Part shown: positions 1-57,744 of the stretch, piece by piece
How positions within the stretch are numbered: the stretch's first letter is position 1
Layout of the letters: the number at the start of each line of letters is the position of its first letter
Virus record (IMG/VR): IMGVR_UViG_3300037245_001071
Span: 1 to 57,744 of that record
DNA: 57,744 nucleotides
DNA from: a virus
Reading direction: 5' to 3' (one strand)
Notes under the pieces: generated by a model
Told to the model about the DNA's origin: nothing
What the model saw: the letters and a program-made list of their open reading frames with translations, nothing else
The model's database searches: none
Made by a program: the position numbers and the translations under genes

Positions 1-16
1 ATCTGCCTTGGTAGAG
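1..16. repeat. 16-bp terminal direct repeat (copy 1)
   Basis: The first 16 bases (atctgccttggtagag) are repeated exactly as the last 16 bases of the window. This indicates that the two ends join, either because the assembly is circular or because the molecule is terminally redundant. The join falls in noncoding DNA just upstream of the packaging genes, where cos or pac sites usually lie, but a simple assembly overlap is equally possible. Confidence 0.85.
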
Positions 17-54
17 AGTTTTAAAAAAAAAGTGTAATTTTTGCAGCCACTTTT

Positions 55-143
55 GCAACGGTTCTAATAGTCAACAATAATAACTTGCAACGGCTGCAAC
101 GCAAATAAACATTATATTGCAACGCTTTTTTAATATCGCAACG
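55..143. repeat. Cluster of five GCAACG repeats upstream of the terminase genes
   Basis: GCAACG occurs at 55-60, 87-92, 96-101, 119-124 and 138-143, three times inside the longer word TTGCAACG, all in direct orientation. The spacing is irregular (32, 9, 23 and 19 bases). The cluster ends just before the promoter of the packaging operon. In lambda-like phages the small terminase subunit binds short repeats (R sites in cosB) next to its own gene, so a packaging recognition site is a reasonable inference. Binding sites for a regulator or replication iterons are alternatives. Confidence 0.6.
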
Positions 144-150
144 AAATTAT

Positions 151-158
151 TAACTTTG
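151..158 (+). promoter_or_regulatory. Bacteroidota-type -7 box of the packaging operon
   Basis: TAACTTTG matches the Bacteroidota -7 consensus TAnnTTTG and lies 19 bases before the ATG at 177. There is no clear TTG at the expected -33 position, only a T-run around 126-131. Confidence 0.55.
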
Positions 159-176
159 AATAAACAAACTTAGATT

Positions 177-365
177 ATGATTGATATAGGAGTTGGAGCC
201 GAAATAGAATTAAAAGATGGAATGCAGTACGAAATAATAGTAGCATATCCAGGTGGTTATTATGATTTAAAAGCCATGAAACCACAATTTGAATGGATGC
301 CTAATTTCTTTCCCGTTTATTATTCTATTCGATTAAATGAGTTTAAAATAATCAACCAGAAGTAA
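177..365 (+). CDS. Small hypothetical protein (62 aa)
   Basis: This is the first gene of the packaging operon, starting 19 bases after a TAnnTTTG box and ending 7 bases before the small terminase gene. It encodes a short soluble protein rich in aromatic residues (several Y, F and W in the second half) with no motif I recognise and no membrane segment. Its position suggests a late gene linked to packaging, but that is only inference. Confidence 0.6.
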   Translation: MIDIGVGAEIELKDGMQYEIIVAYPGGYYDLKAMKPQFEWMPNFFPVYYSIRLNEFKIINQK

Positions 366-372
366 ACAACCA

Positions 373-1035
373 ATGGCAAAAATAAAAGTAATATCACGAA
401 AAGAACTTATAGCGTTTACTAAAATAAACCCTACTACATTGCGCTCTCATATATATAGAGGCATTATAAAAGAAACTAAAGAAAAGGGTTTTATTAATGT
501 ATATAATGCTACTAATCAGGATTGGATAGTTGACCACTGCAGCAAAAAAGGAATTGATATTAGACCTATATTTAATCAGAACGGGGTAAGTGTTCCAAGA
601 AAAGAACAATCCGAACAGGCTAAAAAGGTATCTGAAACTTTAAAGAAAGAACAAGAAATACAATTACCAATAGTTTCAACTGAACACACCAGGTTAAGAG
701 ATTCAAAGCTAAGAGAAGAAATACAATCAAAGGAAATCGAAACACAACTTAAAAAACTCGAACTAGAAAAGAAAAAAGCAAAAGTATTGCCTACTGATTT
801 TGTTGTTGAGGTTTTAAGTAGTTACATAAAAACTAACATTGCCGGAATAAAAACCGATGGACATAAAACAATTGATTCAATAGTTGATGAATTAGGAGGT
901 GACCATTCGACTAAATTGAAGTTTAAAAAGCAATTTGATATTATGGTTAGTGATACTTTCAAAAATAACCATGAATCAATAACTAAAGAGGCTAAGAAAA
1001 AGGCTAAAAAGTATGCTGCTGATAGAAATTGGTAG
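373..1035 (+). CDS. terS: Terminase small subunit (probable)
   Basis: The 220-residue protein has an N-terminal segment of about 60 residues resembling a winged/MerR-like helix-turn-helix (VISRKELIAFTKINPTTLRSH), as in lambda Nu1-type small terminases. A long, highly charged helical region follows (residues 70-140, rich in K and E), probably for oligomerisation, and then a C-terminal helical domain. Small terminase recognises the packaging site and recruits the large subunit. The assignment rests on the DNA-binding N-terminus, the coiled-coil middle, and the position upstream of the large terminase. The usual order is interrupted here by two small genes and a recombinase. The repeat cluster at 55-143 is a candidate binding site. 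Confidence 0.65.
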   Translation: MAKIKVISRKELIAFTKINPTTLRSHIYRGIIKETKEKGFINVYNATNQDWIVDHCSKKGIDIRPIFNQNGVSVPRKEQSEQAKKVSETLKKEQEIQLPIVSTEHTRLRDSKLREEIQSKEIETQLKKLELEKKKAKVLPTDFVVEVLSSYIKTNIAGIKTDGHKTIDSIVDELGGDHSTKLKFKKQFDIMVSDTFKNNHESITKEAKKKAKKYAADRNW

Positions 1036-1072
1036 CGCAGCGTATGCCATTCAACGGCTCGTGTATGCTGCG
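1036..1072 (+). repeat. Stable hairpin immediately after the small terminase stop codon
   Basis: CGCAGCGTA (1036-1044) pairs with TATGCTGCG (1064-1072), with an additional GCC/GGC pairing inside (1046-1048 with 56-58 of the same hundred). It begins at the base after the terS stop codon, is much more GC-rich than its surroundings, and has no T-run, so it is not a typical terminator. It shares the word GCCATTCA with the structure at 1769-1854. Confidence 0.6.
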
Positions 1073-1113
1073 TAGCCTGACGAAACGAGATATAAACCTT
1101 AAATAATATACAA

Positions 1114-1419
1114 ATGATAAGCGAAATACAGAATGATAAAAGTAAAATGGCTATGCAGTATGACACATTGTTATGCGCTGCTATTTACAAAACACTTAAA
1201 GACAATTGGAGCGATTCAAGAATGTCTCAATTTGATGGCTTCTGGTATGGATACGATGCATTAAGCGACTGCCTGTATGAAGTAGGATACCCACAAGTAA
1301 CAGAGAAAGAAATGAAACACGCAATGCAGTATTTAGGAAAGAAAGGAGCGTGTGAGCTTAAACCGACTTATGATGAAGAGGGAAAGATAAATGGGCGTGG
1401 CTGGTTTAGTTGCGCATAA
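1114..1419 (+). CDS. Small hypothetical protein with possible winged-helix fold (101 aa)
   Basis: This 101-residue protein contains a predicted helix-rich middle and an end (KKGACELKPTYDEEGK, then GRGWF) that resembles the wing of small phage winged-helix proteins; this is a weak impression. The stop codon lies inside a strong inverted repeat (1417-1430). It sits between the small terminase and a recombinase, so it may be part of an accessory insertion. Confidence 0.6.
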   Translation: MISEIQNDKSKMAMQYDTLLCAAIYKTLKDNWSDSRMSQFDGFWYGYDALSDCLYEVGYPQVTEKEMKHAMQYLGKKGACELKPTYDEEGKINGRGWFSCA

Positions 1420-1517
1420 CGCGTTCCAGCGTAAGCTGAGTCGCTACGGTTGGTGGAGCGTAGCGGAGGCAAGGAGTAGTGTACTCGGCTTCACATGCTG
1501 CGATTCAGTTTACGCTG
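1417..1517 (+). repeat. Branched inverted-repeat structure overlapping the end of the upstream gene
   Basis: CAGCGTAAGCTGA (1427-1439) pairs over 13 bases (one G-T) with TCAGTTTACGCTG (1505-1517). Enclosed are two more hairpins: CGCTACG/CGTAGCG (1442-1448, 1459-1465) and GAGTA/TACTC (1474-1478, 1482-1486). The stop codon of the preceding gene is inside the left arm. The 14-base word at 1417-1430 is the exact reverse complement of 1769-1782. The fold resembles a multi-arm RNA or a folded recombination site; there is no T-run for a terminator. Confidence 0.65.
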
Positions 1518-1578
1518 TGTTAGCCAGCGTGACAGAGAGGACAAAGTAAATATTAATAACACGTAAAAATAGAAAATT

Positions 1579-1755
1579 ATGGACAAAATGATTTTATTGT
1601 TAACGGACGTTGAGAATGGAACGGGTTGTAAGCCAACCATTCAGGATTTAGAACATTGGGAGCGTGAGGGCTATGTTTATAGAGCTTTCGAAACAAACGG
1701 ATGGATCACCTTAAGTAAGGTGGATGTCAAATTAGATGTACATTGTGGGTATTAA
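1579..1755 (+). CDS. Small hypothetical protein (58 aa)
   Basis: An open frame of 58 codons starts at an ATG preceded by an A-rich stretch typical of this genome. The protein is soluble and acidic, has no recognisable motif, and reads like a short single-domain protein. It is followed within 14 bases by the third inverted-repeat structure of this region. I do not recognise a family. Confidence 0.55.
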   Translation: MDKMILLLTDVENGTGCKPTIQDLEHWEREGYVYRAFETNGWITLSKVDVKLDVHCGY

Positions 1756-1768
1756 TTTTCGCATGTGA

Positions 1769-1854
1769 GCTGGAACGCGTTAGCCATTCATAGTCACTAA
1801 AAACATGAGGAATCGAATGTTTTGTGACGTGCCTCGATGGCATGAATGGCTAAC
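1769..1854 (+). repeat. Long nested hairpin upstream of the integrase
   Basis: GTTAGCCATTCAT (1779-1791) pairs perfectly with ATGAATGGCTAAC (1842-1854). Inside it, GTCAC plus AAAACAT (1793-1797, 1800-1806) pairs with ATGTTTTGTGAC (1817-1828). The left end GCTGGAACGCGTTA (1769-1782) is the reverse complement of 1417-1430. It lies 59 bases before the recombinase start. Possible roles are an RNA control element for the recombinase or a recombination site. Confidence 0.65.
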
Positions 1855-1912
1855 TCTTTCTTATATTTTCTTTTAATAACCAATTAAGTAGTAAACAATT
1901 AAACATTACAAA

Positions 1913-2719
1913 ATGTGCAAGATTGAATTATTTGAACAGGAATTAAGACTTTCAAAATCAGAGCAAACAATTACTGCTTATAAAAAACAATTCGAATTGT
2001 TTTTAGAATATTTTGAAGGTAAAGACTTGAGGTATTTATCATTAAATGCTATAAAAGAATACATTCTATTCCTGCATAATATCTACGGCTATTCTAGTAT
2101 TATACACGCCATATCTGCTGTTAAGTTTTATTATGCTAATTTGAATGGTAGAAAAAGACATTTAGACATTACACATCCAAAGAAACCTAAAACAATTCCT
2201 ACAGTATTAAGCTATGATGAAGTAATGAAAATGATTAATTTAACCATGAATTTAAAACATAGGGCAATAATTGAAACTATATTTTTTCATGGATTAAGAA
2301 GGTCTGAATTATTAAGCTTAAAAATAGACCACATAGATTCGCCAAATATGATTTTAAAAGTAATTCAATCTAAAGGATGTAAAGATAGAAATATTCCCTT
2401 ATCTAAAGATTGCTTGAATACATTAAGGTTATATTTTAACGCCTATAGACCAAAAAAATACTTGTTTAATGGTATCGAAAAAGAAAATAAATACTCTCCA
2501 ACTTCATTAGCTAATATAATTACTGAAGCTGCAAAAAGAGCAAAAATAAATAAGAATGTAACACCACATACTTTACGACATAGTTTTGCTAGTTATTTAG
2601 TTTCAATAAATATAAATCTAAAGAAAATTCAAGAATGGATGGGACACGCATCAATTAAAACTACTGAGATTTATTGCCATATAGTTTATGAAGAAAATCC
2701 AATTAAAAAAAGAGCATAA
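1913..2719 (+). CDS. int: Tyrosine recombinase (phage integrase, XerC/D-like)
   Basis: The 268-residue protein has the two-domain layout of tyrosine recombinases: an N-terminal SAM-like core-binding domain (about 1-85) and a C-terminal catalytic domain. The visible catalytic set is R129 (GLRRSE), K154 (SKG), H219 and R222 (HTLRH), H245 (GH) and Y254. The length and the PKKPKTIP linker resemble XerD-like enzymes rather than integron integrases, whose extra insertion is missing. The stop codon overlaps the start of the large terminase (TAATG), so it is translated within the packaging operon. That position is odd, because integrases are normally in their own early or lysogeny unit. It could integrate the phage, resolve multimers, or move the neighbouring hairpin-flanked genes. 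Confidence 0.9.
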   Translation: MCKIELFEQELRLSKSEQTITAYKKQFELFLEYFEGKDLRYLSLNAIKEYILFLHNIYGYSSIIHAISAVKFYYANLNGRKRHLDITHPKKPKTIPTVLSYDEVMKMINLTMNLKHRAIIETIFFHGLRRSELLSLKIDHIDSPNMILKVIQSKGCKDRNIPLSKDCLNTLRLYFNAYRPKKYLFNGIEKENKYSPTSLANIITEAAKRAKINKNVTPHTLRHSFASYLVSININLKKIQEWMGHASIKTTEIYCHIVYEENPIKKRA

Positions 2720-4851
2720 TGTTAGAACAATCAATAAAAAAAGTATTAGAGTCTATTTCTTTTAATACGGATTATTTGAGCCCGTCTGAATGGATTGAAA
2801 AAAATAGATACATACAGGAACATGTAAGCGAGCGCATGTTTGGAAAATTCGATTGGTCAAATGTTCCTTATATGAAGCAAATAACCGACCATTTAAGCCA
2901 ATATGATCCGGTTACTCACATTGCATTAATGAAAGGTGTAAGGATTGGCGGTACTTTTGCATTGGTCCATAATGGAGTTCCTTATATCATGAGTGAACGC
3001 CCTACTAACATAATGCTTTTATCTGCAAATGATACATTAGCTACAAGTACATTAAAAGGTGTTGATGATGGTATTGATGGTTGTAATATCCGTCATTTAG
3101 TTGGTAAAACCTCAGGAGCAAGAAGTAAATCAACGGGAGATACTTTAGAGCAAAAAATATTTAACGGTGGTTATGAGTTGTTTAATTTTGGCGGTCAAAG
3201 CATTAAGAATATGCGACAAAAAACAGCCGGTTTTGTTGCGGCTGATGAGCTAGACGCTTTTAAGGGTATTGATAAAATAGGAGGTAGCTTTTTAAAAGCC
3301 ATGGAGGATAGGGCCAGAAGTTTCGGGGAGGCAAAGAAAATAGTATATATTAGTTCGCCTTTATTGTTGATAAGTAGTCTTATTTACAAACTATATTTAC
3401 AAGGAAATCAAAATGTTTATTATTTACCGTGCCCTCAATGTGGTGAATATATTGAATTAGTTTGGAATGAAAGAAACATAAATAATACTCGTTATGGGGT
3501 TGTATTTGATGTGAGAAATGGGGAGGTAATAGAAAAAAGCGTAAGGTACCGGTGTGGAAAGTGTGAAAATGAGTTCTTTGAAAAGAAATACAAGCGCGAT
3601 ATGCTTAATAATGGCTATTGGAAAGAATCTATGGAACGTGAGAATAAACGTTTTGTAAGCTATCGCATTTCTGCATTATACGCACCTCCTACAATGGATA
3701 ATTGGTATGATTTTGCAAGGGATTATCAGGAAGCATTTCCGAGAGGTGGTACAAAAGATGATGCAGCATATCAGACATTTGAAAACTCTATATTAGGTTG
3801 GCCATACAAGCCAATAGGATATGTTTTAAAAACAACCGAATTACAAAAGAATAGAAGAGACTATAAAATAGGTGATTGTCCTTTTGAACTATCTAAAAAA
3901 GATAATAACGGGGAGATTGTAATAATAACTTTAGCTGCAGATTGCAATGGTTACGATTCGGACCCCGACTATGGAGACGATGCACGTATAGATTATGAGA
4001 TTTTGGGGCATTCAGAAAAACAAGTTACATACTCAGCAGATGCCGGAAGTTGTGGAACCTTCATTCCAAAAATAGAACTACGAGCGTTAAAAAAAGAGGG
4101 TGTTGATATTGGAAAATTAGAAAGAGCCAGGAAAAAGTACAGCTATAAGTTAGATGTTGAAAATTCAGTATGGGACCTACTCGAAGAAAAAATAAAACAA
4201 ACGTTTGGTACTCATGAAAGAAGAATTGATGTAATTGCAATTGATGTGGGCGGTAAGTTTGGCGAGTATGGAATGGAGTTCTGCAAGAAAATGATAAACA
4301 TGGGATATAATGTCCTTCCAATAAAAGGAGCAAATAAAGAAATATTTACAGGTAAGGAAAAAAATGAAACTGCTAGGATGTATCAGATGTCAGAAGATGG
4401 AGAGAAATTTTTAGTTAATGTGAATGTAATTAAAGACAATCTAGCAAAATACATTTTACTTAAAGATTACATTGATAAGGATGGACAATTACACCAACCT
4501 GAGCATTATTTAAACTTTCCGGAATATGACCCAAAAGCTAAAAAGTACACTTATAGAAACTATTTTGCACATTACGAAAGCGAAAGCAGAAAAGAGAAAA
4601 AAGCCGAGGGTATGCAGACTAGATATTTTTGGGAAAAGAAAAGACCCGACTCTCAGAATCACTATTTAGATACAGCTGTTTATAATCAGTTTATTCCTAT
4701 TTATCATGCTGATTTGATATGTAAAGCCGCTAATGATGCTAAGTTGGCGAATGGGAAAAAGATGTATTCTGATAAAATAGAGATTACATGGGAAAACACC
4801 TGCAGGTTAATTAAAGAATGGTATGCTAATAATAATTTACAAATGAGTTAA
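2719..4851 (+). CDS. terL: Terminase large subunit (lambda gpA-like packaging ATPase/nuclease)
   Basis: The 710 residues are typical of the GpA family. The ATPase region has a deviant Walker A (MKGVRIGGTF, about 71-80, comparable to the non-classical P-loop of lambda gpA) and a Walker B at D176-E177 (GFVAADELDAF). A zinc-ribbon insertion has cysteine pairs at 238/241 and 279/282. The C-terminal part should be the RNase H-like nuclease that cuts concatemers; acidic clusters such as AADCNG fit. It forms the motor with the portal. The start overlaps the integrase stop by one base, and a strong terminator follows at 4932. Confidence 0.93.
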   Translation: MLEQSIKKVLESISFNTDYLSPSEWIEKNRYIQEHVSERMFGKFDWSNVPYMKQITDHLSQYDPVTHIALMKGVRIGGTFALVHNGVPYIMSERPTNIMLLSANDTLATSTLKGVDDGIDGCNIRHLVGKTSGARSKSTGDTLEQKIFNGGYELFNFGGQSIKNMRQKTAGFVAADELDAFKGIDKIGGSFLKAMEDRARSFGEAKKIVYISSPLLLISSLIYKLYLQGNQNVYYLPCPQCGEYIELVWNERNINNTRYGVVFDVRNGEVIEKSVRYRCGKCENEFFEKKYKRDMLNNGYWKESMERENKRFVSYRISALYAPPTMDNWYDFARDYQEAFPRGGTKDDAAYQTFENSILGWPYKPIGYVLKTTELQKNRRDYKIGDCPFELSKKDNNGEIVIITLAADCNGYDSDPDYGDDARIDYEILGHSEKQVTYSADAGSCGTFIPKIELRALKKEGVDIGKLERARKKYSYKLDVENSVWDLLEEKIKQTFGTHERRIDVIAIDVGGKFGEYGMEFCKKMINMGYNVLPIKGANKEIFTGKEKNETARMYQMSEDGEKFLVNVNVIKDNLAKYILLKDYIDKDGQLHQPEHYLNFPEYDPKAKKYTYRNYFAHYESESRKEKKAEGMQTRYFWEKKRPDSQNHYLDTAVYNQFIPIYHADLICKAANDAKLANGKKMYSDKIEITWENTCRLIKEWYANNNLQMS

Positions 4852-4931
4852 TTGTTTATTCATGAAAATGTCGTAAATTAGCTGTGTTGTTAAAAGATAA
4901 ATTTTTTTCATAGGTTAATTTAGTTAGTATT

Positions 4932-4966
4932 AAGGCTATCGTTTGGGTTACGGTAGCCTTTTTTTT
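4932..4966 (+). terminator. Rho-independent terminator after the large terminase gene
   Basis: A 10-base stem, AAGGCTATCG (4932-4941) with CGGTAGCCTT (4951-4960), one G-T pair, has a 9-base loop and runs into eight Ts. It closes the packaging operon. Confidence 0.85.
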
Positions 4967-5022
4967 GTATCTATATGGGAACTATTACACATAAGAATCA
5001 ACTCAAACAATGATTTATATCA

Positions 5023-5053
5023 TTGCACTAAAAAAATATAGTTCTGATATTTG
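5023..5053 (+). promoter_or_regulatory. Bacteroidota-type promoter of the accessory operon
   Basis: TTG at 5023-5025, a 20-base spacer, and GATATTTG at 5046-5053 (one mismatch to TAnnTTTG) precede the ATG at 5089 by 35 bases. It follows the terminator at 4932-4966, so it should start a new transcript. Confidence 0.5.
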
Positions 5054-5088
5054 TAATGTCATAAGACAATAACTAAAAATAAAAATCC

Positions 5089-5274
5089 ATGCTACCTTAC
5101 GAAGAAAAAGTAAAAAAATTACGAAAATTGAGCATAGCAGACTTATATGCACTGAATAATTTGTTTTGCGTTGAAAGTAACAAAACAACATTCGGCTTAA
5201 GTAAAGGTGATGTGTCATTAGTAGACAATGTACTAGGAGAAAAAATAAACGCATTATTCAATCAAATAACATAA
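5089..5274 (+). CDS. Small hypothetical protein (61 aa)
   Basis: This is the first gene after the packaging terminator. The 61-residue protein looks fully helical, with an EEKVKKLRKLS start and a hydrophobic middle, and no cysteines apart from one. It ends 3 bases before the J-domain gene and is probably co-expressed with it. I do not recognise the family. Confidence 0.6.
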   Translation: MLPYEEKVKKLRKLSIADLYALNNLFCVESNKTTFGLSKGDVSLVDNVLGEKINALFNQIT

Positions 5275-5277
5275 ATT

Positions 5278-5883
5278 ATGAAACCTATTCACTACATCAA
5301 AAAGTATAAGCTCAATATTGGCACCAATTTTAGTCACAATGAGTTTATACAAGACTTAACCACCGATTTTATCACACTTTTAGAAGTTGGTAAAACAAAT
5401 TCAGGTCAATACGTTTTAAAAGGCTTTGAAAACACCGTAAGAGCCATTAGAATGAAATGGGAGGGTATAAATAACAAAACTAGTGGAGAATTGCCTGAAA
5501 AGCTTTGGAAATACTTCTATGCAACTGTAATAGTTAAAATGCGTGAAGAATTATTTCCTGATGAAATGGCACGAAGAAAAGAAGAGCGTGAGGAAAGAAA
5601 AAGAGACAGGGAAAACTACCAGAAATGGCAAGATCAAGAATTTGGATTTAGCGATTACTTTTTTAATTTCTTTCATTCAATATTCAAATCGCAAAATACA
5701 ATCCCATCGAGTAGTTTTGATTTATTAGGCATTGGTTCAGATTCTAGTGAAACTGATATAAAACAATCCTATAGAACTTTAGCCAAAAAGCACCATCCAG
5801 ATGCGGGTGGTAATCCTAAAAACTTTATGGAAATTACAGAGGCAAAAAATAAATGTTTAACTTATTTGAAAAATAAATTATGA
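5278..5883 (+). CDS. J-domain (DnaJ-like) protein
   Basis: The last 55 residues (about 147-201) form a J-domain: FDLLGIG at the start, a basic helix QSYRTLAKKHH, and the HPD signature at 173-175. J-domains stimulate DnaK ATPase. The N-terminal 145 residues are unrelated and end in a highly charged helix (about 98-120, rich in R, K and E). The gene is in the late region between terminase and portal, so recruiting host DnaK for capsid assembly or replication-complex disassembly is a sensible inference. The stop codon overlaps the next start (ATGA). Confidence 0.85.
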   Translation: MKPIHYIKKYKLNIGTNFSHNEFIQDLTTDFITLLEVGKTNSGQYVLKGFENTVRAIRMKWEGINNKTSGELPEKLWKYFYATVIVKMREELFPDEMARRKEEREERKRDRENYQKWQDQEFGFSDYFFNFFHSIFKSQNTIPSSSFDLLGIGSDSSETDIKQSYRTLAKKHHPDAGGNPKNFMEITEAKNKCLTYLKNKL

Positions 5884-6092
5884 AAAAGAAAACCGAAAAA
5901 ACAAAAGAACCGATAGAATTGCAGTATTTCACACCAAATGGTGTAAATGTAACCGACCGTATAAAAGATGGTAGAACTACTTTAATGTTAGACCTGGAAG
6001 CTGCTGAAAAGGTAAAGAGTGACAAAAAGAGTTATCTATATCCGGTAACTGATTCGGATGGTAAATTTATTGGTTATGGAATCCCTAAATAA
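5880..6092 (+). CDS. Small hypothetical protein (70 aa)
   Basis: Overlaps the end of the J-domain gene by four bases (ATGA), so it is translationally coupled. The N-terminus is lysine-rich; the remainder looks like a small beta-rich domain (YFTPNGVNV, SYLYPVTDSDG). No family recognised. Confidence 0.6.
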   Translation: MKKKTEKTKEPIELQYFTPNGVNVTDRIKDGRTTLMLDLEAAEKVKSDKKSYLYPVTDSDGKFIGYGIPK

Positions 6093-6099
6093 TTGAATT

Positions 6100-6318
6100 A
6101 TGAATAGAGCAGAGCACTTACAATGGAGTAAAGAAAGAGCAATTGAATATGTTGATAATGGAGATAATCAACAAGCTTTTGCAAGTTTCACTAGCGATAT
6201 GTCAAAGCATGATGAATTAGCAAATCATGTAGCATTACCATTAGGAATGATGTTGTTAATGGGTGGACAATTAAACAGTCCTGATCAAATGAAAGATTGG
6301 ATAAATGGATTTAATTAA
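6100..6318 (+). CDS. Small helical hypothetical protein (72 aa)
   Basis: Begins with NRAEHLQWSKERAIEYVDNG, a pattern seen in many small phage proteins of unknown role. The rest is helical and ends with a methionine/leucine-rich stretch (MMLLMGG) and DQMKDWINGF. It is soluble and sits in a tight run of small genes with 6-7 base gaps. Function unknown. Confidence 0.65.
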   Translation: MNRAEHLQWSKERAIEYVDNGDNQQAFASFTSDMSKHDELANHVALPLGMMLLMGGQLNSPDQMKDWINGFN

Positions 6319-6324
6319 ATAATC

Positions 6325-6528
6325 ATGACTAAACAAGATTTTAAAGCTCACAAAATACAAGAGCTTCGCAACGAAATGTACATAGCTATCAAAATTTATA
6401 ATAAATATATGACAGATAGTTATTTGAACAACTTAAGCACTAAAGCCGTAATAGGTCAAACCAGCCCACTATATCGGGAAAAATGGCAAGATAAGTTTGA
6501 TAAACTTAATGAAACTAGCCATGAGTAA
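6325..6528 (+). CDS. Small hypothetical protein (67 aa)
   Basis: Helical, basic N-terminal half (KQDFKAHKIQELRNEM) without membrane segments. Its end overlaps the start of a 26-residue lysine-rich peptide gene by eight bases. Function unknown. Confidence 0.6.
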   Translation: MTKQDFKAHKIQELRNEMYIAIKIYNKYMTDSYLNNLSTKAVIGQTSPLYREKWQDKFDKLNETSHE

Positions 6529-6601
6529 AACTAAACCAAAAAAGAAAGACAAAGCTCGAGACAAGGAAAGAAAAGTAGTTCGTAAAATTAAAAATAAATA
6601 G
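6521..6601 (+). CDS. Lysine/arginine-rich 26-residue peptide
   Basis: A 26-codon frame starting at the ATG at 6521 encodes a peptide in which well over half the residues are K or R. It fills the gap between two genes almost exactly and ends 5 bases before the next start, which supports it being real. Such peptides may bind DNA or RNA; another short basic peptide lies at 30511-30594. Confidence 0.5.
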   Translation: MSKTKPKKKDKARDKERKVVRKIKNK

Positions 6602-6606
6602 TAAAC

Positions 6607-7113
6607 ATGGGAAGAGAATTAAGAATGGTTCCTGAAAATTGGGAACATCCAAAAAATGAAAATGGTAACGAAAAGCCATTATTAGGGGGTTCATTCACTA
6701 AAGAGCTTGCCGATTATAAAGAGGGAAAACAAAAGTGGAATGAAGGATTAAGAGAAAATTGGTTTCCAAAAAAAGATGAAAGCAAGTGGAATCCTAAATC
6801 AGAAGATGAACAAAAAATGAGCTGGGAGGAGTGGACCGGAGAAAAACCAGATAAGCAGGATTATATGCCAGAATGGAGTGATAAAGAAAAAACACACTTT
6901 CAAATGTATGAAACATGTACCGAAGGAACTCCAATAAGTCCGGTAATGGATTCCATTGAAAAACTTGCGCACTGGTTGGCAGATAATAAAGCAAGTGCCT
7001 TTGGTGATTCTACAGCAACTTATGACCAATGGTTAAATACGATCAAAGCCGGTTCTGCGGTATCTGCAATAATGACTAATGGTGTGATTGATTCAGGAGT
7101 TGCACACGCATAA
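6607..7113 (+). CDS. Conserved phage protein of unknown function (168 aa)
   Basis: The sequence has the pattern of a family I have seen in many phages: an opening GRELRMVPENWEHP, then LLGGSF, a tryptophan-rich middle, an MPEW segment followed by THFQMYET and EGTPISPV, and a C-terminal LAHWLADNKASAFG then ATYDQWL. It is soluble, and no enzymatic role is known to me. It is the last gene before a region of about 500 bases with no convincing gene. Confidence 0.8.
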   Translation: MGRELRMVPENWEHPKNENGNEKPLLGGSFTKELADYKEGKQKWNEGLRENWFPKKDESKWNPKSEDEQKMSWEEWTGEKPDKQDYMPEWSDKEKTHFQMYETCTEGTPISPVMDSIEKLAHWLADNKASAFGDSTATYDQWLNTIKAGSAVSAIMTNGVIDSGVAHA

Positions 7114-7155
7114 TCGCTAAATTTAGCAAGTGGTTTGACAGTAAATTAAAATAGA

Positions 7156-7187
7156 TTTGCACAATTAAAAACAATTCACGTACTTTG
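7156..7187 (+). promoter_or_regulatory. Probable promoter upstream of the candidate structured RNA
   Basis: TTTG at 7156-7159, a 20-base spacer, and a -7-like GTACTTTG at 7180-7187. The TTTG core matches; the TA is shifted by one base. It lies in the longest gene-poor stretch of the left half. Confidence 0.45.
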
Positions 7188-7189
7188 TA

Positions 7190-7540
7190 CTAACAAACAA
7201 GCGGATTAGAACACGCTTAATATAAATAAAGCAATGAGACAAGGGATTTTACATACTGAAATATTTGGAAGCGTGGCCTGCTTTATGCCCGTTCTAACTT
7301 CCAAGAAACTAGCTGCTTTACTTAATTGTAGAGTGGCTTTTTTTATATCCAAAAACTTACATAGGGAGTCACTAGGTATCCTTCCAAAGCTGATTATATT
7401 GAGCTTAAACCAAAGACGTACGATAGAGCTAGTCATAACAACCGAAAGTGCATGCAATGATTTAACGGTATTATCATGCGACCTTAATAATGATTTGAGG
7501 GTTGTTTGTGGTAGGAATAACCTTTGCTAGTTAAAAAGTC
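7190..7540 (+). ncRNA. Candidate structured RNA (or ORFan) in a gap between genes
   Basis: This 350-base stretch is richer in G and C than its surroundings and follows a promoter-like sequence. It contains many exact complementary segments: 7265-7271 with 7298-7304, 7332-7338 with 7367-7373 (one G-U), 7437-7443 with 7500-7506 enclosing 7450-7454 with 7475-7479, and a long-range AACTAGC/GCTAGTT pair (7307-7313, 7526-7532). These nest into one multibranched fold. A 98-codon frame (7234-7530) also exists, but its product is rich in L, I, C and S and unlike the charged proteins around it, and the opposite strand is open too. I favour noncoding RNA with low certainty. Confidence 0.35.
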
Positions 7541-7633
7541 TATCTGAACTATTTGCTCTAATTTGAGCTAATTGTTAACCCTAAGATATTAAGGGAATGG
7601 ACACCGTTGTATGAACTAAAACAACATAAGATT

Positions 7634-7876
7634 ATGGAAAATGTAGATTTTAAACAAAAAGCAATCGATTTAATTAAATTATGTGAAGATGAAAATTATT
7701 TTAAATCAATTGATATGTTCGATAATTCTAAAATTACCGCACTAGAGTTTATTAAACTTATAAATGGAACTATGATTACTATTCCCCACACCTTAGAAAC
7801 AAAGAATTATTATATTGAATTAGAAAATGAATTATTAAAAATGACATTTGAAGATTATAATAACTTTAAGTTATAA
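7634..7876 (+). CDS. Small acidic hypothetical protein (80 aa)
   Basis: I start at the ATG at 7634 because it has the usual TTATGG context; a TTG 27 bases upstream would be an alternative. The product is a helical acidic protein (ENVDFKQKAIDLIKLCEDEN). It is the first of a run of small late accessory genes ending at 9994. No family recognised. Confidence 0.6.
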   Translation: MENVDFKQKAIDLIKLCEDENYFKSIDMFDNSKITALEFIKLINGTMITIPHTLETKNYYIELENELLKMTFEDYNNFKL

Positions 7877-7879
7877 ACA

Positions 7880-8233
7880 ATGGAAGATATTAAAGATTAC
7901 ACTTTAAAAGATTTAGGATTAGAAAAACAAACTAATCCAAATAAAAGATATTCTGTTACATTCCAATTTTATAGTCATAAAGAAGCTAGGCTCGAAAACT
8001 ATAAAATATTAACCCTTGCTTTCAAGACTAAAAAAGAAGCATACGAAGCGATGAATAAAGAATTAAATAATATTTATGACGAATTATTGATTAATCGCAA
8101 AAAACAAGACAAAACACTTGATTTTGTTTTCAAAAATATGTCATGGTTCATAAATGAAGAAATATTCGATAATTTATATCAAACTAATAATAGAATGATA
8201 TTAAATTCAATGCCATATATTTATAAAAACTAA
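7880..8233 (+). CDS. Hypothetical protein (117 aa)
   Basis: Starts three bases after the previous gene. The middle (KRYSVTFQFYSHKEA, then LAFKTKKEAYEAMNKEL) looks like a small alpha/beta domain; the second half is helical and asparagine-rich. Soluble, function unknown. Confidence 0.6.
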   Translation: MEDIKDYTLKDLGLEKQTNPNKRYSVTFQFYSHKEARLENYKILTLAFKTKKEAYEAMNKELNNIYDELLINRKKQDKTLDFVFKNMSWFINEEIFDNLYQTNNRMILNSMPYIYKN

Positions 8234-8319
8234 ATAAACCCATTTGAAACCCCAATAATTGCAGAAATGGAGCAAAAACAGGACTTAAAAAGCATTAATA
8301 ATCATTTTAAATAGAAATT

Positions 8320-8673
8320 ATGAAAAGCGTTAAAGAAACAACAAAAAAGTACAACGAATTGATTAAAGATGTAGAAACAAATGATTTTTACAAAACAGAT
8401 TTAACAAATAAGGTTAATTGCTATGTGTGTAAATGTGGTCATGTGACTAAAACAATCGATATCCATTCAGGTGTAACTCCTTTTATGTTTACATGTGAAA
8501 AGTGCGATGGAGATGCTCAAAGTACATTCTATAATGACATTAAACCATATCAGAAACCAACTTTTGAATGGCATAGACCAATATTAAAAGAAGTGCTTAA
8601 AATGCGCAAAGATGAATTTATATTAGACCATGTTTTAAGAGGTGGCTTAATTGATCGTAAAATTAAAACCTAA
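8320..8673 (+). CDS. Zinc-ribbon-like hypothetical protein (117 aa)
   Basis: Contains CYVCKCGH (about 35-42) and CEKC (about 61-64), a likely four-cysteine zinc ribbon, flanked by helical segments. It could bind nucleic acid or be structural. An 86-base gap before it holds only a 15-codon frame that I do not call. Confidence 0.65.
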   Translation: MKSVKETTKKYNELIKDVETNDFYKTDLTNKVNCYVCKCGHVTKTIDIHSGVTPFMFTCEKCDGDAQSTFYNDIKPYQKPTFEWHRPILKEVLKMRKDEFILDHVLRGGLIDRKIKT

Positions 8674-8677
8674 CCAA

Positions 8678-8911
8678 ATGAGACACAAAAGCGAAATAAT
8701 GAAATTACCTATATCTGAATTAACAGATGAAGAAATTGCAAAAGCTGCAATGTATAGATTAAACACTAAATCATTAATGTTTATCTATGAAGATTTAGAA
8801 TCGGAAAAAATCATTTTCATTACTCGCTGGAAAAAAGACGGTCGAAAAGTCTGCAGTAAAATAAAAAAAGCAATTCAGGATAACTTTTGTAAAATTGAAC
8901 CGATTAAATAA
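8678..8911 (+). CDS. Small hypothetical protein (77 aa)
   Basis: The ATG at 8678 is preferred over an in-frame TTG at 8651 inside the previous gene. The protein has a helical N-terminus (KLPISELTDEEIAKAA) followed by a beta-rich, basic part. The family is unknown to me. Confidence 0.6.
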   Translation: MRHKSEIMKLPISELTDEEIAKAAMYRLNTKSLMFIYEDLESEKIIFITRWKKDGRKVCSKIKKAIQDNFCKIEPIK

Positions 8912-8929
8912 TTAACTAAAAAGTAGATC

Positions 8930-9130
8930 ATGAAACTAACCGCCTACACATTCGAAACATTCTGGTATTTTTACCATGAAAAGAACCCACAATACAAGCG
9001 AAATACTACACAGGCTAAAACCCTATTTGAAAGTATTAATTGCACAGGGACAAAAAAGGAAATTATACAAGGAATAGAAAAGAGTGAATTGAGCGGGTTG
9101 GATTATATTAAAAAACAATTAACTAAATAG
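8930..9130 (+). CDS. Small basic hypothetical protein (66 aa)
   Basis: Opens with an aromatic run (TFETFWYFYHEKNP) and continues as a helical, lysine-rich protein. Two bases separate it from the next gene. Function unknown. Confidence 0.55.
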   Translation: MKLTAYTFETFWYFYHEKNPQYKRNTTQAKTLFESINCTGTKKEIIQGIEKSELSGLDYIKKQLTK

Positions 9131-9132
9131 TC

Positions 9133-9351
9133 ATGAAAGTACAAAATTTAGAGATTAAGTATTTGAATTTTAAAAGTGAATACAACAAAGACCCAAAAGG
9201 AATATTAATGAGTCCAAATAAATACGAAGAGTTGAGAAGAGAGGCGTATGTTGGTGGTTTAGATTTTGATAATAGTGGTTTAATTGAATTTAGAGGTGTT
9301 AAAATATATCGATCTTTCGATATTAATACAGATGAAATTGAAATATTTTAA
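9133..9351 (+). CDS. Small hypothetical protein (72 aa)
   Basis: The sequence MSPNKYEELRREAYVGG followed by FRGVKIYRSFDI resembles the short phage proteins that end in a conserved beta-hairpin with an exposed loop (similar in flavour to a capsid-fold C-terminus). No firm assignment is possible. Confidence 0.55.
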   Translation: MKVQNLEIKYLNFKSEYNKDPKGILMSPNKYEELRREAYVGGLDFDNSGLIEFRGVKIYRSFDINTDEIEIF

Positions 9352-9369
9352 ATAATAAACTAAATAACT

Positions 9370-9543
9370 ATGAAATTCAAAAACATAAAAACAAAAGTTA
9401 TTTATACACATAAAGGACATTGTATAAATGCCACAAATGCAAATGATGGTCAATTAATGATACTATATGAAGCTTCTAACGGTGATTTATTTGCCAGAGA
9501 AGCATCAGAGTTTAATTCAAAGTTTGAACCTGTAAATAAGTAG
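9370..9543 (+). CDS. Small hypothetical protein (57 aa)
   Basis: A 57-codon frame from the ATG at 9370. It looks like a small beta-rich domain (KTKVIYTHKGHCIN, LMILYEASNGDLFAREASEF). The same kind of short regulatory-sized protein lies at 9581-9763. Not recognised. Confidence 0.5.
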   Translation: MKFKNIKTKVIYTHKGHCINATNANDGQLMILYEASNGDLFAREASEFNSKFEPVNK

Positions 9544-9580
9544 TTTATTGACAATTTACTGACAAAATACTAACAATTAG

Positions 9581-9763
9581 ATGCCATACCCTAAACTATA
9601 CCAATATATTACTTTCATGAAGTCAAACGAGCATGATAAGCAGTTTGGTATATTATTTACTGGTAAAGTGTTAAAAATAGATGATAAAGAGTGTTATTAT
9701 GTTGTTCGGGCTGATTATGGTCTGGACATAATTAAATTTAGTGAATTGATAAGAGTATTATAA
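9581..9763 (+). CDS. Small hypothetical protein (60 aa)
   Basis: A beta-rich 60-residue protein (FGILFTGKVLKIDDKECYYVV) that may be an SH3- or OB-like small barrel; this is a guess from strand pattern alone. The ATG follows a 37-base gap containing two copies of a TACTnACAA word. Confidence 0.5.
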   Translation: MPYPKLYQYITFMKSNEHDKQFGILFTGKVLKIDDKECYYVVRADYGLDIIKFSELIRVL

Positions 9764-9790
9764 AATAAAGTTTTAACTAAAAATAGAAAT

Positions 9791-9994
9791 ATGAAAGCAG
9801 AAGAAGCAAGAAAAAAAACCGACAAAGCTAAATTAGATGCTAATAATTTAATTAAAGACATTTATAAGGCATGTGAATTAGGTAAAGATTCGCTAACAAC
9901 TGGTAAATTATCAGAGTTTGAAAGCAAAAGACTAAACGAATTAGGCTACAAAGTTGAGCCTATAGCGGGAGGTGGTAATATAATTAAATGGTAA
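9791..9994 (+). CDS. Small hypothetical protein (67 aa)
   Basis: A helical lysine-rich N-terminus (KAEEARKKTDKAKLDANN) and a C-terminus ending ELGYKVEPIAGGGNIIKW, a beta-hairpin-like ending seen in small phage proteins of unknown role. It is the last gene before a terminator and closes the accessory block. Confidence 0.6.
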   Translation: MKAEEARKKTDKAKLDANNLIKDIYKACELGKDSLTTGKLSEFESKRLNELGYKVEPIAGGGNIIKW

Positions 9995-10020
9995 AATAAC
10001 ACAAGTGAAAAACAAATTTA

Positions 10021-10050
10021 AACCTCATTTTTAACTAAGTGAGGTTTTTC
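10021..10050 (+). terminator. Rho-independent terminator before the head operon
   Basis: AACCTCA (10021-10027) pairs with TGAGGTT (10040-10046), followed by a T-run to 10049. It separates the accessory block from the head operon. Confidence 0.8.
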
Positions 10051-10064
10051 TTATTAAATATTTG

Positions 10065-10072
10065 TAACTTTG
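10065..10072 (+). promoter_or_regulatory. -7 box of the head/tail operon
   Basis: TAACTTTG is a full match to TAnnTTTG, directly after the terminator and 15 bases before the first head gene. It is the same octamer as at 151-158, before the packaging operon, which suggests shared timing. There is no clear -33 element. Confidence 0.6.
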
Positions 10073-10086
10073 AAAAAAATAACTAT

Positions 10087-10332
10087 ATGGCTACAGAAGC
10101 GCAACAAGAAACTTACGAGATTCTAATTATTCAATATGCCAACATTAACACGGCTATAAGTATATTAATGGGGAAGAATAAAAAATATACCTATTCCAAT
10201 GTTGAAGGCACCCATATGGCTGAAACTCATACATTAACCGAGCTTTCAAGCCTAAGAAAAGATACTAGGGAAGAAATAAACGCATTAATAAGCCAATGTA
10301 GTGGTTCATTCGTTAAACTTAAAAATTATTAG
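10087..10332 (+). CDS. gpW-like head-tail connector
   Basis: The 81-residue protein follows the gpW pattern: a helical N-terminus, a short beta-hairpin (KKYTYSNVEGTHMAE), and a C-terminal helix (LTELSSLRKDTREEINALIS). In lambda, gpW lies between large terminase and portal and stabilises packaged DNA at the portal exit. Position just before the portal gene agrees. I use the ATG at 10087 because upstream codons lie in the terminator and promoter. Confidence 0.7.
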   Translation: MATEAQQETYEILIIQYANINTAISILMGKNKKYTYSNVEGTHMAETHTLTELSSLRKDTREEINALISQCSGSFVKLKNY

Positions 10333-10333
10333 C

Positions 10334-12157
10334 ATGAAATTTACAGATGTTAGAGATAATATACTGGGTATTAGCGATTTAAAGAAGAATTCAGCCGAAA
10401 TAAGCAAGGTAAATGAAACCCTAACCAATAAAATAACCCAATTAAACTCAGATAATCAGAAAATGAACTCCATAATGACCACTATGGGTTATGGTTACGA
10501 GTTTATTACAGGCGAATCCAACGCCGGAGACCTGCCAGAAGTTAAAGAAATACTAATCATATACAACGACTTAAGATTAAGGAGTTGGCAGTTCATATTC
10601 AATAATCATATTGCAAATTTAATAGTCACAAAAAGAATCAACTGGCAAATAGGTTCAGGACTTCTTTTCAATTCAAAACCAAGCGAAAAACCTTTTATTG
10701 CGTTTTATGGAGATAAAAAAGGAAAAGAAAAACATAAAGAATTTGTCACTAATATAGAATATCAATACCGGAATATAATTAAAAGCAAAGATGTCGATAA
10801 TGCCAAAGAAAGCAATTTGCATGAAATGGCTCGTATCATTGACTTTAATGCAGCTGGTGATGGTGATGTTTTGCTATTAATGCGTATTGAAAATGGATTA
10901 CCAAATATTCAAGTAATAAGTGGTCAAGCTGTTTGTGATCCATGGGATTTAACAACAGGATTAACAAGCGGTCATTCTGTAAACGAGGGTGTTGAAAAAA
11001 ATGCAAAAAATCAGATAGTAGCTTACCATGTTCTAAAAGATACTAATATGTCGAATACTGAACATAAGCCGGCTGGTGAGGTTCCAGAATGGGGGACAAG
11101 ACGAATACCAGTTTATTTCAAAAACAGTAAATTCAAAAAAGCCTGGTTATATAGGGCTTCTGACCTTAGAAAATTAGGAGAAACCCGTTCAATGCCTTTA
11201 TTATCTAATATATTTGAATCCCTACAGCATATTAACGATTATATAATTGCCAATACTAAAAACGCTCAATTAAAAGCGCAATTAGTTGTTTCTTTTGACA
11301 AAGATGCTAATTCAGATGGATCAAAAGTGTTTAATCAAGGTGCAAATATTGCTGGACTAACAACTACAACAACTCCAAACGATACAGTATCAGATGACCT
11401 ACAAACTCATAATAGTGCGGTTAAGTTTGAGCGCGATATGAAAGGAAATGGAATAGTTATTGATCCGGGCAAAGGGGTAAAAACAAACATGGTAAATGAT
11501 ACCGCCCAAAGTGACCAAAAAGAATTCCTTAAAAGTACATTCGAAACTCTATTTGCTAATGCTGGTTATCCTATTGAATTTATGTTATCTAGTTATAATT
11601 CTAACTATACGGCTTCAATGGGTGCACGTTCCGATACTCAACATAGCTTAGATGTAACTAACGAAATAATACCAAGTGCACAACTTTACAAGATGCATTA
11701 CAATATGACTTTGTATTTAATGGTCCTATCTGGAAAAATAGAATGTGAGCCATTAAAAAAAGCATATTTAGAAAATGACATTGTAACAATTCAGGCTATA
11801 AGCAATTCGACATTCGAAGGAACAAAATTAAAACCTATTGATCCAGTTAAATTTATTAAAGCATTAAGGGCGCAATTGCCTGAAAATATACGTGAAAAAG
11901 TAGGATTAAACACTATTGATAATTTGGTAAATATGGCTAGTGGTGGAGATTACGAAAGTATCACAAATCAATTAGTCAATGAAATATTAGCTTTGCCGGA
12001 TGAATTTGATAATCCGGAACCTGAAGTAATACCACCGACCACAAATAAAACTAAACAAAGTTTATTTGAAGGTTTCAAACAGCATTATGATGATACTATT
12101 GGAGAATTGCCAGATGATGTAAGCGATTGTATTGATGAATTTGTAGAAAAAGAATAG
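10334..12157 (+). CDS. Portal protein (lambda gpB family)
   Basis: The 607-residue protein is the twelve-fold channel through which DNA enters and leaves the head. Typical lambda-portal features are the MARIIDFNAAGDGDVLL region, a segment about nonstandard residues NGLPNIQVISGQAVCDP, the LSNIFESLQHINDYI core helix, and an ANAGYPIEFMLSSYNSNYTASMGAR motif near residue 420. The C-terminal 50 residues are acidic and probably protrude into the head. The ATG at 10334 is two bases after the gpW-like gene. Confidence 0.9.
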   Translation: MKFTDVRDNILGISDLKKNSAEISKVNETLTNKITQLNSDNQKMNSIMTTMGYGYEFITGESNAGDLPEVKEILIIYNDLRLRSWQFIFNNHIANLIVTKRINWQIGSGLLFNSKPSEKPFIAFYGDKKGKEKHKEFVTNIEYQYRNIIKSKDVDNAKESNLHEMARIIDFNAAGDGDVLLLMRIENGLPNIQVISGQAVCDPWDLTTGLTSGHSVNEGVEKNAKNQIVAYHVLKDTNMSNTEHKPAGEVPEWGTRRIPVYFKNSKFKKAWLYRASDLRKLGETRSMPLLSNIFESLQHINDYIIANTKNAQLKAQLVVSFDKDANSDGSKVFNQGANIAGLTTTTTPNDTVSDDLQTHNSAVKFERDMKGNGIVIDPGKGVKTNMVNDTAQSDQKEFLKSTFETLFANAGYPIEFMLSSYNSNYTASMGARSDTQHSLDVTNEIIPSAQLYKMHYNMTLYLMVLSGKIECEPLKKAYLENDIVTIQAISNSTFEGTKLKPIDPVKFIKALRAQLPENIREKVGLNTIDNLVNMASGGDYESITNQLVNEILALPDEFDNPEPEVIPPTTNKTKQSLFEGFKQHYDDTIGELPDDVSDCIDEFVEKE

Positions 12158-12325
12158 ATGATAACATATAGATGTAAGTTTTGTAAATGGAAGCCAATAT
12201 TATTTGAAGGTAAATTTCAAGGGACTGTAAAAAAAGTATGTCCGAGGTGTCGAGAAATGAATATTATTAAGGAAGAAAACTTGCCATTATCAGAAAAATT
12301 TTGTAATGTGGATAAATTAAATTAA
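12158..12325 (+). CDS. Com-like zinc-ribbon protein (55 aa)
   Basis: A 55-codon frame starts directly after the portal stop codon. It encodes a zinc ribbon: YRCKFCKW (C6, C9) and VCPRCRE (C28, C31). The size and pattern match the Mu Com family, small zinc proteins first known as translational activators of the Mu mom gene. Whether it regulates translation here is unknown. Its end overlaps the promoter of the next gene. Confidence 0.6.
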   Translation: MITYRCKFCKWKPILFEGKFQGTVKKVCPRCREMNIIKEENLPLSEKFCNVDKLN

Positions 12326-12330
12326 TTTTG
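12300..12330 (+). promoter_or_regulatory. Full Bacteroidota promoter driving a moron gene
   Basis: TTTG at 12300-12303, a 19-base spacer, and TAATTTTG at 12323-12330: a perfect match to both elements of the Bacteroidota promoter. The gene at 12352 starts 21 bases downstream. It lies inside the head operon. Confidence 0.8.
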
Positions 12331-12351
12331 AATAGATTTAAATCAAAGAAA

Positions 12352-12765
12352 ATGAAGAAACAATTATTAATTCTAGTATTCCTAATGATTAGCTTAATAA
12401 GCTTTTCGCAGGAAAGAAATGATCCGATTGATTCGGTTTTTGTAACTAGTACAACCGATACTATATCGTATGAGTATAACTCGAGTAGATACATGGGTTG
12501 GGGTTTATATGATGGAATAGTAGGTTTTCAGTTTACCATAGCTAATTATGTAGACACTATCGATCATGTTTATTTAATGGGGTCTTACGATGGTGAAGAA
12601 ATGGTATTTGTGGACAGTACAGATAGTCGAACGGATGGCAATTATATGCTTTTCGATGCTCCACCCAAGTATTATCAATATTTTTTATTTGCAAAGTGCT
12701 TAACCGGAGATACAGCAACTATTAAGAATACCACACAGTTTGCAAAAAAAAGACAAGTAAAATAA
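12352..12765 (+). CDS. Secreted/periplasmic moron protein (137 aa)
   Basis: The start at 12352 gives a textbook signal peptide: MKKQ, a hydrophobic core LLILVFLMISLISF, then SQ. The mature part is beta-rich and acidic, rich in D, T, S and Y, with an immunoglobulin-like strand pattern (GFQFTIANYVDTIDHVYLMGSYDGEEM). It lies between portal and protease genes but has its own promoter (12300-12330) and terminator (12810-12846), the hallmark of a moron expressed independently, including from a prophage. It may alter the host surface, for example to exclude superinfecting phage. No family recognised. Confidence 0.75.
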   Translation: MKKQLLILVFLMISLISFSQERNDPIDSVFVTSTTDTISYEYNSSRYMGWGLYDGIVGFQFTIANYVDTIDHVYLMGSYDGEEMVFVDSTDSRTDGNYMLFDAPPKYYQYFLFAKCLTGDTATIKNTTQFAKKRQVK

Positions 12766-12809
12766 GATAGTTTTTTTCATAATAGGTAGAGTTTTTTTAT
12801 TACAGAGCG

Positions 12810-12846
12810 AGCCTCTTTTTGTTTCATTACAAAAAGGGGCTTTTTT
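12810..12846 (+). terminator. Rho-independent terminator after the moron
   Basis: A 13-base stem, AGCCTCTTTTTGT (12810-12822) with ACAAAAAGGGGCT (12829-12841), one G-T, has a 6-base loop and six Ts. It would also attenuate head-operon transcription entering the protease gene. Confidence 0.85.
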
Positions 12847-12857
12847 AATTTAAGAGA

Positions 12858-13886
12858 ATGAGGAAAATAAATACAGATTTACCAGACGGAATTTATTCAT
12901 GGACAATAACGGCACTTATTGACAAAATAAACGAATCAAATGAAGATTCTGAATTGTCGTGGGATAGTTGGGGAGGTACAACCGCAGCGGGTCAAAAATT
13001 TATTGACTTTTTAAACAATAGAGAAAGTAAAACAAACATAAATACTACTGGTTACGCTGTGTCAATGGGAGCTGTTTTGGTTCCATTTTTTGACAATTCA
13101 AAAGTGGCAAATCAGGCTGACGTAATGATACACTCATTAGCTGGGGGTGTTAAATCAACAAGACGACACACTAATGAACTACTTTATGGAGCGTTATCAA
13201 AAAAAATTGATGAAGCTAAATTTAAAGAGCTTTTCGGTAAGGATTTAAAAGAGGTGATGCTTGCTGAGGATGAAGATAGGGTAGATATTTGGATGACAGG
13301 AAAGCAAGCGGCAGAAATAGGACTTTATGATGAATCTTATGATTTACTCACTGGTAAAGCCGCCAATTTCGAAAGCGTAGACTTTACGGACATTGGATTT
13401 AAAGTGCCCGATTATATTAAAGAAAAATATTCAAAACAAGCAAAAATTGTTAAATCAAATACAAATGAGATGGAAATAAAAGATGTAAAAAAGGCAGAAC
13501 TTCAAACTGGCAATCCATCCGTTTACAATGCCATATTAGAAGAAGGCAAGCAAGCGGTAAAGGGTAGTTTATCAGATGAAAGGGCTAGGGTAGCTAGTAT
13601 CATGAAATATGCAGAGTATGACATGCCAAAAGCTACCGAAATGATCGAAAAAGGTGCAACATTAGAAATTGCAGATGTTGAGCATTTTATTGAGAAAAAG
13701 CATGCTTCTAAGGTAATAGATGACCTTGAGAATGATAGCGAAAAGGATTTAAACCCAGGTAAAAAAGCAGCGAAAATTGAGGACAAAAGAACCGATGAAG
13801 AAAAAGCTAACGATGAAACCTTAAAAGAGGAAAAAGCTGCAATGTTAGAAGAAAGTGGATTTGAACTAAAAACTGAAAAATCATGA
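12858..13886 (+). CDS. Head maturation protease (ClpP/S14-like) with C-terminal scaffold
   Basis: Residues 1-180 form a ClpP/SppA-like protease with the nucleophile S69 in GYAVSMGA and H92 in MIHSLAGG; a GLYDE segment follows the active-site helix. Residues about 190-342 are charged and helical, like the scaffold fused to or overlapping the lambda gpC protease. The enzyme would process scaffold and portal during prohead maturation. The stop codon overlaps the start of the decoration gene (ATGA). Confidence 0.85.
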   Translation: MRKINTDLPDGIYSWTITALIDKINESNEDSELSWDSWGGTTAAGQKFIDFLNNRESKTNINTTGYAVSMGAVLVPFFDNSKVANQADVMIHSLAGGVKSTRRHTNELLYGALSKKIDEAKFKELFGKDLKEVMLAEDEDRVDIWMTGKQAAEIGLYDESYDLLTGKAANFESVDFTDIGFKVPDYIKEKYSKQAKIVKSNTNEMEIKDVKKAELQTGNPSVYNAILEEGKQAVKGSLSDERARVASIMKYAEYDMPKATEMIEKGATLEIADVEHFIEKKHASKVIDDLENDSEKDLNPGKKAAKIEDKRTDEEKANDETLKEEKAAMLEESGFELKTEKS

Positions 13887-14362
13887 GTAAAGTAGATATA
13901 ACAACAGCAGTTGATACTGCAAATCATTTTCAGGCTGAATATGAATATTTAAAAATATTCGTAAGATTTCCACAAGATCAGAGGAAATACACTTTTGTAA
14001 ATGGTACAGCAAGTGAAAGAACTATAGCCGCTGGCACATTATGTGGAATATTAACATCTGACCAAACAATTGTACAGCCTGTTGAGAGTGATGCAACCGA
14101 TGGATCACAAAAGCCAGTATGTATAACAATGGCAGATATAGTAATTGCAGCGGGTGCATCTATTGAAGTTGAGGCTTTATTAGGTTTTGACGGTTCTTTT
14201 TATGCCGATAAGGTAGTATTAGAAAAATCAGGCGATACATTAGATACTCTAATCACAGAAGAAGGCCAAAGTATTAGGTTAGCATTGAAAAGCTATAATA
14301 ATGATTTATCTATTGTTGATGCAGCTGTTGAGCAGTCGGATTATATGAATTCACAAGTTTAA
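13883..14362 (+). CDS. Head decoration protein (gpD-like, probable)
   Basis: This 159-residue protein has GTLCGILTSDQTIVQPV and a later alanine-rich AAGASIEVEALLGFDGSFYADK. These match the general pattern of gpD-type decoration proteins, which cap the capsid threefolds after expansion. The order protease, decoration, capsid is as in lambda. Assignment is by pattern and position. Confidence 0.7.
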   Translation: MSKVDITTAVDTANHFQAEYEYLKIFVRFPQDQRKYTFVNGTASERTIAAGTLCGILTSDQTIVQPVESDATDGSQKPVCITMADIVIAAGASIEVEALLGFDGSFYADKVVLEKSGDTLDTLITEEGQSIRLALKSYNNDLSIVDAAVEQSDYMNSQV

Positions 14363-14379
14363 TTAATAAATATTATATT

Positions 14380-15525
14380 ATGCCAGTAGGAAATTTTTCT
14401 ATAAAAACATTTATACCTGAACTACAAGCTAGTTTGGTTAAATTCATTACCGACAGGTACGGTGAAAGCCATGGTTTTTCAAAAATGGCTAAAGAGGTAA
14501 GACCTCAGCACGAGCAAAAAATCCATTTAATGGGTAAGACTTACAAGCGTTATGTTGCAGCTGATATTCCACAACGAAGCAAAGTAGGATATATTAAAGA
14601 TTCTAAATTCACAGATGATTATATTACTGCTCCCGAATATGGTAGAGGATTTACTATCAATGTGGATGATTTAATGTTGAATCCGGAAATGCCCGTAAAT
14701 TTCAATACTAATCTTAAAAAGGGTAGATCAGCTACATTATCAGAGAGGGTAAAAGTTGCATCTCAAATGTGTATTGAAGAAATACGTAGAGGTGAAGATA
14801 TGCAAATGAAAAATATTATCGAAACCTGTACAGTTGAATTGGAAAATTACCCAGTTATTGATTATGGTAGAGATGCAGATTTAAGCACAACTATTACAAC
14901 CTCTAATCTAAAATGGACAATCGCCAATAAATCAACAATGAATTCTTTTCAAAATTTAGACGATTGGGGCGAAATTCTAGTAAGTAGAGGTAATTGTGGA
15001 GGTAATGAGTTAATAGCATTGGTTGGAACGGATGCATATGTAGCGCACGTAAATTCAGATGTATATAAAGCTGATTCTGATATTCGTAGAAATTTCAAAC
15101 TTACAAGACGTGAAGTTGAGCCGTTGAAAGGAAATATAAATATTCCTGAAGGTGCAATGTATCGCGAAACAATTAATTTAACTAAATCAGGTGTATGTCA
15201 TATTTTTACATATGACCAAAACTTCATGTTAAATGATGGTAGTGATACTTTGACTAATTGGTTAGATAAAGATATGGTATGTTTGATTGCATCAGGCAAT
15301 ATAATTGAACGCCAACCTCTCTTTATTCCTAATATGTTAGAATTAATGCCAATGACACCAGAAACAAAAGCATTAATGAGACAGGTGCCTAATTCATCTT
15401 CATGGTTGATTTATCCGGATTGGAAAAATTGCGACATGTTTACTTTTGCAATGGCAATAAAAAAACAGTTTATAACTACGCCATTGACTCCTAATAAGAT
15501 GTTCACAGCCATAACTAATTCATAG
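14380..15525 (+). CDS. Major capsid protein (phage major capsid protein E family)
   Basis: The 381-residue protein fits the lambda gpE-type HK97 fold in length and order. Recognisable stretches are IPQRSKVGYI, a central DDWGEILVSRG, and the C-terminal LFIPNMLELMP segment. It forms the head shell. It follows the decoration gene by 17 bases, and a small neck or packaging gene follows. Confidence 0.88.
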   Translation: MPVGNFSIKTFIPELQASLVKFITDRYGESHGFSKMAKEVRPQHEQKIHLMGKTYKRYVAADIPQRSKVGYIKDSKFTDDYITAPEYGRGFTINVDDLMLNPEMPVNFNTNLKKGRSATLSERVKVASQMCIEEIRRGEDMQMKNIIETCTVELENYPVIDYGRDADLSTTITTSNLKWTIANKSTMNSFQNLDDWGEILVSRGNCGGNELIALVGTDAYVAHVNSDVYKADSDIRRNFKLTRREVEPLKGNINIPEGAMYRETINLTKSGVCHIFTYDQNFMLNDGSDTLTNWLDKDMVCLIASGNIIERQPLFIPNMLELMPMTPETKALMRQVPNSSSWLIYPDWKNCDMFTFAMAIKKQFITTPLTPNKMFTAITNS

Positions 15526-15529
15526 TATT

Positions 15530-15997
15530 ATGACACCAGAGGAATTAAAAAAGGAAGCAAATAAAAGGTTAATCGAGCTTGATTTAAGTGTAAATTCTAA
15601 TCAACCAGCAATGAAGTCTATTGTTGTTGATTTAGGGATTGAAATAGAAAGCAATAAAGCAGACGATTTACGAAAAATATTGGCTCCTATAAAAGAATCC
15701 TTAGTGTCGGAAACAAACGAAACGGTTGAAGAAACAGCTGAAGTAGTTGAGGTTGAAGAAACTGAGGAAACAAACGAAACGGTTGAAGAAACAGCTGAAG
15801 TAGTTGAAAAAGTGACCATTCTAAAAGGTAACTTCATAATGACTAAAACCCATTTAAATTGGGGTGCTAATGGTAGGAATCATTTTTACGCTAAGAAAAA
15901 ACCCCTTATCAACGCAAAAGTAATGGGTAAATTCCACGGCACTTTAAAAATCTGGTTAGATAAAGGTTGGATTGAAAAAGGTTCTTACAAAAAATAG
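15530..15997 (+). CDS. Acidic protein with an internal duplication, lambda FI position
   Basis: The N-terminal half is helical (TPEELKKEANKRLIELDL) and resembles a small SAP- or HeH-like domain. The middle is very acidic and contains two copies of TNETVEETAEVVE, caused by a perfect 42-base DNA repeat. The C-terminus (WGANGRNHFYAKKKPLINAK) is basic. In lambda the gene after the capsid is FI, which stimulates packaging and is also acidic, so an FI-like role is possible but unproven. Confidence 0.6.
   Translation: MTPEELKKEANKRLIELDLSVNSNQPAMKSIVVDLGIEIESNKADDLRKILAPIKESLVSETNETVEETAEVVEVEETEETNETVEETAEVVEKVTILKGNFIMTKTHLNWGANGRNHFYAKKKPLINAKVMGKFHGTLKIWLDKGWIEKGSYKK
15709..15807 (+). repeat. 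Perfect 42-bp direct repeat within the coding region
   Basis: Bases 15709-15750 and 15766-15807 are identical and separated by 15 bases. The 57-base period keeps the reading frame, so copy number could change without breaking the gene. Confidence 0.9.
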
Positions 15998-16000
15998 AAA

Positions 16001-16366
16001 ATGGATACAGTAATTAGAGACGACTTTGCGGATTTTAAAAACAATTGTGAATTGTTTAATAGCGATGTAAAGCTTTATAAATCGCAAGGTGGTACTCTAA
16101 TTTACGAAGGAAAAGGTATTTACGATCACAAACCAAACGCAGTTCCAAATGAAGATGGAATGGTGGTATATGATGGACACAAAAGTATATTAACACTAAG
16201 TAAATCAGAATTGACTTTTGTGTCCGGATATGAGGATTTGAAAGCCTATTATGTTGAGATTACGGACAATGACGGGACTTATAATTATTGGATTTCAAGC
16301 TCATCATTAAGCAAGAATGTAGGCAGTATATTTTGTTATTTAAAAGATACAGAGGTAAAATTATAA
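16001..16366 (+). CDS. Head-tail joining (neck) protein, probable
   Basis: A 121-residue beta-rich protein between capsid-region genes and the tail terminator, where neck/adaptor proteins lie in myophages. No diagnostic motif is visible; position and size drive the call. A gap of three bases precedes it and one base follows. Confidence 0.5.
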   Translation: MDTVIRDDFADFKNNCELFNSDVKLYKSQGGTLIYEGKGIYDHKPNAVPNEDGMVVYDGHKSILTLSKSELTFVSGYEDLKAYYVEITDNDGTYNYWISSSSLSKNVGSIFCYLKDTEVKL

Positions 16367-16367
16367 A

Positions 16368-16988
16368 ATGGCTTATTCATCAGTAATAACATATCCGGTT
16401 TACGATTTAAACTCAACTGAATTTTTAGAGGTTGTGCGTGAATTATTGCAAGTTGAAATGTTAAACCAACGCACAGCGCATGGGAAAATATTTTTACCAT
16501 TGGTTGTTAAACCTGATGAATATCTATTAGACAAAGTAGCTGATAAAGAAATTGCCCCGTCATATTGTGCGATTTCTAAAGCTAAAATGGAAAGTTCAGA
16601 TCCAAATTTCCCGAGTCAACAAAACAATATGAATTTTTATATCATAAGCATATTGGCTTTTGGACTTGGAAATCTTAGAAAAATAGCCGATAGTATTTAT
16701 GTTATTCTCAATGATTTGGACGTAAAAACATATTTAAGCCAAGTGGAAAGTGCAAGGGGTGACAGATTAGTTTATAATAAAAACTCTTTACATATATCAA
16801 GCTTATCAACTGAGATTGAAGAAAAAAAGACTTTGAATAGTAAAAATGTTATTTATGGTAATTTGATTTTTCAGGCTCAGATAACAGAAAAAACACAATT
16901 AAACACTTCAACACCTATTCATAGCGTTGTGGTTACAAATAAAATTGGAGAAGATGAAAAGGAGATTATACAAACAAAAACATATTAA
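16368..16988 (+). CDS. Tail terminator/tail completion protein, probable
   Basis: A 206-residue alpha/beta protein directly upstream of the sheath gene, the place of the Mu gp37-like protein or tail terminators that cap the finished tail. The length is somewhat above average for the family. Assignment by position. Confidence 0.5.
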   Translation: MAYSSVITYPVYDLNSTEFLEVVRELLQVEMLNQRTAHGKIFLPLVVKPDEYLLDKVADKEIAPSYCAISKAKMESSDPNFPSQQNNMNFYIISILAFGLGNLRKIADSIYVILNDLDVKTYLSQVESARGDRLVYNKNSLHISSLSTEIEEKKTLNSKNVIYGNLIFQAQITEKTQLNTSTPIHSVVVTNKIGEDEKEIIQTKTY

Positions 16989-16991
16989 AAA

Positions 16992-18497
16992 ATGGCAAAT
17001 TCAGCAGGTCAAATATTAGCAAATTTGCGTGCAAGCGCAAGTGTCTTTAAAGTTGGGTTAGGTTCCGCTCTTGGAGCTTCTCCATTTTTAGAGCAGAAGA
17101 TTGCGGTAATGGTAGAAGCCAATACCGACCAACAATCAGAGGGTGCGCAAGACGGGGGCATGTTAACCCCTATTAATTCTAAAGAAGTAGCTTTAAAATT
17201 TGGCTATGGAAGTTTAGCGCATTTAAGTGCAATTACCCTATTAGATGAATTACAAGTAGGTGTAATAGTTAAATACTTTTTTGTTCCCGAATCAGGAGGT
17301 GGAACTGTTACATCAAGCGTAATGACAGGCACGGGCGCAACTGTAACTAAAACAGGTTCCTTGGTTTTAAGTATAAACGATAAAAAGGTAGTAATAGGAT
17401 TAGTTTTAGGAGATACCTTAGCCGAGGTGTTGGTAAATGTAAAAACAGCTATTAATGCAGAAATTAACTTACCGGTTTTAGTTAGTACAGCAACGCCTAC
17501 TACCGATGTGGATATCGATACTAAATGGAAAGGGCAAAGTTCAGCAGATATTAATGTATCAGTTTTTTCTAACGATTCAGAGGGTATTACATTTGCTATT
17601 GTAAAAACAGATGGTACCGGTGAAGTTATACCAACAGCAGAACTAGCTAAATTCCAAAATGATTGGTATGTTCATATTCTTAATGGATTAGGTGAAGGCA
17701 CGGCAGGTGGTATTTTAGACGCTTACGAAACATTTATTGGAACACCAGCTTTAGGTAGTGGTAAATATGCACCCGCTAACATGACTCCTGCAATTGCATG
17801 GACTTCAACAGTCGAATCAGTACAGGCAACTTTAACGGGTGTTACGGATGCTAGAAAAGATTCTAGTGCAAATTGCTATTTGCCGGTTCCAAATGCTCAG
17901 GATATACCATTTATTAACGCATGTAATGCTGCAGGAGCTTTTGTTAAGCTTTCAAACGGTGATCCAAAACAAGATATATTAGGACTTAAAATACCAAGTT
18001 CAACACCTCCTGATGATGGTGATGTTGGTGGTATAATTGATTTAGGTTTTAGGGATGTGCTAGTTAAGGCTGGTTGCTCTACAGTTAATTATATTGAAGA
18101 TAATTACATAGCTCAGGACATATTAACTACTTACCATCCTTTAGGTGAGACTGATCCTATTTTTGCGACCGTAAGAATCAATATGATTGTATTTAATATA
18201 CTAAACGCTTTCAAGGCTTATAACGCTACTCAGATGGGTAAGACTATTGCACCAAACGCACAAGCAAGTGCAACTGTAACAAGTCCTAAACTATATTTTG
18301 CCGGTGTAATAAATGAGATTATTGTACCATTCGTAAATCTTGGTTATATTGCTGATTTAAAATATGCAGAAGAGCAATTAAGAGTCGAAATAAACGCATC
18401 TAATGCAGGTCGTTTTGATGTATTAAGTCCTAATTTGATTACATCATTATTAAGAATCATTGCAGTAGAAGTTCAAGTAAATAAATTTTATTCTTAA
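16992..18497 (+). CDS. Contractile tail sheath protein (Mu gpL-like)
   Basis: The 501-residue protein has the sheath pattern: an N-terminal arm, a central insertion domain (about 90-220), and a C-terminal core with YIEDNYIAQDILTTYHP, a long helix with FNILNAFKAY, and an end LRIIAVEVQVNKFYS. Sheath subunits contract around the tube to drive DNA injection. The following small gene is the tube, as expected, which makes the phage a myovirus. Confidence 0.85.
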   Translation: MANSAGQILANLRASASVFKVGLGSALGASPFLEQKIAVMVEANTDQQSEGAQDGGMLTPINSKEVALKFGYGSLAHLSAITLLDELQVGVIVKYFFVPESGGGTVTSSVMTGTGATVTKTGSLVLSINDKKVVIGLVLGDTLAEVLVNVKTAINAEINLPVLVSTATPTTDVDIDTKWKGQSSADINVSVFSNDSEGITFAIVKTDGTGEVIPTAELAKFQNDWYVHILNGLGEGTAGGILDAYETFIGTPALGSGKYAPANMTPAIAWTSTVESVQATLTGVTDARKDSSANCYLPVPNAQDIPFINACNAAGAFVKLSNGDPKQDILGLKIPSSTPPDDGDVGGIIDLGFRDVLVKAGCSTVNYIEDNYIAQDILTTYHPLGETDPIFATVRINMIVFNILNAFKAYNATQMGKTIAPNAQASATVTSPKLYFAGVINEIIVPFVNLGYIADLKYAEEQLRVEINASNAGRFDVLSPNLITSLLRIIAVEVQVNKFYS

Positions 18498-18508
18498 AAA
18501 TTATAATT

Positions 18509-18916
18509 ATGGGATTTGCAGCTAGAGAAATAGAATATTTGTTAGTTAAAGCCGCAGAAGGTGATATAATATTCGAAGCAAAAACAGGAGAAGATCCTGA
18601 ATATAAATTGAAGATAGGATCAATTGAAAGCACAGCGGATGGTATGACAAATACCGGACAGTTAATATTAAAACACATGTCCGAGCGTACTTATATATCA
18701 GGAGTATTTGCATATGATGGTGATGCTTTGGATGAATTGCAAACTACCATTGACGATGCAAAAACAAATCCAAATCCAGAAATACCAGTTCATGCAGTAA
18801 TGACAGATGGAACAATATATTCAAATACAGGAATATTTGCGGGTCCAATTGTGGCAGATGGACCAGGTACGGCAACATTGAGATTTGAAAGCGCATTGGA
18901 TTTTGTAGAATCATAA
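18509..18916 (+). CDS. Tail tube protein
   Basis: The 135-residue beta-rich protein directly follows the sheath. Length and beta-sandwich pattern (LKHMSERTYISGVFAYDGDAL, MTDGTIYSNTGIFAGP) fit the inner tube subunit. The gap to the tail chaperone gene (38 bases) is the short repetitive stretch acacataaac. Confidence 0.75.
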   Translation: MGFAAREIEYLLVKAAEGDIIFEAKTGEDPEYKLKIGSIESTADGMTNTGQLILKHMSERTYISGVFAYDGDALDELQTTIDDAKTNPNPEIPVHAVMTDGTIYSNTGIFAGPIVADGPGTATLRFESALDFVES

Positions 18917-18954
18917 AAACACATAAACACATAAACACACAAAACACGGAAAAC

Positions 18955-19524
18955 ATGAATGTAAAAGCAGGTGATTTAAAAAAAACAGAGGGTCCGAAAT
19001 ATGAAGCCCCTGTTAAGTCGGTTATTAAAAAGAAAACCGATAGTGAAATTTATCTGGAAAATTGCGATGAGGAACAAGCTGAAATATTTAACGATATTAA
19101 AGCTATCCTAATGGCAAAAGACAAGGGTAATAAGCACGAGTTTGAAGCCGTCAATAAGGAAAGGTTTGATGATTTCGACCACTTCATTAGATACATTATC
19201 AATAATGTGATTACTATTGAAGAAGATGGCATTAGTGTAAATCTTAGGCAACCACTTGAAAATTCAGATGGTATAGTAATTACTGACAGTATCAAAGTTT
19301 TGTTTGCGCGAAACGAAGCGAGAGAAAAGCAATTTAAGAATAGTGTAAAAACTCTCGAAAAAAACAAAGATTATGATAGTGATATGGGTGCGGCTGTTAT
19401 TGCTGCATCATTTGCTGATGTTGGTAATAAAATGATAAGTGCTAATTTGTTTTATATACTAAAAAATACTAATCCTCAGGATTATACGCTAATCGTAAGG
19501 GTGTACGGGTTTTTTCGTCAGTAA
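18955..19524 (+). CDS. Tail assembly chaperone, short form
   Basis: This 189-residue helical acidic protein lies between tube and tape measure, where the gpG-type chaperones lie. Its last codons run through GGGTTTTTTC, after which a second open frame with no start codon continues for 81 codons. The short form is the product of normal decoding; the frameshifted form is about 268-269 residues. These chaperones coat the tape measure during tail assembly. Confidence 0.8.
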   Translation: MNVKAGDLKKTEGPKYEAPVKSVIKKKTDSEIYLENCDEEQAEIFNDIKAILMAKDKGNKHEFEAVNKERFDDFDHFIRYIINNVITIEEDGISVNLRQPLENSDGIVITDSIKVLFARNEAREKQFKNSVKTLEKNKDYDSDMGAAVIAASFADVGNKMISANLFYILKNTNPQDYTLIVRVYGFFRQ

Positions 19525-19762
19525 TATAAGAGTAGTTGAATTACATGGTAAAAACCATACTTCAATCATAAGCAATTATTACAATATACTTGAAATATAT
19601 AACCAAATTGACCACATAATAGGAGAGGTAATATTTTACAATAAATGGACAATTACACAGGTTAAAAGGTTAGAATTTCAAGATGAGAATTACAAAGGGC
19701 TGTTTTGGTGGTACAATAAAATATTAACCGATATAGCTCAACAAAACAAACAAAATACTTAA
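19499..19762 (+). CDS. Frameshift extension of the tail assembly chaperone (GT-like)
   Basis: This second reading frame has no ATG, and a stop codon (19496-19498) lies just before the slippery site GGGTTTTTTC (19507-19516), so it can only be expressed by frameshifting. The shift from the upstream frame is +1 or -2. Mu-type contractile phages are reported to use -2 at this position, whereas lambda uses -1; the run of six Ts allows tRNA slippage back by two. The product ends with QVKRLEFQDENYKG then LFWWYNK, a pattern common in the T domain. Confidence 0.8.
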   Translation, partial: GCTGFFVSNIRVVELHGKNHTSIISNYYNILEIYNQIDHIIGEVIFYNKWTITQVKRLEFQDENYKGLFWWYNKILTDIAQQNKQNT

Positions 19763-19763
19763 T

Positions 19764-19780
19764 AGCCCTTCGGGGCTTTT
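19764..19780 (+). terminator. Short UUCG-capped hairpin with T-run
   Basis: AGCCC (19764-19768), a TTCG tetraloop, GGGCT (19773-19777) and four Ts. It lies between the chaperone frame and the tape measure start (19786). It is probably a weak terminator or RNA-stability element tuning tape measure level. Confidence 0.55.
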
Positions 19781-19785
19781 ATAAC

Positions 19786-22035
19786 ATGGCAAAAAAAGCA
19801 ACCTTAACAGCAGATATAGTTACACGGGATAAATCAACCGCCAATATTAACAAGATTAATAAGGCAGCTGAACGTATGACTAAAACTGTTGGTAAGGGTT
19901 CTAAAACCGCTGGTGCTGCATTTAGTAGATTTACTTCAAAGGTTAGTTTAGGAGTCAAAAAAGCAACAGTTTCTTTAAATAATCTTAATGCCCGAGTAAA
20001 TAAGGTAGGGCGAAATATTAAAAAATCGCTTGGTACTTTCGGTTTAGCAGTTGGTTTTGCCGCTTTAGCAATGGTAATAGGCAATACTATTAATAAGTTT
20101 GCCGATTTCGAACAGGCTAATGCTTCGCTTTCGTCAGTAATGGCTGATGCTACGGATAAGCAACTAAAAGCTTTAAATGTAGATGCTAAACGCCTTGGAG
20201 CAACTACGGCAAGAACGGCCACGGAAATTGTAGGGCTTCAAGAAAGTCTTGCGCGGCTTGGTTTCGGGGCTTCTGACGTAATAAATATGACTGAATCAAT
20301 AATATCCGGTTCAGTAGCAATGCAAGGGGAATTATCAGAAACAGCAAATTTAGTCGGTGCAATAGTCAAATCATTCGATGCGTTTGAAAGTGTTCACGCA
20401 CCGAGTATAATTGACCAAATGACTGTTGCAACACAGAAAAGTGCATTAAACTTTTCAAAACTAAATACAATGCTTCCTACTGTAGCGGGTGCAGCAAATG
20501 CAGCGGGAATACCTTTTAATAAATTACTTGCATTATTAGGTAAGCTTTCAGATGCTGGTATAGACGCTTCAAGTAGTTCTACGGCATTAAGAAATATTAT
20601 ATTACAAAGCGGAAAGCAGGGTAAAAATTATGAAGAAATATTAGCCGATATTGTAAGCCAACAAGACAAGCTAACAACTTCAATGAATAAATTTGGAGTA
20701 AGGGCAGCGGTTCCAGCTACTATTTTAGCAGGTAAATTAAACGAAACACTTACTTTATCATCGGATATATTGAATAGTACGGGTGCAGCATCGAAAGCAG
20801 CCGCAAAACAACTAGACACATTAAAAGGTTCGTTAACTATTCTAGGTTCAGCCTGGGAAGGATTTGTATTACATTTAGAAGATGGGACCGGTGCTTTTGG
20901 TAGTTTCTTAAAAACATCTGTAAGAGTTGTAACTGAAATACTTTCAATTGCATCTGGTACCGAAAAAGTAAGCGATAAATTAACAGATGCAGAAAAGAGA
21001 ATTAGAAAATTTGCAGAAACTGGTATTAAATTATTAAAGGTTGTTAAATGGCTTGTTATTTCATTTATTGCTTTTAAAGTAGCGGTTTTGGCAGCGGCAG
21101 CGGCTCAAAAAGTAATGCAAGCAGCCATAGCAATAGGACAATTTGTTAAATTTGTTCAAATGATTATTACTATTGCTAAATTTGAAGGAATATGGACGGC
21201 TGCACAATGGGCTTTAAATGCAGCAATGACAGCAAATCCAATAGGGTTAATTGTAGTAGGAATAGGATTATTAATAGCTGGAATAGTATTATTAGTAAAG
21301 AATTTTGATAAAGTTAAAGCTGCAATGCTTAGAACCTGGGAGATAATAGAAAACAATAAATTCATTCAATTACTAATAGCTCCTATTTATCTAACCATAA
21401 AAGCTATTCAGTTACTAGTTAAACATTGGGACAAAATAAAAGGTGCCGTTTTGCGAGTTTGGGAACCAATTAAGAAATTCTTTGGTTTTGTTATTGACGG
21501 ATTCATAAAAATAAAGGACGGAATAAAATCATTCTTTGGAGGTGATGAAGCCAAAATTACAGCAACAGCAACCAAGGAAGTAAAAGTAACAGCCGATTAT
21601 AGCAAAACTGGTTTTCAATCACAATTTTTCAAACAAGGTGAAATTGAGAAAAAAACAGCAGATACTAAAATAGCTGATGCCTTGGATAAAAACACAACTG
21701 CAGTAACAGATAATACTAATTTTGAAAAAGGAAAATGGAAAGGTAAATTCACAACCTCTATTTTAAAAGATGCAAATGTAGGTGGTGGACTAATGACAAA
21801 ACAAATAGCAAATACAGCCATAACCAACGAAAGAAATATAATATCTAATAATGCAGAGAATCTAGTCGAACAAAAAAGTATAACCAATACAAATAATAAT
21901 TTTAGAGGCGATAAAAACGAACCAACTGGTAAAAACGAAATAACTATATTTTTGGTAAATAAAACAGAGGGTAAATTTGGTATCGAAGTTGAAGGTACGG
22001 GTGTAAATGTAGTACAAACTGGAAACGATGTTTAA
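19786..22035 (+). CDS. Tail tape measure protein
   Basis: The 749-residue protein has a basic N-terminus, then a TP901-type core (LQESLARLGFGASDVINMTES, GAANAAGIPFNKLLALLGKLS), followed by hydrophobic segments around 415-440 and 480-500 (PIGLIVVGIGLLIAGIV) likely to enter the membrane during injection. Its length sets tail length. The end overlaps the next gene by 8 bases. Confidence 0.9.
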   Translation: MAKKATLTADIVTRDKSTANINKINKAAERMTKTVGKGSKTAGAAFSRFTSKVSLGVKKATVSLNNLNARVNKVGRNIKKSLGTFGLAVGFAALAMVIGNTINKFADFEQANASLSSVMADATDKQLKALNVDAKRLGATTARTATEIVGLQESLARLGFGASDVINMTESIISGSVAMQGELSETANLVGAIVKSFDAFESVHAPSIIDQMTVATQKSALNFSKLNTMLPTVAGAANAAGIPFNKLLALLGKLSDAGIDASSSSTALRNIILQSGKQGKNYEEILADIVSQQDKLTTSMNKFGVRAAVPATILAGKLNETLTLSSDILNSTGAASKAAAKQLDTLKGSLTILGSAWEGFVLHLEDGTGAFGSFLKTSVRVVTEILSIASGTEKVSDKLTDAEKRIRKFAETGIKLLKVVKWLVISFIAFKVAVLAAAAAQKVMQAAIAIGQFVKFVQMIITIAKFEGIWTAAQWALNAAMTANPIGLIVVGIGLLIAGIVLLVKNFDKVKAAMLRTWEIIENNKFIQLLIAPIYLTIKAIQLLVKHWDKIKGAVLRVWEPIKKFFGFVIDGFIKIKDGIKSFFGGDEAKITATATKEVKVTADYSKTGFQSQFFKQGEIEKKTADTKIADALDKNTTAVTDNTNFEKGKWKGKFTTSILKDANVGGGLMTKQIANTAITNERNIISNNAENLVEQKSITNTNNNFRGDKNEPTGKNEITIFLVNKTEGKFGIEVEGTGVNVVQTGNDV

Positions 22036-22459
22036 CTTACAACTAAAAGATACTTTAGATGGTGGTCATTTTTATTTTGATAGAAACGATTATCAAACAG
22101 ATGAGGGTATTTATACAGAATTGTATGTTACTCTTTTTGGTACTTCATCGGCAACTTGGTGGGCAGATGGTGCGTTTGGTACAATTGCGCCAAATGTAAG
22201 CAGCAAAACAGGAATAACAATTAAAAACAACGCCTCTATAAATCAACCCAATTTAAATATCATAAGAAAAACTGTAAACGATGACTTAAAGAGATTCACA
22301 GAAAAAAATCCTAATATTGAAGTAAGCAACGTAGTTATTGCTTATCAAAAAACAAGTCTTTTGATTATTATTGAATTGACAGGATTTAATGAGGCTTTCA
22401 ATTTTATATATCAAAATACTAAAGAAACTTTAGATAGTACGAACTGGCAAATTTATTAA
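22028..22459 (+). CDS. Baseplate wedge protein (Mu gp46-like)
   Basis: The 143-residue protein has the gp46 pattern: YTELYVTLFGTSSATWWADG, then IKNNASINQPNLNIIRKTVNDDLKRF split over two helices, and a C-terminal strand pair. It corresponds to the gp25-like wedge component that starts sheath assembly. Overlaps the tape measure end and is followed after one base by the gp47-like gene. Confidence 0.75.
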   Translation: MFNLQLKDTLDGGHFYFDRNDYQTDEGIYTELYVTLFGTSSATWWADGAFGTIAPNVSSKTGITIKNNASINQPNLNIIRKTVNDDLKRFTEKNPNIEVSNVVIAYQKTSLLIIIELTGFNEAFNFIYQNTKETLDSTNWQIY

Positions 22460-22460
22460 T

Positions 22461-23672
22461 ATGACATTTGACGAATTATACGAGCTTATTATAAATGACT
22501 GGTGCAATCGTTTAGGTATTTCAGTGGATAATGCAGGATTTACAATCATAGCAACATCTAAGGTAATTACAGCGGGATTGTATTTATTAGTTATAATTAT
22601 TGATGGGTTATCTAATAATATTTGGGTAGGTTCCATGCAAGCATCAAAACTTATTGAAGTTGGACAAGATAAAATAGGTAGAGGACCTTTTTTAGCTATT
22701 CAAGGAGAATATACATGTACTACAATAGAAAAAAATGGAGGTGGTGATATTCCTGTAGGCTCAACGTTTACAAAAAATATAAATGGAACTGATTATGTTT
22801 ATGAGTCTCTTGCAACAGTTGCCGGAGGTGATGATATATCAGTAAGAGCATTAACGGCTGGCACAGAAAGCGCATTAGTAGTAAGTGATGTTTTGGTAGC
22901 TCAAAAATCATTAGATTTTGCAGAAAACGAAATAATAGTAAGCGCAATAACTGAAACGCCCGTAGATGCTGAAACAATAGACGAATATAGAGAGGTTGTA
23001 GTAGCATTTGAAAGATTACGATTAGGCCATGGAAATGCAAGTGACTATATAGTATGGGTTGCAAATGTAAATGGATTAAAAACGGGTTATCCATATACTG
23101 CAGATGGTGAAGCAGGAAAGGCTGTTATTTATTGCGAATCTACGGATGAAGAAGTATTAGTTCCTAGTGGTGGTTTAATTGATGATGCTATTGATTCAAT
23201 TAAATATGATTCCAATGGAATTAGTCAACCTCCTGTTGAATTTTTTGAGTTTGTAAACACTTCTTATGTTTTACCTGTTCAAATTACAGGGGTAAAACTA
23301 GAACTTACAAATGGAGATAGTCAACAACAATCATCAATTGAAAGCTTGGTTAGAGAATATTTATTATTAAAAAGACCATTTTTACACACGGTTAATAAAT
23401 TCATACAAACCACAGAAGGTTATAATACTTATGAAAATACAGTAGCATTAGTTGATATTATTCAACTACTAGTTAATGCAGGAATAACATTTGATAGTAT
23501 TGATATGGAAATTGATATATTATTAGGTGCAAGTTATTCGTCAATGAGTAAATATGTAGTAGGTTATAGAGGCGGTTCGGTTTATCCAACAACATTAAGT
23601 CCGTCAAATGATCCTGCTTTAGCATTATATTACGGTGAGTGTCCACGATTAGAAGATGTAACATTTGTATAA
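22461..23672 (+). CDS. Baseplate J-like protein (Mu gp47-like)
   Basis: The 403-residue protein has a baseplate-J layout: ASKLIEVGQDKIGRGPF, a duplicated beta region with GSTFTKNINGTDYVYES, then DEYREVVVAFERLRLGHGNASDY. It forms the wedge ring around the hub. The stop codon overlaps the next start (TAATG). Confidence 0.85.
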   Translation: MTFDELYELIINDWCNRLGISVDNAGFTIIATSKVITAGLYLLVIIIDGLSNNIWVGSMQASKLIEVGQDKIGRGPFLAIQGEYTCTTIEKNGGGDIPVGSTFTKNINGTDYVYESLATVAGGDDISVRALTAGTESALVVSDVLVAQKSLDFAENEIIVSAITETPVDAETIDEYREVVVAFERLRLGHGNASDYIVWVANVNGLKTGYPYTADGEAGKAVIYCESTDEEVLVPSGGLIDDAIDSIKYDSNGISQPPVEFFEFVNTSYVLPVQITGVKLELTNGDSQQQSSIESLVREYLLLKRPFLHTVNKFIQTTEGYNTYENTVALVDIIQLLVNAGITFDSIDMEIDILLGASYSSMSKYVVGYRGGSVYPTTLSPSNDPALALYYGECPRLEDVTFV

Positions 23673-24289
23673 TGGGTGATTGGTATAAATTCATATTAAA
23701 AATAAAGCCAGACGGCAAAGCTTTTAGAAGTATTCTTTTTAGCAAGATATTCCATGAGGTTTTAGCTTATGCGTTTAATTTGGTAAAAGAATATGCTGTC
23801 TTAACTATAAATGATCAAGTTTGGTTTGTTAATGATAATTTTGATCCTGAACCATGGGAAAAGAGGTATGAAATAAATGTACCTGAATTATCATCAATAG
23901 AAGAAAGAAGATTAGTAGTTAAAGGATACATGTTATTTCCACAATCTCAAAATAGACTTTCAAGAGATTATATACAAAGTTCTATAGATGATTCTGGTTT
24001 TGAAAATATATTAATAGAATACAATTCAAGTGGGGACCCTGACGGATTTTTACGAGCTAATGATATAAGTGATGAAAAGTTAACTTTTGCAATGGGACCA
24101 TTATCTTATAATTCATTTAGAGTTTCAGGAAATGTTTCAATAAGCTATTATTACAATGCAATATATTTAATAATGAGCCTTAAACCCTTACAGGTTGCGC
24201 TATATGATACGATGACTATTTACAATGCATTTGCAATTGATAATAGTAATGTTTATTCTATTAACGGTAATGTTTACGCTTTACAATAA
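23672..24289 (+). CDS. Tail protein I-like wedge (Mu gp48-like)
   Basis: The start at 23672 overlaps the gp47 stop codon; a GTG 33 bases upstream is less likely. The 205-residue protein opens DWYKFILKIKPDGKAFR, matching the PxGxAF motif of the gp48/gpI family, and SSIEERRLVVKGYMLFP is typical too. It links the wedge to the fibres. The C-terminus looks like a small beta domain. Confidence 0.75.
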   Translation: MGDWYKFILKIKPDGKAFRSILFSKIFHEVLAYAFNLVKEYAVLTINDQVWFVNDNFDPEPWEKRYEINVPELSSIEERRLVVKGYMLFPQSQNRLSRDYIQSSIDDSGFENILIEYNSSGDPDGFLRANDISDEKLTFAMGPLSYNSFRVSGNVSISYYYNAIYLIMSLKPLQVALYDTMTIYNAFAIDNSNVYSINGNVYALQ

Positions 24290-24300
24290 AATATAAAAAT

Positions 24301-25692
24301 ATGTCAAGTACAATTCCAACCCCATCAACGGCAGTAGTAGCCGGATTATTAGACCAGGCTGATTTAGAAAAAGGTAGAGTCGGGTTAGCTATTATAGACA
24401 ATCCTATTAAACCAGGTAAAACCTATATAGTGTTTGATGCTGTTGCTGGTAATAACAATTTGCATTTAGATACAGGTGGTTCGACTACATATTCAATCAA
24501 TAAAGGAGATGGCACGGTTGATGATTCTCATACCGATACGGGAGGTATTAAGGTATTAAACTATGTTGTTACAGGACGATATATTATTACAATAGATGGT
24601 GATTTTGCAGGAATAGACACGAGTCAAACGGTAAATCAATCCGAATTAAATAAATATATTGAAATATATGCAGGCTCAAACAATCCTGTTGCTTTGGTTG
24701 TAGACGCTTTTAAAAACTGTATTAAATTACAAAATGTAACATTTACAGAATTAACTACAATTGGTGATACTGCTTTTTCAGGTTGTACATTGCTAATTAA
24801 TGCAACTTTACCAAAAGCCACATCAATAGGCGTAGATGCTTTTTTAAATTGCCCATTAGTCACTATTTTGGTTGATGATATATTAGCATTAATGCAAAAC
24901 AAGGTTGGCGTTAATACGTATTTCCCAACTGAAAAATTTTCAGTTAACGAGGGTAAAATCTCAATTATGCGTTCTGGTACGAATAGGACAGCTTGGTGGT
25001 ATAATAGTTCGACCGGGTTTGCTGTTCTTGAAACGACAAACGGAGTTAATTTTAAAATAGGAACATTCAATTACCCAGACGCTGTTACTATTAGAGACAC
25101 AACTGGAAACGTTGGAATAGACAACTTGTCTCCACCGCAAAAATTAAGCGTAAATGGAGACATATCATGTGAAGATATAATACTAGAAGATGTAGATGCA
25201 ATAAATGTTGATGCTGCCGGAAATGTAGAAGGTCAAACAATCAGCGAAAATGGCACATTACTAACTGATAAATATGCTCAATTAGGCGATGCTGTAGATT
25301 TTAATACAATCAAAGAAAATGGCACATTACTAACTAATAAATATGAAGCCAAACAATCTACTACTTCTGGATTATCCATTGAAGCTACGGCAAACCCAGG
25401 GGTTCCGATTGGTAGCGGTTCGTTTAAAAGATTAGGTAGCATCGTATTGGTAACTTTTAAATTTACAAATAATACATCTAGTGGATTTATAAATGATTGT
25501 ACGATAACGGGTACCGTTCCTTCTGGATATAGACCTGCTGTTCAGAGTGGTATCAGGAATGAAATTGCTCATATTAAATCCGAACTTGGTGAAGAAATAA
25601 CGCTTTCAATAAGCTCAACAGGTGTAGTCACGGCAACGGGTACAGCAGATTTAAATAAAACATCAACTTATACTATATCATATACTATATAA
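24301..25692 (+). CDS. Tail fibre protein with BspA-like leucine-rich repeats
   Basis: This 463-residue protein has a short N-terminal attachment part, then BspA/LRR_5 repeats (about 135-200: LQNVTFTELTTIGDTAFSGC and a second ATSIGVDAFLNC unit), a long fibre-like region with a duplicated ENGTLLT motif, and a C-terminal beta domain (about 360-463). BspA-type repeats are common in Bacteroidota surface proteins and bind ligands. A role in host recognition is likely. Confidence 0.75.
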   Translation: MSSTIPTPSTAVVAGLLDQADLEKGRVGLAIIDNPIKPGKTYIVFDAVAGNNNLHLDTGGSTTYSINKGDGTVDDSHTDTGGIKVLNYVVTGRYIITIDGDFAGIDTSQTVNQSELNKYIEIYAGSNNPVALVVDAFKNCIKLQNVTFTELTTIGDTAFSGCTLLINATLPKATSIGVDAFLNCPLVTILVDDILALMQNKVGVNTYFPTEKFSVNEGKISIMRSGTNRTAWWYNSSTGFAVLETTNGVNFKIGTFNYPDAVTIRDTTGNVGIDNLSPPQKLSVNGDISCEDIILEDVDAINVDAAGNVEGQTISENGTLLTDKYAQLGDAVDFNTIKENGTLLTNKYEAKQSTTSGLSIEATANPGVPIGSGSFKRLGSIVLVTFKFTNNTSSGFINDCTITGTVPSGYRPAVQSGIRNEIAHIKSELGEEITLSISSTGVVTATGTADLNKTSTYTISYTI

Positions 25693-25713
25693 TAGACATT
25701 AAAACATACAATC

Positions 25714-26007
25714 ATGGCAGCAGAAACAGGAAAATTATATTTAGTAGCAGATCATAGTTCGGTAACTAACGAAAGACCTGTGATTTTAGAACTAAAAGGA
25801 ACCGTAGATTTAATGATTTACGGTAGTAATGAAGAAGTAAGTACACTGGTAAATGTTACTGATTTAACGCCCTGTTTGCTTGAAAACTTAACGGATGATT
25901 TAGTATCGGCTTTGAGTGGAATGCCTAGATACATTGCTTTTATCGGAACGGCAGATAGAATTATAGTACAGGATAAAGATTTAACTTATGTAAAAGATAT
26001 TTCATAA
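25714..26007 (+). CDS. Small fibre-region protein (97 aa)
   Basis: A beta-rich 97-residue protein between two large fibre genes; the stop overlaps the next start (TAATG). It may be a fibre connector or chaperone. No recognised family. Confidence 0.6.
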   Translation: MAAETGKLYLVADHSSVTNERPVILELKGTVDLMIYGSNEEVSTLVNVTDLTPCLLENLTDDLVSALSGMPRYIAFIGTADRIIVQDKDLTYVKDIS

Positions 26008-28406
26008 TGACTATTTTAAAACATTTAGGTATATTACTACATAAAGGTATTTTAGCCCAAAAAGGCATACTTTATGCTAATGGACTATTGCCGCCTGATG
26101 TTGGATTTCCGAATTATTACCAATGGGTATTTACTGGTAAATCTTCTGAAATAATTACTAAAGATGATCTTTGGTACTGGAAAAACTTCGGTATAGGAGG
26201 AGCTGCTGTAGATTTACAGATTACAGATACTCAGGTGTTGACTATTGGGACGGGGGTTAATCTAACTTTTGATAACTTAACAGGAATAGGAATAGAAGAA
26301 TATAGAGGGGAATCATTTTATAAAAATCAACAATTAATAGTTAATGTGGTTGCAGATACTTCTATAACTATAATAAATGACAAACATACTCATGTAATTA
26401 AACGAGTAATTAACGCACCGCTTCATTTAGATTATTGGTCTTATTATGAGTTTAAAAATGGTGAATTACAATTAATACAAGAATTATCAAATATAGGTGT
26501 TTATCAAATTGCTGGGAGTGGGACATTTACAGGCGAAGTTCACGGCTATGAGGAAACTATAACAAATGAGCTATTAATTGATGGTGTATCAATAGATATT
26601 GGTGTAACTGCTACTCATTACGGCAATATTGCTAAATATTCCGATAGTGCAAATATGCTCAATACTACAACATTTGCAAATCAGCGATTAAGAAATAAAT
26701 ATATTCAAATTGAATATGACAATGATGCTTTTGAAGTATATAATAAAATGACTGCATTAGTTGATATATCTTTAGATGTTGACTATCAAAATATGATAAC
26801 GCCTAGTTTATTTTATGATAAAATTAATGTTGATAATGTGGATTATGATCCGACAGTTGCAAGACCAACAATAATTGATACAATTGTACCTGTAACGTAC
26901 TCTACAAATAACGGCAATTATTTAGAATTAACAGAAACTATTTTACAAACAAATGCACCAACTGCTAAAATATCATTTGGTACTAATCCAATAAATTATA
27001 AGCTGTATTGGGGTCATATATTTGAGGGTGGTGCACCGGTAGTATATTTAACAGGTGAGGTTGCAGAATCATTAGTTTCTATTAGAGTTTATGATATACC
27101 AGTTGTACCAACAAATAAATATAAAATCGCACTAAATAAAGTGACAAAAGATAGGCTGATTGTTGAAAGATTATCCAGCGAAGTATTAGGCAAAGATTAT
27201 AATATAGGCTTTAGTTTTTATGTAGCGTCTGCACCTACTGCTGATGGTTGGATATTTAGCGAAACAGATTTGTCTAGTGCAGGTTTTTGGGTTAGGCTGA
27301 GAACAACAGGCGTTTTAAATGTTAGATTATATACTGGAGGTGTATCTGAAGAATTTAATACAAGTGCAATTACTTTTGGCGCATGGAATAAAATCGAATA
27401 TAATAATGATAAATTAATAGTGAATGATGTATTAGTAAACACATTTGTTAATTTAGGTGGGGATTATACAATTGACTCCTTGCCTATGTTTAATATACTA
27501 AATTATGGATTACCTGGATACACGGGTCAGATAGATATTCAATATAGAGATATAATTTACCGAGGCGAGAGGTATTATACAAATGAGGGCGAAGGTCGTT
27601 ATTTATATGGCGAAAGAGGTTCTATAATTGGGATATATCAAGAAGCTACCTTAAGTGAATCTAAATGGGTTTTAGATGCTGCAAAACCTGATCCAACATA
27701 TGAAGGATACTACAACCGTATTGGATGGACAGATGATGCAGTACCAAGACTTAATGTTAATGATATTGATTTTACAGCAGGTTTATTAAGTTATCTAAAG
27801 TTAGATGATGGTACTGAATTATGGATGCAAGATGCAACAGGAGTTGTCATTAAAGACCGCTTAGGACTTAATGACGGTACTCTAATTGGAGCAAACCAAG
27901 CTGAGGCTTGGGGCACTAAAAGCGCACTAGCAAAACCAGCTCTAAGTATATATGGTGGAGAAATTTATGAAGATGATGCACATCCTGGGGATTCTGATTA
28001 TTATTTATATGTCATAAAAGGGGTCGATGGGTTCTTTAATCCTACAGTTTCAGGATATACAAATATAGGTCAATTTGAACCAAACAAAGGCTTTTGGAAT
28101 ACAGGTAAGGTTAAACAACCTAGTGGAGATGCAGGAATGTTTGCATTAACAAAAGCTTATCCAGAATTAGATATATTTTATGGAGCCACTAAAGATGATC
28201 CATTAGAGGTTACGCATGATCAATTAATGGCTATTGATTTATCAGGAATACCAGAAGCAGATTTCCGACTAACAAAATCAGATGATGGAAAGTATATTAA
28301 GGATATGGCTAGTGAGCCTTATGAACAATCATTCGATAAAGATACAGATTTACCTCTTTATGATAAAGATACAGATTTACCTATATATCAAATAAAAACA
28401 TTTTAA
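26007..28406 (+). CDS. Large tail fibre with a LamG-like domain
   Basis: The 799-residue protein begins with short glycine repeats (HLGILLHKGILAQKGILYAN), continues through repeated beta domains, and has a concanavalin/LamG-like segment at about 395-505 (GFSFYVASAPTADGWIFSE, then FGAWNKIEYNND). The C-terminus carries a tandem DKDTDLP repeat. LamG-like folds bind sugars, so it is probably a receptor-binding component. Confidence 0.75.
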   Translation: MTILKHLGILLHKGILAQKGILYANGLLPPDVGFPNYYQWVFTGKSSEIITKDDLWYWKNFGIGGAAVDLQITDTQVLTIGTGVNLTFDNLTGIGIEEYRGESFYKNQQLIVNVVADTSITIINDKHTHVIKRVINAPLHLDYWSYYEFKNGELQLIQELSNIGVYQIAGSGTFTGEVHGYEETITNELLIDGVSIDIGVTATHYGNIAKYSDSANMLNTTTFANQRLRNKYIQIEYDNDAFEVYNKMTALVDISLDVDYQNMITPSLFYDKINVDNVDYDPTVARPTIIDTIVPVTYSTNNGNYLELTETILQTNAPTAKISFGTNPINYKLYWGHIFEGGAPVVYLTGEVAESLVSIRVYDIPVVPTNKYKIALNKVTKDRLIVERLSSEVLGKDYNIGFSFYVASAPTADGWIFSETDLSSAGFWVRLRTTGVLNVRLYTGGVSEEFNTSAITFGAWNKIEYNNDKLIVNDVLVNTFVNLGGDYTIDSLPMFNILNYGLPGYTGQIDIQYRDIIYRGERYYTNEGEGRYLYGERGSIIGIYQEATLSESKWVLDAAKPDPTYEGYYNRIGWTDDAVPRLNVNDIDFTAGLLSYLKLDDGTELWMQDATGVVIKDRLGLNDGTLIGANQAEAWGTKSALAKPALSIYGGEIYEDDAHPGDSDYYLYVIKGVDGFFNPTVSGYTNIGQFEPNKGFWNTGKVKQPSGDAGMFALTKAYPELDIFYGATKDDPLEVTHDQLMAIDLSGIPEADFRLTKSDDGKYIKDMASEPYEQSFDKDTDLPLYDKDTDLPIYQIKTF

Positions 28407-28408
28407 TT

Positions 28409-30127
28409 ATGGCATTAAAAGCATATTTGCAAGATAAGCTTGCATCGGGAGATATAGAAGCTATATTACGTAAATTAAGTGATGATAATTCTTACTATGT
28501 AGATACGGTAGGGCTTGATGTATTTAACATTTATTCGGAAGATGATTTTCCAACACCCGTTGGTGACGCTAGTACATTGATAAGTGGTAAGTATGTAATG
28601 AAAAAATCATTTACATTATCCACTATCAAAAGATTTAACTGCGCTTTAGGCTCTATAATTGAATGGACTAGCGATGACAAAGAAAATCACACGCTTACAA
28701 GTGACCATGATAATGAAACTCTTTTTAATCTAATACTTGGTTCAAGATTTAAGTGCGATCACGCATCATTTGTAATAGGTGGAGATAATGCTACTTTCCT
28801 AAGCATAGCTGGCAATAATTACAATTCTAAATTTAATGATTTTAGAGTTACTTTTACAGGAACCGGTTCTGCTATTGGTGGAGCATTTAATACATTTGAA
28901 GGAACTAATGAATTTTTAGATGGAACCTTTGCAGGTTTTAAAGATGGGTTGGTTATAAATAACACTGGTGGAACTCAGGTTATCGGAGTGTTGTTTATTT
29001 CAGATTTTACAGGTGATGATGCAATATTAAAAGCAATTAACATTCCTGCGTTGGCAGTTAATTTTAATACCAATGTATTTATCGGTAGTGCTTCTCAATC
29101 GAATTATTATCTTGATCCGACTATTGAAGTTCCTATGCAAGTTCAGAATAACATAACAGCAGGAGCTTTAACAACATTCTTTAAATCAGGAAGTACAGGA
29201 GCTTTTACGGCTGTTGCTGATGCATCAATAGGAGCTACTAATATAACATCTGTTACGGATTCAAGCGGAATAGCTAGGTTTAATTTTACAGGCGGTACGC
29301 TCTATCAATATCAAGAGATAGTTAATTCTACATTCACTACTAACCCAGATTATAATGGCACTTATATTATATCTGCTACAGATGGAACAACTTATTTTGA
29401 AATAGCAAGTATAGAGTTTGGAAGCGATGAAACTGGTAGCTTTTTGAGTAATTCAGTTACATTAACAGAATCCGGAACAACATTAACAGATGGTGAAACT
29501 ATCTTATTAGATACTGATTTAAGCACAATGTATGATTGTGGAACATATGTTTACAATAAACAAACCAATAGTGTACAAGTAAATAAAACGTGGGTATCTA
29601 CTATTACCGGAACATGGGATTCAGGCTCTTTAACTGAAAATAGTAAATATGTAAATGCTTCAGGGAATGGTGCTCAACCTGACAGTCAAACAGGAAGTGC
29701 TATATCTGTTAAAGGAAATATTGCGGGCGCAACCGATACAACAACAACAACTAATTGGGGACCACTAAATCTAGGGACTGCAATTGAAGGTGGTTTAGAA
29801 AGCAGAACTAAACTATTAGACGCTGCTACTGGTGAACGAGAATATACAGATTTAACTCCACTTTCAATAGCTGGTAATATATCTATGTCGGTTGTTAAAT
29901 CAGGGGGAGCAGTAGAGCATGTTTTTAGGATGATAAAAACCATTGATACAGAAAGTGATCCGTTTGATGATGTAGAAATGGAAAGAAGTATAACCACTGT
30001 TACGGGATCGGTAGGATTTCCATTTTCAGGAACATTATACCCAGGAGATAGATTTAGATCAGAGGTTAAAGCTATTGCCACACCTTCTACTATCACTATA
30101 TTGTCTTATTCAGATACACTTAAATAA
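28409..30127 (+). CDS. Tail fibre/tailspike-like protein
   Basis: The 572 residues are dominated by short strands with turns (FVIGGDNATFLSIAG, NEFLDGTFAGFKDGLVINN), the look of a parallel beta-helix as in tailspikes, and a C-terminal beta domain. No catalytic residues can be named. It is likely the last fibre gene. Confidence 0.65.
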   Translation: MALKAYLQDKLASGDIEAILRKLSDDNSYYVDTVGLDVFNIYSEDDFPTPVGDASTLISGKYVMKKSFTLSTIKRFNCALGSIIEWTSDDKENHTLTSDHDNETLFNLILGSRFKCDHASFVIGGDNATFLSIAGNNYNSKFNDFRVTFTGTGSAIGGAFNTFEGTNEFLDGTFAGFKDGLVINNTGGTQVIGVLFISDFTGDDAILKAINIPALAVNFNTNVFIGSASQSNYYLDPTIEVPMQVQNNITAGALTTFFKSGSTGAFTAVADASIGATNITSVTDSSGIARFNFTGGTLYQYQEIVNSTFTTNPDYNGTYIISATDGTTYFEIASIEFGSDETGSFLSNSVTLTESGTTLTDGETILLDTDLSTMYDCGTYVYNKQTNSVQVNKTWVSTITGTWDSGSLTENSKYVNASGNGAQPDSQTGSAISVKGNIAGATDTTTTTNWGPLNLGTAIEGGLESRTKLLDAATGEREYTDLTPLSIAGNISMSVVKSGGAVEHVFRMIKTIDTESDPFDDVEMERSITTVTGSVGFPFSGTLYPGDRFRSEVKAIATPSTITILSYSDTLK

Positions 30128-30135
30128 GTGAAATT

Positions 30136-30489
30136 ATGATTTCTATTTGGAAACCAAAAACATACTATTTCATCAAACTTCCAGTTGAAAAATTATTGGA
30201 ACGTTTGGATGTTATGTTAGTGGATATAATGGGATACGACCCTGAAACAGAATGGGTACTTGAAGATGTTGCCAGGGGTGTAAAATATCTGGCAAACAAT
30301 GAAATGGCTATTGGTATTCAAATTAATAGTGCTACGAGTACCAGAGATACAAAAAGATTAGGAATCAATACTCGTGGAGTAGATAAGTATATTACATCGC
30401 AATTTTTTGATTTAGCCAAATATATGCTTCAGGTAGATAAATTTTTAACAGAGGATGAATATTTGAAACTCGAAAGCATAGAAAATTAA
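30136..30489 (+). CDS. Hypothetical protein after the fibre genes (117 aa)
   Basis: An alpha/beta soluble protein of 117 residues with no known motif, between fibre genes and lysis genes. It may be a fibre chaperone, but there is no direct support. Confidence 0.6.
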   Translation: MISIWKPKTYYFIKLPVEKLLERLDVMLVDIMGYDPETEWVLEDVARGVKYLANNEMAIGIQINSATSTRDTKRLGINTRGVDKYITSQFFDLAKYMLQVDKFLTEDEYLKLESIEN

Positions 30490-30510
30490 TATTAACTTTA
30501 TATATAAATC

Positions 30511-30594
30511 ATGGGAGTGCCAGAAAAACCAGTAAAGCCAAAAAAGAAAACAACAGGAACCAAAAGCGTTCCAGAAAAGCCAGTAAAAAAGTAA
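30511..30594 (+). CDS. Lysine/proline-rich 27-residue peptide
   Basis: A 27-codon frame with VPEKPVKP near the start and VPEKPVKK at the end, a duplicated motif. It ends exactly one base before the next ATG. Basic like the peptide at 6521-6601. Role unknown. Confidence 0.5.
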   Translation: MGVPEKPVKPKKKTTGTKSVPEKPVKK

Positions 30595-30954
30595 ATGAAA
30601 GAATATTATAAAATATTGCCAATTGGATTATTTATCATTGCGCAGTGTGCATATGATAATTTAGCACCATTAGAAAGTACTAATTGGTCTATATTTTATT
30701 TTGTTTCTCAACATTTATCATGGCTTTTATTGTGTTTATTTTTTGCAAAAGGAAAGCGATTTATTAAAAGGTTGCCTTACTATGCTTTAGCAGTAGCTTA
30801 TTTACTTCACATAATCCGATTGTTATTTAAAATTAACATGGAATATTCTCTATTTAGAGAATCGGTAAACAACTACGAGGGTAATCTTTTAATAAGTGCA
30901 TTAACAATTTCATTATTAATTATTCCTATTATATGGTACAAGCAAAAGAAATAA
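30595..30954 (+). CDS. Multi-spanning membrane protein (119 aa)
   Basis: Four hydrophobic segments (around 6-20, 28-49, 60-80, 100-115) predict an integral membrane protein. It is next to the endolysin and may be a holin or antiholin. The stop overlaps the next start (TAATG). Confidence 0.65.
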   Translation: MKEYYKILPIGLFIIAQCAYDNLAPLESTNWSIFYFVSQHLSWLLLCLFFAKGKRFIKRLPYYALAVAYLLHIIRLLFKINMEYSLFRESVNNYEGNLLISALTISLLIIPIIWYKQKK

Positions 30955-31283
30955 TGAGGCTTGTTGTAGCTTCTTTTATTACAGTATTAATAACACTTAC
31001 GCTAACTGGTGCGTTTAGTCAGAATACAAAAATAAACGATGCAGCAACAACTGATGATTTGGAGAAAATGGAAACTGATGTTAATGAATATACCGATAAG
31101 CAAATTGCCATTCATGAAGAAAAGGAAATGATACGGTATACTAATTTCACGGTTACATTAGAAAAGATGTATAAAAAGGTAGATGAAATGCATGATAAAA
31201 TAATAGTTCACGAGGTTAAAATTAACGATCCTGCATTTAAAACCCGTGGAGAAGCTAAAAGCCCAAAATATAAAGGATTTTAA
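30954..31283 (+). CDS. Membrane-anchored coiled-coil protein, spanin-like
   Basis: With the TAATG-overlapping start, the protein has an N-terminal hydrophobic anchor (LVVASFITVLITLTLTGAF) followed by a long charged helical region (about 30-90). The layout resembles an inner-membrane spanin that spans the periplasm during lysis. An ATG at 30933 would add seven residues. No lipoprotein partner is obvious. Confidence 0.55.
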   Translation: MRLVVASFITVLITLTLTGAFSQNTKINDAATTDDLEKMETDVNEYTDKQIAIHEEKEMIRYTNFTVTLEKMYKKVDEMHDKIIVHEVKINDPAFKTRGEAKSPKYKGF

Positions 31284-31285
31284 TT

Positions 31286-31786
31286 ATGAAATATTTAGAA
31301 ACATTTACACAAGGGAATCATTCGTCAGGTAGGTTTATAAATCCAATAGGTGTTGTATTGCATCATAATTATTTATTGAAAGATGATTTAATTAAGCAAA
31401 TGACCGAATCAAAACCAACTATTAGCACGGGTGAAACCATAAATGGGGCTTCTTATCATTGTGTAGGATGGAAGGATGGAACCAGAACGGTATTTGCAAA
31501 AGATAATCAAAGGGCATGGCATGCAGGGGCTAGTGAATTTAATGGTAGAAAACATTGCAATAATTTCATGTTGGGATATAGTTTTCATATTAACAGCAAT
31601 AGGGAGCCGTTAACAGCTGCACAAATTGAAAGTTTTATTGAGTGGTTGATACCTAGAATAGAGGCGTGGGGTATTAAAAAAAGCGATATTACAGACCATA
31701 GAAATGTTGCACCTGGTAGAAAGGTTGATTTAAACCCTGTTGAATTTAAAAGAATATTAACAGCGATTGATAAACTTTGGTTATGA
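31286..31786 (+). CDS. Endolysin: N-acetylmuramoyl-L-alanine amidase (Amidase_2)
   Basis: A 166-residue zinc amidase of the T7 lysozyme/PGRP fold. Visible features are H26-H27 in VVLHH, the AWHAG motif at about 78-82, and the C-terminal DHRNVAPGRKVDLNP with H138, K146 and D148 as zinc-binding and catalytic residues. It cuts the amide bond between MurNAc and the stem peptide. It has no signal peptide, so it needs a holin, and candidates lie on both sides. Confidence 0.9.
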   Translation: MKYLETFTQGNHSSGRFINPIGVVLHHNYLLKDDLIKQMTESKPTISTGETINGASYHCVGWKDGTRTVFAKDNQRAWHAGASEFNGRKHCNNFMLGYSFHINSNREPLTAAQIESFIEWLIPRIEAWGIKKSDITDHRNVAPGRKVDLNPVEFKRILTAIDKLWL

Positions 31787-32019
31787 GCGCATTAACAGGA
31801 TTTTTAATAGGTAGTTTAATATTCACATTTTTAGGATCGTTTCTAGGAGCGTTTTTAGTGTATAAATTCAATCCAAAAGACATTACATACCTAATTAAGA
31901 AGTTAAGGGCTAAAAAGGGCGGTGTAATTGATATAAATCAGGATATTGAACAACCTGAACCAGAAGTAAAACAAAAACGTAAATTTTTTAATCTAAAACA
32001 TAGGAGGAAAAACAAATGA
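31783..32019 (+). CDS. Single-span membrane protein in the lysis cassette (78 aa)
   Basis: Begins at the ATG overlapping the endolysin stop (ATGA). A hydrophobic segment at about 5-28 (FLIGSLIFTFLGSFLGAFLV) is followed by a basic cytoplasmic tail (KKLRAKKGG ... KQKRKFFNLKHRRKNK). Possibly a holin or antiholin; the strongly basic tail is a feature of holins. Confidence 0.6.
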   Translation: MSALTGFLIGSLIFTFLGSFLGAFLVYKFNPKDITYLIKKLRAKKGGVIDINQDIEQPEPEVKQKRKFFNLKHRRKNK

Positions 32020-32288
32020 TTGATTTATTAAAAAGTGTTGATTTAGGAACGATTGTTACAATCGTAGTATCGTTAATTGCAACTTTTGCCGGTGGATTCT
32101 GGATAAAGGGAAAAGGTAAGCTGTTATTAATCGGAAAACTAGTAAAAGAAACTTTAGATGTTATTGATGCGTTCAATGATGCTCTAAAGGACGATAAGAT
32201 TGATAAGAAAGAACTGGAACGCATAAAAACTCAATTTAACGAACTAAAGGCAGTATTCAAAGACCTATTTGCAAAGCAAGTAGAATAA
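32016..32288 (+). CDS. Holin-like protein (90 aa)
   Basis: Overlaps the previous gene by four bases. The N-terminus has one hydrophobic span (TIVTIVVSLIATFAGGFWI), followed by a charged helical tail (LVKETLDVIDAFNDALKDDK). Size and place fit a holin that lets the amidase reach the wall. A terminator follows. Confidence 0.65.
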   Translation: MIDLLKSVDLGTIVTIVVSLIATFAGGFWIKGKGKLLLIGKLVKETLDVIDAFNDALKDDKIDKKELERIKTQFNELKAVFKDLFAKQVE

Positions 32289-32312
32289 AGAAGTTTTTCA
32301 TGTTGTGTTGAG

Positions 32313-32342
32313 GTCCTGCAATTTCGGTTGCGGGGCTTTTTT
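32313..32342 (+). terminator. Rho-independent terminator of the late operon
   Basis: GTCCTGCAA (32313-32321) pairs with TTGCGGGGC (32328-32336) around a 6-base loop, with six Ts after. It ends the late operon just before the RNA gene. Confidence 0.85.
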
Positions 32343-32370
32343 GTTAATTGGATATTTAGTTGTAATTTTA
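32341..32370 (+). promoter_or_regulatory. Probable promoter of the tmRNA-like gene
   Basis: TTG at 32341-32343, a 19-base spacer, and TAATTTTA at 32363-32370 (one mismatch to TAnnTTTG). Transcription would start around 32376, just before the P2-pairing region of the acceptor piece. Confidence 0.5.
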
Positions 32371-32375
32371 CAAAG

Positions 32376-32602
32376 TATTCATTGACATTATTAGTAAAAC
32401 AATTTGGACGCGGGTTTGATCCCCGCCATCTCCACAACACAGTTATAAAGTAAGAGGTTGCCAACAACTCTTTAACCTGGCAAAAGGGGATGACTGACTT
32501 AGACAGGTTGCAAGTATGAATAATTGAGAGTACAAAACAATAACTAACAAAACAATAACACACGATTTTGCACCGCTAAGAGCAGTTGCATAATCAAGAA
32601 TT
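32376..32602 (+). ncRNA. ssrA: Circularly permuted tmRNA-like RNA
   Basis: The 3' half comes first: GGAC then a T arm with stem GCGGG/CCCGC (32410-32414, 32422-32426), a 7-base loop, the 3' acceptor strand CATCTCC (32427-32433) and A at the discriminator position. After a 51-base spacer comes the 5' half: acceptor strand GGGGATG (32486-32492), then TTAGACAGG, close to the tmRNA signature TTCGACaGG. The strands pair over seven bases with a G-U at the third pair, the alanine identity element. AGGTTG (32505-32510) also pairs with CAATTT (32400-32405), placing helix P2 exactly next to the T arm as in E. coli. A tag-like frame ends DFAPLRAVA-stop (32564-32593). Pseudoknots are reduced or absent. 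It has its own promoter and terminator. CCA is not encoded. Confidence 0.75.
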
Positions 32603-32626
32603 AGCCCCACTTTACGGGGCTTTTTT
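32603..32626 (+). terminator. Rho-independent terminator of the tmRNA-like gene
   Basis: AGCCCC (32603-32608) pairs with GGGGCT (32616-32621), loop of 7 bases, six Ts. It lies ten bases after the stop of the tag-like frame. Confidence 0.85.
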
Positions 32627-32658
32627 CGTTTATAATAAATAAAAATCATTAGTTTTGC

Positions 32659-32688
32659 TTGTAGAATAAACAAAAAGTATTACTTTAG
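32659..32688 (+). promoter_or_regulatory. Probable promoter of the early/replication operon
   Basis: TTG at 32659-32661, a 19-base spacer, and TACTTTAG at 32681-32688 (one mismatch to TAnnTTTG). The first gene begins at 32711. Confidence 0.5.
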
Positions 32689-32710
32689 CCATGCAAATAA
32701 AACAAATCAT

Positions 32711-32962
32711 ATGATAAACAACATTGAGCACTTTATCGAAAAGAAGTATGGAAAAGGTAAACGTAGGCGTTTTGCTATGGACTTATGGCCCGATCTTAAA
32801 AGCGAAAGCAATAATGATAAGATTGCACTTAATGGCAAAGTAAAGGGATTAATAGATAGTGATCCTAGGACACTTAAGTATGATTTGCTTGATAAAATAA
32901 CAAAGCTATTAGATTTAACTAAAATGCAAGAATTATGGTTGCCACTCGAAAACGACAAGTAA
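32711..32962 (+). CDS. Small basic hypothetical protein, first early gene (83 aa)
   Basis: It begins the operon that holds recombination and replication genes, 23 bases after the promoter. The protein is helical and basic (FIEKKYGKGKRRRFAMDLWPD). Short DNA- or RNA-binding or host-modifying proteins are common here. The opposite strand is open too, but strand and context favour this frame. Confidence 0.65.
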   Translation: MINNIEHFIEKKYGKGKRRRFAMDLWPDLKSESNNDKIALNGKVKGLIDSDPRTLKYDLLDKITKLLDLTKMQELWLPLENDK

Positions 32963-33120
32963 GACTACTAACAGCATTCATGTTTATCTTTGCTGTACTC
33001 TTTTTATGGATATTTTTTGACAAAAACATACCCTTAAAAGAAACAATAGTAGGTTGCGCTGTATTGGGATCAATATTTGGATTATTAGCTATTGATTATA
33101 TTAAAGTTCTAAATAGATAA
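32935..33120 (+). CDS. Small two-span membrane protein (61 aa)
   Basis: Overlaps the preceding gene by 28 bases. Two hydrophobic segments (LLTAFMFIFAVLFLWIFF and VGCAVLGSIFGLLAIDYI) predict a hairpin membrane protein. The basic N-terminus faces the cytoplasm. It could act in early takeover or exclusion; unknown. Confidence 0.6.
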   Translation: MVATRKRQVRLLTAFMFIFAVLFLWIFFDKNIPLKETIVGCAVLGSIFGLLAIDYIKVLNR

Positions 33121-33122
33121 TT

Positions 33123-33425
33123 ATGAGAATAACAAAAGTAAATTATTCACGAGTGTTTTCGATGCCAAATTATGAGAATAAAAAAGTAGGCGTTGAAATT
33201 GAAGTACACGAAACCGACAATCCATCAGAGATTATGATAGAAGCAATTAATTTCGTAGAAACACAAAATCCTGAAAGAGAGTTGTTGGTAAAAAAAGAAA
33301 AAACCGACATAGCATATCGTAATGCTAAGGTGGTATTAAATAACATGCCTCAACACGATCTTGATAAGTGCATAGAGGCTACTCGAATAGTTCGCGAATA
33401 CGAATATAAGGATTTGCCATTTTAA
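33123..33425 (+). CDS. Hypothetical early protein (100 aa)
   Basis: The opening VNYSRVFSMPNYENKKVGVEIE is like that of small phage proteins that carry a ferredoxin-like beta-alpha-beta start. Upstream of DUF1351-RecT. Soluble; function unknown. Confidence 0.65.
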   Translation: MRITKVNYSRVFSMPNYENKKVGVEIEVHETDNPSEIMIEAINFVETQNPERELLVKKEKTDIAYRNAKVVLNNMPQHDLDKCIEATRIVREYEYKDLPF

Positions 33426-33461
33426 ACAATAGGAAATATAAACGATAAATAAAAAACACAC

Positions 33462-34484
33462 ATGAAAAACGAAATTAAATTAGTGCAAGTCCCGAAAATA
33501 CAGCACAACATTATCGAGACAGGCAAGGAGATTCAAAAGTATATTGAACAACTCAATATTGAGAATCAAGTAGTAACAGAAGATACTATTCAGGCATTAA
33601 AAACTATTCATTCAGATTTAAACAAGATTGAAACCGTTTGTGAGGATAACCGAAAGGCAGTAAAAAAAGGTTGTTTGTCTCCATACGATGAATTAATGGA
33701 ATCGTATAAATCTCAAATAACTGAACCATTAACCAAAGCTAAGAAGTCGGCAAAAGATAAAATTCAGACTTTCGAAAATACCCTAAAAGACGAAAAGAAA
33801 AAGGAACTTGAAATATACTTTGTTGAGTTGTGTGCGGACCAAAGCGTTGACTTTCTTAAATTCGAAGATGCAAAGCTAAACATCAATATTACCAATACGG
33901 TTACCAAGCTTAAAAAAGAATCAAATACATTTGTTTTAAAGGTAGCTGATGATTTAGTGTTGATTGCTTCGCAGGAATATAGCATAGAAATTCTAGTAGA
34001 GTACAAAAAAACGCTTAATTCATCAAAAGCGATTACTGATGTCTTAACAAGAAAAGAAGCTGAAAAACAAGCTAAAATACAAGCCGAGCAAAAACAATGG
34101 GATAGAAAGGTTTCGGAACTTCGTAATATTTCAATGACTTATAATTCTGTAACAAAAACATTCGATTATAATGAGCTTATTTTTGTAAAAGAAAGTGAAA
34201 TTAAGGAATTATCAAAAGATAAATTTACAGCTTGTATTGCAGGTTTTAAAGGTAGGATTGAAGAGTATATAGAGGCTAATAAACCTAAAATTGAGGCACC
34301 AACAGAAAGTACTGTAAAAATACAAGTGCTTAAAAAACCAGCCGCTCCTATTCAAAAGCCTGTTGAGCAATTAGAAAAAGAGGAAATACTTGAATCTGAA
34401 TTTAGGGTTAAAACTACCATGGCTAAATTAAGGTTATTAGCTACATTCCTTGATGAAAACGAAATTGAATACGAATCTTTATAA
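33462..34484 (+). CDS. DUF1351-family protein upstream of RecT
   Basis: The 340 residues form a long helical protein with a coiled-coil centre (about 90-130 and 210-240) and a C-terminal small domain (VKTTMAKLRLLATFLDENEIEYESL), the typical end of the DUF1351 family. These proteins are regularly next to RecT-type annealing proteins in phages and are thought to be part of a recombination or replication module. Ends 10 bases before RecT. Confidence 0.8.
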   Translation: MKNEIKLVQVPKIQHNIIETGKEIQKYIEQLNIENQVVTEDTIQALKTIHSDLNKIETVCEDNRKAVKKGCLSPYDELMESYKSQITEPLTKAKKSAKDKIQTFENTLKDEKKKELEIYFVELCADQSVDFLKFEDAKLNINITNTVTKLKKESNTFVLKVADDLVLIASQEYSIEILVEYKKTLNSSKAITDVLTRKEAEKQAKIQAEQKQWDRKVSELRNISMTYNSVTKTFDYNELIFVKESEIKELSKDKFTACIAGFKGRIEEYIEANKPKIEAPTESTVKIQVLKKPAAPIQKPVEQLEKEEILESEFRVKTTMAKLRLLATFLDENEIEYESL

Positions 34485-34494
34485 ATCTGTAATT

Positions 34495-35280
34495 ATGACT
34501 GTACCAGCGAAACAAACAGTAGGCAATTATCTAAATATGCCTAATACAAAGAAGTTCTTAGAGGATAATTTGAACGAAAAGAAATCAGAATTTGTAAGTA
34601 ATTTACTTGCATTAGTTGATGGAGATAATAAGCTTGCAGAATGTGACCCCAAAAAGCTTGTTATGTGTGCCATGAACGCTACAGCTTTAAACCTACCATT
34701 AAACAAGAATCTTGGTTATGCTTATGTTATTCCATACAAAGGTATTCCGAGCTTTCAAATAGGTTACAAGGGATTAATACAATTGGCCATTCGCTCAGGT
34801 CAATATAAATATTTAAACGCTTGTGAAATAAAAGAGGGTGAAATTGAACGCAATAAAATAACCGGTGTTATTAAATTCATTGGAGAAAACGAAACAGGAA
34901 AAACAATAGGTTATCTGGCTTATTTAGAACTAAACACAGGCTTTACAGCATCGGCGTATATGACATTGGCACAAATAGAAGCTCATGCGGTTAGATTCTC
35001 TAAAATGTATGCAAATGATTTAAGATATAAATCAGCTAAAAGTAAATGGTCCGACCCTTTGGCACGTCCTAAAATGGCATTAAAAACAGTTTTAAAATCA
35101 TTACTTGGAACATGGGGTATTATGTCAACAGAAATGCAAAAGGCTTTTGAAAATGATACAGAACATGAAGGTGATAGTGGTAATTTTAGGGATATTACAC
35201 CCTTACAGGAGGAAGATCCAAAGCCACAAACAGACGGCAAAAAGAAGGTTAATTTAAAGGATTTGGATAAAAATAAATAA
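34495..35280 (+). CDS. recT: RecT-family single-strand annealing protein
   Basis: The ATG at 34495 gives 261 residues with RecT hallmarks: VMCAMNATALNLPLNKN followed by LGYAYVIPYKG, FQIGYKGLIQLAIRSG, and a C-terminal segment WSDPLARPKMALKTVLKSLL. RecT anneals complementary strands in phage recombination, usually with an exonuclease; none is obvious nearby. The acidic linker at the end (NDTEHEGDSG) may bind partners such as SSB. Confidence 0.9.
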   Translation: MTVPAKQTVGNYLNMPNTKKFLEDNLNEKKSEFVSNLLALVDGDNKLAECDPKKLVMCAMNATALNLPLNKNLGYAYVIPYKGIPSFQIGYKGLIQLAIRSGQYKYLNACEIKEGEIERNKITGVIKFIGENETGKTIGYLAYLELNTGFTASAYMTLAQIEAHAVRFSKMYANDLRYKSAKSKWSDPLARPKMALKTVLKSLLGTWGIMSTEMQKAFENDTEHEGDSGNFRDITPLQEEDPKPQTDGKKKVNLKDLDKNK

Positions 35281-35290
35281 AAATTGAATT

Positions 35291-35587
35291 ATGAAAAAGT
35301 ACACTATATCATTTGAAATTGAAACCATTCAGGCTGGACAGAAACAATCCTATGGCGATAGTTATTATACTTATAAAGTAACTAGCACTAGCAGCGAACA
35401 GGAAGTTAAAGGATTTTGCATGAATTCGTTACGAATAAGTTACAAAAAAGAAGATATGCCAGATCCTTTTGCGGGTGAATTATTGGAGTTTAAAAAACTC
35501 ACAGATAATAATGAAGGAAAAGGTTTTTTAGATTCTCGTGAACCTGAAACGTATAGTTACAAAACCAGAAATATATATACTGGGTAA
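35291..35587 (+). CDS. Hypothetical protein after RecT (98 aa)
   Basis: A beta-rich soluble protein (KKYTISFEIETIQAGQKQ, SLRISYKKED) starting 10 bases after recT and probably co-transcribed. No family recognised. Confidence 0.6.
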   Translation: MKKYTISFEIETIQAGQKQSYGDSYYTYKVTSTSSEQEVKGFCMNSLRISYKKEDMPDPFAGELLEFKKLTDNNEGKGFLDSREPETYSYKTRNIYTG

Positions 35588-35626
35588 ATAATTTTGGAAA
35601 TGGAAGATAATTTGTAAGATTATTCT

Positions 35627-35710
35627 TATATTTGGTATGCAGTCAAAGTTTAGCGGCTTTGTTCAATGAGGTTTACACTTTCCTACTGCATTACTTCTAA
35701 TAAAGTGTAC
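35627..35710 (+). promoter_or_regulatory. -7 box and leader hairpin before the GIY-YIG gene
   Basis: TATATTTG (35627-35634) matches TAnnTTTG, though no -33 element is at the right distance. Downstream, TACACTTT pairs with AAAGTGTA about 25 bases later (within 35670-35712), giving a leader hairpin ahead of the ATG at 35725. Confidence 0.35.
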
Positions 35711-35724
35711 AAAAAAGTATCATA

Positions 35725-36192
35725 ATGGGTAAATCAATTGATGAACAAAGAGCCTCAATAAGAGACAAAGGCAAAAAGCAAACAAAACTAGAAAAATACA
35801 GGAATAGGGTTGAAAATAATAGGTATTATTCAAATACAATGTTTGTTAGAGGTTTATATAAACTTTATTACAATAATCAAGTTGTTTATGTTGGAATGTC
35901 AAAAACGAATGTATTTAATCGAATAACAGACCACTTTAATGATGAAGATAAGATATTTGATAGTTTTAGTTTTAAAAGCTACCTTGACTTAAGTGACAGA
36001 GCGTTAGAGCAAATCGAAGCGGACGTTATTAAAAAATTAAGACCAAAATATAATAAAACTCACAATAACGACAGAAATTTAAAAGAAATACCATACGTAT
36101 ATAAAAAGCTGCCAAAATCAAGATTCAACACAGAAACAAAATCTTTGAAGTATTCCGAAACGATAAGCGGCAAAAGAATATATGACAAATAA
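35725..36192 (+). CDS. GIY-YIG nuclease
   Basis: The 155-residue protein has a GIY-YIG core at about 44-115: GLYKLY for GIY, VVYVGMSK for YIG, the catalytic R in NRITDHF, E in ALEQIEADVI, and PKYN at the end. There is no obvious DNA-binding extension, only a short basic tail. It could be a homing-type endonuclease or function in recombination. A separate promoter-like box suggests it is a later insertion. Confidence 0.8.
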   Translation: MGKSIDEQRASIRDKGKKQTKLEKYRNRVENNRYYSNTMFVRGLYKLYYNNQVVYVGMSKTNVFNRITDHFNDEDKIFDSFSFKSYLDLSDRALEQIEADVIKKLRPKYNKTHNNDRNLKEIPYVYKKLPKSRFNTETKSLKYSETISGKRIYDK

Positions 36193-36231
36193 TTATCACT
36201 ATAAAGCTAACTGTCCTAAAACTAAACTATT

Positions 36232-36414
36232 ATGGATAATAAAAAAGGAAATTTTGATTTTTTAAAGAGTGAAGAAGTTTCTGAATTATCAGAAAGTCAA
36301 CAAAATGACTTATTCAGGGTTGGAGAAGTTGTTGAAATTAAAAATAGTAGATTCAGAGTTCAGAAAATATGGAATAATAAAATACAATTTAAGCTACTTC
36401 CTAAAGATGAGTAG
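36232..36414 (+). CDS. Small hypothetical protein (60 aa)
   Basis: The C-terminal half (LFRVGEVVEIKNSRFRVQKI and KIQFKLLPKDE) looks like a small beta-barrel with the GEVVEIKNSRFRV motif common to short phage proteins. Ends inside the next gene by eight bases, suggesting coupling. Confidence 0.6.
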   Translation: MDNKKGNFDFLKSEEVSELSESQQNDLFRVGEVVEIKNSRFRVQKIWNNKIQFKLLPKDE

Positions 36415-37039
36415 TTACAAAATATTATCATCTGGCTCCCACGGCAACGCTATAATTTACCACAATTCTATATTATTAGATATTGGAGTATCATATAGCT
36501 TAATCGAACCTTACATAATGGATATTCAAATAGTATTATTAACACACGAGCACTTTTCAGACCATTTAAACATGGCAACGCTTGAAAGAATGCAATTTGA
36601 AAGACCATCGTTAAGAATCGGAGCACCAGCGCATATGTTAAAACACGTTAATCATTTACGCAATATAGATGTTTTCGAGGTTGGCAAATGGTATGATTAC
36701 GGGGAGTTTGATTTGAGCACTATAAAACTGTATCATGATGTTGAAAATGTTGGCTACAGGATATTTAAAGATTCACATAAAACAATACATTGTACTGACA
36801 CGGGGCATTTAATCGGAATTCAAGCAAAAGACTATGATTTATTCGCACTCGAACATAACTATTCAGAAGAAACAGTACATGAAAGCATTGCAGCAATTGA
36901 AGCCCGTGGACAATTTGCCTATCAAAAAGGAGCTATAAATACACATTTAAGCTCAGAACAAGCACAAGAATTTTTCTTTAAAAACAAAGGAGAAAACAGC
37001 GAAGTAATAAGATTACACGAAAGTAGTAGTAATAAATAA
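36407..37039 (+). CDS. Metallo-beta-lactamase-fold hydrolase
   Basis: The ATG at 36407 is chosen because the fold starts with YKILSSGSHGNAIIYHNSI. The HxHxxDH motif is present as THEHFSDH, with a downstream HCTDTGH (aspartate) and an LEHNY histidine. MBL proteins next to RecT are frequent in phages and may be nucleases or phosphodiesterases; cyclic-nucleotide-degrading anti-defence proteins share this fold. The exact substrate cannot be told. Confidence 0.8.
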   Translation: MSSYKILSSGSHGNAIIYHNSILLDIGVSYSLIEPYIMDIQIVLLTHEHFSDHLNMATLERMQFERPSLRIGAPAHMLKHVNHLRNIDVFEVGKWYDYGEFDLSTIKLYHDVENVGYRIFKDSHKTIHCTDTGHLIGIQAKDYDLFALEHNYSEETVHESIAAIEARGQFAYQKGAINTHLSSEQAQEFFFKNKGENSEVIRLHESSSNK

Positions 37040-37048
37040 ACCTGAATT

Positions 37049-37525
37049 ATGGAAACAATAAAATTTAGAGGAAAAAGGATAACAACGAAACAATGGGTTT
37101 ATGGATATTTATTCCAAAATATTAAGCCAAAATACACATTTTCTTATATAATTGAAGGTGGATTTGTTCCAGTACTTAGTATGCCTTCAGAAAACTTTAT
37201 AGAAGTTGATATAAAAACAATAGGTCAATTCACTAATTTCAAACTTAAAAAAGGGCGTGAAGTTTACCATGGAGATATTGCATTCACAGAAGTAGAAAAA
37301 GACCATGGAGATATTAGGTTATATATGGTGTGTTGGTGGATTAAGGAATGGGGTGTTTTTGCTTGGTTGAATGATTATGAATATCTTAGTTATATTGATA
37401 ACGGAATATCTGCACTTGATGAAGGATTTCAGAACACATACAATATGGAAGATTCTGAAAAATTCAATTACGCTGGAAATATATATGATAATGATTTGAT
37501 AGAATTAATGACATATAAACCTTAA
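37049..37525 (+). CDS. YopX-family protein
   Basis: Contains IKFRGKRITTKQWVYGYL at the start, KKGREVYHGDI in the centre and a C-terminal GNIYDNDLIEL, all hallmarks of YopX proteins found in many phages. The biochemical role is unknown. Confidence 0.8.
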   Translation: METIKFRGKRITTKQWVYGYLFQNIKPKYTFSYIIEGGFVPVLSMPSENFIEVDIKTIGQFTNFKLKKGREVYHGDIAFTEVEKDHGDIRLYMVCWWIKEWGVFAWLNDYEYLSYIDNGISALDEGFQNTYNMEDSEKFNYAGNIYDNDLIELMTYKP

Positions 37526-37527
37526 TT

Positions 37528-38409
37528 ATGACTAAAATACAATGGACTGACGAATCTTGGAATCCAATAATAGGATGTGAACCAATAAGCCCAGGATGTA
37601 AAAACTGCTATGCTGAAAAGATGGCTTTTAGATTATTACATATGCCTAAAACATCATATTATATGCATGTAGTAAAAGATAATGGTAAGGTGTTGGAAGA
37701 TTTTAGGTATATAAAAGAATGGAACGGAAAAACACACTTTGCAGAATCCCAACTAGAAAAGCCTTTTAAGTGGAAAAAGCCACGAATGATATTTGTTTGC
37801 TCAATGGGTGATTTGTTTCATGAATCAGTACCTTTTGAATGGATAGATAAAGTTTGGTTTGTAATAGCACAAAACCCACAACACACGTTTCAGATTTTGA
37901 CAAAAAGACCCGAAAGAATGAAAGATTATTTTATTCATATGGGTAGAGAAGCGCAGCAAAATGATGAAGAGTGTATTGCTGGTAAATGGTTAAATCCATT
38001 AAAATATTTTGATGTTTTACCTAACTTATGGCTAGGCGTAACTACCGAAAACCAAGAACAAGCAAATAAACGTATTCCTATTTTGTGTCAAATTCCAGCG
38101 GCAAAACGGTTTATTAGTTGCGAACCTTTACTTAGTGATATTGATTTGCAATACCCAGAAGAACATTTTCCAGACGGACCGCAAATGTGTTGTTCAGGTT
38201 CAGAATGCGGCTGTTTAGGTTTACCAACAGAACCACCAGTAATAAATCATTTAGATTGGGTAATTGCAGGACCAGAAACTGGACACAAAGCCCGACCAAT
38301 GAAAAAAGAATGGATTCGAAATATTTATAGTCAATGTAAAGCTGCAAAAGTTCCTTTCTTTGACAAGAAAAACACTTTAGGATTAGATTTAACTCAAATA
38401 CCTGAATAA
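37528..38409 (+). CDS. DUF5131 (phage Gp37/Gp68) protein
   Basis: The opening IQWTDESWNPIIGC followed by SPGCKNCYAEKMA gives three cysteines of a probable metal cluster, and WLGVTTENQEQANKRIPIL and WVIAGPETGHKARPM are characteristic family blocks. The family has a radical-SAM-like cysteine cluster at the N-terminus, but no reaction is known to me. 293 residues, complete. Stop overlaps the next start (TAATG). Confidence 0.85.
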   Translation: MTKIQWTDESWNPIIGCEPISPGCKNCYAEKMAFRLLHMPKTSYYMHVVKDNGKVLEDFRYIKEWNGKTHFAESQLEKPFKWKKPRMIFVCSMGDLFHESVPFEWIDKVWFVIAQNPQHTFQILTKRPERMKDYFIHMGREAQQNDEECIAGKWLNPLKYFDVLPNLWLGVTTENQEQANKRIPILCQIPAAKRFISCEPLLSDIDLQYPEEHFPDGPQMCCSGSECGCLGLPTEPPVINHLDWVIAGPETGHKARPMKKEWIRNIYSQCKAAKVPFFDKKNTLGLDLTQIPE

Positions 38410-38576
38410 TGAAAAGAAGAGCAAAAATAACTAAATGTAAGAATTTTAAACCAGCTAGTAATGTGTTTGGAATATGCAAAAGCCCAAATAAAACAGGTGG
38501 TTGTACTCATGAGTTTTTGGACCAATGTGTTCATTCAGATAGGAAATATAAAATCAAATCTCAAATACCTGAATAA
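38409..38576 (+). CDS. Small cysteine-rich protein (55 aa)
   Basis: A 55-codon frame begins at the TAATG overlap with the DUF5131 gene. Four cysteines (10, 23, 32, 40) and two histidines suggest a zinc-binding fold, and the N-terminus is basic (MKRRAKITKC). It may serve the preceding protein. Confidence 0.55.
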   Translation: MKRRAKITKCKNFKPASNVFGICKSPNKTGGCTHEFLDQCVHSDRKYKIKSQIPE

Positions 38577-38577
38577 T

Positions 38578-38865
38578 ATGAACCAAAACGAAAAAGACCT
38601 ACTTAAAAAATCAATTAAACTAATTAAGATTAGCTTTTTGATTGACAAATTAGAAACTGAATTAAGCACATTTAACCCTATTAGATACATAAGCGATACT
38701 GAATCATGTGTTAAGTATGAAAGGTTGCTAAAATTGTGTACTGAAATAACCAAGATGCATGATAAAAAAGCCAGCAAAACATCTGAATCATTTGGGGTTG
38801 AAGTTTATGAAAAACTAGGAACAGAAATAGATTCAGCATTTGATAATTTACTTAAATTGTTTTAA
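38578..38865 (+). CDS. Helical hypothetical protein (95 aa)
   Basis: I use the ATG at 38578, one base after the preceding stop. The product is helical, charged and probably oligomeric. It ends two bases before the next gene. No family recognised. Confidence 0.6.
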   Translation: MNQNEKDLLKKSIKLIKISFLIDKLETELSTFNPIRYISDTESCVKYERLLKLCTEITKMHDKKASKTSESFGVEVYEKLGTEIDSAFDNLLKLF

Positions 38866-38867
38866 CC

Positions 38868-39236
38868 ATGGAAAACATAAGAAACGAGTACATACCCTTT
38901 ATTGTAAAGGATGTAATTAGTAAAAAGAAACCCGAAACAGAAAGTCAATTTATAGAATTTGCACAAGCATTATATGACCAAATTAAAAAGCGTAAGCTAA
39001 ATGCAATTAGATTAATAGAAATACAAAATGGTAGGTCGTATGAGGTTGGAAATACTGTAATATTAGTAGGCATTAAGAAAAGAAGCTATACTATTACCGA
39101 AATTGTAGACGAAACAAAGCCTTATTATGATTCAAAAGAGTATGAATTTCATGTATTCGCCAAAACAGAATCAAATACTACTGTATTATTGGCTAAGGTT
39201 ATTAATTGTCCTGTTGTTGTTGAATATGAAATCTAA
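38868..39236 (+). CDS. Hypothetical protein with a truncated paralogue elsewhere (122 aa)
   Basis: The N-terminal 45 residues (MENIRNEYIPFIVKD, then KKPETESQFIEFAQALYDQI) are repeated closely in the 53-residue gene at 53297-53458. The C-terminal 75 residues form a beta-rich domain absent from the paralogue. Function unknown. Confidence 0.65.
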   Translation: MENIRNEYIPFIVKDVISKKKPETESQFIEFAQALYDQIKKRKLNAIRLIEIQNGRSYEVGNTVILVGIKKRSYTITEIVDETKPYYDSKEYEFHVFAKTESNTTVLLAKVINCPVVVEYEI

Positions 39237-39241
39237 TTATT

Positions 39242-39892
39242 ATGAAAACATCACACATAATTATGGCTGTACTATGTTTAATGTTTCTTGCTTTTTCAGC
39301 GGGATATGGTACGCATGAAATAATCATTATTAAACAGAACGAAAAAGAACAAACGATTGAAAAATTAGCTAATTCTAAAGGAGGTAAGCGGCTAATAGAA
39401 GGTATAAATAAATATTACAATAAAAACTACACTATGGAAAAAGATATTTATAAAATGAAATTGCATGATAAAATAATATTAGATAATGCAAGATTAATAA
39501 TGAGAGTTCCAGGAGGTTGGATTTATGGATTTGGAAACGAAAAAGGAACAACAGATGTATTTGTGCCATGGGACAATGAGTTTCAGAAAAAACCACAACC
39601 CGAACTATTTTCAAAGGAGAAAAAAGAGAAATTAACCATCGAACAAAGAAAAGAAGCCTTTAAAATTCGATTAGAAGAAGTTAATACTGAGGTAATGTTT
39701 AAAAAAGAGGCTCTGGATGAATTCTTTAGTTACTGGACTGAACCAAATCAAACAAATACAAAAATGAAGTTCGAAATGCAAAAAACATGGTCGTTCAGTC
39801 GTAGATTGTCAACATGGGCTAAAAGAAGTAATCAATTTAATAATGAGGAATCAAATAATGAGCAACCCACAACAACGATTACAGGATTCTGA
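39242..39892 (+). CDS. Membrane-anchored protein with replication-type C-terminus
   Basis: The N-terminus is a signal anchor (IIMAVLCLMFLAFSAGY). The C-terminal part (ALDEFFSYWTEPNQTNTKM, then FEMQKTWSFSRRLSTWAKRSN) has a pattern I associate with Bacteroidota phage proteins encoded just before DnaB, perhaps helicase-loading or initiator proteins. An anchored replication protein could tie replication to the membrane. Overlaps the helicase gene by 50 bases. Confidence 0.6.
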   Translation: MKTSHIIMAVLCLMFLAFSAGYGTHEIIIIKQNEKEQTIEKLANSKGGKRLIEGINKYYNKNYTMEKDIYKMKLHDKIILDNARLIMRVPGGWIYGFGNEKGTTDVFVPWDNEFQKKPQPELFSKEKKEKLTIEQRKEAFKIRLEEVNTEVMFKKEALDEFFSYWTEPNQTNTKMKFEMQKTWSFSRRLSTWAKRSNQFNNEESNNEQPTTTITGF

Positions 39893-41258
39893 GTTCGGCA
39901 AGGTTCCACCATCTAATGTAGACCTAGAGGAAGTTGTAATAGGTGCTTTAATTTCAGAATCTACAGCTATAGACAAGGTTGAAAATATATTAAGCCCTGA
40001 ATGCTTTTACAAAGACCATCATTCAATTATATACATGGCAATACGGGACATGCACGCAAAGCAAATTCAAATAGACATGTTTACCATTAAATCAGAGCTC
40101 GAAAAAATGGGTAAGATTGAAGAAATTGGAGGCATGTTTTATTTAACTCAATTAATGCACAAAGTAGGATCTACAGCGCACATTGAACAACATGCTTTTA
40201 TTATATTTCAATCATATTTAAAAAGAGAAGTTATAAGAATATCAAGCGATTTACAGCGGAAAAGTTTTGATGATTCTGTTGATATTGAGGATTTACTTTC
40301 TGAGTTAAATATAGCTGTTGAAAAATTAAACGATTTATCAGTTGGAAACACAGAAGAAAATTCAATAGGATATGTTTTAAGTAAATGCATGGTTGCACTA
40401 GAGGGTAGAATGAAACAAGACCCAAAAGATGCATCGAAAGGCATGCCGTCAGGACTGCCAACGCTAGACGATTTAATTATTGGTCTTAAAGGTGGAAAAT
40501 TAATAATTATTGCAGGTCGCCCAGGAATGGCAAAAACAAGCTTGGGTATTTCAATTGCTAAATCCATAAGTGAAGAAGATAAATACGCTGCTATTTGGTC
40601 CCTTGAGATGGATAAAATAGAATTGGGTGATAAATTAATAAAAGGTGAATCGGATGTTGATAGTTATCGTTATGAAAAAGGAACAGTAACCGATAAAGAG
40701 TTAATGTCAATCGAAAAGAGTCTTCATAAGCTAGAAAACCTAAACATAATAATTGATGATAAAGCTCGTATCTCAGTAAGGGAAATTAAATCCAGAGCAA
40801 GGAGATTGTATAAAGAAGGAAAACTACATGCTATAATAATTGATTATTTGCAGTTGATAAGTATGGAGGATAGGTATAATAAGAATAGAGAAGAACTAAT
40901 TGCCAACACAACAAGAGAGTTTAAGATTTTAGCAAAAGAATTAAATGTTCCGCTTATATTAATAGCTCAATTATCTAGAAAAGTAGAAGACAGAGGAGGC
41001 TCAAAAAGACCTCAATTAGCAGATTTAAGAGAATCCGGAGCTATTGAACAGGATGCCGATATAGTGTTATTGATGTATTGTCCTGAGATTTATGGATTCA
41101 ACAATGAGCACGGTGAAAAAATAGTAGGTGTCGGTGAAATTATAGTTGCAAAAAATAGAGGTGGGAAAATAGGCGATTGTAAATTCTACTATAATCCTTC
41201 TCGAACTAAATTAACATCAGAACCACAAACAGAAGAAACGAACGATTTACCTTTTTAA
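39843..41258 (+). CDS. dnaB: DnaB-like replicative helicase
   Basis: The 471-residue protein has the DnaB N-terminal domain (about 25-125, NVDLEEVVIGALI) and RecA-like helicase domain with Walker A GRPGMAKTS, Walker B IIIDYLQLI, and the conserved LIAQLSRKVEDR followed by RPQLADLRESGAIEQDADIV. Hexamers unwind DNA ahead of the fork. A second ATG at 39858 may be the start. No primase fusion is present, so host primase is probably used. Confidence 0.95.
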   Translation: MRNQIMSNPQQRLQDSEFGKVPPSNVDLEEVVIGALISESTAIDKVENILSPECFYKDHHSIIYMAIRDMHAKQIQIDMFTIKSELEKMGKIEEIGGMFYLTQLMHKVGSTAHIEQHAFIIFQSYLKREVIRISSDLQRKSFDDSVDIEDLLSELNIAVEKLNDLSVGNTEENSIGYVLSKCMVALEGRMKQDPKDASKGMPSGLPTLDDLIIGLKGGKLIIIAGRPGMAKTSLGISIAKSISEEDKYAAIWSLEMDKIELGDKLIKGESDVDSYRYEKGTVTDKELMSIEKSLHKLENLNIIIDDKARISVREIKSRARRLYKEGKLHAIIIDYLQLISMEDRYNKNREELIANTTREFKILAKELNVPLILIAQLSRKVEDRGGSKRPQLADLRESGAIEQDADIVLLMYCPEIYGFNNEHGEKIVGVGEIIVAKNRGGKIGDCKFYYNPSRTKLTSEPQTEETNDLPF

Positions 41259-41267
41259 ATTAAAACT

Positions 41268-42116
41268 ATGACTGCATTACCACAATTAGGAATTGATCCT
41301 GGAATAAGCAACGGTTGTTTTTCAATAAGAAATAACGGAAAGCTTATAAATATTCGAATGAAAGAAGAGTTTAGGGATATAATGGAAATTCTAAAACCTT
41401 TTGGAGGTTCGCCAACCGATACAGATATAAGATGTTTAATTGAAAGAATTTACATTAACCCTTTTTCATCGCCAAAAGTAAACGCCAACATGCAAAGACT
41501 AATGACTAATTTTGAAAGGTTAAAAGATGCTCTTTATGCATGTAATATTCCTTATCAAGTTGTAGAGGCTAAAGCTTGGCAAAAGTTTCATAATTTAGTA
41601 CAAAAGAAAGAAAAGGGAATCGATTATGATGCATTAGACTCCTTAAAAAAAGACCTTCGCCACCTAACCACGCATTTAAAAATAGAAAACAATGTAAAAA
41701 ATGATGAAGTTATAGCCGGTGATGTAAAGCATATTTTAGAAACATCTGGAAAACACGAAGCAAGAAAAATGCTATGTGATGGTTATTTGTTCTTTACAAA
41801 ATCACAATTAAAGAGCGCAATTGAAGAAACTGAAAAGGAAATAACCAAATTCAAGAGCAAAGAAAAACAGATCCGCAAAGGCAGATATAAAGACTATGCA
41901 AATAAGGTTTATATTAAATCTCTGATAGGTGACGATGAAAAGCGAATTGAAAGGATAACTAATGAGCTTAAGATTGACGTAAAAGGCTTCTTTTATAATA
42001 ATGTAGCTATTACACCTGCAGAGTTGAGAAAGTTGTTTAAACTGTATAAATTGAAGCCATTGACTTTGAATGAATGTGATGCTGTTTTGATTTTGTTGTA
42101 TCAATTGAATAGTTAG
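41268..42116 (+). CDS. RuvC-like RNase H-fold nuclease
   Basis: The 282-residue protein starts with LGIDPGISNG, the first catalytic aspartate of RuvC-type resolvases; LIERIYI provides the glutamate and NECDAVLILLY the final acidic residue. A long helical insertion (about 120-250) is unusual for RuvC (about 170 residues). It probably resolves branched DNA before packaging. Confidence 0.75.
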   Translation: MTALPQLGIDPGISNGCFSIRNNGKLINIRMKEEFRDIMEILKPFGGSPTDTDIRCLIERIYINPFSSPKVNANMQRLMTNFERLKDALYACNIPYQVVEAKAWQKFHNLVQKKEKGIDYDALDSLKKDLRHLTTHLKIENNVKNDEVIAGDVKHILETSGKHEARKMLCDGYLFFTKSQLKSAIEETEKEITKFKSKEKQIRKGRYKDYANKVYIKSLIGDDEKRIERITNELKIDVKGFFYNNVAITPAELRKLFKLYKLKPLTLNECDAVLILLYQLNS

Positions 42117-42117
42117 G

Positions 42118-43086
42118 ATGAAAGAAATTAATGTAGTTAGTTTATTTAATGGAATGGGAACTTTACGACAGGCATTTTGTGATATTAATATTAAGATTGA
42201 TAAATACTATTCGAGCGAGATAAAACCCTATGCTATCGAATTGCAGCAACATCATTTTTCAGACGTGATACAAGTTGGAAATATTAAGAACTGGAAAGAA
42301 TGGGATATTGATTGGAAAACTATTGATTTTATAGGTAGCGGTTCGCCTTGTCAGGATTTGAGTGGAGCTGGTAAACGTGCAGGAATTAATGGAGATAAAA
42401 GTAGTTTATTTTTTGTGTTTATTGAAATATTGGAATACGTTAAAAAATTAAACCCGAATGTTATTTTCTTACAAGAGAATGTTGGAAGTGCTAGTAAGTT
42501 AGATATTGGCATTATGAGTAGAAAACTAGGCGTTTACCCAGTTAGAATAAATAGTAGTTTGGTGACAGCACAACAACGTGATAGATATTACTGGACCAAT
42601 ATAAAAACAAAGGAAACAATGTTTGATATTATTACCGACATACCACAACCAAAAGACAAAGGAATTTTACTTTCAGATGTTATTGAAAATGGTTTTGTTG
42701 ATAGAGATAAGGCTCGTGCTATTTTACAAAGCGAAGGTAGGCTAAATACAGACATGAAAAAACTATTAAGAAGATACAAAACTGTTGGATTTGGGAATGT
42801 TGTTTATTGCGTAGCGCAAAGAGGGAGGGGAATTGGTAAGGGTAATTATGTACAACAATATGAAGTTAATTTAAAGCAAAAATCAAATACACTTACGTTA
42901 GTAGATAAAGATAACTTTATGTTTAATGGTGAACAGATAAGACCTTTTTCTAAAATAGAATTATGTAGGTTGCAAGGATTTCCAGATAACTATTGCGATA
43001 TACTTACAAGAAATAAAGCAGCAAGTCTATTAGGTGACGGATGGACTTTGCCAATAATAGAGCACATTTTAAGTTTTTACAAATGA
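42118..43086 (+). CDS. DNA cytosine-C5 methyltransferase
   Basis: Motif I is VVSLFNGMG (about 6-14); the catalytic PCQ has C78 (GSGSPCQDLSGAGKR); ENV is at 120-122; the QQRDR motif is at 152-156; and IRPFSKIELCRLQGFP is the C-terminal motif. The short target recognition region is near 230-270. Probably modifies phage DNA against host restriction; no partner restriction enzyme is seen. Stop overlaps the next start (ATGA). Confidence 0.93.
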   Translation: MKEINVVSLFNGMGTLRQAFCDINIKIDKYYSSEIKPYAIELQQHHFSDVIQVGNIKNWKEWDIDWKTIDFIGSGSPCQDLSGAGKRAGINGDKSSLFFVFIEILEYVKKLNPNVIFLQENVGSASKLDIGIMSRKLGVYPVRINSSLVTAQQRDRYYWTNIKTKETMFDIITDIPQPKDKGILLSDVIENGFVDRDKARAILQSEGRLNTDMKKLLRRYKTVGFGNVVYCVAQRGRGIGKGNYVQQYEVNLKQKSNTLTLVDKDNFMFNGEQIRPFSKIELCRLQGFPDNYCDILTRNKAASLLGDGWTLPIIEHILSFYK

Positions 43087-43472
43087 AAAACCAAATAATA
43101 ATAACCGGTGCCATAAACAAAAAAGGTCAACACGGATTTTATAATATTGGAATGATTGAGGATTTCGCAAAGAAACATCCTAATAAGAACACAATTATAA
43201 CTATCCAGGTTGAAGATAAAGGAAGAAATGGCAGATTAGCTAATTATCACGCTAAAGTATTACCAGAATGGCAATATGAGCTATATTCTCAGCAGGGAAT
43301 AATAAAAACTATATCAGAGGTTGACGAATTCTTAAAATCAGGTTTCCCAATACTAAAACACAAAGGATTATCTGAATTATCGGACCAGGAGTTATTAATG
43401 TTTCTGGATTATGTAGAATTCAAGACTTTAGAAGAAATTAATGTATTCATCGAATCAGCGCATTGCTTATGA
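43083..43472 (+). CDS. Hypothetical protein between methyltransferases (129 aa)
   Basis: The start at 43083 overlaps the methyltransferase stop (ATGA). The protein starts with a beta-rich part (NQIIITGAINKKGQHGFYN) and ends helical. Its place between two methyltransferase genes suggests a helper, but there is no recognisable family. Confidence 0.6.
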   Translation: MKNQIIITGAINKKGQHGFYNIGMIEDFAKKHPNKNTIITIQVEDKGRNGRLANYHAKVLPEWQYELYSQQGIIKTISEVDEFLKSGFPILKHKGLSELSDQELLMFLDYVEFKTLEEINVFIESAHCL

Positions 43473-43813
43473 AAGTTTTATTATTACGATTATCGGCTGA
43501 ACCTTGGGAATTAATGGAAAATTGCACCAAAAACAATGAGTATAGGTTTAATAATCCCAAAACCGATTGGATTAAAAGACGTTTAATATATTCTAAAACT
43601 GGAAAAGACAAACAATATGATGCCGTATTAATGCCTAATGGCTATGGAAAAGTGAGATACTTTGCAAGGACGTTTTTAGGCTACAAAATAGCACAAAAGA
43701 ACTACACAGTAACCTATGGAGATTTTAAAGTACACGTAAAAAAAGGCATGTATAATATTAAATTGGGAGCTGTAATAAAGAGAGGTAATATAAATTCAAA
43801 AGAACTGTTTTAA
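43469..43813 (+). CDS. ASCH/PUA-like domain protein (probable)
   Basis: The layout KVLLLRLSAEPWELMENCTKN then EYRFNNPKTDWIKRRLI and YDAVLMPNGYGKVRYF resembles ASCH-type RNA-binding proteins of phages (substitution of an EYR and NGY block). Starts at an ATGA overlap. Role uncertain. Confidence 0.55.
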   Translation: MKVLLLRLSAEPWELMENCTKNNEYRFNNPKTDWIKRRLIYSKTGKDKQYDAVLMPNGYGKVRYFARTFLGYKIAQKNYTVTYGDFKVHVKKGMYNIKLGAVIKRGNINSKELF

Positions 43814-43814
43814 A

Positions 43815-44573
43815 ATGATACTTAGAAGATTAGGTAATAAAAAGAAAATAGCAGCCGAAATACAAAAGCATTTTCCACCTCATAAAATATATATTGAACC
43901 TTTTTTTGGTGCTGGAGGTATGTTTTTTAATAAGCCAAAAGCAAAGTATAATATTGTGAATGATTTGGATTCTGATGTATTTAATTTATTCCAGGTTGTA
44001 ATGAACCAAAAAGAAGAACTCGAGAAAGCTTTTTATATAATGCCTATTCATTCAGATTTATTGGAGTACTGGAAAAGTAATTTAGAAACGGATCCAATTA
44101 AAAAGGCTTTGAGATTTTTACTCCTTAGTAATTTTACATTATTTGGTACTGGTGAATCATTAAGGTTAAGGGGTGGAGATAATGCAAAAGTAGAATTGTT
44201 AAAATTAATAGATCCAACGTTTAAGTTTTTACAAAACACCCAATTTACAAATTATGACTTTAGAAAATTCTTTAAATCTATAGAATATAAATCTGAAGAA
44301 TTTATTTATAATGATAGCCCTTATTTAGATACCAATGATAATTATTCAAACTCATTCACAGAACAAGATAGCTTCGATTTATTTGAAGCAAATCAAAATA
44401 CAGGCTGCAAATGGGCTATGTCAGAATTTGACCACCCATTTATATTAGAACAAGCCAAAGAACGAAACTTAAACGTTATAACAATTGGAGAGCGTCAAAA
44501 CTTAAAGAATCGCAGAATTGAAATATTAGTAACTAATTACCAGAACGATCCAACGCTATTTAATGATTTATAA
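43815..44573 (+). CDS. DNA adenine-N6 methyltransferase (D12/Dam class)
   Basis: Motif I EPFFGAGG (28-35) and a start with RRLGNKKKIAAEI are of the Dam class. The catalytic motif reads NDSPY (166-170), with S for the first P of DPPY, a tolerated variant (NSPY/DSPY). 252 residues, complete. Adds a second base modification beside the C5 enzyme; targets cannot be told from sequence. Confidence 0.88.
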   Translation: MILRRLGNKKKIAAEIQKHFPPHKIYIEPFFGAGGMFFNKPKAKYNIVNDLDSDVFNLFQVVMNQKEELEKAFYIMPIHSDLLEYWKSNLETDPIKKALRFLLLSNFTLFGTGESLRLRGGDNAKVELLKLIDPTFKFLQNTQFTNYDFRKFFKSIEYKSEEFIYNDSPYLDTNDNYSNSFTEQDSFDLFEANQNTGCKWAMSEFDHPFILEQAKERNLNVITIGERQNLKNRRIEILVTNYQNDPTLFNDL

Positions 44574-44757
44574 ACATAAAAAATCAGGTCAATTAATGAC
44601 TATAATAAGATCATTTGGAAAACCTCCAACAGTTGCAAGGTGTAGATTATTAAAACCTATTCCCTATAAAAAGTGGGGACGAACATTTTACAGAGATACA
44701 GCGGTTTGTCATTTGGACAATCTTGAAGAAACAAATGAAAAATTGAAATTATTTTAA
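44563..44757 (+). CDS. Small basic hypothetical protein (64 aa)
   Basis: Overlaps the adenine methyltransferase by 11 bases. Basic, with a beta-rich core (QLMTIIRSFGKPPTVARC). Possibly accessory to the methyltransferase; no family recognised. Confidence 0.6.
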   Translation: MIYKHKKSGQLMTIIRSFGKPPTVARCRLLKPIPYKKWGRTFYRDTAVCHLDNLEETNEKLKLF

Positions 44758-44777
44758 TATAAATTAAATATACAAAC

Positions 44778-45020
44778 ATGGAAAGACAAAAAGTATTAAA
44801 CAAAGTAGTATCCATCATTACGGATAAATTAGGCGTTGATGAAAACGAAGTTACTGAAGATGCTAGTTTAACAAATGATTTAGGAGCCGATTCTTTAGAT
44901 GTTATTGAATTAATTATGGAATTCGAAAAAGAATATAATATTGCAATTACTGATGATGAAGCTGAGAAAATAACAACAATTAAAGAAGTAGTAGATTATT
45001 TACAAACAAAAATAAAGTAA
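44778..45020 (+). CDS. acpP: Acyl carrier protein
   Basis: The 80-residue protein is a complete ACP: four helices with the 4'-phosphopantetheine site S39 in [19 protein letters not shown], acidic throughout, and the usual C-terminal [10 protein letters not shown]. Host holo-ACP synthase would modify it. ACPs carry acyl chains in fatty acid synthesis, and also serve as acyl donors for lipid A and tRNA or protein modification. It lies between methyltransferases and nuclease genes, not with lipid genes, so its purpose in infection is open. Confidence 0.95.
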
Positions 45021-45021
45021 A

Positions 45022-45270
45022 ATGGAAAAGAATTATTTAGGCTATCAAGCCAAAGACAAGGTAACAGGTTTTAAAGGTGTAATAGTTGGATGTGCTGACT
45101 ATTTAACAGGATGTAGACAATATGCATTACAACCTAAAGGGAAAGGGGATGATATTCCTAAAGTACATTGGTTTGATGAAGGAAAACTAGAAATGGGTAA
45201 AAGTAAGTTCAAAAAAAGCGATTTAGTTGCTAAAGATAATGGATGTGATATTGAACCTCCAAGTATGTAA
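45022..45270 (+). CDS. Conserved small phage protein (82 aa)
   Basis: Follows the ACP gene by one base. The sequence KDKVTGFKGVIVGCADYLTGCRQYALQPKG and VHWFDEGKLEM (given in parts) is a pattern present in many phage small proteins: VTGFxG, YLxGCR, QP, WFDE. Likely a small beta-barrel; function unknown. Confidence 0.75.
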   Translation: MEKNYLGYQAKDKVTGFKGVIVGCADYLTGCRQYALQPKGKGDDIPKVHWFDEGKLEMGKSKFKKSDLVAKDNGCDIEPPSM

Positions 45271-45290
45271 TGTTTAAAAAGTAAAATAAC

Positions 45291-45860
45291 ATGGAAAGAT
45301 TATTTAATGTTCCGGTTGAATTGTTTCAACTGGAAGAAGTAAAGCTCAATAAGAGTAAATCTTGTATAATAAAATACAAGATAGTGGATGATCGTGGTGA
45401 TAAAACACAAATATTTACAGGCACTTGTGAGCCAAATTATATGTGTGTTATAGCTATGCAAGAAAGGATAAACGACCTAAAGCCTCACCTTGCCGCAATG
45501 CGTAAAAGAGATGCAAGCGAAATGCAATATTTAGATGTAACTGGACTTGTTTGGAAGGGTTACGGAAAATCAGAATCGTTTCAGATACTTGGTAAATTAA
45601 CCGATGATTTTGGTAAAAAGTCAGATGAAAAAAGTAGCGTGTATCATATCACTTCAGAGGAATACAAAGACGGAATGAAAGTTCGTGACATTATTATAGA
45701 CCTTGAGTCTATGGCACATGCTTATATCTTTGAGGGCAAAATGGCAGATATGACAATGGGATTAATTCCTATTGAAGATGAAAACGAAACTACCGACAAA
45801 ACAGAAGTTACAGAGGTGGAGGCTGAAGAAGTTGAACAAACGGAAGAAACAACAGAATAA
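45291..45860 (+). CDS. Hypothetical protein with acidic tail (189 aa)
   Basis: A central alpha/beta part and a C-terminal run of E, T and V residues (VTEVEAEEVEQTEETTE). Acidic tails of this type occur on single-stranded-DNA-binding proteins, and the genome lacks an obvious SSB, so an SSB-like role is possible but not demonstrated. Confidence 0.55.
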   Translation: MERLFNVPVELFQLEEVKLNKSKSCIIKYKIVDDRGDKTQIFTGTCEPNYMCVIAMQERINDLKPHLAAMRKRDASEMQYLDVTGLVWKGYGKSESFQILGKLTDDFGKKSDEKSSVYHITSEEYKDGMKVRDIIIDLESMAHAYIFEGKMADMTMGLIPIEDENETTDKTEVTEVEAEEVEQTEETTE

Positions 45861-46283
45861 ATGATTGAAATAGCCTCTAAAGAAGAATATAATTATATCC
45901 TCAATAGGGGCTATTTTCCACTCCAAAATTGGCGAATGTTCACTTTGCCAATTGCATTAAGAATTGAATTACAATATGAAACATTTGGCAGCAATTCAGA
46001 TTTTCAAAAACAAAATGATAAGTTCTATAGATATTGCTGGGATAACATGCCTCATTATTGCGCTGAAACTGCAAAACCATTAGAAAGCTATTCAGCCGTG
46101 TATATTAGTCATATTTTAAGCCGTGGTAGTAATAGAGCAATGAGTTGCGACCCCCGTAATGTTAATATACTTTGTTTTGAGGCTCATCAAATATGGGAAA
46201 GTGAATATAATTACAAAATGAATATTTGGAGGCAAAACCAGTTAATAATTAAACTACTAAAAAATGACTACAATATCGGATAG
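45861..46283 (+). CDS. HNH-type nuclease (probable)
   Basis: The C-terminal half has VYISHILSRGSNRAMSCDPRN followed by NILCFEAHQIWES, the ββα-Me pattern of HNH/NinG-like nucleases with H in SHIL, N in RN and H in AHQIW. The N-terminus has a DDF-like helix. No separate promoter. May be recombination-related (NinG-like). Confidence 0.6.
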   Translation: MIEIASKEEYNYILNRGYFPLQNWRMFTLPIALRIELQYETFGSNSDFQKQNDKFYRYCWDNMPHYCAETAKPLESYSAVYISHILSRGSNRAMSCDPRNVNILCFEAHQIWESEYNYKMNIWRQNQLIIKLLKNDYNIG

Positions 46284-46440
46284 TATGCCAATGCCATTTG
46301 GCAAGCATAAAGGCAAGAAAATGGCAAACATACCTGCAGATTATCTATTGCATTTGTTAGATAATTATATGTGCTATGGAAGCGTAAAAGCATATATTCA
46401 AGAAAATGAAGATGTTTTGAGAAAAGAAACTGAAAAGTAA
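46264..46440 (+). CDS. DUF3820-family protein (58 aa)
   Basis: The motif MPMPFGKHKGKKMANIPADY, followed by LLHLLDNY, is the signature of the short DUF3820 family found in phages. It overlaps the HNH gene end by 20 bases. Function unknown. Confidence 0.75.
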   Translation: MTTISDSMPMPFGKHKGKKMANIPADYLLHLLDNYMCYGSVKAYIQENEDVLRKETEK

Positions 46441-46442
46441 TT

Positions 46443-46673
46443 ATGATCGTTGAATTTATGTTAATTTCAGGTATAGATTTTAATACTGACAATATAATTT
46501 ACTTAATGTCTTTAAAGGCTTTTAATGGGCACGAAACGACTATGTACGAAAGTAAATATGGTATTTTCGTAATATGTGGATTTGAAATAGGCAAACGAGA
46601 ACTAAACAAAATGTATACCGATATTAAAAAAAATACAGGTGCAAAATATGTTGAATCACGTTATTATGAATAA
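46443..46673 (+). CDS. Small hypothetical protein (76 aa)
   Basis: Ends the replication block, two bases after the DUF3820 gene. Contains a beta-rich middle (YGIFVICGFEIGKREL). No family recognised. Confidence 0.55.
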   Translation: MIVEFMLISGIDFNTDNIIYLMSLKAFNGHETTMYESKYGIFVICGFEIGKRELNKMYTDIKKNTGAKYVESRYYE

Positions 46674-46680
46674 AAAGTCG

Positions 46681-46688
46681 TAAATTTG
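46681..46688 (+). promoter_or_regulatory. -7 box of the second virion operon
   Basis: TAAATTTG is an exact TAnnTTTG match 19 bases before the ATG at 46708, the first gene of the hub operon. No clear -33 element, as for the other late boxes at 151 and 10065, hinting at a shared late-promoter type. Confidence 0.55.
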
Positions 46689-46707
46689 AAAATAAAAACA
46701 CAGAACT

Positions 46708-47001
46708 ATGAAAAACATTAAAGAACAATTACTAAAACTTAAGGCTTATGTTATTTGGTTATGGAATTCTTACATTTGGAACCCTTTACATTTCAGATAT
46801 ATGAAGAGTAGAGCCAATGAGTACAATAAAAAGACAGGAAAACGGTATTTCGTAGTACCACACACTGAAACAAGATGTATGGTTGTTGATAATGATTATA
46901 TCAAACACTACAATAAGCAAAAAGGTATCAAAAAAATAAACATTAACGATTTAATTAGAATGGCTTATTACGCTACATCAACAAGAGCACTAGTAAATTA
47001 A
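46708..47001 (+). CDS. Hypothetical protein at the head of the hub operon (97 aa)
   Basis: A basic, tryptophan/tyrosine-rich N-terminus (LKAYVIWLWNSYIWNPLHF) and a positively charged soluble remainder. The aromatic stretch might be membrane-associated. Follows a clear -7 box, so it probably belongs to the late operon. Confidence 0.6.
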   Translation: MKNIKEQLLKLKAYVIWLWNSYIWNPLHFRYMKSRANEYNKKTGKRYFVVPHTETRCMVVDNDYIKHYNKQKGIKKININDLIRMAYYATSTRALVN

Positions 47002-47006
47002 TAATT

Positions 47007-47399
47007 ATGGCACTAATAACAGATATTGAATACCAAATAAACATATTAACTGAGTTATATGAAGATTATGTAACTTATAATGATTCGTTGGATATCATAG
47101 ATGAAAACGAAAAGCTATTTGTAGTTAGTGATACTTTACTAGCCAATACTCAAAAGAGTTCAGAAACGGCTATACAGGAACTACAACAGCAAAAAGAAAA
47201 TTCTTTAAAATCCTATAATTTCACAACAACTGAGGCTACAACATTATTTAATATCTGTTTTGAGATTTACGGAACGGTAGACGATGATAAGTTTCAAACC
47301 TTAATAGATGCTAATGATTTAATGGCGTTCAATAGGACAGACATAGACCCTTTAAATCCAATTATACCAAAGGACACTTTAATTATATATTATAAGTAA
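47007..47399 (+). CDS. Tail protein, gpX-like end (130 aa)
   Basis: Helical N-terminus and a C-terminal DPLNPIIPKDTLIIYYK, which resembles the LysM-like end of tail protein X that seats on the hub. The stop overlaps the hub start (TAATG), fitting a baseplate role. Confidence 0.5.
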   Translation: MALITDIEYQINILTELYEDYVTYNDSLDIIDENEKLFVVSDTLLANTQKSSETAIQELQQQKENSLKSYNFTTTEATTLFNICFEIYGTVDDDKFQTLIDANDLMAFNRTDIDPLNPIIPKDTLIIYYK

Positions 47400-48325
47400 T
47401 GGCACGTATACAAATCAAAGTAAACAATAAGGAATTAAAACGATTTGATTCATTTGCCTATAATGATCAGTTAAATACAGTATCAGCGAGTGCATCATTT
47501 AATACGTTTGTTGACTTTGAAGATTTTGGTTATTCCGATATTCAAATATTCAGAAATGAAGTGCTGATATTAACAGGTGATATAATAAATAAAATCATTC
47601 CCGATGGAATTCCGGCAAAACCATTTACATACAAGTGTGAATCAAAACCATATGCCCTTAAAAGCTCATTGCCTACAACAGCATATTCGCTACAGCTTGA
47701 AAACTCAACCCTAAAGGATATAGTAGAGTATATTTGCTCATTCCTTGATGTTACGGTAGTATTTGACCAATCAGCAGAAAAAGAAGCTAAAAGCGCATAC
47801 AAACTAACTGATTTGAAATTAGCAGTAGATGCAATAGACATTATTAATGAATTAGTAACCAATGAAGGATTAATTATGTCTCACAATGCCGATGGTCATT
47901 TGGTAATAACCAAAAGTATAGAGCAAAACGAAATATTATTACCAAGGCATACCGACAATAATAAAAGCTATGATTTAAAGAAATTATTTCATAATTACAT
48001 TGCATTAGGGCAGGCACCAATTGGAGCAGATGCAGATATTCAAGCAATAGCAAGATTTGAAAACATAAAAGCAACCAGAAGTACAACTAAGATTCAAAAT
48101 AGTGGAGGTATTGCAGCAATCGAAGCAAAAGCGGCTGGAATGAGAGCAGATAGTTTAAGAGCTATTCAGCAAACTTTAACCTATGATAATTTCTTTTGTA
48201 ATGTAGGTGATTTTATTGTTTTGAATGATTTAAAACTAATCGTTAATCAGCTTAATTATTCGTTTAATTCAAAAGGAGAAAAAGCAAGTATAGGAGTAAT
48301 TGACAGTAATATTTATACGCGATGA
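47399..48325 (+). CDS. Baseplate hub protein (Mu gp44/P2 gpD-like)
   Basis: The 308 residues show the hub pattern: a beta-rich N-terminus (VSASASFNTFVDFEDFGYSD), middle domain with ELVTNEGLIMSHNADGHLVI, and the C-terminal LNYSFNSKGEKASIGVIDS. The hub connects tube and spike and forms a trimer. Overlaps the spike gene by four bases (ATGA). Confidence 0.7.
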   Translation: MARIQIKVNNKELKRFDSFAYNDQLNTVSASASFNTFVDFEDFGYSDIQIFRNEVLILTGDIINKIIPDGIPAKPFTYKCESKPYALKSSLPTTAYSLQLENSTLKDIVEYICSFLDVTVVFDQSAEKEAKSAYKLTDLKLAVDAIDIINELVTNEGLIMSHNADGHLVITKSIEQNEILLPRHTDNNKSYDLKKLFHNYIALGQAPIGADADIQAIARFENIKATRSTTKIQNSGGIAAIEAKAAGMRADSLRAIQQTLTYDNFFCNVGDFIVLNDLKLIVNQLNYSFNSKGEKASIGVIDSNIYTR

Positions 48326-48738
48326 GTGGAGCCGGAAACGTAAAAGGAAACAGCAAAGATGAAGAAACTGGTTTTAGGCAGCTTTTATTAAGTGACTTTG
48401 GCACTAATCGGCAAAAGTATTACTTATTAGAGGGCTTTGGTGAAGCTTCGTTACCACCATTAGAAACAAGGACATTAATAATAAACTCAACTAACAAAGA
48501 TATTTCTTATTGTATCGGGGCTTTGAATAATTTAGATTTCGATAGCTTAGGGCATGGTGATAAAATGATATTTTCCACAAGCGAGGATGGTACCGAAATA
48601 CAAAGTCAAATTAAATTACTCAATACTGGTAAAATGGAAATAATCACTAAATCAGATATTGACATTACAACAGATGCAAAAATAAATATTATAGCAACTC
48701 AATTTAATGTAAATAATGGTAATTTAACAGTTGAGTAA
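48322..48738 (+). CDS. Baseplate spike protein (Mu gp45-like)
   Basis: The 138-residue protein has the OB-domain-like N-terminus and short repetitive strands with D/T/I-rich ends (SDIDITTDAKINIIATQFNVN), typical of the triple beta-helix of spikes. Follows the hub as in Mu. The stop overlaps the next start (TAATG). Confidence 0.7.
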   Translation: MSGAGNVKGNSKDEETGFRQLLLSDFGTNRQKYYLLEGFGEASLPPLETRTLIINSTNKDISYCIGALNNLDFDSLGHGDKMIFSTSEDGTEIQSQIKLLNTGKMEIITKSDIDITTDAKINIIATQFNVNNGNLTVE

Positions 48739-49127
48739 TGGGAATATTAATAGCAGTAGATGGAGCAACATTATTTCAAAACGATCCTTTGGTTGTATGT
48801 ACTATTACACCCGTTGGAGTTCCGTCTATTATAAATAAAGCTGAAAATAAAGGTTTCTTATTAGATGGCTATCAGGTTTCAGTATCAGTAATTACTTATC
48901 CGAGTGCAGGTGCAACAATTCCCGATCCTGGTCCATACGTAGTAGCTTTTTCGAGTGGAGCCACGAAAGTAAAGGAAAGCGGCACTTTGGTATTATTAGA
49001 GGGTGATTTGACGGCTACAATCAATGCAACCCCACAAATACCTGCTTTACCATCACCAACACCTTATCCTATATCATTTGAAATTGAAATAACAGTAGCG
49101 GGACAAATTAAAGTAAAAGCAGTATAA
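48738..49127 (+). CDS. Possible spike-associated beta protein (129 aa)
   Basis: A beta-rich protein with several P and G turns, no cysteines of a zinc site, encoded directly after the spike by a TAATG overlap. A spike tip (PAAR-like) or plug role is conceivable, but the usual histidines are missing. Confidence 0.5.
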   Translation: MGILIAVDGATLFQNDPLVVCTITPVGVPSIINKAENKGFLLDGYQVSVSVITYPSAGATIPDPGPYVVAFSSGATKVKESGTLVLLEGDLTATINATPQIPALPSPTPYPISFEIEITVAGQIKVKAV

Positions 49128-49128
49128 T

Positions 49129-49425
49129 ATGGCTAAGATTAAAATAAATGAAAATATTTACGAAGGTAAAAAAGAGCATCATACTCAATACTTTTATATG
49201 TGTAAAGGATGTGGACATGAACATTGTTTTGCGTTGAAATCAGAAGGAGGTCATCATAATTTCAATATGGATTTGGAAAACCCTACAGTATCACCTTCTT
49301 TGGTTCAAAATTTCACACCTGGGAAAATGTGTCATTCGTTTATTAAAAATGGTAAAATACAATATCTGAATGATTGTTATCATAAACTAAAGGGGCAAAC
49401 GATTGAATTACCACAGATTAGTTAA
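49129..49425 (+). CDS. DUF6527-like zinc protein
   Basis: The core YFYMCKGCGHEHCFAL followed by PTVSPSLVQNF and CHSFIKNGKIQYLNDCYHKL (in parts) is a signature of a small phage family with cysteines and histidines that coordinate zinc. It lies between spike and gp43-like genes. The role is unknown, but the conservation is clear. Confidence 0.75.
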   Translation: MAKIKINENIYEGKKEHHTQYFYMCKGCGHEHCFALKSEGGHHNFNMDLENPTVSPSLVQNFTPGKMCHSFIKNGKIQYLNDCYHKLKGQTIELPQIS

Positions 49426-49446
49426 AATAACTTAAAATATAATATC

Positions 49447-50313
49447 ATGTTGATTGTCACAGTTGATGGCCGTAGATTTACGGTAAAGTACCAAAAGAAT
49501 AAAGAGAGTGTAAGTGTAGATAATCACGTTTCAATAAACGATTATCCTAACTTTGTCGGGTCCAGGGTGGATCAAAACAGCACTTCATCAGATAAATATT
49601 CATTTACATTTGCAATTCATAAGAACTTTTATGTTGAGCTCAAAGAATCTTTAAAAAAGATAGTTGTAAATGAAGATGATGCAATTGAAGATGATGAATA
49701 TGGAAAGCTAACACACGTTATATGTGTACATCCTGATTGGGGCACAATTAAAGGACGCTTTGAGGGTTCATTAAAATACTTGACGGCTAGTGAAGCTGAT
49801 ATAGTTGTTCAAGGTGTTTTTGTTGAGCACACGCCCGATGATGCAGCAGAAAAAACAGACATTGAGCAAGATAATGCAGATGCAGAAAGTGAAATAGATT
49901 CAGAAACAGATGATGAATTTGAATTAGAAGAAGCCGATAGACCATTTCTATTACAATTATTTGACAAATTAAAAGCTTTATATGATAAAATTAAGAACAG
50001 TGCAGTAATAGCAGCATTTAACGACTTAAAGAGTGCATTGAATGATGCTTTATTGAATTATCAAAAAGTAATGAATGCGTTCAAGAAAGTTCTTGCATTG
50101 CCTGGTAATATAATTAGTGGAGTACGTGGTAAGATTGATTTCTTTAAGAAGCAATCAAGTGCTATTAAAAACATTATTCCTAATACAGTTAATCAAGCTA
50201 GATTTAATATCAATTTACTATCATTTAATATCGGTAGAGCAGATAGAACGCCTTTTGATATAAAAGCATTACAGAGACAAAGATCAGGATTGAAAGTAGC
50301 ACCAATAAACTAA
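49447..50313 (+). CDS. DNA circularisation/tail protein (Mu gp43-like)
   Basis: The N-terminal domain (about 1-135: YQKNKESVSVDNHVSINDYP, KEHTPDD-like strands) resembles the DNA-circularisation/gp43 domain of Mu-like phages, which is a baseplate component. Residues 135-165 are very acidic, and the rest is helical, ending with a basic segment. The end overlaps the next gene by one base. Confidence 0.6.
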   Translation: MLIVTVDGRRFTVKYQKNKESVSVDNHVSINDYPNFVGSRVDQNSTSSDKYSFTFAIHKNFYVELKESLKKIVVNEDDAIEDDEYGKLTHVICVHPDWGTIKGRFEGSLKYLTASEADIVVQGVFVEHTPDDAAEKTDIEQDNADAESEIDSETDDEFELEEADRPFLLQLFDKLKALYDKIKNSAVIAAFNDLKSALNDALLNYQKVMNAFKKVLALPGNIISGVRGKIDFFKKQSSAIKNIIPNTVNQARFNINLLSFNIGRADRTPFDIKALQRQRSGLKVAPIN

Positions 50314-51077
50314 TGAGCGACTTTAGTATAAAAGATAAGGAATTAATAGATTACACGCTTGGATTACAGCGTATAAACGATGTATCTCTCGCTTTTGCTA
50401 TACAAGATACCTTAAATGCCGTTGTTAGAGATACCAAAAAAAGAACATTAGCACAAGTTACTAATCAGATGTTCGATGTCAAGAGAAAGAACTTTTTTAA
50501 GGCTAATAGTGGGTTTAAACAATACAAGGCAAAGCAATTCAATTACAATATAAACAAGTTAAAAGCTTCAATATCTATATTGAAAAGCACTAAGCCAAAT
50601 GAAAAAGCAACTGAGCAATTAGCCAACCAACCTACAGCATCACCGATAAAAAGGAAAATTAATCCAGCAGGAGATAAACCACAACCTAAATCAATTATAA
50701 ATATCCTTACAAAGAAACCTGAATTTTATGATGCAGCCAAAACATATCCAGAGGGTAATTCATTTGCTTTCACCAATAAGGCAAGACGGGCAAAAAGTAG
50801 AGGTGCCGGATTCATTGTTGCTAGAAACGGTAAGGGTTATATTAATAGAGTTGTTTCGATCAAGAAAAGAAAGCCAACCAGAGCCGATAAGCGTAAGATG
50901 GTTATTAAGATGAAAGCTATTGGTAGTTACAACAAGAACGGACAAGTTAAGCTTAAAAAACCAGCTCCATTTTTAACTACTGCAAGGGATAAGTCGGTAA
51001 AAGAAATAATGAATAATGAATTTGTCAAGAATGCAGAAAAGCAGATGGAAATGGCAATAAAGCGTAAGAATAAGTAG
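50313..51077 (+). CDS. Basic virion-associated protein (254 aa)
   Basis: Strongly basic with helical N-terminal part, a K/R-rich middle and an end ARDKSVKEIMNNEFVKNAEKQ, similar in general form to gp10-type tail completion proteins. Last gene before the terminator at 51101. The exact role is not clear. Confidence 0.55.
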   Translation: MSDFSIKDKELIDYTLGLQRINDVSLAFAIQDTLNAVVRDTKKRTLAQVTNQMFDVKRKNFFKANSGFKQYKAKQFNYNINKLKASISILKSTKPNEKATEQLANQPTASPIKRKINPAGDKPQPKSIINILTKKPEFYDAAKTYPEGNSFAFTNKARRAKSRGAGFIVARNGKGYINRVVSIKKRKPTRADKRKMVIKMKAIGSYNKNGQVKLKKPAPFLTTARDKSVKEIMNNEFVKNAEKQMEMAIKRKNK

Positions 51078-51100
51078 TAGTTTCTCATAGTTTAGTTAGG

Positions 51101-51132
51101 GCGGTTATCATTAGTTTGATAGCCGCTTTTTT
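51101..51132 (+). terminator. Rho-independent terminator of the hub operon
   Basis: GCGGTTATCA (51101-51110) pairs with TGATAGCCGC (51117-51126), one G-T, 6-base loop and six Ts. It separates the virion operon from the regulator. Confidence 0.85.
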
Positions 51133-51162
51133 GTGTTAAGATGTAAAAAATATAATAAATAG

Positions 51163-51192
51163 TTGTGTTGTAAGTAATAAGTATTACCTTTG
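51163..51192 (+). promoter_or_regulatory. Promoter of the XRE regulator operon
   Basis: TTG at 51163-51165, a 19-base spacer, and TACCTTTG at 51185-51192, a full TAnnTTTG match. The regulator ATG at 51214 is 21 bases downstream; the in-frame TTG at 51190 lies inside the box and cannot be the start. Confidence 0.75.
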
Positions 51193-51213
51193 GTTAAAAT
51201 AAAACGTAATAAT

Positions 51214-51522
51214 ATGAATATAGGAAAAGCAATTAAGCAGTTAAGACAAAAGTATTCTCCAGAGTTAAATCAAAGAGAATTTGCAAAAGCGATTGGATTG
51301 TCTCAAACTTATCTATCTCAGATAGAAAGTGACCAAAAAAACCCAAGTACAGATATTTTAAAACGGATATCGGAGTATTTAAAAATACCACTACCAGTAA
51401 TGTTATGGTTCAGTCTATCTATTGATGATGTTGAGGAAAGTAGAAAGGAAGCTTATAGGACCTTAAAGCCATCTGTAGATGCTTTGTTAAATGGAATGTT
51501 TGCTATAAAATTAATCGAATAA
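51214..51522 (+). CDS. XRE-family transcriptional regulator
   Basis: The 102-residue protein has a classic HTH_XRE domain in the first 65 residues: IGKAIKQLRQ, LNQREFAKAIGLSQTYLSQI, then KNPSTDILKRISEYLKIPL. The remainder is helical. It may repress the early or late operon. It is the only clear phage-type regulator here and is a candidate lysogeny or timing regulator. I see no paired divergent partner. Confidence 0.85.
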   Translation: MNIGKAIKQLRQKYSPELNQREFAKAIGLSQTYLSQIESDQKNPSTDILKRISEYLKIPLPVMLWFSLSIDDVEESRKEAYRTLKPSVDALLNGMFAIKLIE

Positions 51523-51536
51523 TAAACCATATAACC

Positions 51537-51776
51537 ATGAAAAATATAACATTAATACTAGCATTGTTTCTAATGTCATTCACACCACCAAAAAAGGATG
51601 TAAACGGCATAAAAACAGATTATTCATATTATAGTGATAAATATTATGACATGTGGGAGCTTTCGGACTCAGTAGTAAATTATAAATTAGATACAATTTA
51701 CACCTATAAGCTCAATGGTCAATATTTTGTATTTGATCAAAATGGTAAAAGAATAATCAACAACATTAATCATTAA
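51537..51776 (+). CDS. Small secreted or periplasmic protein (79 aa)
   Basis: The N-terminal MKNITLILALFLMSFTPPKK is a signal peptide without a lipobox cysteine. The mature part is tyrosine- and aspartate-rich with a strand pattern (TIYTYKLNGQYFVFDQNGK). Directly follows the regulator, so it may be expressed in the same way. It may act at the host envelope. Confidence 0.6.
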   Translation: MKNITLILALFLMSFTPPKKDVNGIKTDYSYYSDKYYDMWELSDSVVNYKLDTIYTYKLNGQYFVFDQNGKRIINNINH

Positions 51777-51788
51777 ATTTAATTGATC

Positions 51789-51983
51789 ATGAAAACGGTA
51801 CTATCGATACCCATTAGAAAAATATTCACACTTGATTGTGAATTAGGGAAAGCATCATTTATTAGAATCGATGAAAAAGAACATGATGGCAATAACGCTA
51901 TTTGTTTAAATTCTAATAATGGCAGCTATATTGAGAATGTAGAGTATTTCATTCAGCATGATATTGAAGTGATACCGGTGTAA
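51789..51983 (+). CDS. Small hypothetical protein (64 aa)
   Basis: The ATG at 51789 is used rather than a TTG six bases upstream. The beta-rich domain (KIFTLDCELGKASFIRIDEKE) has no match that I recognise. Confidence 0.55.
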   Translation: MKTVLSIPIRKIFTLDCELGKASFIRIDEKEHDGNNAICLNSNNGSYIENVEYFIQHDIEVIPV

Positions 51984-51985
51984 TT

Positions 51986-52288
51986 ATGGAAAAGAAACTA
52001 TTTAAAGCAGGAGAAACCATACTAGAATACGCTATTGTTGGTGAAAATAACGGTAAAATATTCAAAGTAAGTGAGCCTATACCCCTTATGATGGACCGCA
52101 CAAACAAACCTAAGTGTGTAAAAAGGTTTAATCACAAAATAAGTGAATGGGAAACAATATCAGGAGACGAAAAGAGCGGTGATACCGTATTCATACTAAA
52201 GGGATGTGATAATCCTAAACCTAAAAGCAATCTATTTAAAGAATTTTGTTCATCAGTATTAGGAATTGTATGGAAACCAAATTACTAA
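51986..52288 (+). CDS. Hypothetical protein (100 aa)
   Basis: Beta-rich first half, basic second half, two bases after the previous gene. An alternative frame at its 3' end holds a 41-codon gene (52270-52395). No family recognised. Confidence 0.55.
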   Translation: MEKKLFKAGETILEYAIVGENNGKIFKVSEPIPLMMDRTNKPKCVKRFNHKISEWETISGDEKSGDTVFILKGCDNPKPKSNLFKEFCSSVLGIVWKPNY

Positions 52289-52395
52289 GACTATACGTCC
52301 GTGAATGCATACGGAAAGGACATTCCAGAAAGCACATAGAAAGAATTTGGAAACTAATTTATAAACTTGATAACTCAATAACATGGAAAAACTAA
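52270..52395 (+). CDS. Small basic helical peptide (41 aa)
   Basis: A 41-codon frame overlapping the end of the previous gene and the start of the next (13 bases). It encodes a strongly basic helix (LLRLYVRECIRKGHSRKHIE) that could bind DNA or RNA. It fills an otherwise empty gap of about 95 bases. Confidence 0.4.
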   Translation: METKLLRLYVRECIRKGHSRKHIERIWKLIYKLDNSITWKN

Positions 52396-52883
52396 ACTTA
52401 TTAAAAAAAGCGTTATTTACATACTTAGAGCATGGTGTTCAGTGCAGTTATTTGGAATATACTAGTGAAAAGAAGCGATTAAAAGCCACATTAACCGGAA
52501 TAACTCTAATCGATGGAATAGAAACCACTTACAAAAGGAAAAGAAGAGATTGTGCTGGTGATTACATTGGATTTGAAGGACATAACAATGTGTTAGATTT
52601 AGAATTTAAATTGCATCTTCACCCACTATCATATCTCACGAAAGAGATTGAAATTAATGGTGAAAAGTTTAAACCCTTTGATAAATTAGGTGAACAATTC
52701 GGAAGAACAAAATTCATATCAATTAATCATGATGGAGAGTTGTTGTTTAAGGGTAAAAATGAATGCTACATATTTGGAAAGAAAGATGTATTAGAATGTT
52801 ATGATATGCTATCCGAATGGCATTTTGATATATTTGGACTTATACCAGAAGGATTAGCAATTGACATTAACACCCTAAAATAA
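52383..52883 (+). CDS. Hypothetical protein (166 aa)
   Basis: A soluble alpha/beta protein (TLTGITLIDGIETTYKRKRR, then HLHPLSYLTKEIEINGEK). The stop overlaps the next start (TAATG). No family recognised. Confidence 0.6.
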   Translation: MEKLNLLKKALFTYLEHGVQCSYLEYTSEKKRLKATLTGITLIDGIETTYKRKRRDCAGDYIGFEGHNNVLDLEFKLHLHPLSYLTKEIEINGEKFKPFDKLGEQFGRTKFISINHDGELLFKGKNECYIFGKKDVLECYDMLSEWHFDIFGLIPEGLAIDINTLK

Positions 52884-53035
52884 TGAAACCTAAAATATAC
52901 ACCTACCACGACAATCATTTTAATATACTCGAAAAGAACTATTGTGTATATTGGAGTATGATAATTGACCCTAAAGCAAAGAAAATAGTAAGCGATAGAA
53001 TTGGATGTAAATTTCAAACCTTTCAATTGAATTGA
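52883..53035 (+). CDS. Small hypothetical protein (50 aa)
   Basis: A 50-codon frame starting at the TAATG overlap and ending three bases before the next start. Aromatic and basic (YTYHDNHFNILEKNYCVYWS). Unknown. Confidence 0.5.
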   Translation: MKPKIYTYHDNHFNILEKNYCVYWSMIIDPKAKKIVSDRIGCKFQTFQLN

Positions 53036-53037
53036 TT

Positions 53038-53286
53038 ATGCGATACTCACTAAGAAATCAACACAAAATAAAACAAGCACTGAGCGAAAAGCATCTGAAG
53101 CGAATATTATCATCTTTGGATGAAGCGTTTAAAAACGATGGTCCAGAGCCTAAAGAAATGCATGGTGAAGATTATAAGGTAATCGATATTAATGATAATG
53201 GTCATTCATGTGGGTTAATCTTATTTTATGTAATCAGGAAAACGTACGATGTGTATAATTTAGCCTTCAAAGAATTTGTAAACTAA
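53038..53286 (+). CDS. Small hypothetical protein (82 aa)
   Basis: ATG at 53038 chosen over an upstream TTG. The N-terminus is helical and basic (NQHKIKQALSEKHLKRILSS), the C-terminus beta-rich with NGHSCGLILFYVIRKTYD. Unknown function. Confidence 0.6.
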   Translation: MRYSLRNQHKIKQALSEKHLKRILSSLDEAFKNDGPEPKEMHGEDYKVIDINDNGHSCGLILFYVIRKTYDVYNLAFKEFVN

Positions 53287-53296
53287 AACTTTAATT

Positions 53297-53458
53297 ATGG
53301 AAAATATAAGAAACGATTACATACCTTTTATTGTAAAGCTTTTGGTTATTAAAAAGAAACCTGAAACAAAAGATGAATTTATAGAATTTGCACAGGCATT
53401 ATATGACCAAATTGAAAGTCGTAAAATTTATATTGCTAAAAACAATCCTAAAAAATAA
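53297..53458 (+). CDS. Truncated paralogue of the 38868 gene (53 aa)
   Basis: A 53-codon frame whose first 42 residues closely match the start of the protein at 38868-39236 (same ENIRNxYIPFIVK and EFIEFAQALYDQI blocks). The C-terminal domain is lost. Probably a duplication followed by truncation; may still be expressed. Confidence 0.6.
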   Translation: MENIRNDYIPFIVKLLVIKKKPETKDEFIEFAQALYDQIESRKIYIAKNNPKK

Positions 53459-53465
53459 AACAATT

Positions 53466-53717
53466 ATGAAAAACCCTATTAAATGGCTTTTAGATAGGCT
53501 ACAAAAGAAGCTAATCAAATCAAAAGAGCAAAGAGTATTGGACCTTGCTGAGAAGTTAATAAATGAATTAGAAATGTTTAGCATAACTGCAGGAGTTCAA
53601 AGTATAGATATTTGGTTTGATTACGACCATGCTAAAACAAGGGACATTACAGTCGAATTCAATAACTTTAGTGCCAAAAGAGACACTGGAAAACCAAACA
53701 AACGCTTTAAATCTTAA
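53466..53717 (+). CDS. Small hypothetical protein (83 aa)
   Basis: The start is the ATG at 53466, eight bases after the paralogue gene. Helical basic N-terminus (NPIKWLLDRLQKKLIKSKEQ) and a beta C-terminus with basic tail. Unknown. Confidence 0.55.
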   Translation: MKNPIKWLLDRLQKKLIKSKEQRVLDLAEKLINELEMFSITAGVQSIDIWFDYDHAKTRDITVEFNNFSAKRDTGKPNKRFKS

Positions 53718-53719
53718 CT

Positions 53720-53911
53720 ATGGAAACTATATTATTAATCATAGCATTAGTATTACTCTTATCTGCTCCTTATTGCACATTTATGATAGCAAAGGCTAAA
53801 TATGAGAATAAGGTATCAAATCAGGCTAATGATGTGCCAATAATCGAAGAAATTGAACCCGAAAAGGTAAAGGACCACGAGGGTGATGAATTTATAACTA
53901 ATTTTTACTAA
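53720..53911 (+). CDS. Small membrane protein (63 aa)
   Basis: N-terminal hydrophobic segment (ILLIIALVLLLSAPYCTFMI) and a soluble acidic tail. First of a group of short membrane proteins (53720-55233). Unknown. Confidence 0.6.
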   Translation: METILLIIALVLLLSAPYCTFMIAKAKYENKVSNQANDVPIIEEIEPEKVKDHEGDEFITNFY

Positions 53912-53913
53912 TT

Positions 53914-54231
53914 ATGTGGAAAGCAATAGCAATAGTAATATTCGTAGGCTTTGTAATAGGCTATTTTCATCAATATAACCTAAGGTACAAAGCAGTTAAG
54001 AAACTAAAGAATGTTAAAGAGGACTTAAAAATACCTTATGATGATTATTCGAGGTATCAAAAAGCCTATGTGGAGTATTATAAATGGTTGACTCACGAAT
54101 TACAAGGAACTTTAAGCGACGACCAAGAGTCAATGCTTAGTGATTGCGTAATAAAGCTGGAAGAGTTGTTTAATGAAGATTTTTCAGCTCCTAAATATGG
54201 ACATACTTTTAAAAGTGAAAAGAATAATTAA
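53914..54231 (+). CDS. Membrane-anchored helical protein (105 aa)
   Basis: Begins with WKAIAIVIFVGFVIGYFHQY, a single anchor, followed by a charged helical domain. Two bases after the previous gene. Unknown. Confidence 0.6.
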   Translation: MWKAIAIVIFVGFVIGYFHQYNLRYKAVKKLKNVKEDLKIPYDDYSRYQKAYVEYYKWLTHELQGTLSDDQESMLSDCVIKLEELFNEDFSAPKYGHTFKSEKNN

Positions 54232-54254
54232 TTAAAAACTTTAAATTGGACAAT

Positions 54255-54461
54255 ATGACAAAGATTATAAGCTTAAGTTACATGGTGAATGGTATTACTT
54301 CATTTGGTGGGATAAAATCCCCATGTAAAAATATAGAAACGCAAGTGCAAGAAATATTTGATAGTAATAAAAATTATAAATACGTTGATTTGGTTTATAA
54401 GCCAATCGATAACGTTGTAAATATGAGATACGCTACTTTAATTGTAGAATCCTTAAATTAA
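54255..54461 (+). CDS. Small hypothetical protein (68 aa)
   Basis: Starts at the ATG at 54255 rather than a TTG nine bases earlier. The sequence KIISLSYMVNGITSFGGIKS resembles small phage beta proteins. Unknown. Confidence 0.5.
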   Translation: MTKIISLSYMVNGITSFGGIKSPCKNIETQVQEIFDSNKNYKYVDLVYKPIDNVVNMRYATLIVESLN

Positions 54462-54476
54462 CTAAAAACTAAAACT

Positions 54477-54773
54477 ATGAATGAAATATTCGAAAACACT
54501 GTTATAGCTTTATTGATATTTGTCGTATTGTGGGCAGCCATATCAAATAACTTTGGTTTTAAGCGTGGTAGAGTTCCAATGGAGGATAGACCAAAAATGC
54601 CTAAAAAGAAAATATGCCAATGCTATATTCCAATAGAAAGCGAAACGAAAGAAGGCATTTGTAATAACTGTTCTAATAATATCAACTACAGGCCGTTCGA
54701 TGGCGACAAAGGAACATCATCAAAAACAATCAAATTCAATAAACCAAAGTACACTAAGGATAAAACCAAATAA
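54477..54773 (+). CDS. Membrane-anchored zinc-ribbon-like protein (98 aa)
   Basis: A hydrophobic N-terminus (VIALLIFVVLWAAI) is followed by CQCYIP and GICNNCSN, four cysteines of a possible zinc ribbon, and a basic tail. Unknown. Confidence 0.55.
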   Translation: MNEIFENTVIALLIFVVLWAAISNNFGFKRGRVPMEDRPKMPKKKICQCYIPIESETKEGICNNCSNNINYRPFDGDKGTSSKTIKFNKPKYTKDKTK

Positions 54774-54775
54774 TA

Positions 54776-54952
54776 ATGGACAAAATAACATTAGAACTGA
54801 TAGCCCAATGGAAAGAAGCATCTGATTTAGTTGTACTCCATTTAGAAAGGTCTCATTTGAGCCTAAAAGCTAGTTTAGAGATAAATAAAAAACTTTGGGA
54901 TAGATGCAAGGAAAAGAATTTAGATATGAATCAATTACTAAAAATACATTAG
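54776..54952 (+). CDS. Small helical protein (58 aa)
   Basis: A 58-codon frame between two called genes, two bases after the previous and two before the next. Helical and amphipathic (LELIAQWKEASDLVVLHLER). Unknown. Confidence 0.5.
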   Translation: MDKITLELIAQWKEASDLVVLHLERSHLSLKASLEINKKLWDRCKEKNLDMNQLLKIH

Positions 54953-54954
54953 AT

Positions 54955-55233
54955 ATGAGCACATCAACAGTGATTAGAATTATCCTTGAAATAGGAATAG
55001 TATATGGTATTTATACCGAAACGGGAATGTGGACAGCGATATTTGCCGCAACAATAGCAGTGTGGATTCATTTAAACGATGTGTCAATGAGAAGTGTTTT
55101 CAAGGCTATGGATATTAAAAGCAAAGATATTGACCACGCCATAAAAGATGCAAAAAGCTTTGGTGAACTTTTAGAAGAAAAAATGGAACAAAGAAAGAAA
55201 GAATATGAAAAGAGCGCAAAGGAAAAGAACTAA
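54955..55233 (+). CDS. Small membrane protein (92 aa)
   Basis: Two hydrophobic segments (VIRIILEIGIVYGIY, WTAIFAATIAVWIHL) and a charged C-terminal helix. The ATG at 54955 is preferred, since the upstream part overlaps a likely real small gene. Unknown. Confidence 0.6.
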   Translation: MSTSTVIRIILEIGIVYGIYTETGMWTAIFAATIAVWIHLNDVSMRSVFKAMDIKSKDIDHAIKDAKSFGELLEEKMEQRKKEYEKSAKEKN

Positions 55234-55567
55234 AGGATATAAAACACCTAAAAATACAAAATTTGTAGGCAGACCCACAAAGTGGGGTAATCCATTTAAA
55301 CTAACTCCTGATGGTTGGATAATGTGCAAAAGTATAAATAGAAAGATATTAGACCCTTGGATAATGTGGAGTGCAACGGGTGGTTTTTGCCTAACCGATA
55401 TAGTTGAATTATACGAGCGTTGGATTAAAGGAGACTTACACGAACACAGTTGTTTACCGACACCACCAAGTATTGAGGAACTAAGAGGCTATGATTTATC
55501 ATGTTTTTGTTCGTTAGACAATCCGTGTCATGCAGATGTATTATTAAAACAACTAAAAACTCAGTAA
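55205..55567 (+). CDS. DUF4326-family protein
   Basis: The 120-residue protein has family hallmarks: KTPKNTKFVGRPTKWGNPF near the start and CFCSLDNPCHADVLL near the end, including the three cysteines. DUF4326 proteins occur in many phages; the role is unknown. Overlaps the previous gene by 29 bases. Confidence 0.85.
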   Translation: MKRAQRKRTKGYKTPKNTKFVGRPTKWGNPFKLTPDGWIMCKSINRKILDPWIMWSATGGFCLTDIVELYERWIKGDLHEHSCLPTPPSIEELRGYDLSCFCSLDNPCHADVLLKQLKTQ

Positions 55568-55568
55568 T

Positions 55569-55868
55569 ATGGTACACAACGACGATTACACAAGCCATAC
55601 AAAATGGGATGTTTGCGATACATCAACATCAATAACGATACATAATCCATATGATCATCATTTAGATGAATTAATAAATTCGCTCAAAGAATTATCAAAG
55701 GCATTAAATAAGCTCAAATATGATGAAAACAGTAGAATGTATTCATCTATTCGAGATAAGACTAAATTAACGCCTATTGTAGTGCAAAAACAACCAAATT
55801 ACAGTATACGAAACAAACTAATCTGTAAAAGAACAATAAAACAAGGTATTAACTTTAAAAACAACTAG
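55569..55868 (+). CDS. Hypothetical protein (99 aa)
   Basis: Soluble, with a helical central part (LDELINSLKELSKALNKL) and a basic C-terminus. One base after the DUF4326 gene. No recognised family. Confidence 0.6.
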   Translation: MVHNDDYTSHTKWDVCDTSTSITIHNPYDHHLDELINSLKELSKALNKLKYDENSRMYSSIRDKTKLTPIVVQKQPNYSIRNKLICKRTIKQGINFKNN

Positions 55869-55869
55869 G

Positions 55870-56460
55870 ATGGTAGTAAAAAGCAAATACAGAGGCAACG
55901 AAATAGAATTCAATAGCAAAGGTTGGGTATTTTCAGATACTAAGATTCTGGTTAGTGATAATAAAAGCCGTGAATGTGGTAATTGTGGATTAGAACAGAC
56001 CAAAGAAGGGCATGATGCATGTTTAGGCGAATTACCTCATCTTATGAACGCATGCTGTGGACATGGTAATAATAAAGATGCATATATCCAATTAATGAAC
56101 GGAAGCAGTATACACGGTGAAGATGCGATACTATTAATTGAAATATTCAAGCAATTCAATTACCTTGAGAAAACACTAAAAGAAATGAATATTGGGCAAC
56201 TCGGAATGATAGGCGTAGAATCAGCAAGCGCAGGAGCTAGGTTAGCAATGGAACTTATCGAGAAAGGAGAAAGGGGCATTATCATAGTAGCGGCTGGTAA
56301 TGTAGGAAAAACCACAATGAGCAATCCAGATAGTCTTATGCGAGCTAAGGAGGAAAGCATCGAACTAATAAAGAAAATGGACTATACCCCAATAATAAAG
56401 GAAATAAAACCCCATAACAACCGTAATATTAAGAGAAACAACCGAAAAAGCACATGGTAA
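55870..56460 (+). CDS. Zinc-binding phage protein with a second domain (196 aa)
   Basis: N-terminal part has CGNCGLEQTKEGHDACLGEL and LMNACCGHGN, a cysteine/histidine set common in a phage family. The C-terminal part (about 95-170) has AGARLAMELIEKG and an AAGNVGKTTM loop that looks like a P-loop but lacks the first glycine, so an ATPase role is uncertain. Confidence 0.65.
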   Translation: MVVKSKYRGNEIEFNSKGWVFSDTKILVSDNKSRECGNCGLEQTKEGHDACLGELPHLMNACCGHGNNKDAYIQLMNGSSIHGEDAILLIEIFKQFNYLEKTLKEMNIGQLGMIGVESASAGARLAMELIEKGERGIIIVAAGNVGKTTMSNPDSLMRAKEESIELIKKMDYTPIIKEIKPHNNRNIKRNNRKSTW

Positions 56461-56476
56461 CTAAAAATAAATAACT

Positions 56477-56833
56477 ATGCCAACAGAAAACGAAATAAAA
56501 AGCAAATACACTTTAGATGATTTAATAACAATGTCTAAATCGGAACTAAGCAACATGGGCATTAGTGATTATGATGCATCTGTATTAAATGCGTTTTTGT
56601 GTGTATCGCTCGAAATAAAAGAGTTAAAAGAAGAAATTAAACAACTTAAAGATCAATCCAAGGATAACGACCCATCGCATGTAGACCAGGGGCAATATGA
56701 TAATTTATGTAATGGGTGCAATAATCGCCACAAAGAACACGTCAATAGAACGCGTTGCAATAGGCATGTATTCAACAACGGAGGTATTAAATTAAAAGCA
56801 ATGCAATGGTGCAAATACAGCAATATTAAATAA
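56477..56833 (+). CDS. Cysteine/histidine-rich hypothetical protein (118 aa)
   Basis: The N-terminal half is a helical coiled coil (EIKELKEEIKQLKDQ), the C-terminal half has CNGCNNRHKEHVNRTRCNRH and a WCKYSN end, probably binding zinc. Function unknown. Confidence 0.6.
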   Translation: MPTENEIKSKYTLDDLITMSKSELSNMGISDYDASVLNAFLCVSLEIKELKEEIKQLKDQSKDNDPSHVDQGQYDNLCNGCNNRHKEHVNRTRCNRHVFNNGGIKLKAMQWCKYSNIK

Positions 56834-56834
56834 C

Positions 56835-57308
56835 ATGAAACACATCATTATAGTAGACATTGACGGAACTATCCAGAAAATAGGAGACAGGAAAGAACAC
56901 CTGAAGGAATCACCGCCTAATTATGACTTATTTCATGATAAGTTTGAAGAGGATGAGCCAATAGAGCATATGTGTAGGTTAATAAGCATACTAACATTAA
57001 CACGTAACATTGTATTTGTAACCCAAAGACCTAAAAGGCTATTTAAACAAACAGGACATTGGATAAGAAGATATACAGGACTAACTTCGTTTCATTTACA
57101 TATGAGGGTAGATAACGACCTTAGAGAGCCTGAAATAGTTAAACCTGAGCTAATCACTAAGCATGTGAATGTAGATGATATACTATTCGCTATTGATGAC
57201 AGCGACAAGGTTATCAAGGCTTACTGCAAGCTAGGTATTGAATGTATCAAGGTGATTGATTCAGATAAGGCGATGAAGCCTAAGAGGATGAGGAGGAGGG
57301 TAAGATAA
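56835..57308 (+). CDS. HAD-superfamily phosphatase, PseT-like
   Basis: Starts with IIIVDIDGTI, the HAD nucleophile motif DxDGT; TQRP follows as motif II, and a later FAIDDSDKVI carries the acidic motif IV. MRVDNDLREPEIVKPEL resembles the T4 PseT 3'-phosphatase region. Probably removes 3' phosphates from nucleic acid ends, as in RNA or DNA repair; the kinase half is missing. The 157-residue length fits a stand-alone phosphatase. Confidence 0.75.
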   Translation: MKHIIIVDIDGTIQKIGDRKEHLKESPPNYDLFHDKFEEDEPIEHMCRLISILTLTRNIVFVTQRPKRLFKQTGHWIRRYTGLTSFHLHMRVDNDLREPEIVKPELITKHVNVDDILFAIDDSDKVIKAYCKLGIECIKVIDSDKAMKPKRMRRRVR

Positions 57309-57326
57309 CTAAATAATGATTGAACT

Positions 57327-57602
57327 ATGAACTACAAAGAAAGACAAAACGCTAAAAAACAAAGCAAAACACATCTGTATGAAGGTGAATGTATCAGGTG
57401 TGGTCAAAAGGTGAAGGATCTAGGTAAAGATAATGACTTGTGTTTTGGTTGCAGCCAAGAAGATTTAGAATTTGAAGAAAGCAGGAACGCACCGGCATAT
57501 GATGTTAATGATAATGAAGCGGCATTCAATCATGAGAAAGAACAACAGGGATGGAGTGATGATATGGATGAAGGTATATGGAATGAGCATTTTAGACTGT
57601 AG
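57327..57602 (+). CDS. Zinc-ribbon protein at the genome end (91 aa)
   Basis: CIRCGQKVKDLG and CFGCSQ form a four-cysteine zinc ribbon near the N-terminus, followed by an acidic C-terminal half. Typical of short phage proteins at the end of an operon. A second frame overlaps, but is less likely. Confidence 0.6.
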   Translation: MNYKERQNAKKQSKTHLYEGECIRCGQKVKDLGKDNDLCFGCSQEDLEFEESRNAPAYDVNDNEAAFNHEKEQQGWSDDMDEGIWNEHFRL

Positions 57603-57650
57603 CAAAAACGAAAAAAAGATGTGCATTAGAGTTCGTGTAAAATCAAAGAG

Positions 57651-57669
57651 GTGTATTTATGCAATACAC
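57651..57669 (+). repeat. Hairpin in the terminal noncoding region
   Basis: GTGTATT pairs with AATACAC around a 5-base loop. There is no T-run, so it is not a standard terminator. The rest of 57603-57744 shows no gene; it joins the noncoding start of the window through the terminal repeat. Confidence 0.5.
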
Positions 57670-57728
57670 GCTGTAAACCAGTGGTAGTAAGGGTTTAAGG
57701 TACTGTAAGCTTCTGAAAAACGCCCAAT

Positions 57729-57744
57729 ATCTGCCTTGGTAGAG
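57729..57744. repeat. 16-bp terminal direct repeat (copy 2)
   Basis: Identical to bases 1-16. See the first copy. Confidence 0.85.

Follow-up and report, generated by a model that had tools for sequence, protein, structure and literature searches.

A probable circularly permuted tmRNA gene with a short coding piece in a 57,744-bp phage record

The stretch of DNA analysed here (the window) is a complete IMG/VR virus record of 57,744 bp, with 32% G+C and identical ends of 16 bp. Between the terminator of its late structural and lysis genes and its early genes lies a locus in which a tRNA-like 3' acceptor half is encoded upstream of a 5' coding half as a single unit, the order opposite to that of standard Bacteroidota tmRNA. 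Its features are as follows, the 5' boundary of the acceptor piece (32375) being placed from helix P2c.

32310-32342, plus strand: terminator of the upstream late (structural/lysis) operon, from a terminator scan
32375-32434, plus strand: putative acceptor piece (tRNA-like 3' half), with the 3' strands of P2c, P2b and P2a, the T arm, the 3' acceptor strand and the discriminator; RF04321 matches from 32377 and model R1 from 32380
32410-32426, plus strand: T arm GCGGG-TTTGATC-CCCGC, whose T-loop U 32417 covaries with A 32497
32427-32433, plus strand: acceptor stem 3' strand CATCTCC, bearing U70 of G3-U70 (RF04321 match)
32434, plus strand: discriminator A
32435-32485, plus strand: intervening sequence of 51 nt, expected to be removed (sequence reading and comparison with the related phage G002)
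32486-32492, plus strand: 5' acceptor strand GGGGATG, pairing over seven bases with CATCTCC, including G3-U70
32486-32602, plus strand: putative coding piece (5' half), with the 5' acceptor strand, the D-loop-like segment, the 5' strands of P2a, P2b and P2c and the tag frame (RF04321 and R1; predicted 3' end)
32505-32510, plus strand: P2a 5' strand AGGTTG, pairing with CAATTT at 32400-32405
32519-32524, plus strand: P2b 5' strand AATAAT, pairing with ATTATT at 32387-32392
32528-32533, plus strand: P2c 5' strand GAGTAC, pairing with GTATTC at 32375-32380, with a compensatory change in the related phage
32546-32593, plus strand: tag reading frame NKTITHDFAPLRAVA-stop, with putative resume codon AAC 32546-32548 and stop TAA 32591-32593
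32603-32627, plus strand: intrinsic terminator AGCCCCACTTTACGGGGCT plus T run (32603-32621 before the T run), strong in the terminator scan

The T arm, acceptor strands, signature, helix P2 and tag-like frame that an earlier note had described from the letters alone are all present and in place, as are the unit's own strong terminator and its position between the late operon, whose terminator lies upstream, and the early genes on the other side. The early region also encodes a DUF5131 protein (37528-38409, 272.8 bits). The tRNA-like domain is complete, with a 7-bp acceptor stem containing G3-U70, the T arm and the D-loop/T-loop contact, and the coding piece carries the D-loop-like signature TTAGACAGG. 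CAA is encoded where CCA would stand, so that CCA addition would be needed. The intervening sequence contains a short conserved stretch, TTATAAAGYAAG..GGTTRCCAACAACT, common to the window and G002. A stem-loop adjoining the coding piece (window 32444-32482, TTGCCA..TGGCAA) is also conserved in the contigs L029 and L121 (in L121 as TTACCA..TGGTAA), which is unusual for a segment presumed to be discarded.

The Rfam covariance model for permuted tmRNA, RF04321, matched positions 32377-32593 along its full length with 55.6 bits, 8.6 bits above the curated threshold of 47 (E 3.6e-8 over the whole window), a significant result for the check that had been proposed. A second model, R1, built from 19 relatives with the window left out, gave a single match in the window, from 32380 (63.5 bits, E 2e-14). 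For the bare geometry, namely a T arm and a seven-pair acceptor stem with G3-U70 in permuted order, the window gives one instance and 200 shuffles give zero per strand. Among the lineage-specific models, the beta_tmRNA model RF01850 matched only part of the gene with 38.4 bits, below its curated 84 bits, and neither alpha_tmRNA (RF01849) nor cyano_tmRNA (RF01851) matched the window at the gathering threshold or as best of clan at E up to 10. ARAGORN at default settings, likewise proposed as a check, made no call on the window gene; it also missed the G002 gene and misread the tags of several relatives, so that phage tmRNAs are probably under-counted.

A terminase search returned seven contigs, the sole long one being G002 (IMGVR_UViG_3300020171_000037, 52.9 kb, terminase 62% identical), in which RF04321 scores 64.3 bits at the equivalent position, again between late and early modules. 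In G002, relative to the window, C-G and G-C are exchanged in T-stem pairs 2 and 3, acceptor pair 5 is U-G instead of A-U, P2c is GAGAAC/GTTCTT instead of GAGTAC/GTATTC, and the D-loop/T-loop contact has also changed in a compensatory manner. Pairing is retained in the relative, with changes in the acceptor stem, T stem and P2c, the earlier note having proposed such a comparison for the acceptor and P2 stems; both halves are present and conserved, and together with the significant covariance match this runs counter to each of the refutations that the note had envisaged. No tmRNA was detected in the other terminase, RecT and baseplate relatives, but those from the terminase and baseplate searches are fragmentary and may not span the locus. 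In a BLASTN comparison of the window tmRNA with phages, only the T arm matched, the hits being unrelated tmRNAs and tRNAs of phages. Pattern searches of IMG/VR identified further permuted genes, and 16 of the 18 records tested scored above the RF04321 threshold.

The pairing between the two pieces was evaluated by scoring every coding strand both with its own acceptor strand and with those of other sequences over 20,000 permutations, a procedure that ignores shared ancestry. With that limit, own partners outscored cross partners across the relatives for P2a (11.7 vs 6.8 +/- 0.6; 0/20,000 permutations), P2b (13.2 vs 11.6 +/- 0.5; 20/20,000), P2c (15.2 vs 11.2 +/- 0.5; 0/20,000) and the whole connector (-9.3 vs -5.8 kcal/mol; 0/20,000). 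In the window alone P2a scores 11 with its own partner and 8 with the best cross partner, P2b is individually not significant, and both P2b and P2c are unexceptional for AT-rich sequence; the conservation of the connector helix P2 is seen by covariation across the relatives. The contact between D-loop G12 and the T-loop C, equivalent to G19-C56 of tRNA, is G/C in 50 of the distinct tmRNAs and A/U in the other 5, without exception (p 3e-7), the window being A/U. Pair counts over the 19 relatives (94.7% of cells paired vs 46-57% when slid) are partly circular, given that the relatives were mostly selected by T-stem, acceptor-stem and G3-U70 filters, and among these counts only P2 is independent of selection; P2a-c and the tertiary contact played no part in the filters. 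Matches to two covariance models, the syntenic gene in a related phage and the covariation seen both in helices and in a tertiary contact uphold the central claim of the earlier note, and we consider it very likely that window positions 32375-32627 (plus strand) hold a complete, circularly permuted, phage-borne tmRNA (ssrA) gene.

The note had left the resume codon unclear, and comparison with relatives now places it. Aligning the frames of the window (KTIT|NKTITHDFAPLRAVA), L051 (KTIT|GKVISLNNAPLRAVA), L162 (DNNNVFSIAPLRATA), L241 (DNKNVFSIAPLRATA), G002 (GKTIEFSKPSLRMVA) and Maribacter phage Panino (GKVMNVSFAPTVRQFA), with L029 also used, settles the predicted resume codon as AAC 32546-32548 and the tag as 15 codons; GGC, GGT, GGA or GAC stands at this position in the relatives. 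A tag start at ACA (THDF...) was considered and dropped after alignment of more relatives. The window frame ends DFAPLRAVA-TAA, and the C-terminus APLRA[VT]A is common to the window, L051, L162 and L241. The proposed resemblance to alphaproteobacterial tags did not hold up: the aligned sister tags start GK- or DN-, most with Gly, in the tag-start context AACTGGC, which is the pattern of standard Bacteroidota genes with GExNYALAA tags and not the alphaproteobacterial AND-, and the resume codon at nt 61 is unlike that of alpha and beta permuted RNAs. A standard-order tmRNA in L185 (3292-3659, minus strand) has a tag, GKVISLPRFKSVRLAA, close to that of the permuted L051 gene, and its D-loop/T-loop pair is A/U as in the window; it is possibly an unpermuted sister.

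The coding piece appears to be reduced. Counted from the mature 5' end, the distance to the resume codon is 59-64 nt in 18 permuted phage genes, the window (61) among them; it is 80-87 nt for those permuted genes of the set that are alpha-like, beta-like or GAYN-tagged and 95-97 nt for standard Bacteroidota genes. In the window only 12 nt separate P2c from the resume codon and 9 nt the stop from the terminator, so that PK1 and PK2 do not fit; judged from these spacings and the offsets, PK1 is absent from the coding piece. Pseudoknots PK1 and PK2 flanking the tag are typical of described two-piece forms (PMC3985003), and are neither universal nor defining in tmRNA. By its tag and layout the gene is a member of a set of phage permuted tmRNAs with Gly-, Asp- or Asn-initial tags, within which two of its features are derived, GACTTA in place of GGTTTT in the D-loop-like segment and AAC in place of GGC at the resume codon, so that function may have been lost in part. 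A different group of phage permuted genes (L186, L193, L211, L230, L235, L242, L252 and L259) has tags GAYNAPLALAA or GTYN(A/T)PLALAA and a spacer of about 20 nt where measured, with the L186 resume codon at 87.

The promoter that the note had assigned to the unit could not be substantiated. A sigma-70 promoter scan at the locus gave nothing above chance, and the Bacteroidota -7 motif TAnnTTTG is imperfect at the window gene (TAATTTTA); it is perfect at the corresponding site in G002 and enriched upstream of the relatives' genes (7/27 vs 1.6 expected).

Descriptions of permuted tmRNA exist for three bacterial lineages, for mitochondria and for some phages, the two-piece forms of alphaproteobacteria, betaproteobacteria and cyanobacteria reportedly by Keiler in 2000 and by Sharkady and Williams in 2004. 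The sequences behind RF04321 are of alpha, beta and cyano origin (PMC11915505). The window shares with this type the gene order, the tRNA-like domain, the acceptor stem with G3-U70, P2 and a tag frame with stop, but it encodes no CCA, has no predicted PK1 or PK2 in the coding piece, places the resume codon about 20-26 nt closer to the 5' end and belongs with Asn/Gly/Asp-initial tags. The standard Bacteroidota tmRNAs of L070, L071, L205 and L257, with GExNYALAA tags, and that of Cellulophaga phage phi38:1 (standard form, 87.6 bits) share with the window or its relatives GGGG..TGACTGGTTTTGACAG, GTTTGGAC preceding the T arm, the resume context AACTGGC and the Gly start found in most relatives; unlike the window, they are unpermuted, have PK1 and place the resume codon at 95-97. 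The crAss-like Cellulophaga phage phi14:2 (W06, 4031-4502) shows a match of the standard tmRNA type that, at 46 bits, falls one bit short of the RF00023 threshold.

A permuted form had been thought new to phages of this group, and that novelty stands only in part. Panino (PP540027.1, 27557-27889), an isolate with a Flavobacteriaceae host, already carries an annotated tmRNA gene that ARAGORN calls permuted (tmRNA*), while the record annotation is simply SsrA and the permutation went unremarked in the Panino paper (PMC11590407). The Panino gene has the permuted order, the connector helix and a resume codon at nt 61 in common with the window, but Panino is a podovirus of 77 kb with 20 tRNAs, its tmRNA lying within the tRNA array. 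With phi38:1 standard and Panino permuted, both forms occur in Bacteroidota phages. Two-piece tmRNAs of phages were already known: a study whose main text names no Bacteroidota gives 53 ARAGORN calls, of which 50 are marine or aquatic (PMC9004378); the OM43 phage Melnitz and other marine phages in that study likewise carry a permuted tmRNA, but the Melnitz-type ssrA is an alphaproteobacterial-type gene linked to a glutamine riboswitch. A search of freely available papers, covering main texts, returned no paper on a permuted tmRNA of Bacteroidota phages or on this pseudoknot-poor form.

Two unusual arrangements were encountered among the phage contigs. In L053 (3480-3844, minus strand), L254 (4512-4957, minus strand) and L268 (4366-4924, plus strand), an intact tRNA-Ala(TGC) lies inside the intervening sequence of a permuted tmRNA, as reported in PMC11915505 for one nominally archaeal MAG sequence. 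In L216 (583-1122) and L243 (its mirror), a complete standard tmRNA is immediately preceded by an additional T arm and acceptor strand (TACCTCC), for which reason ARAGORN reports a permuted as well as a standard gene there; the additional segment may be an attachment-site remnant or a tRNA, or may show how permutation starts.

The nearest portal, terminase and baseplate relatives among named phages belong mostly to Flavobacterium and Cellulophaga phages (25-32% identity), which indirectly supports the assignment of the window to a Bacteroidota phage. Alignment of the terminase against genome contigs gave no relative, and a DNA pattern for the permuted gene (spacers of about 64-94 nt, one exact signature) matched none of 84,980 genomes vs several viral contigs; with both searches empty, no prophage or host was identified, and tblastn on four other permuted-tmRNA contigs pointed to no host. 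The phage permuted set, if it is a lineage of its own, would probably lie outside bacterial chromosomes.

Where the gene came from and whether it works as a tmRNA can be read in other ways. It could be an alphaproteobacterial (or beta or cyano) permuted ssrA acquired horizontally, as proposed for Melnitz, given that most known phage cases of permuted ssrA are alpha-, gamma- or cyano-type genes of marine phages (PMC9004378) and that RF01850 gives its partial, sub-threshold match. We consider this unlikely: the tags are Gly/Asp/Asn-initial rather than AND-, the resume offset is 61 rather than 80-87, CCA is not encoded, and in a tree of tRNA-like cores the AND-tag permuted genes form a separate cluster (support 99/100) that excludes the window, although this tree, with 69 columns, is too short for the deeper origin and neither joins nor splits the phage permuted genes as one clade.

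The RNA might instead be a decoy whose chargeable tRNA-like domain titrates SmpB or blocks host trans-translation, with the tag frame unused or decaying. The tmRNA-like-domain-only RNA of mycobacteriophage DS6A inhibits host tmRNA (PMC4131195 and PMC11915505), and the derived resume codon and D-loop segment and the missing pseudoknots of the window fit such a role, but the shared tag frame and C-terminus in L051, L162 and L241 and the conserved resume offset make it distinctly unlikely. Very improbable is an attachment site or captured fragment, in which the 3' half of a host ssrA serves as attP and the remainder is fortuitous: tmRNA genes are common integration sites and the window has a tyrosine integrase at 1913-2719, but the tag frame and the two halves all exist and covary, about 27-30 kb separate the locus from the integrase in either direction, the gene has its own terminator, and G002 retains it whole at the equivalent position despite an integrase only 25% identical to that of the window. 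Chance resemblance or a pseudogene, for which the ARAGORN miss might speak, is scarcely credible against two covariance matches, the leave-out test, the shuffles, synteny and covariation.

Taking the locus as a working permuted tmRNA gene, we infer a mechanism from established two-piece tmRNA biology. A single transcript would comprise the acceptor piece, the 51-nt spacer and the coding piece; host RNase P would cleave before GGGG (32486), tRNase Z or exonucleases would trim the spacer back to A32434, and the host CCA-adding enzyme would complete the 3' end. The two pieces, held together by the acceptor stem and the long connector helix (P2a-c), would be charged by host AlaRS through G3-U70 and delivered to stalled ribosomes by host SmpB, no SmpB being encoded in the 57,744-bp record. 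Translation would resume at AAC, and A-NKTITHDFAPLRAVA would be added before release. The most likely use would be ribosome recycling during infection under phage control, independently of the host ssrA.

As to origin, we tentatively propose, as a possible rather than a probable reading, that phages of Bacteroidota and their kin carry a permuted tmRNA lineage of their own, a fresh permutation of a Bacteroidota-type ssrA independent of those in alpha, beta and cyano lineages, with roughly 60 nt left in the acceptor piece, roughly 115 nt in the coding piece and no pseudoknot, several members having phage-specific tags ending LRAVA or LRATA. If this is true, the phages would contribute a further permuted tmRNA lineage with an architecture of its own, its PK1-less form would test the minimal size of a tag-coding tmRNA, and the question would be raised of what benefit a phage draws from its own ribosome-rescue RNA and tags.
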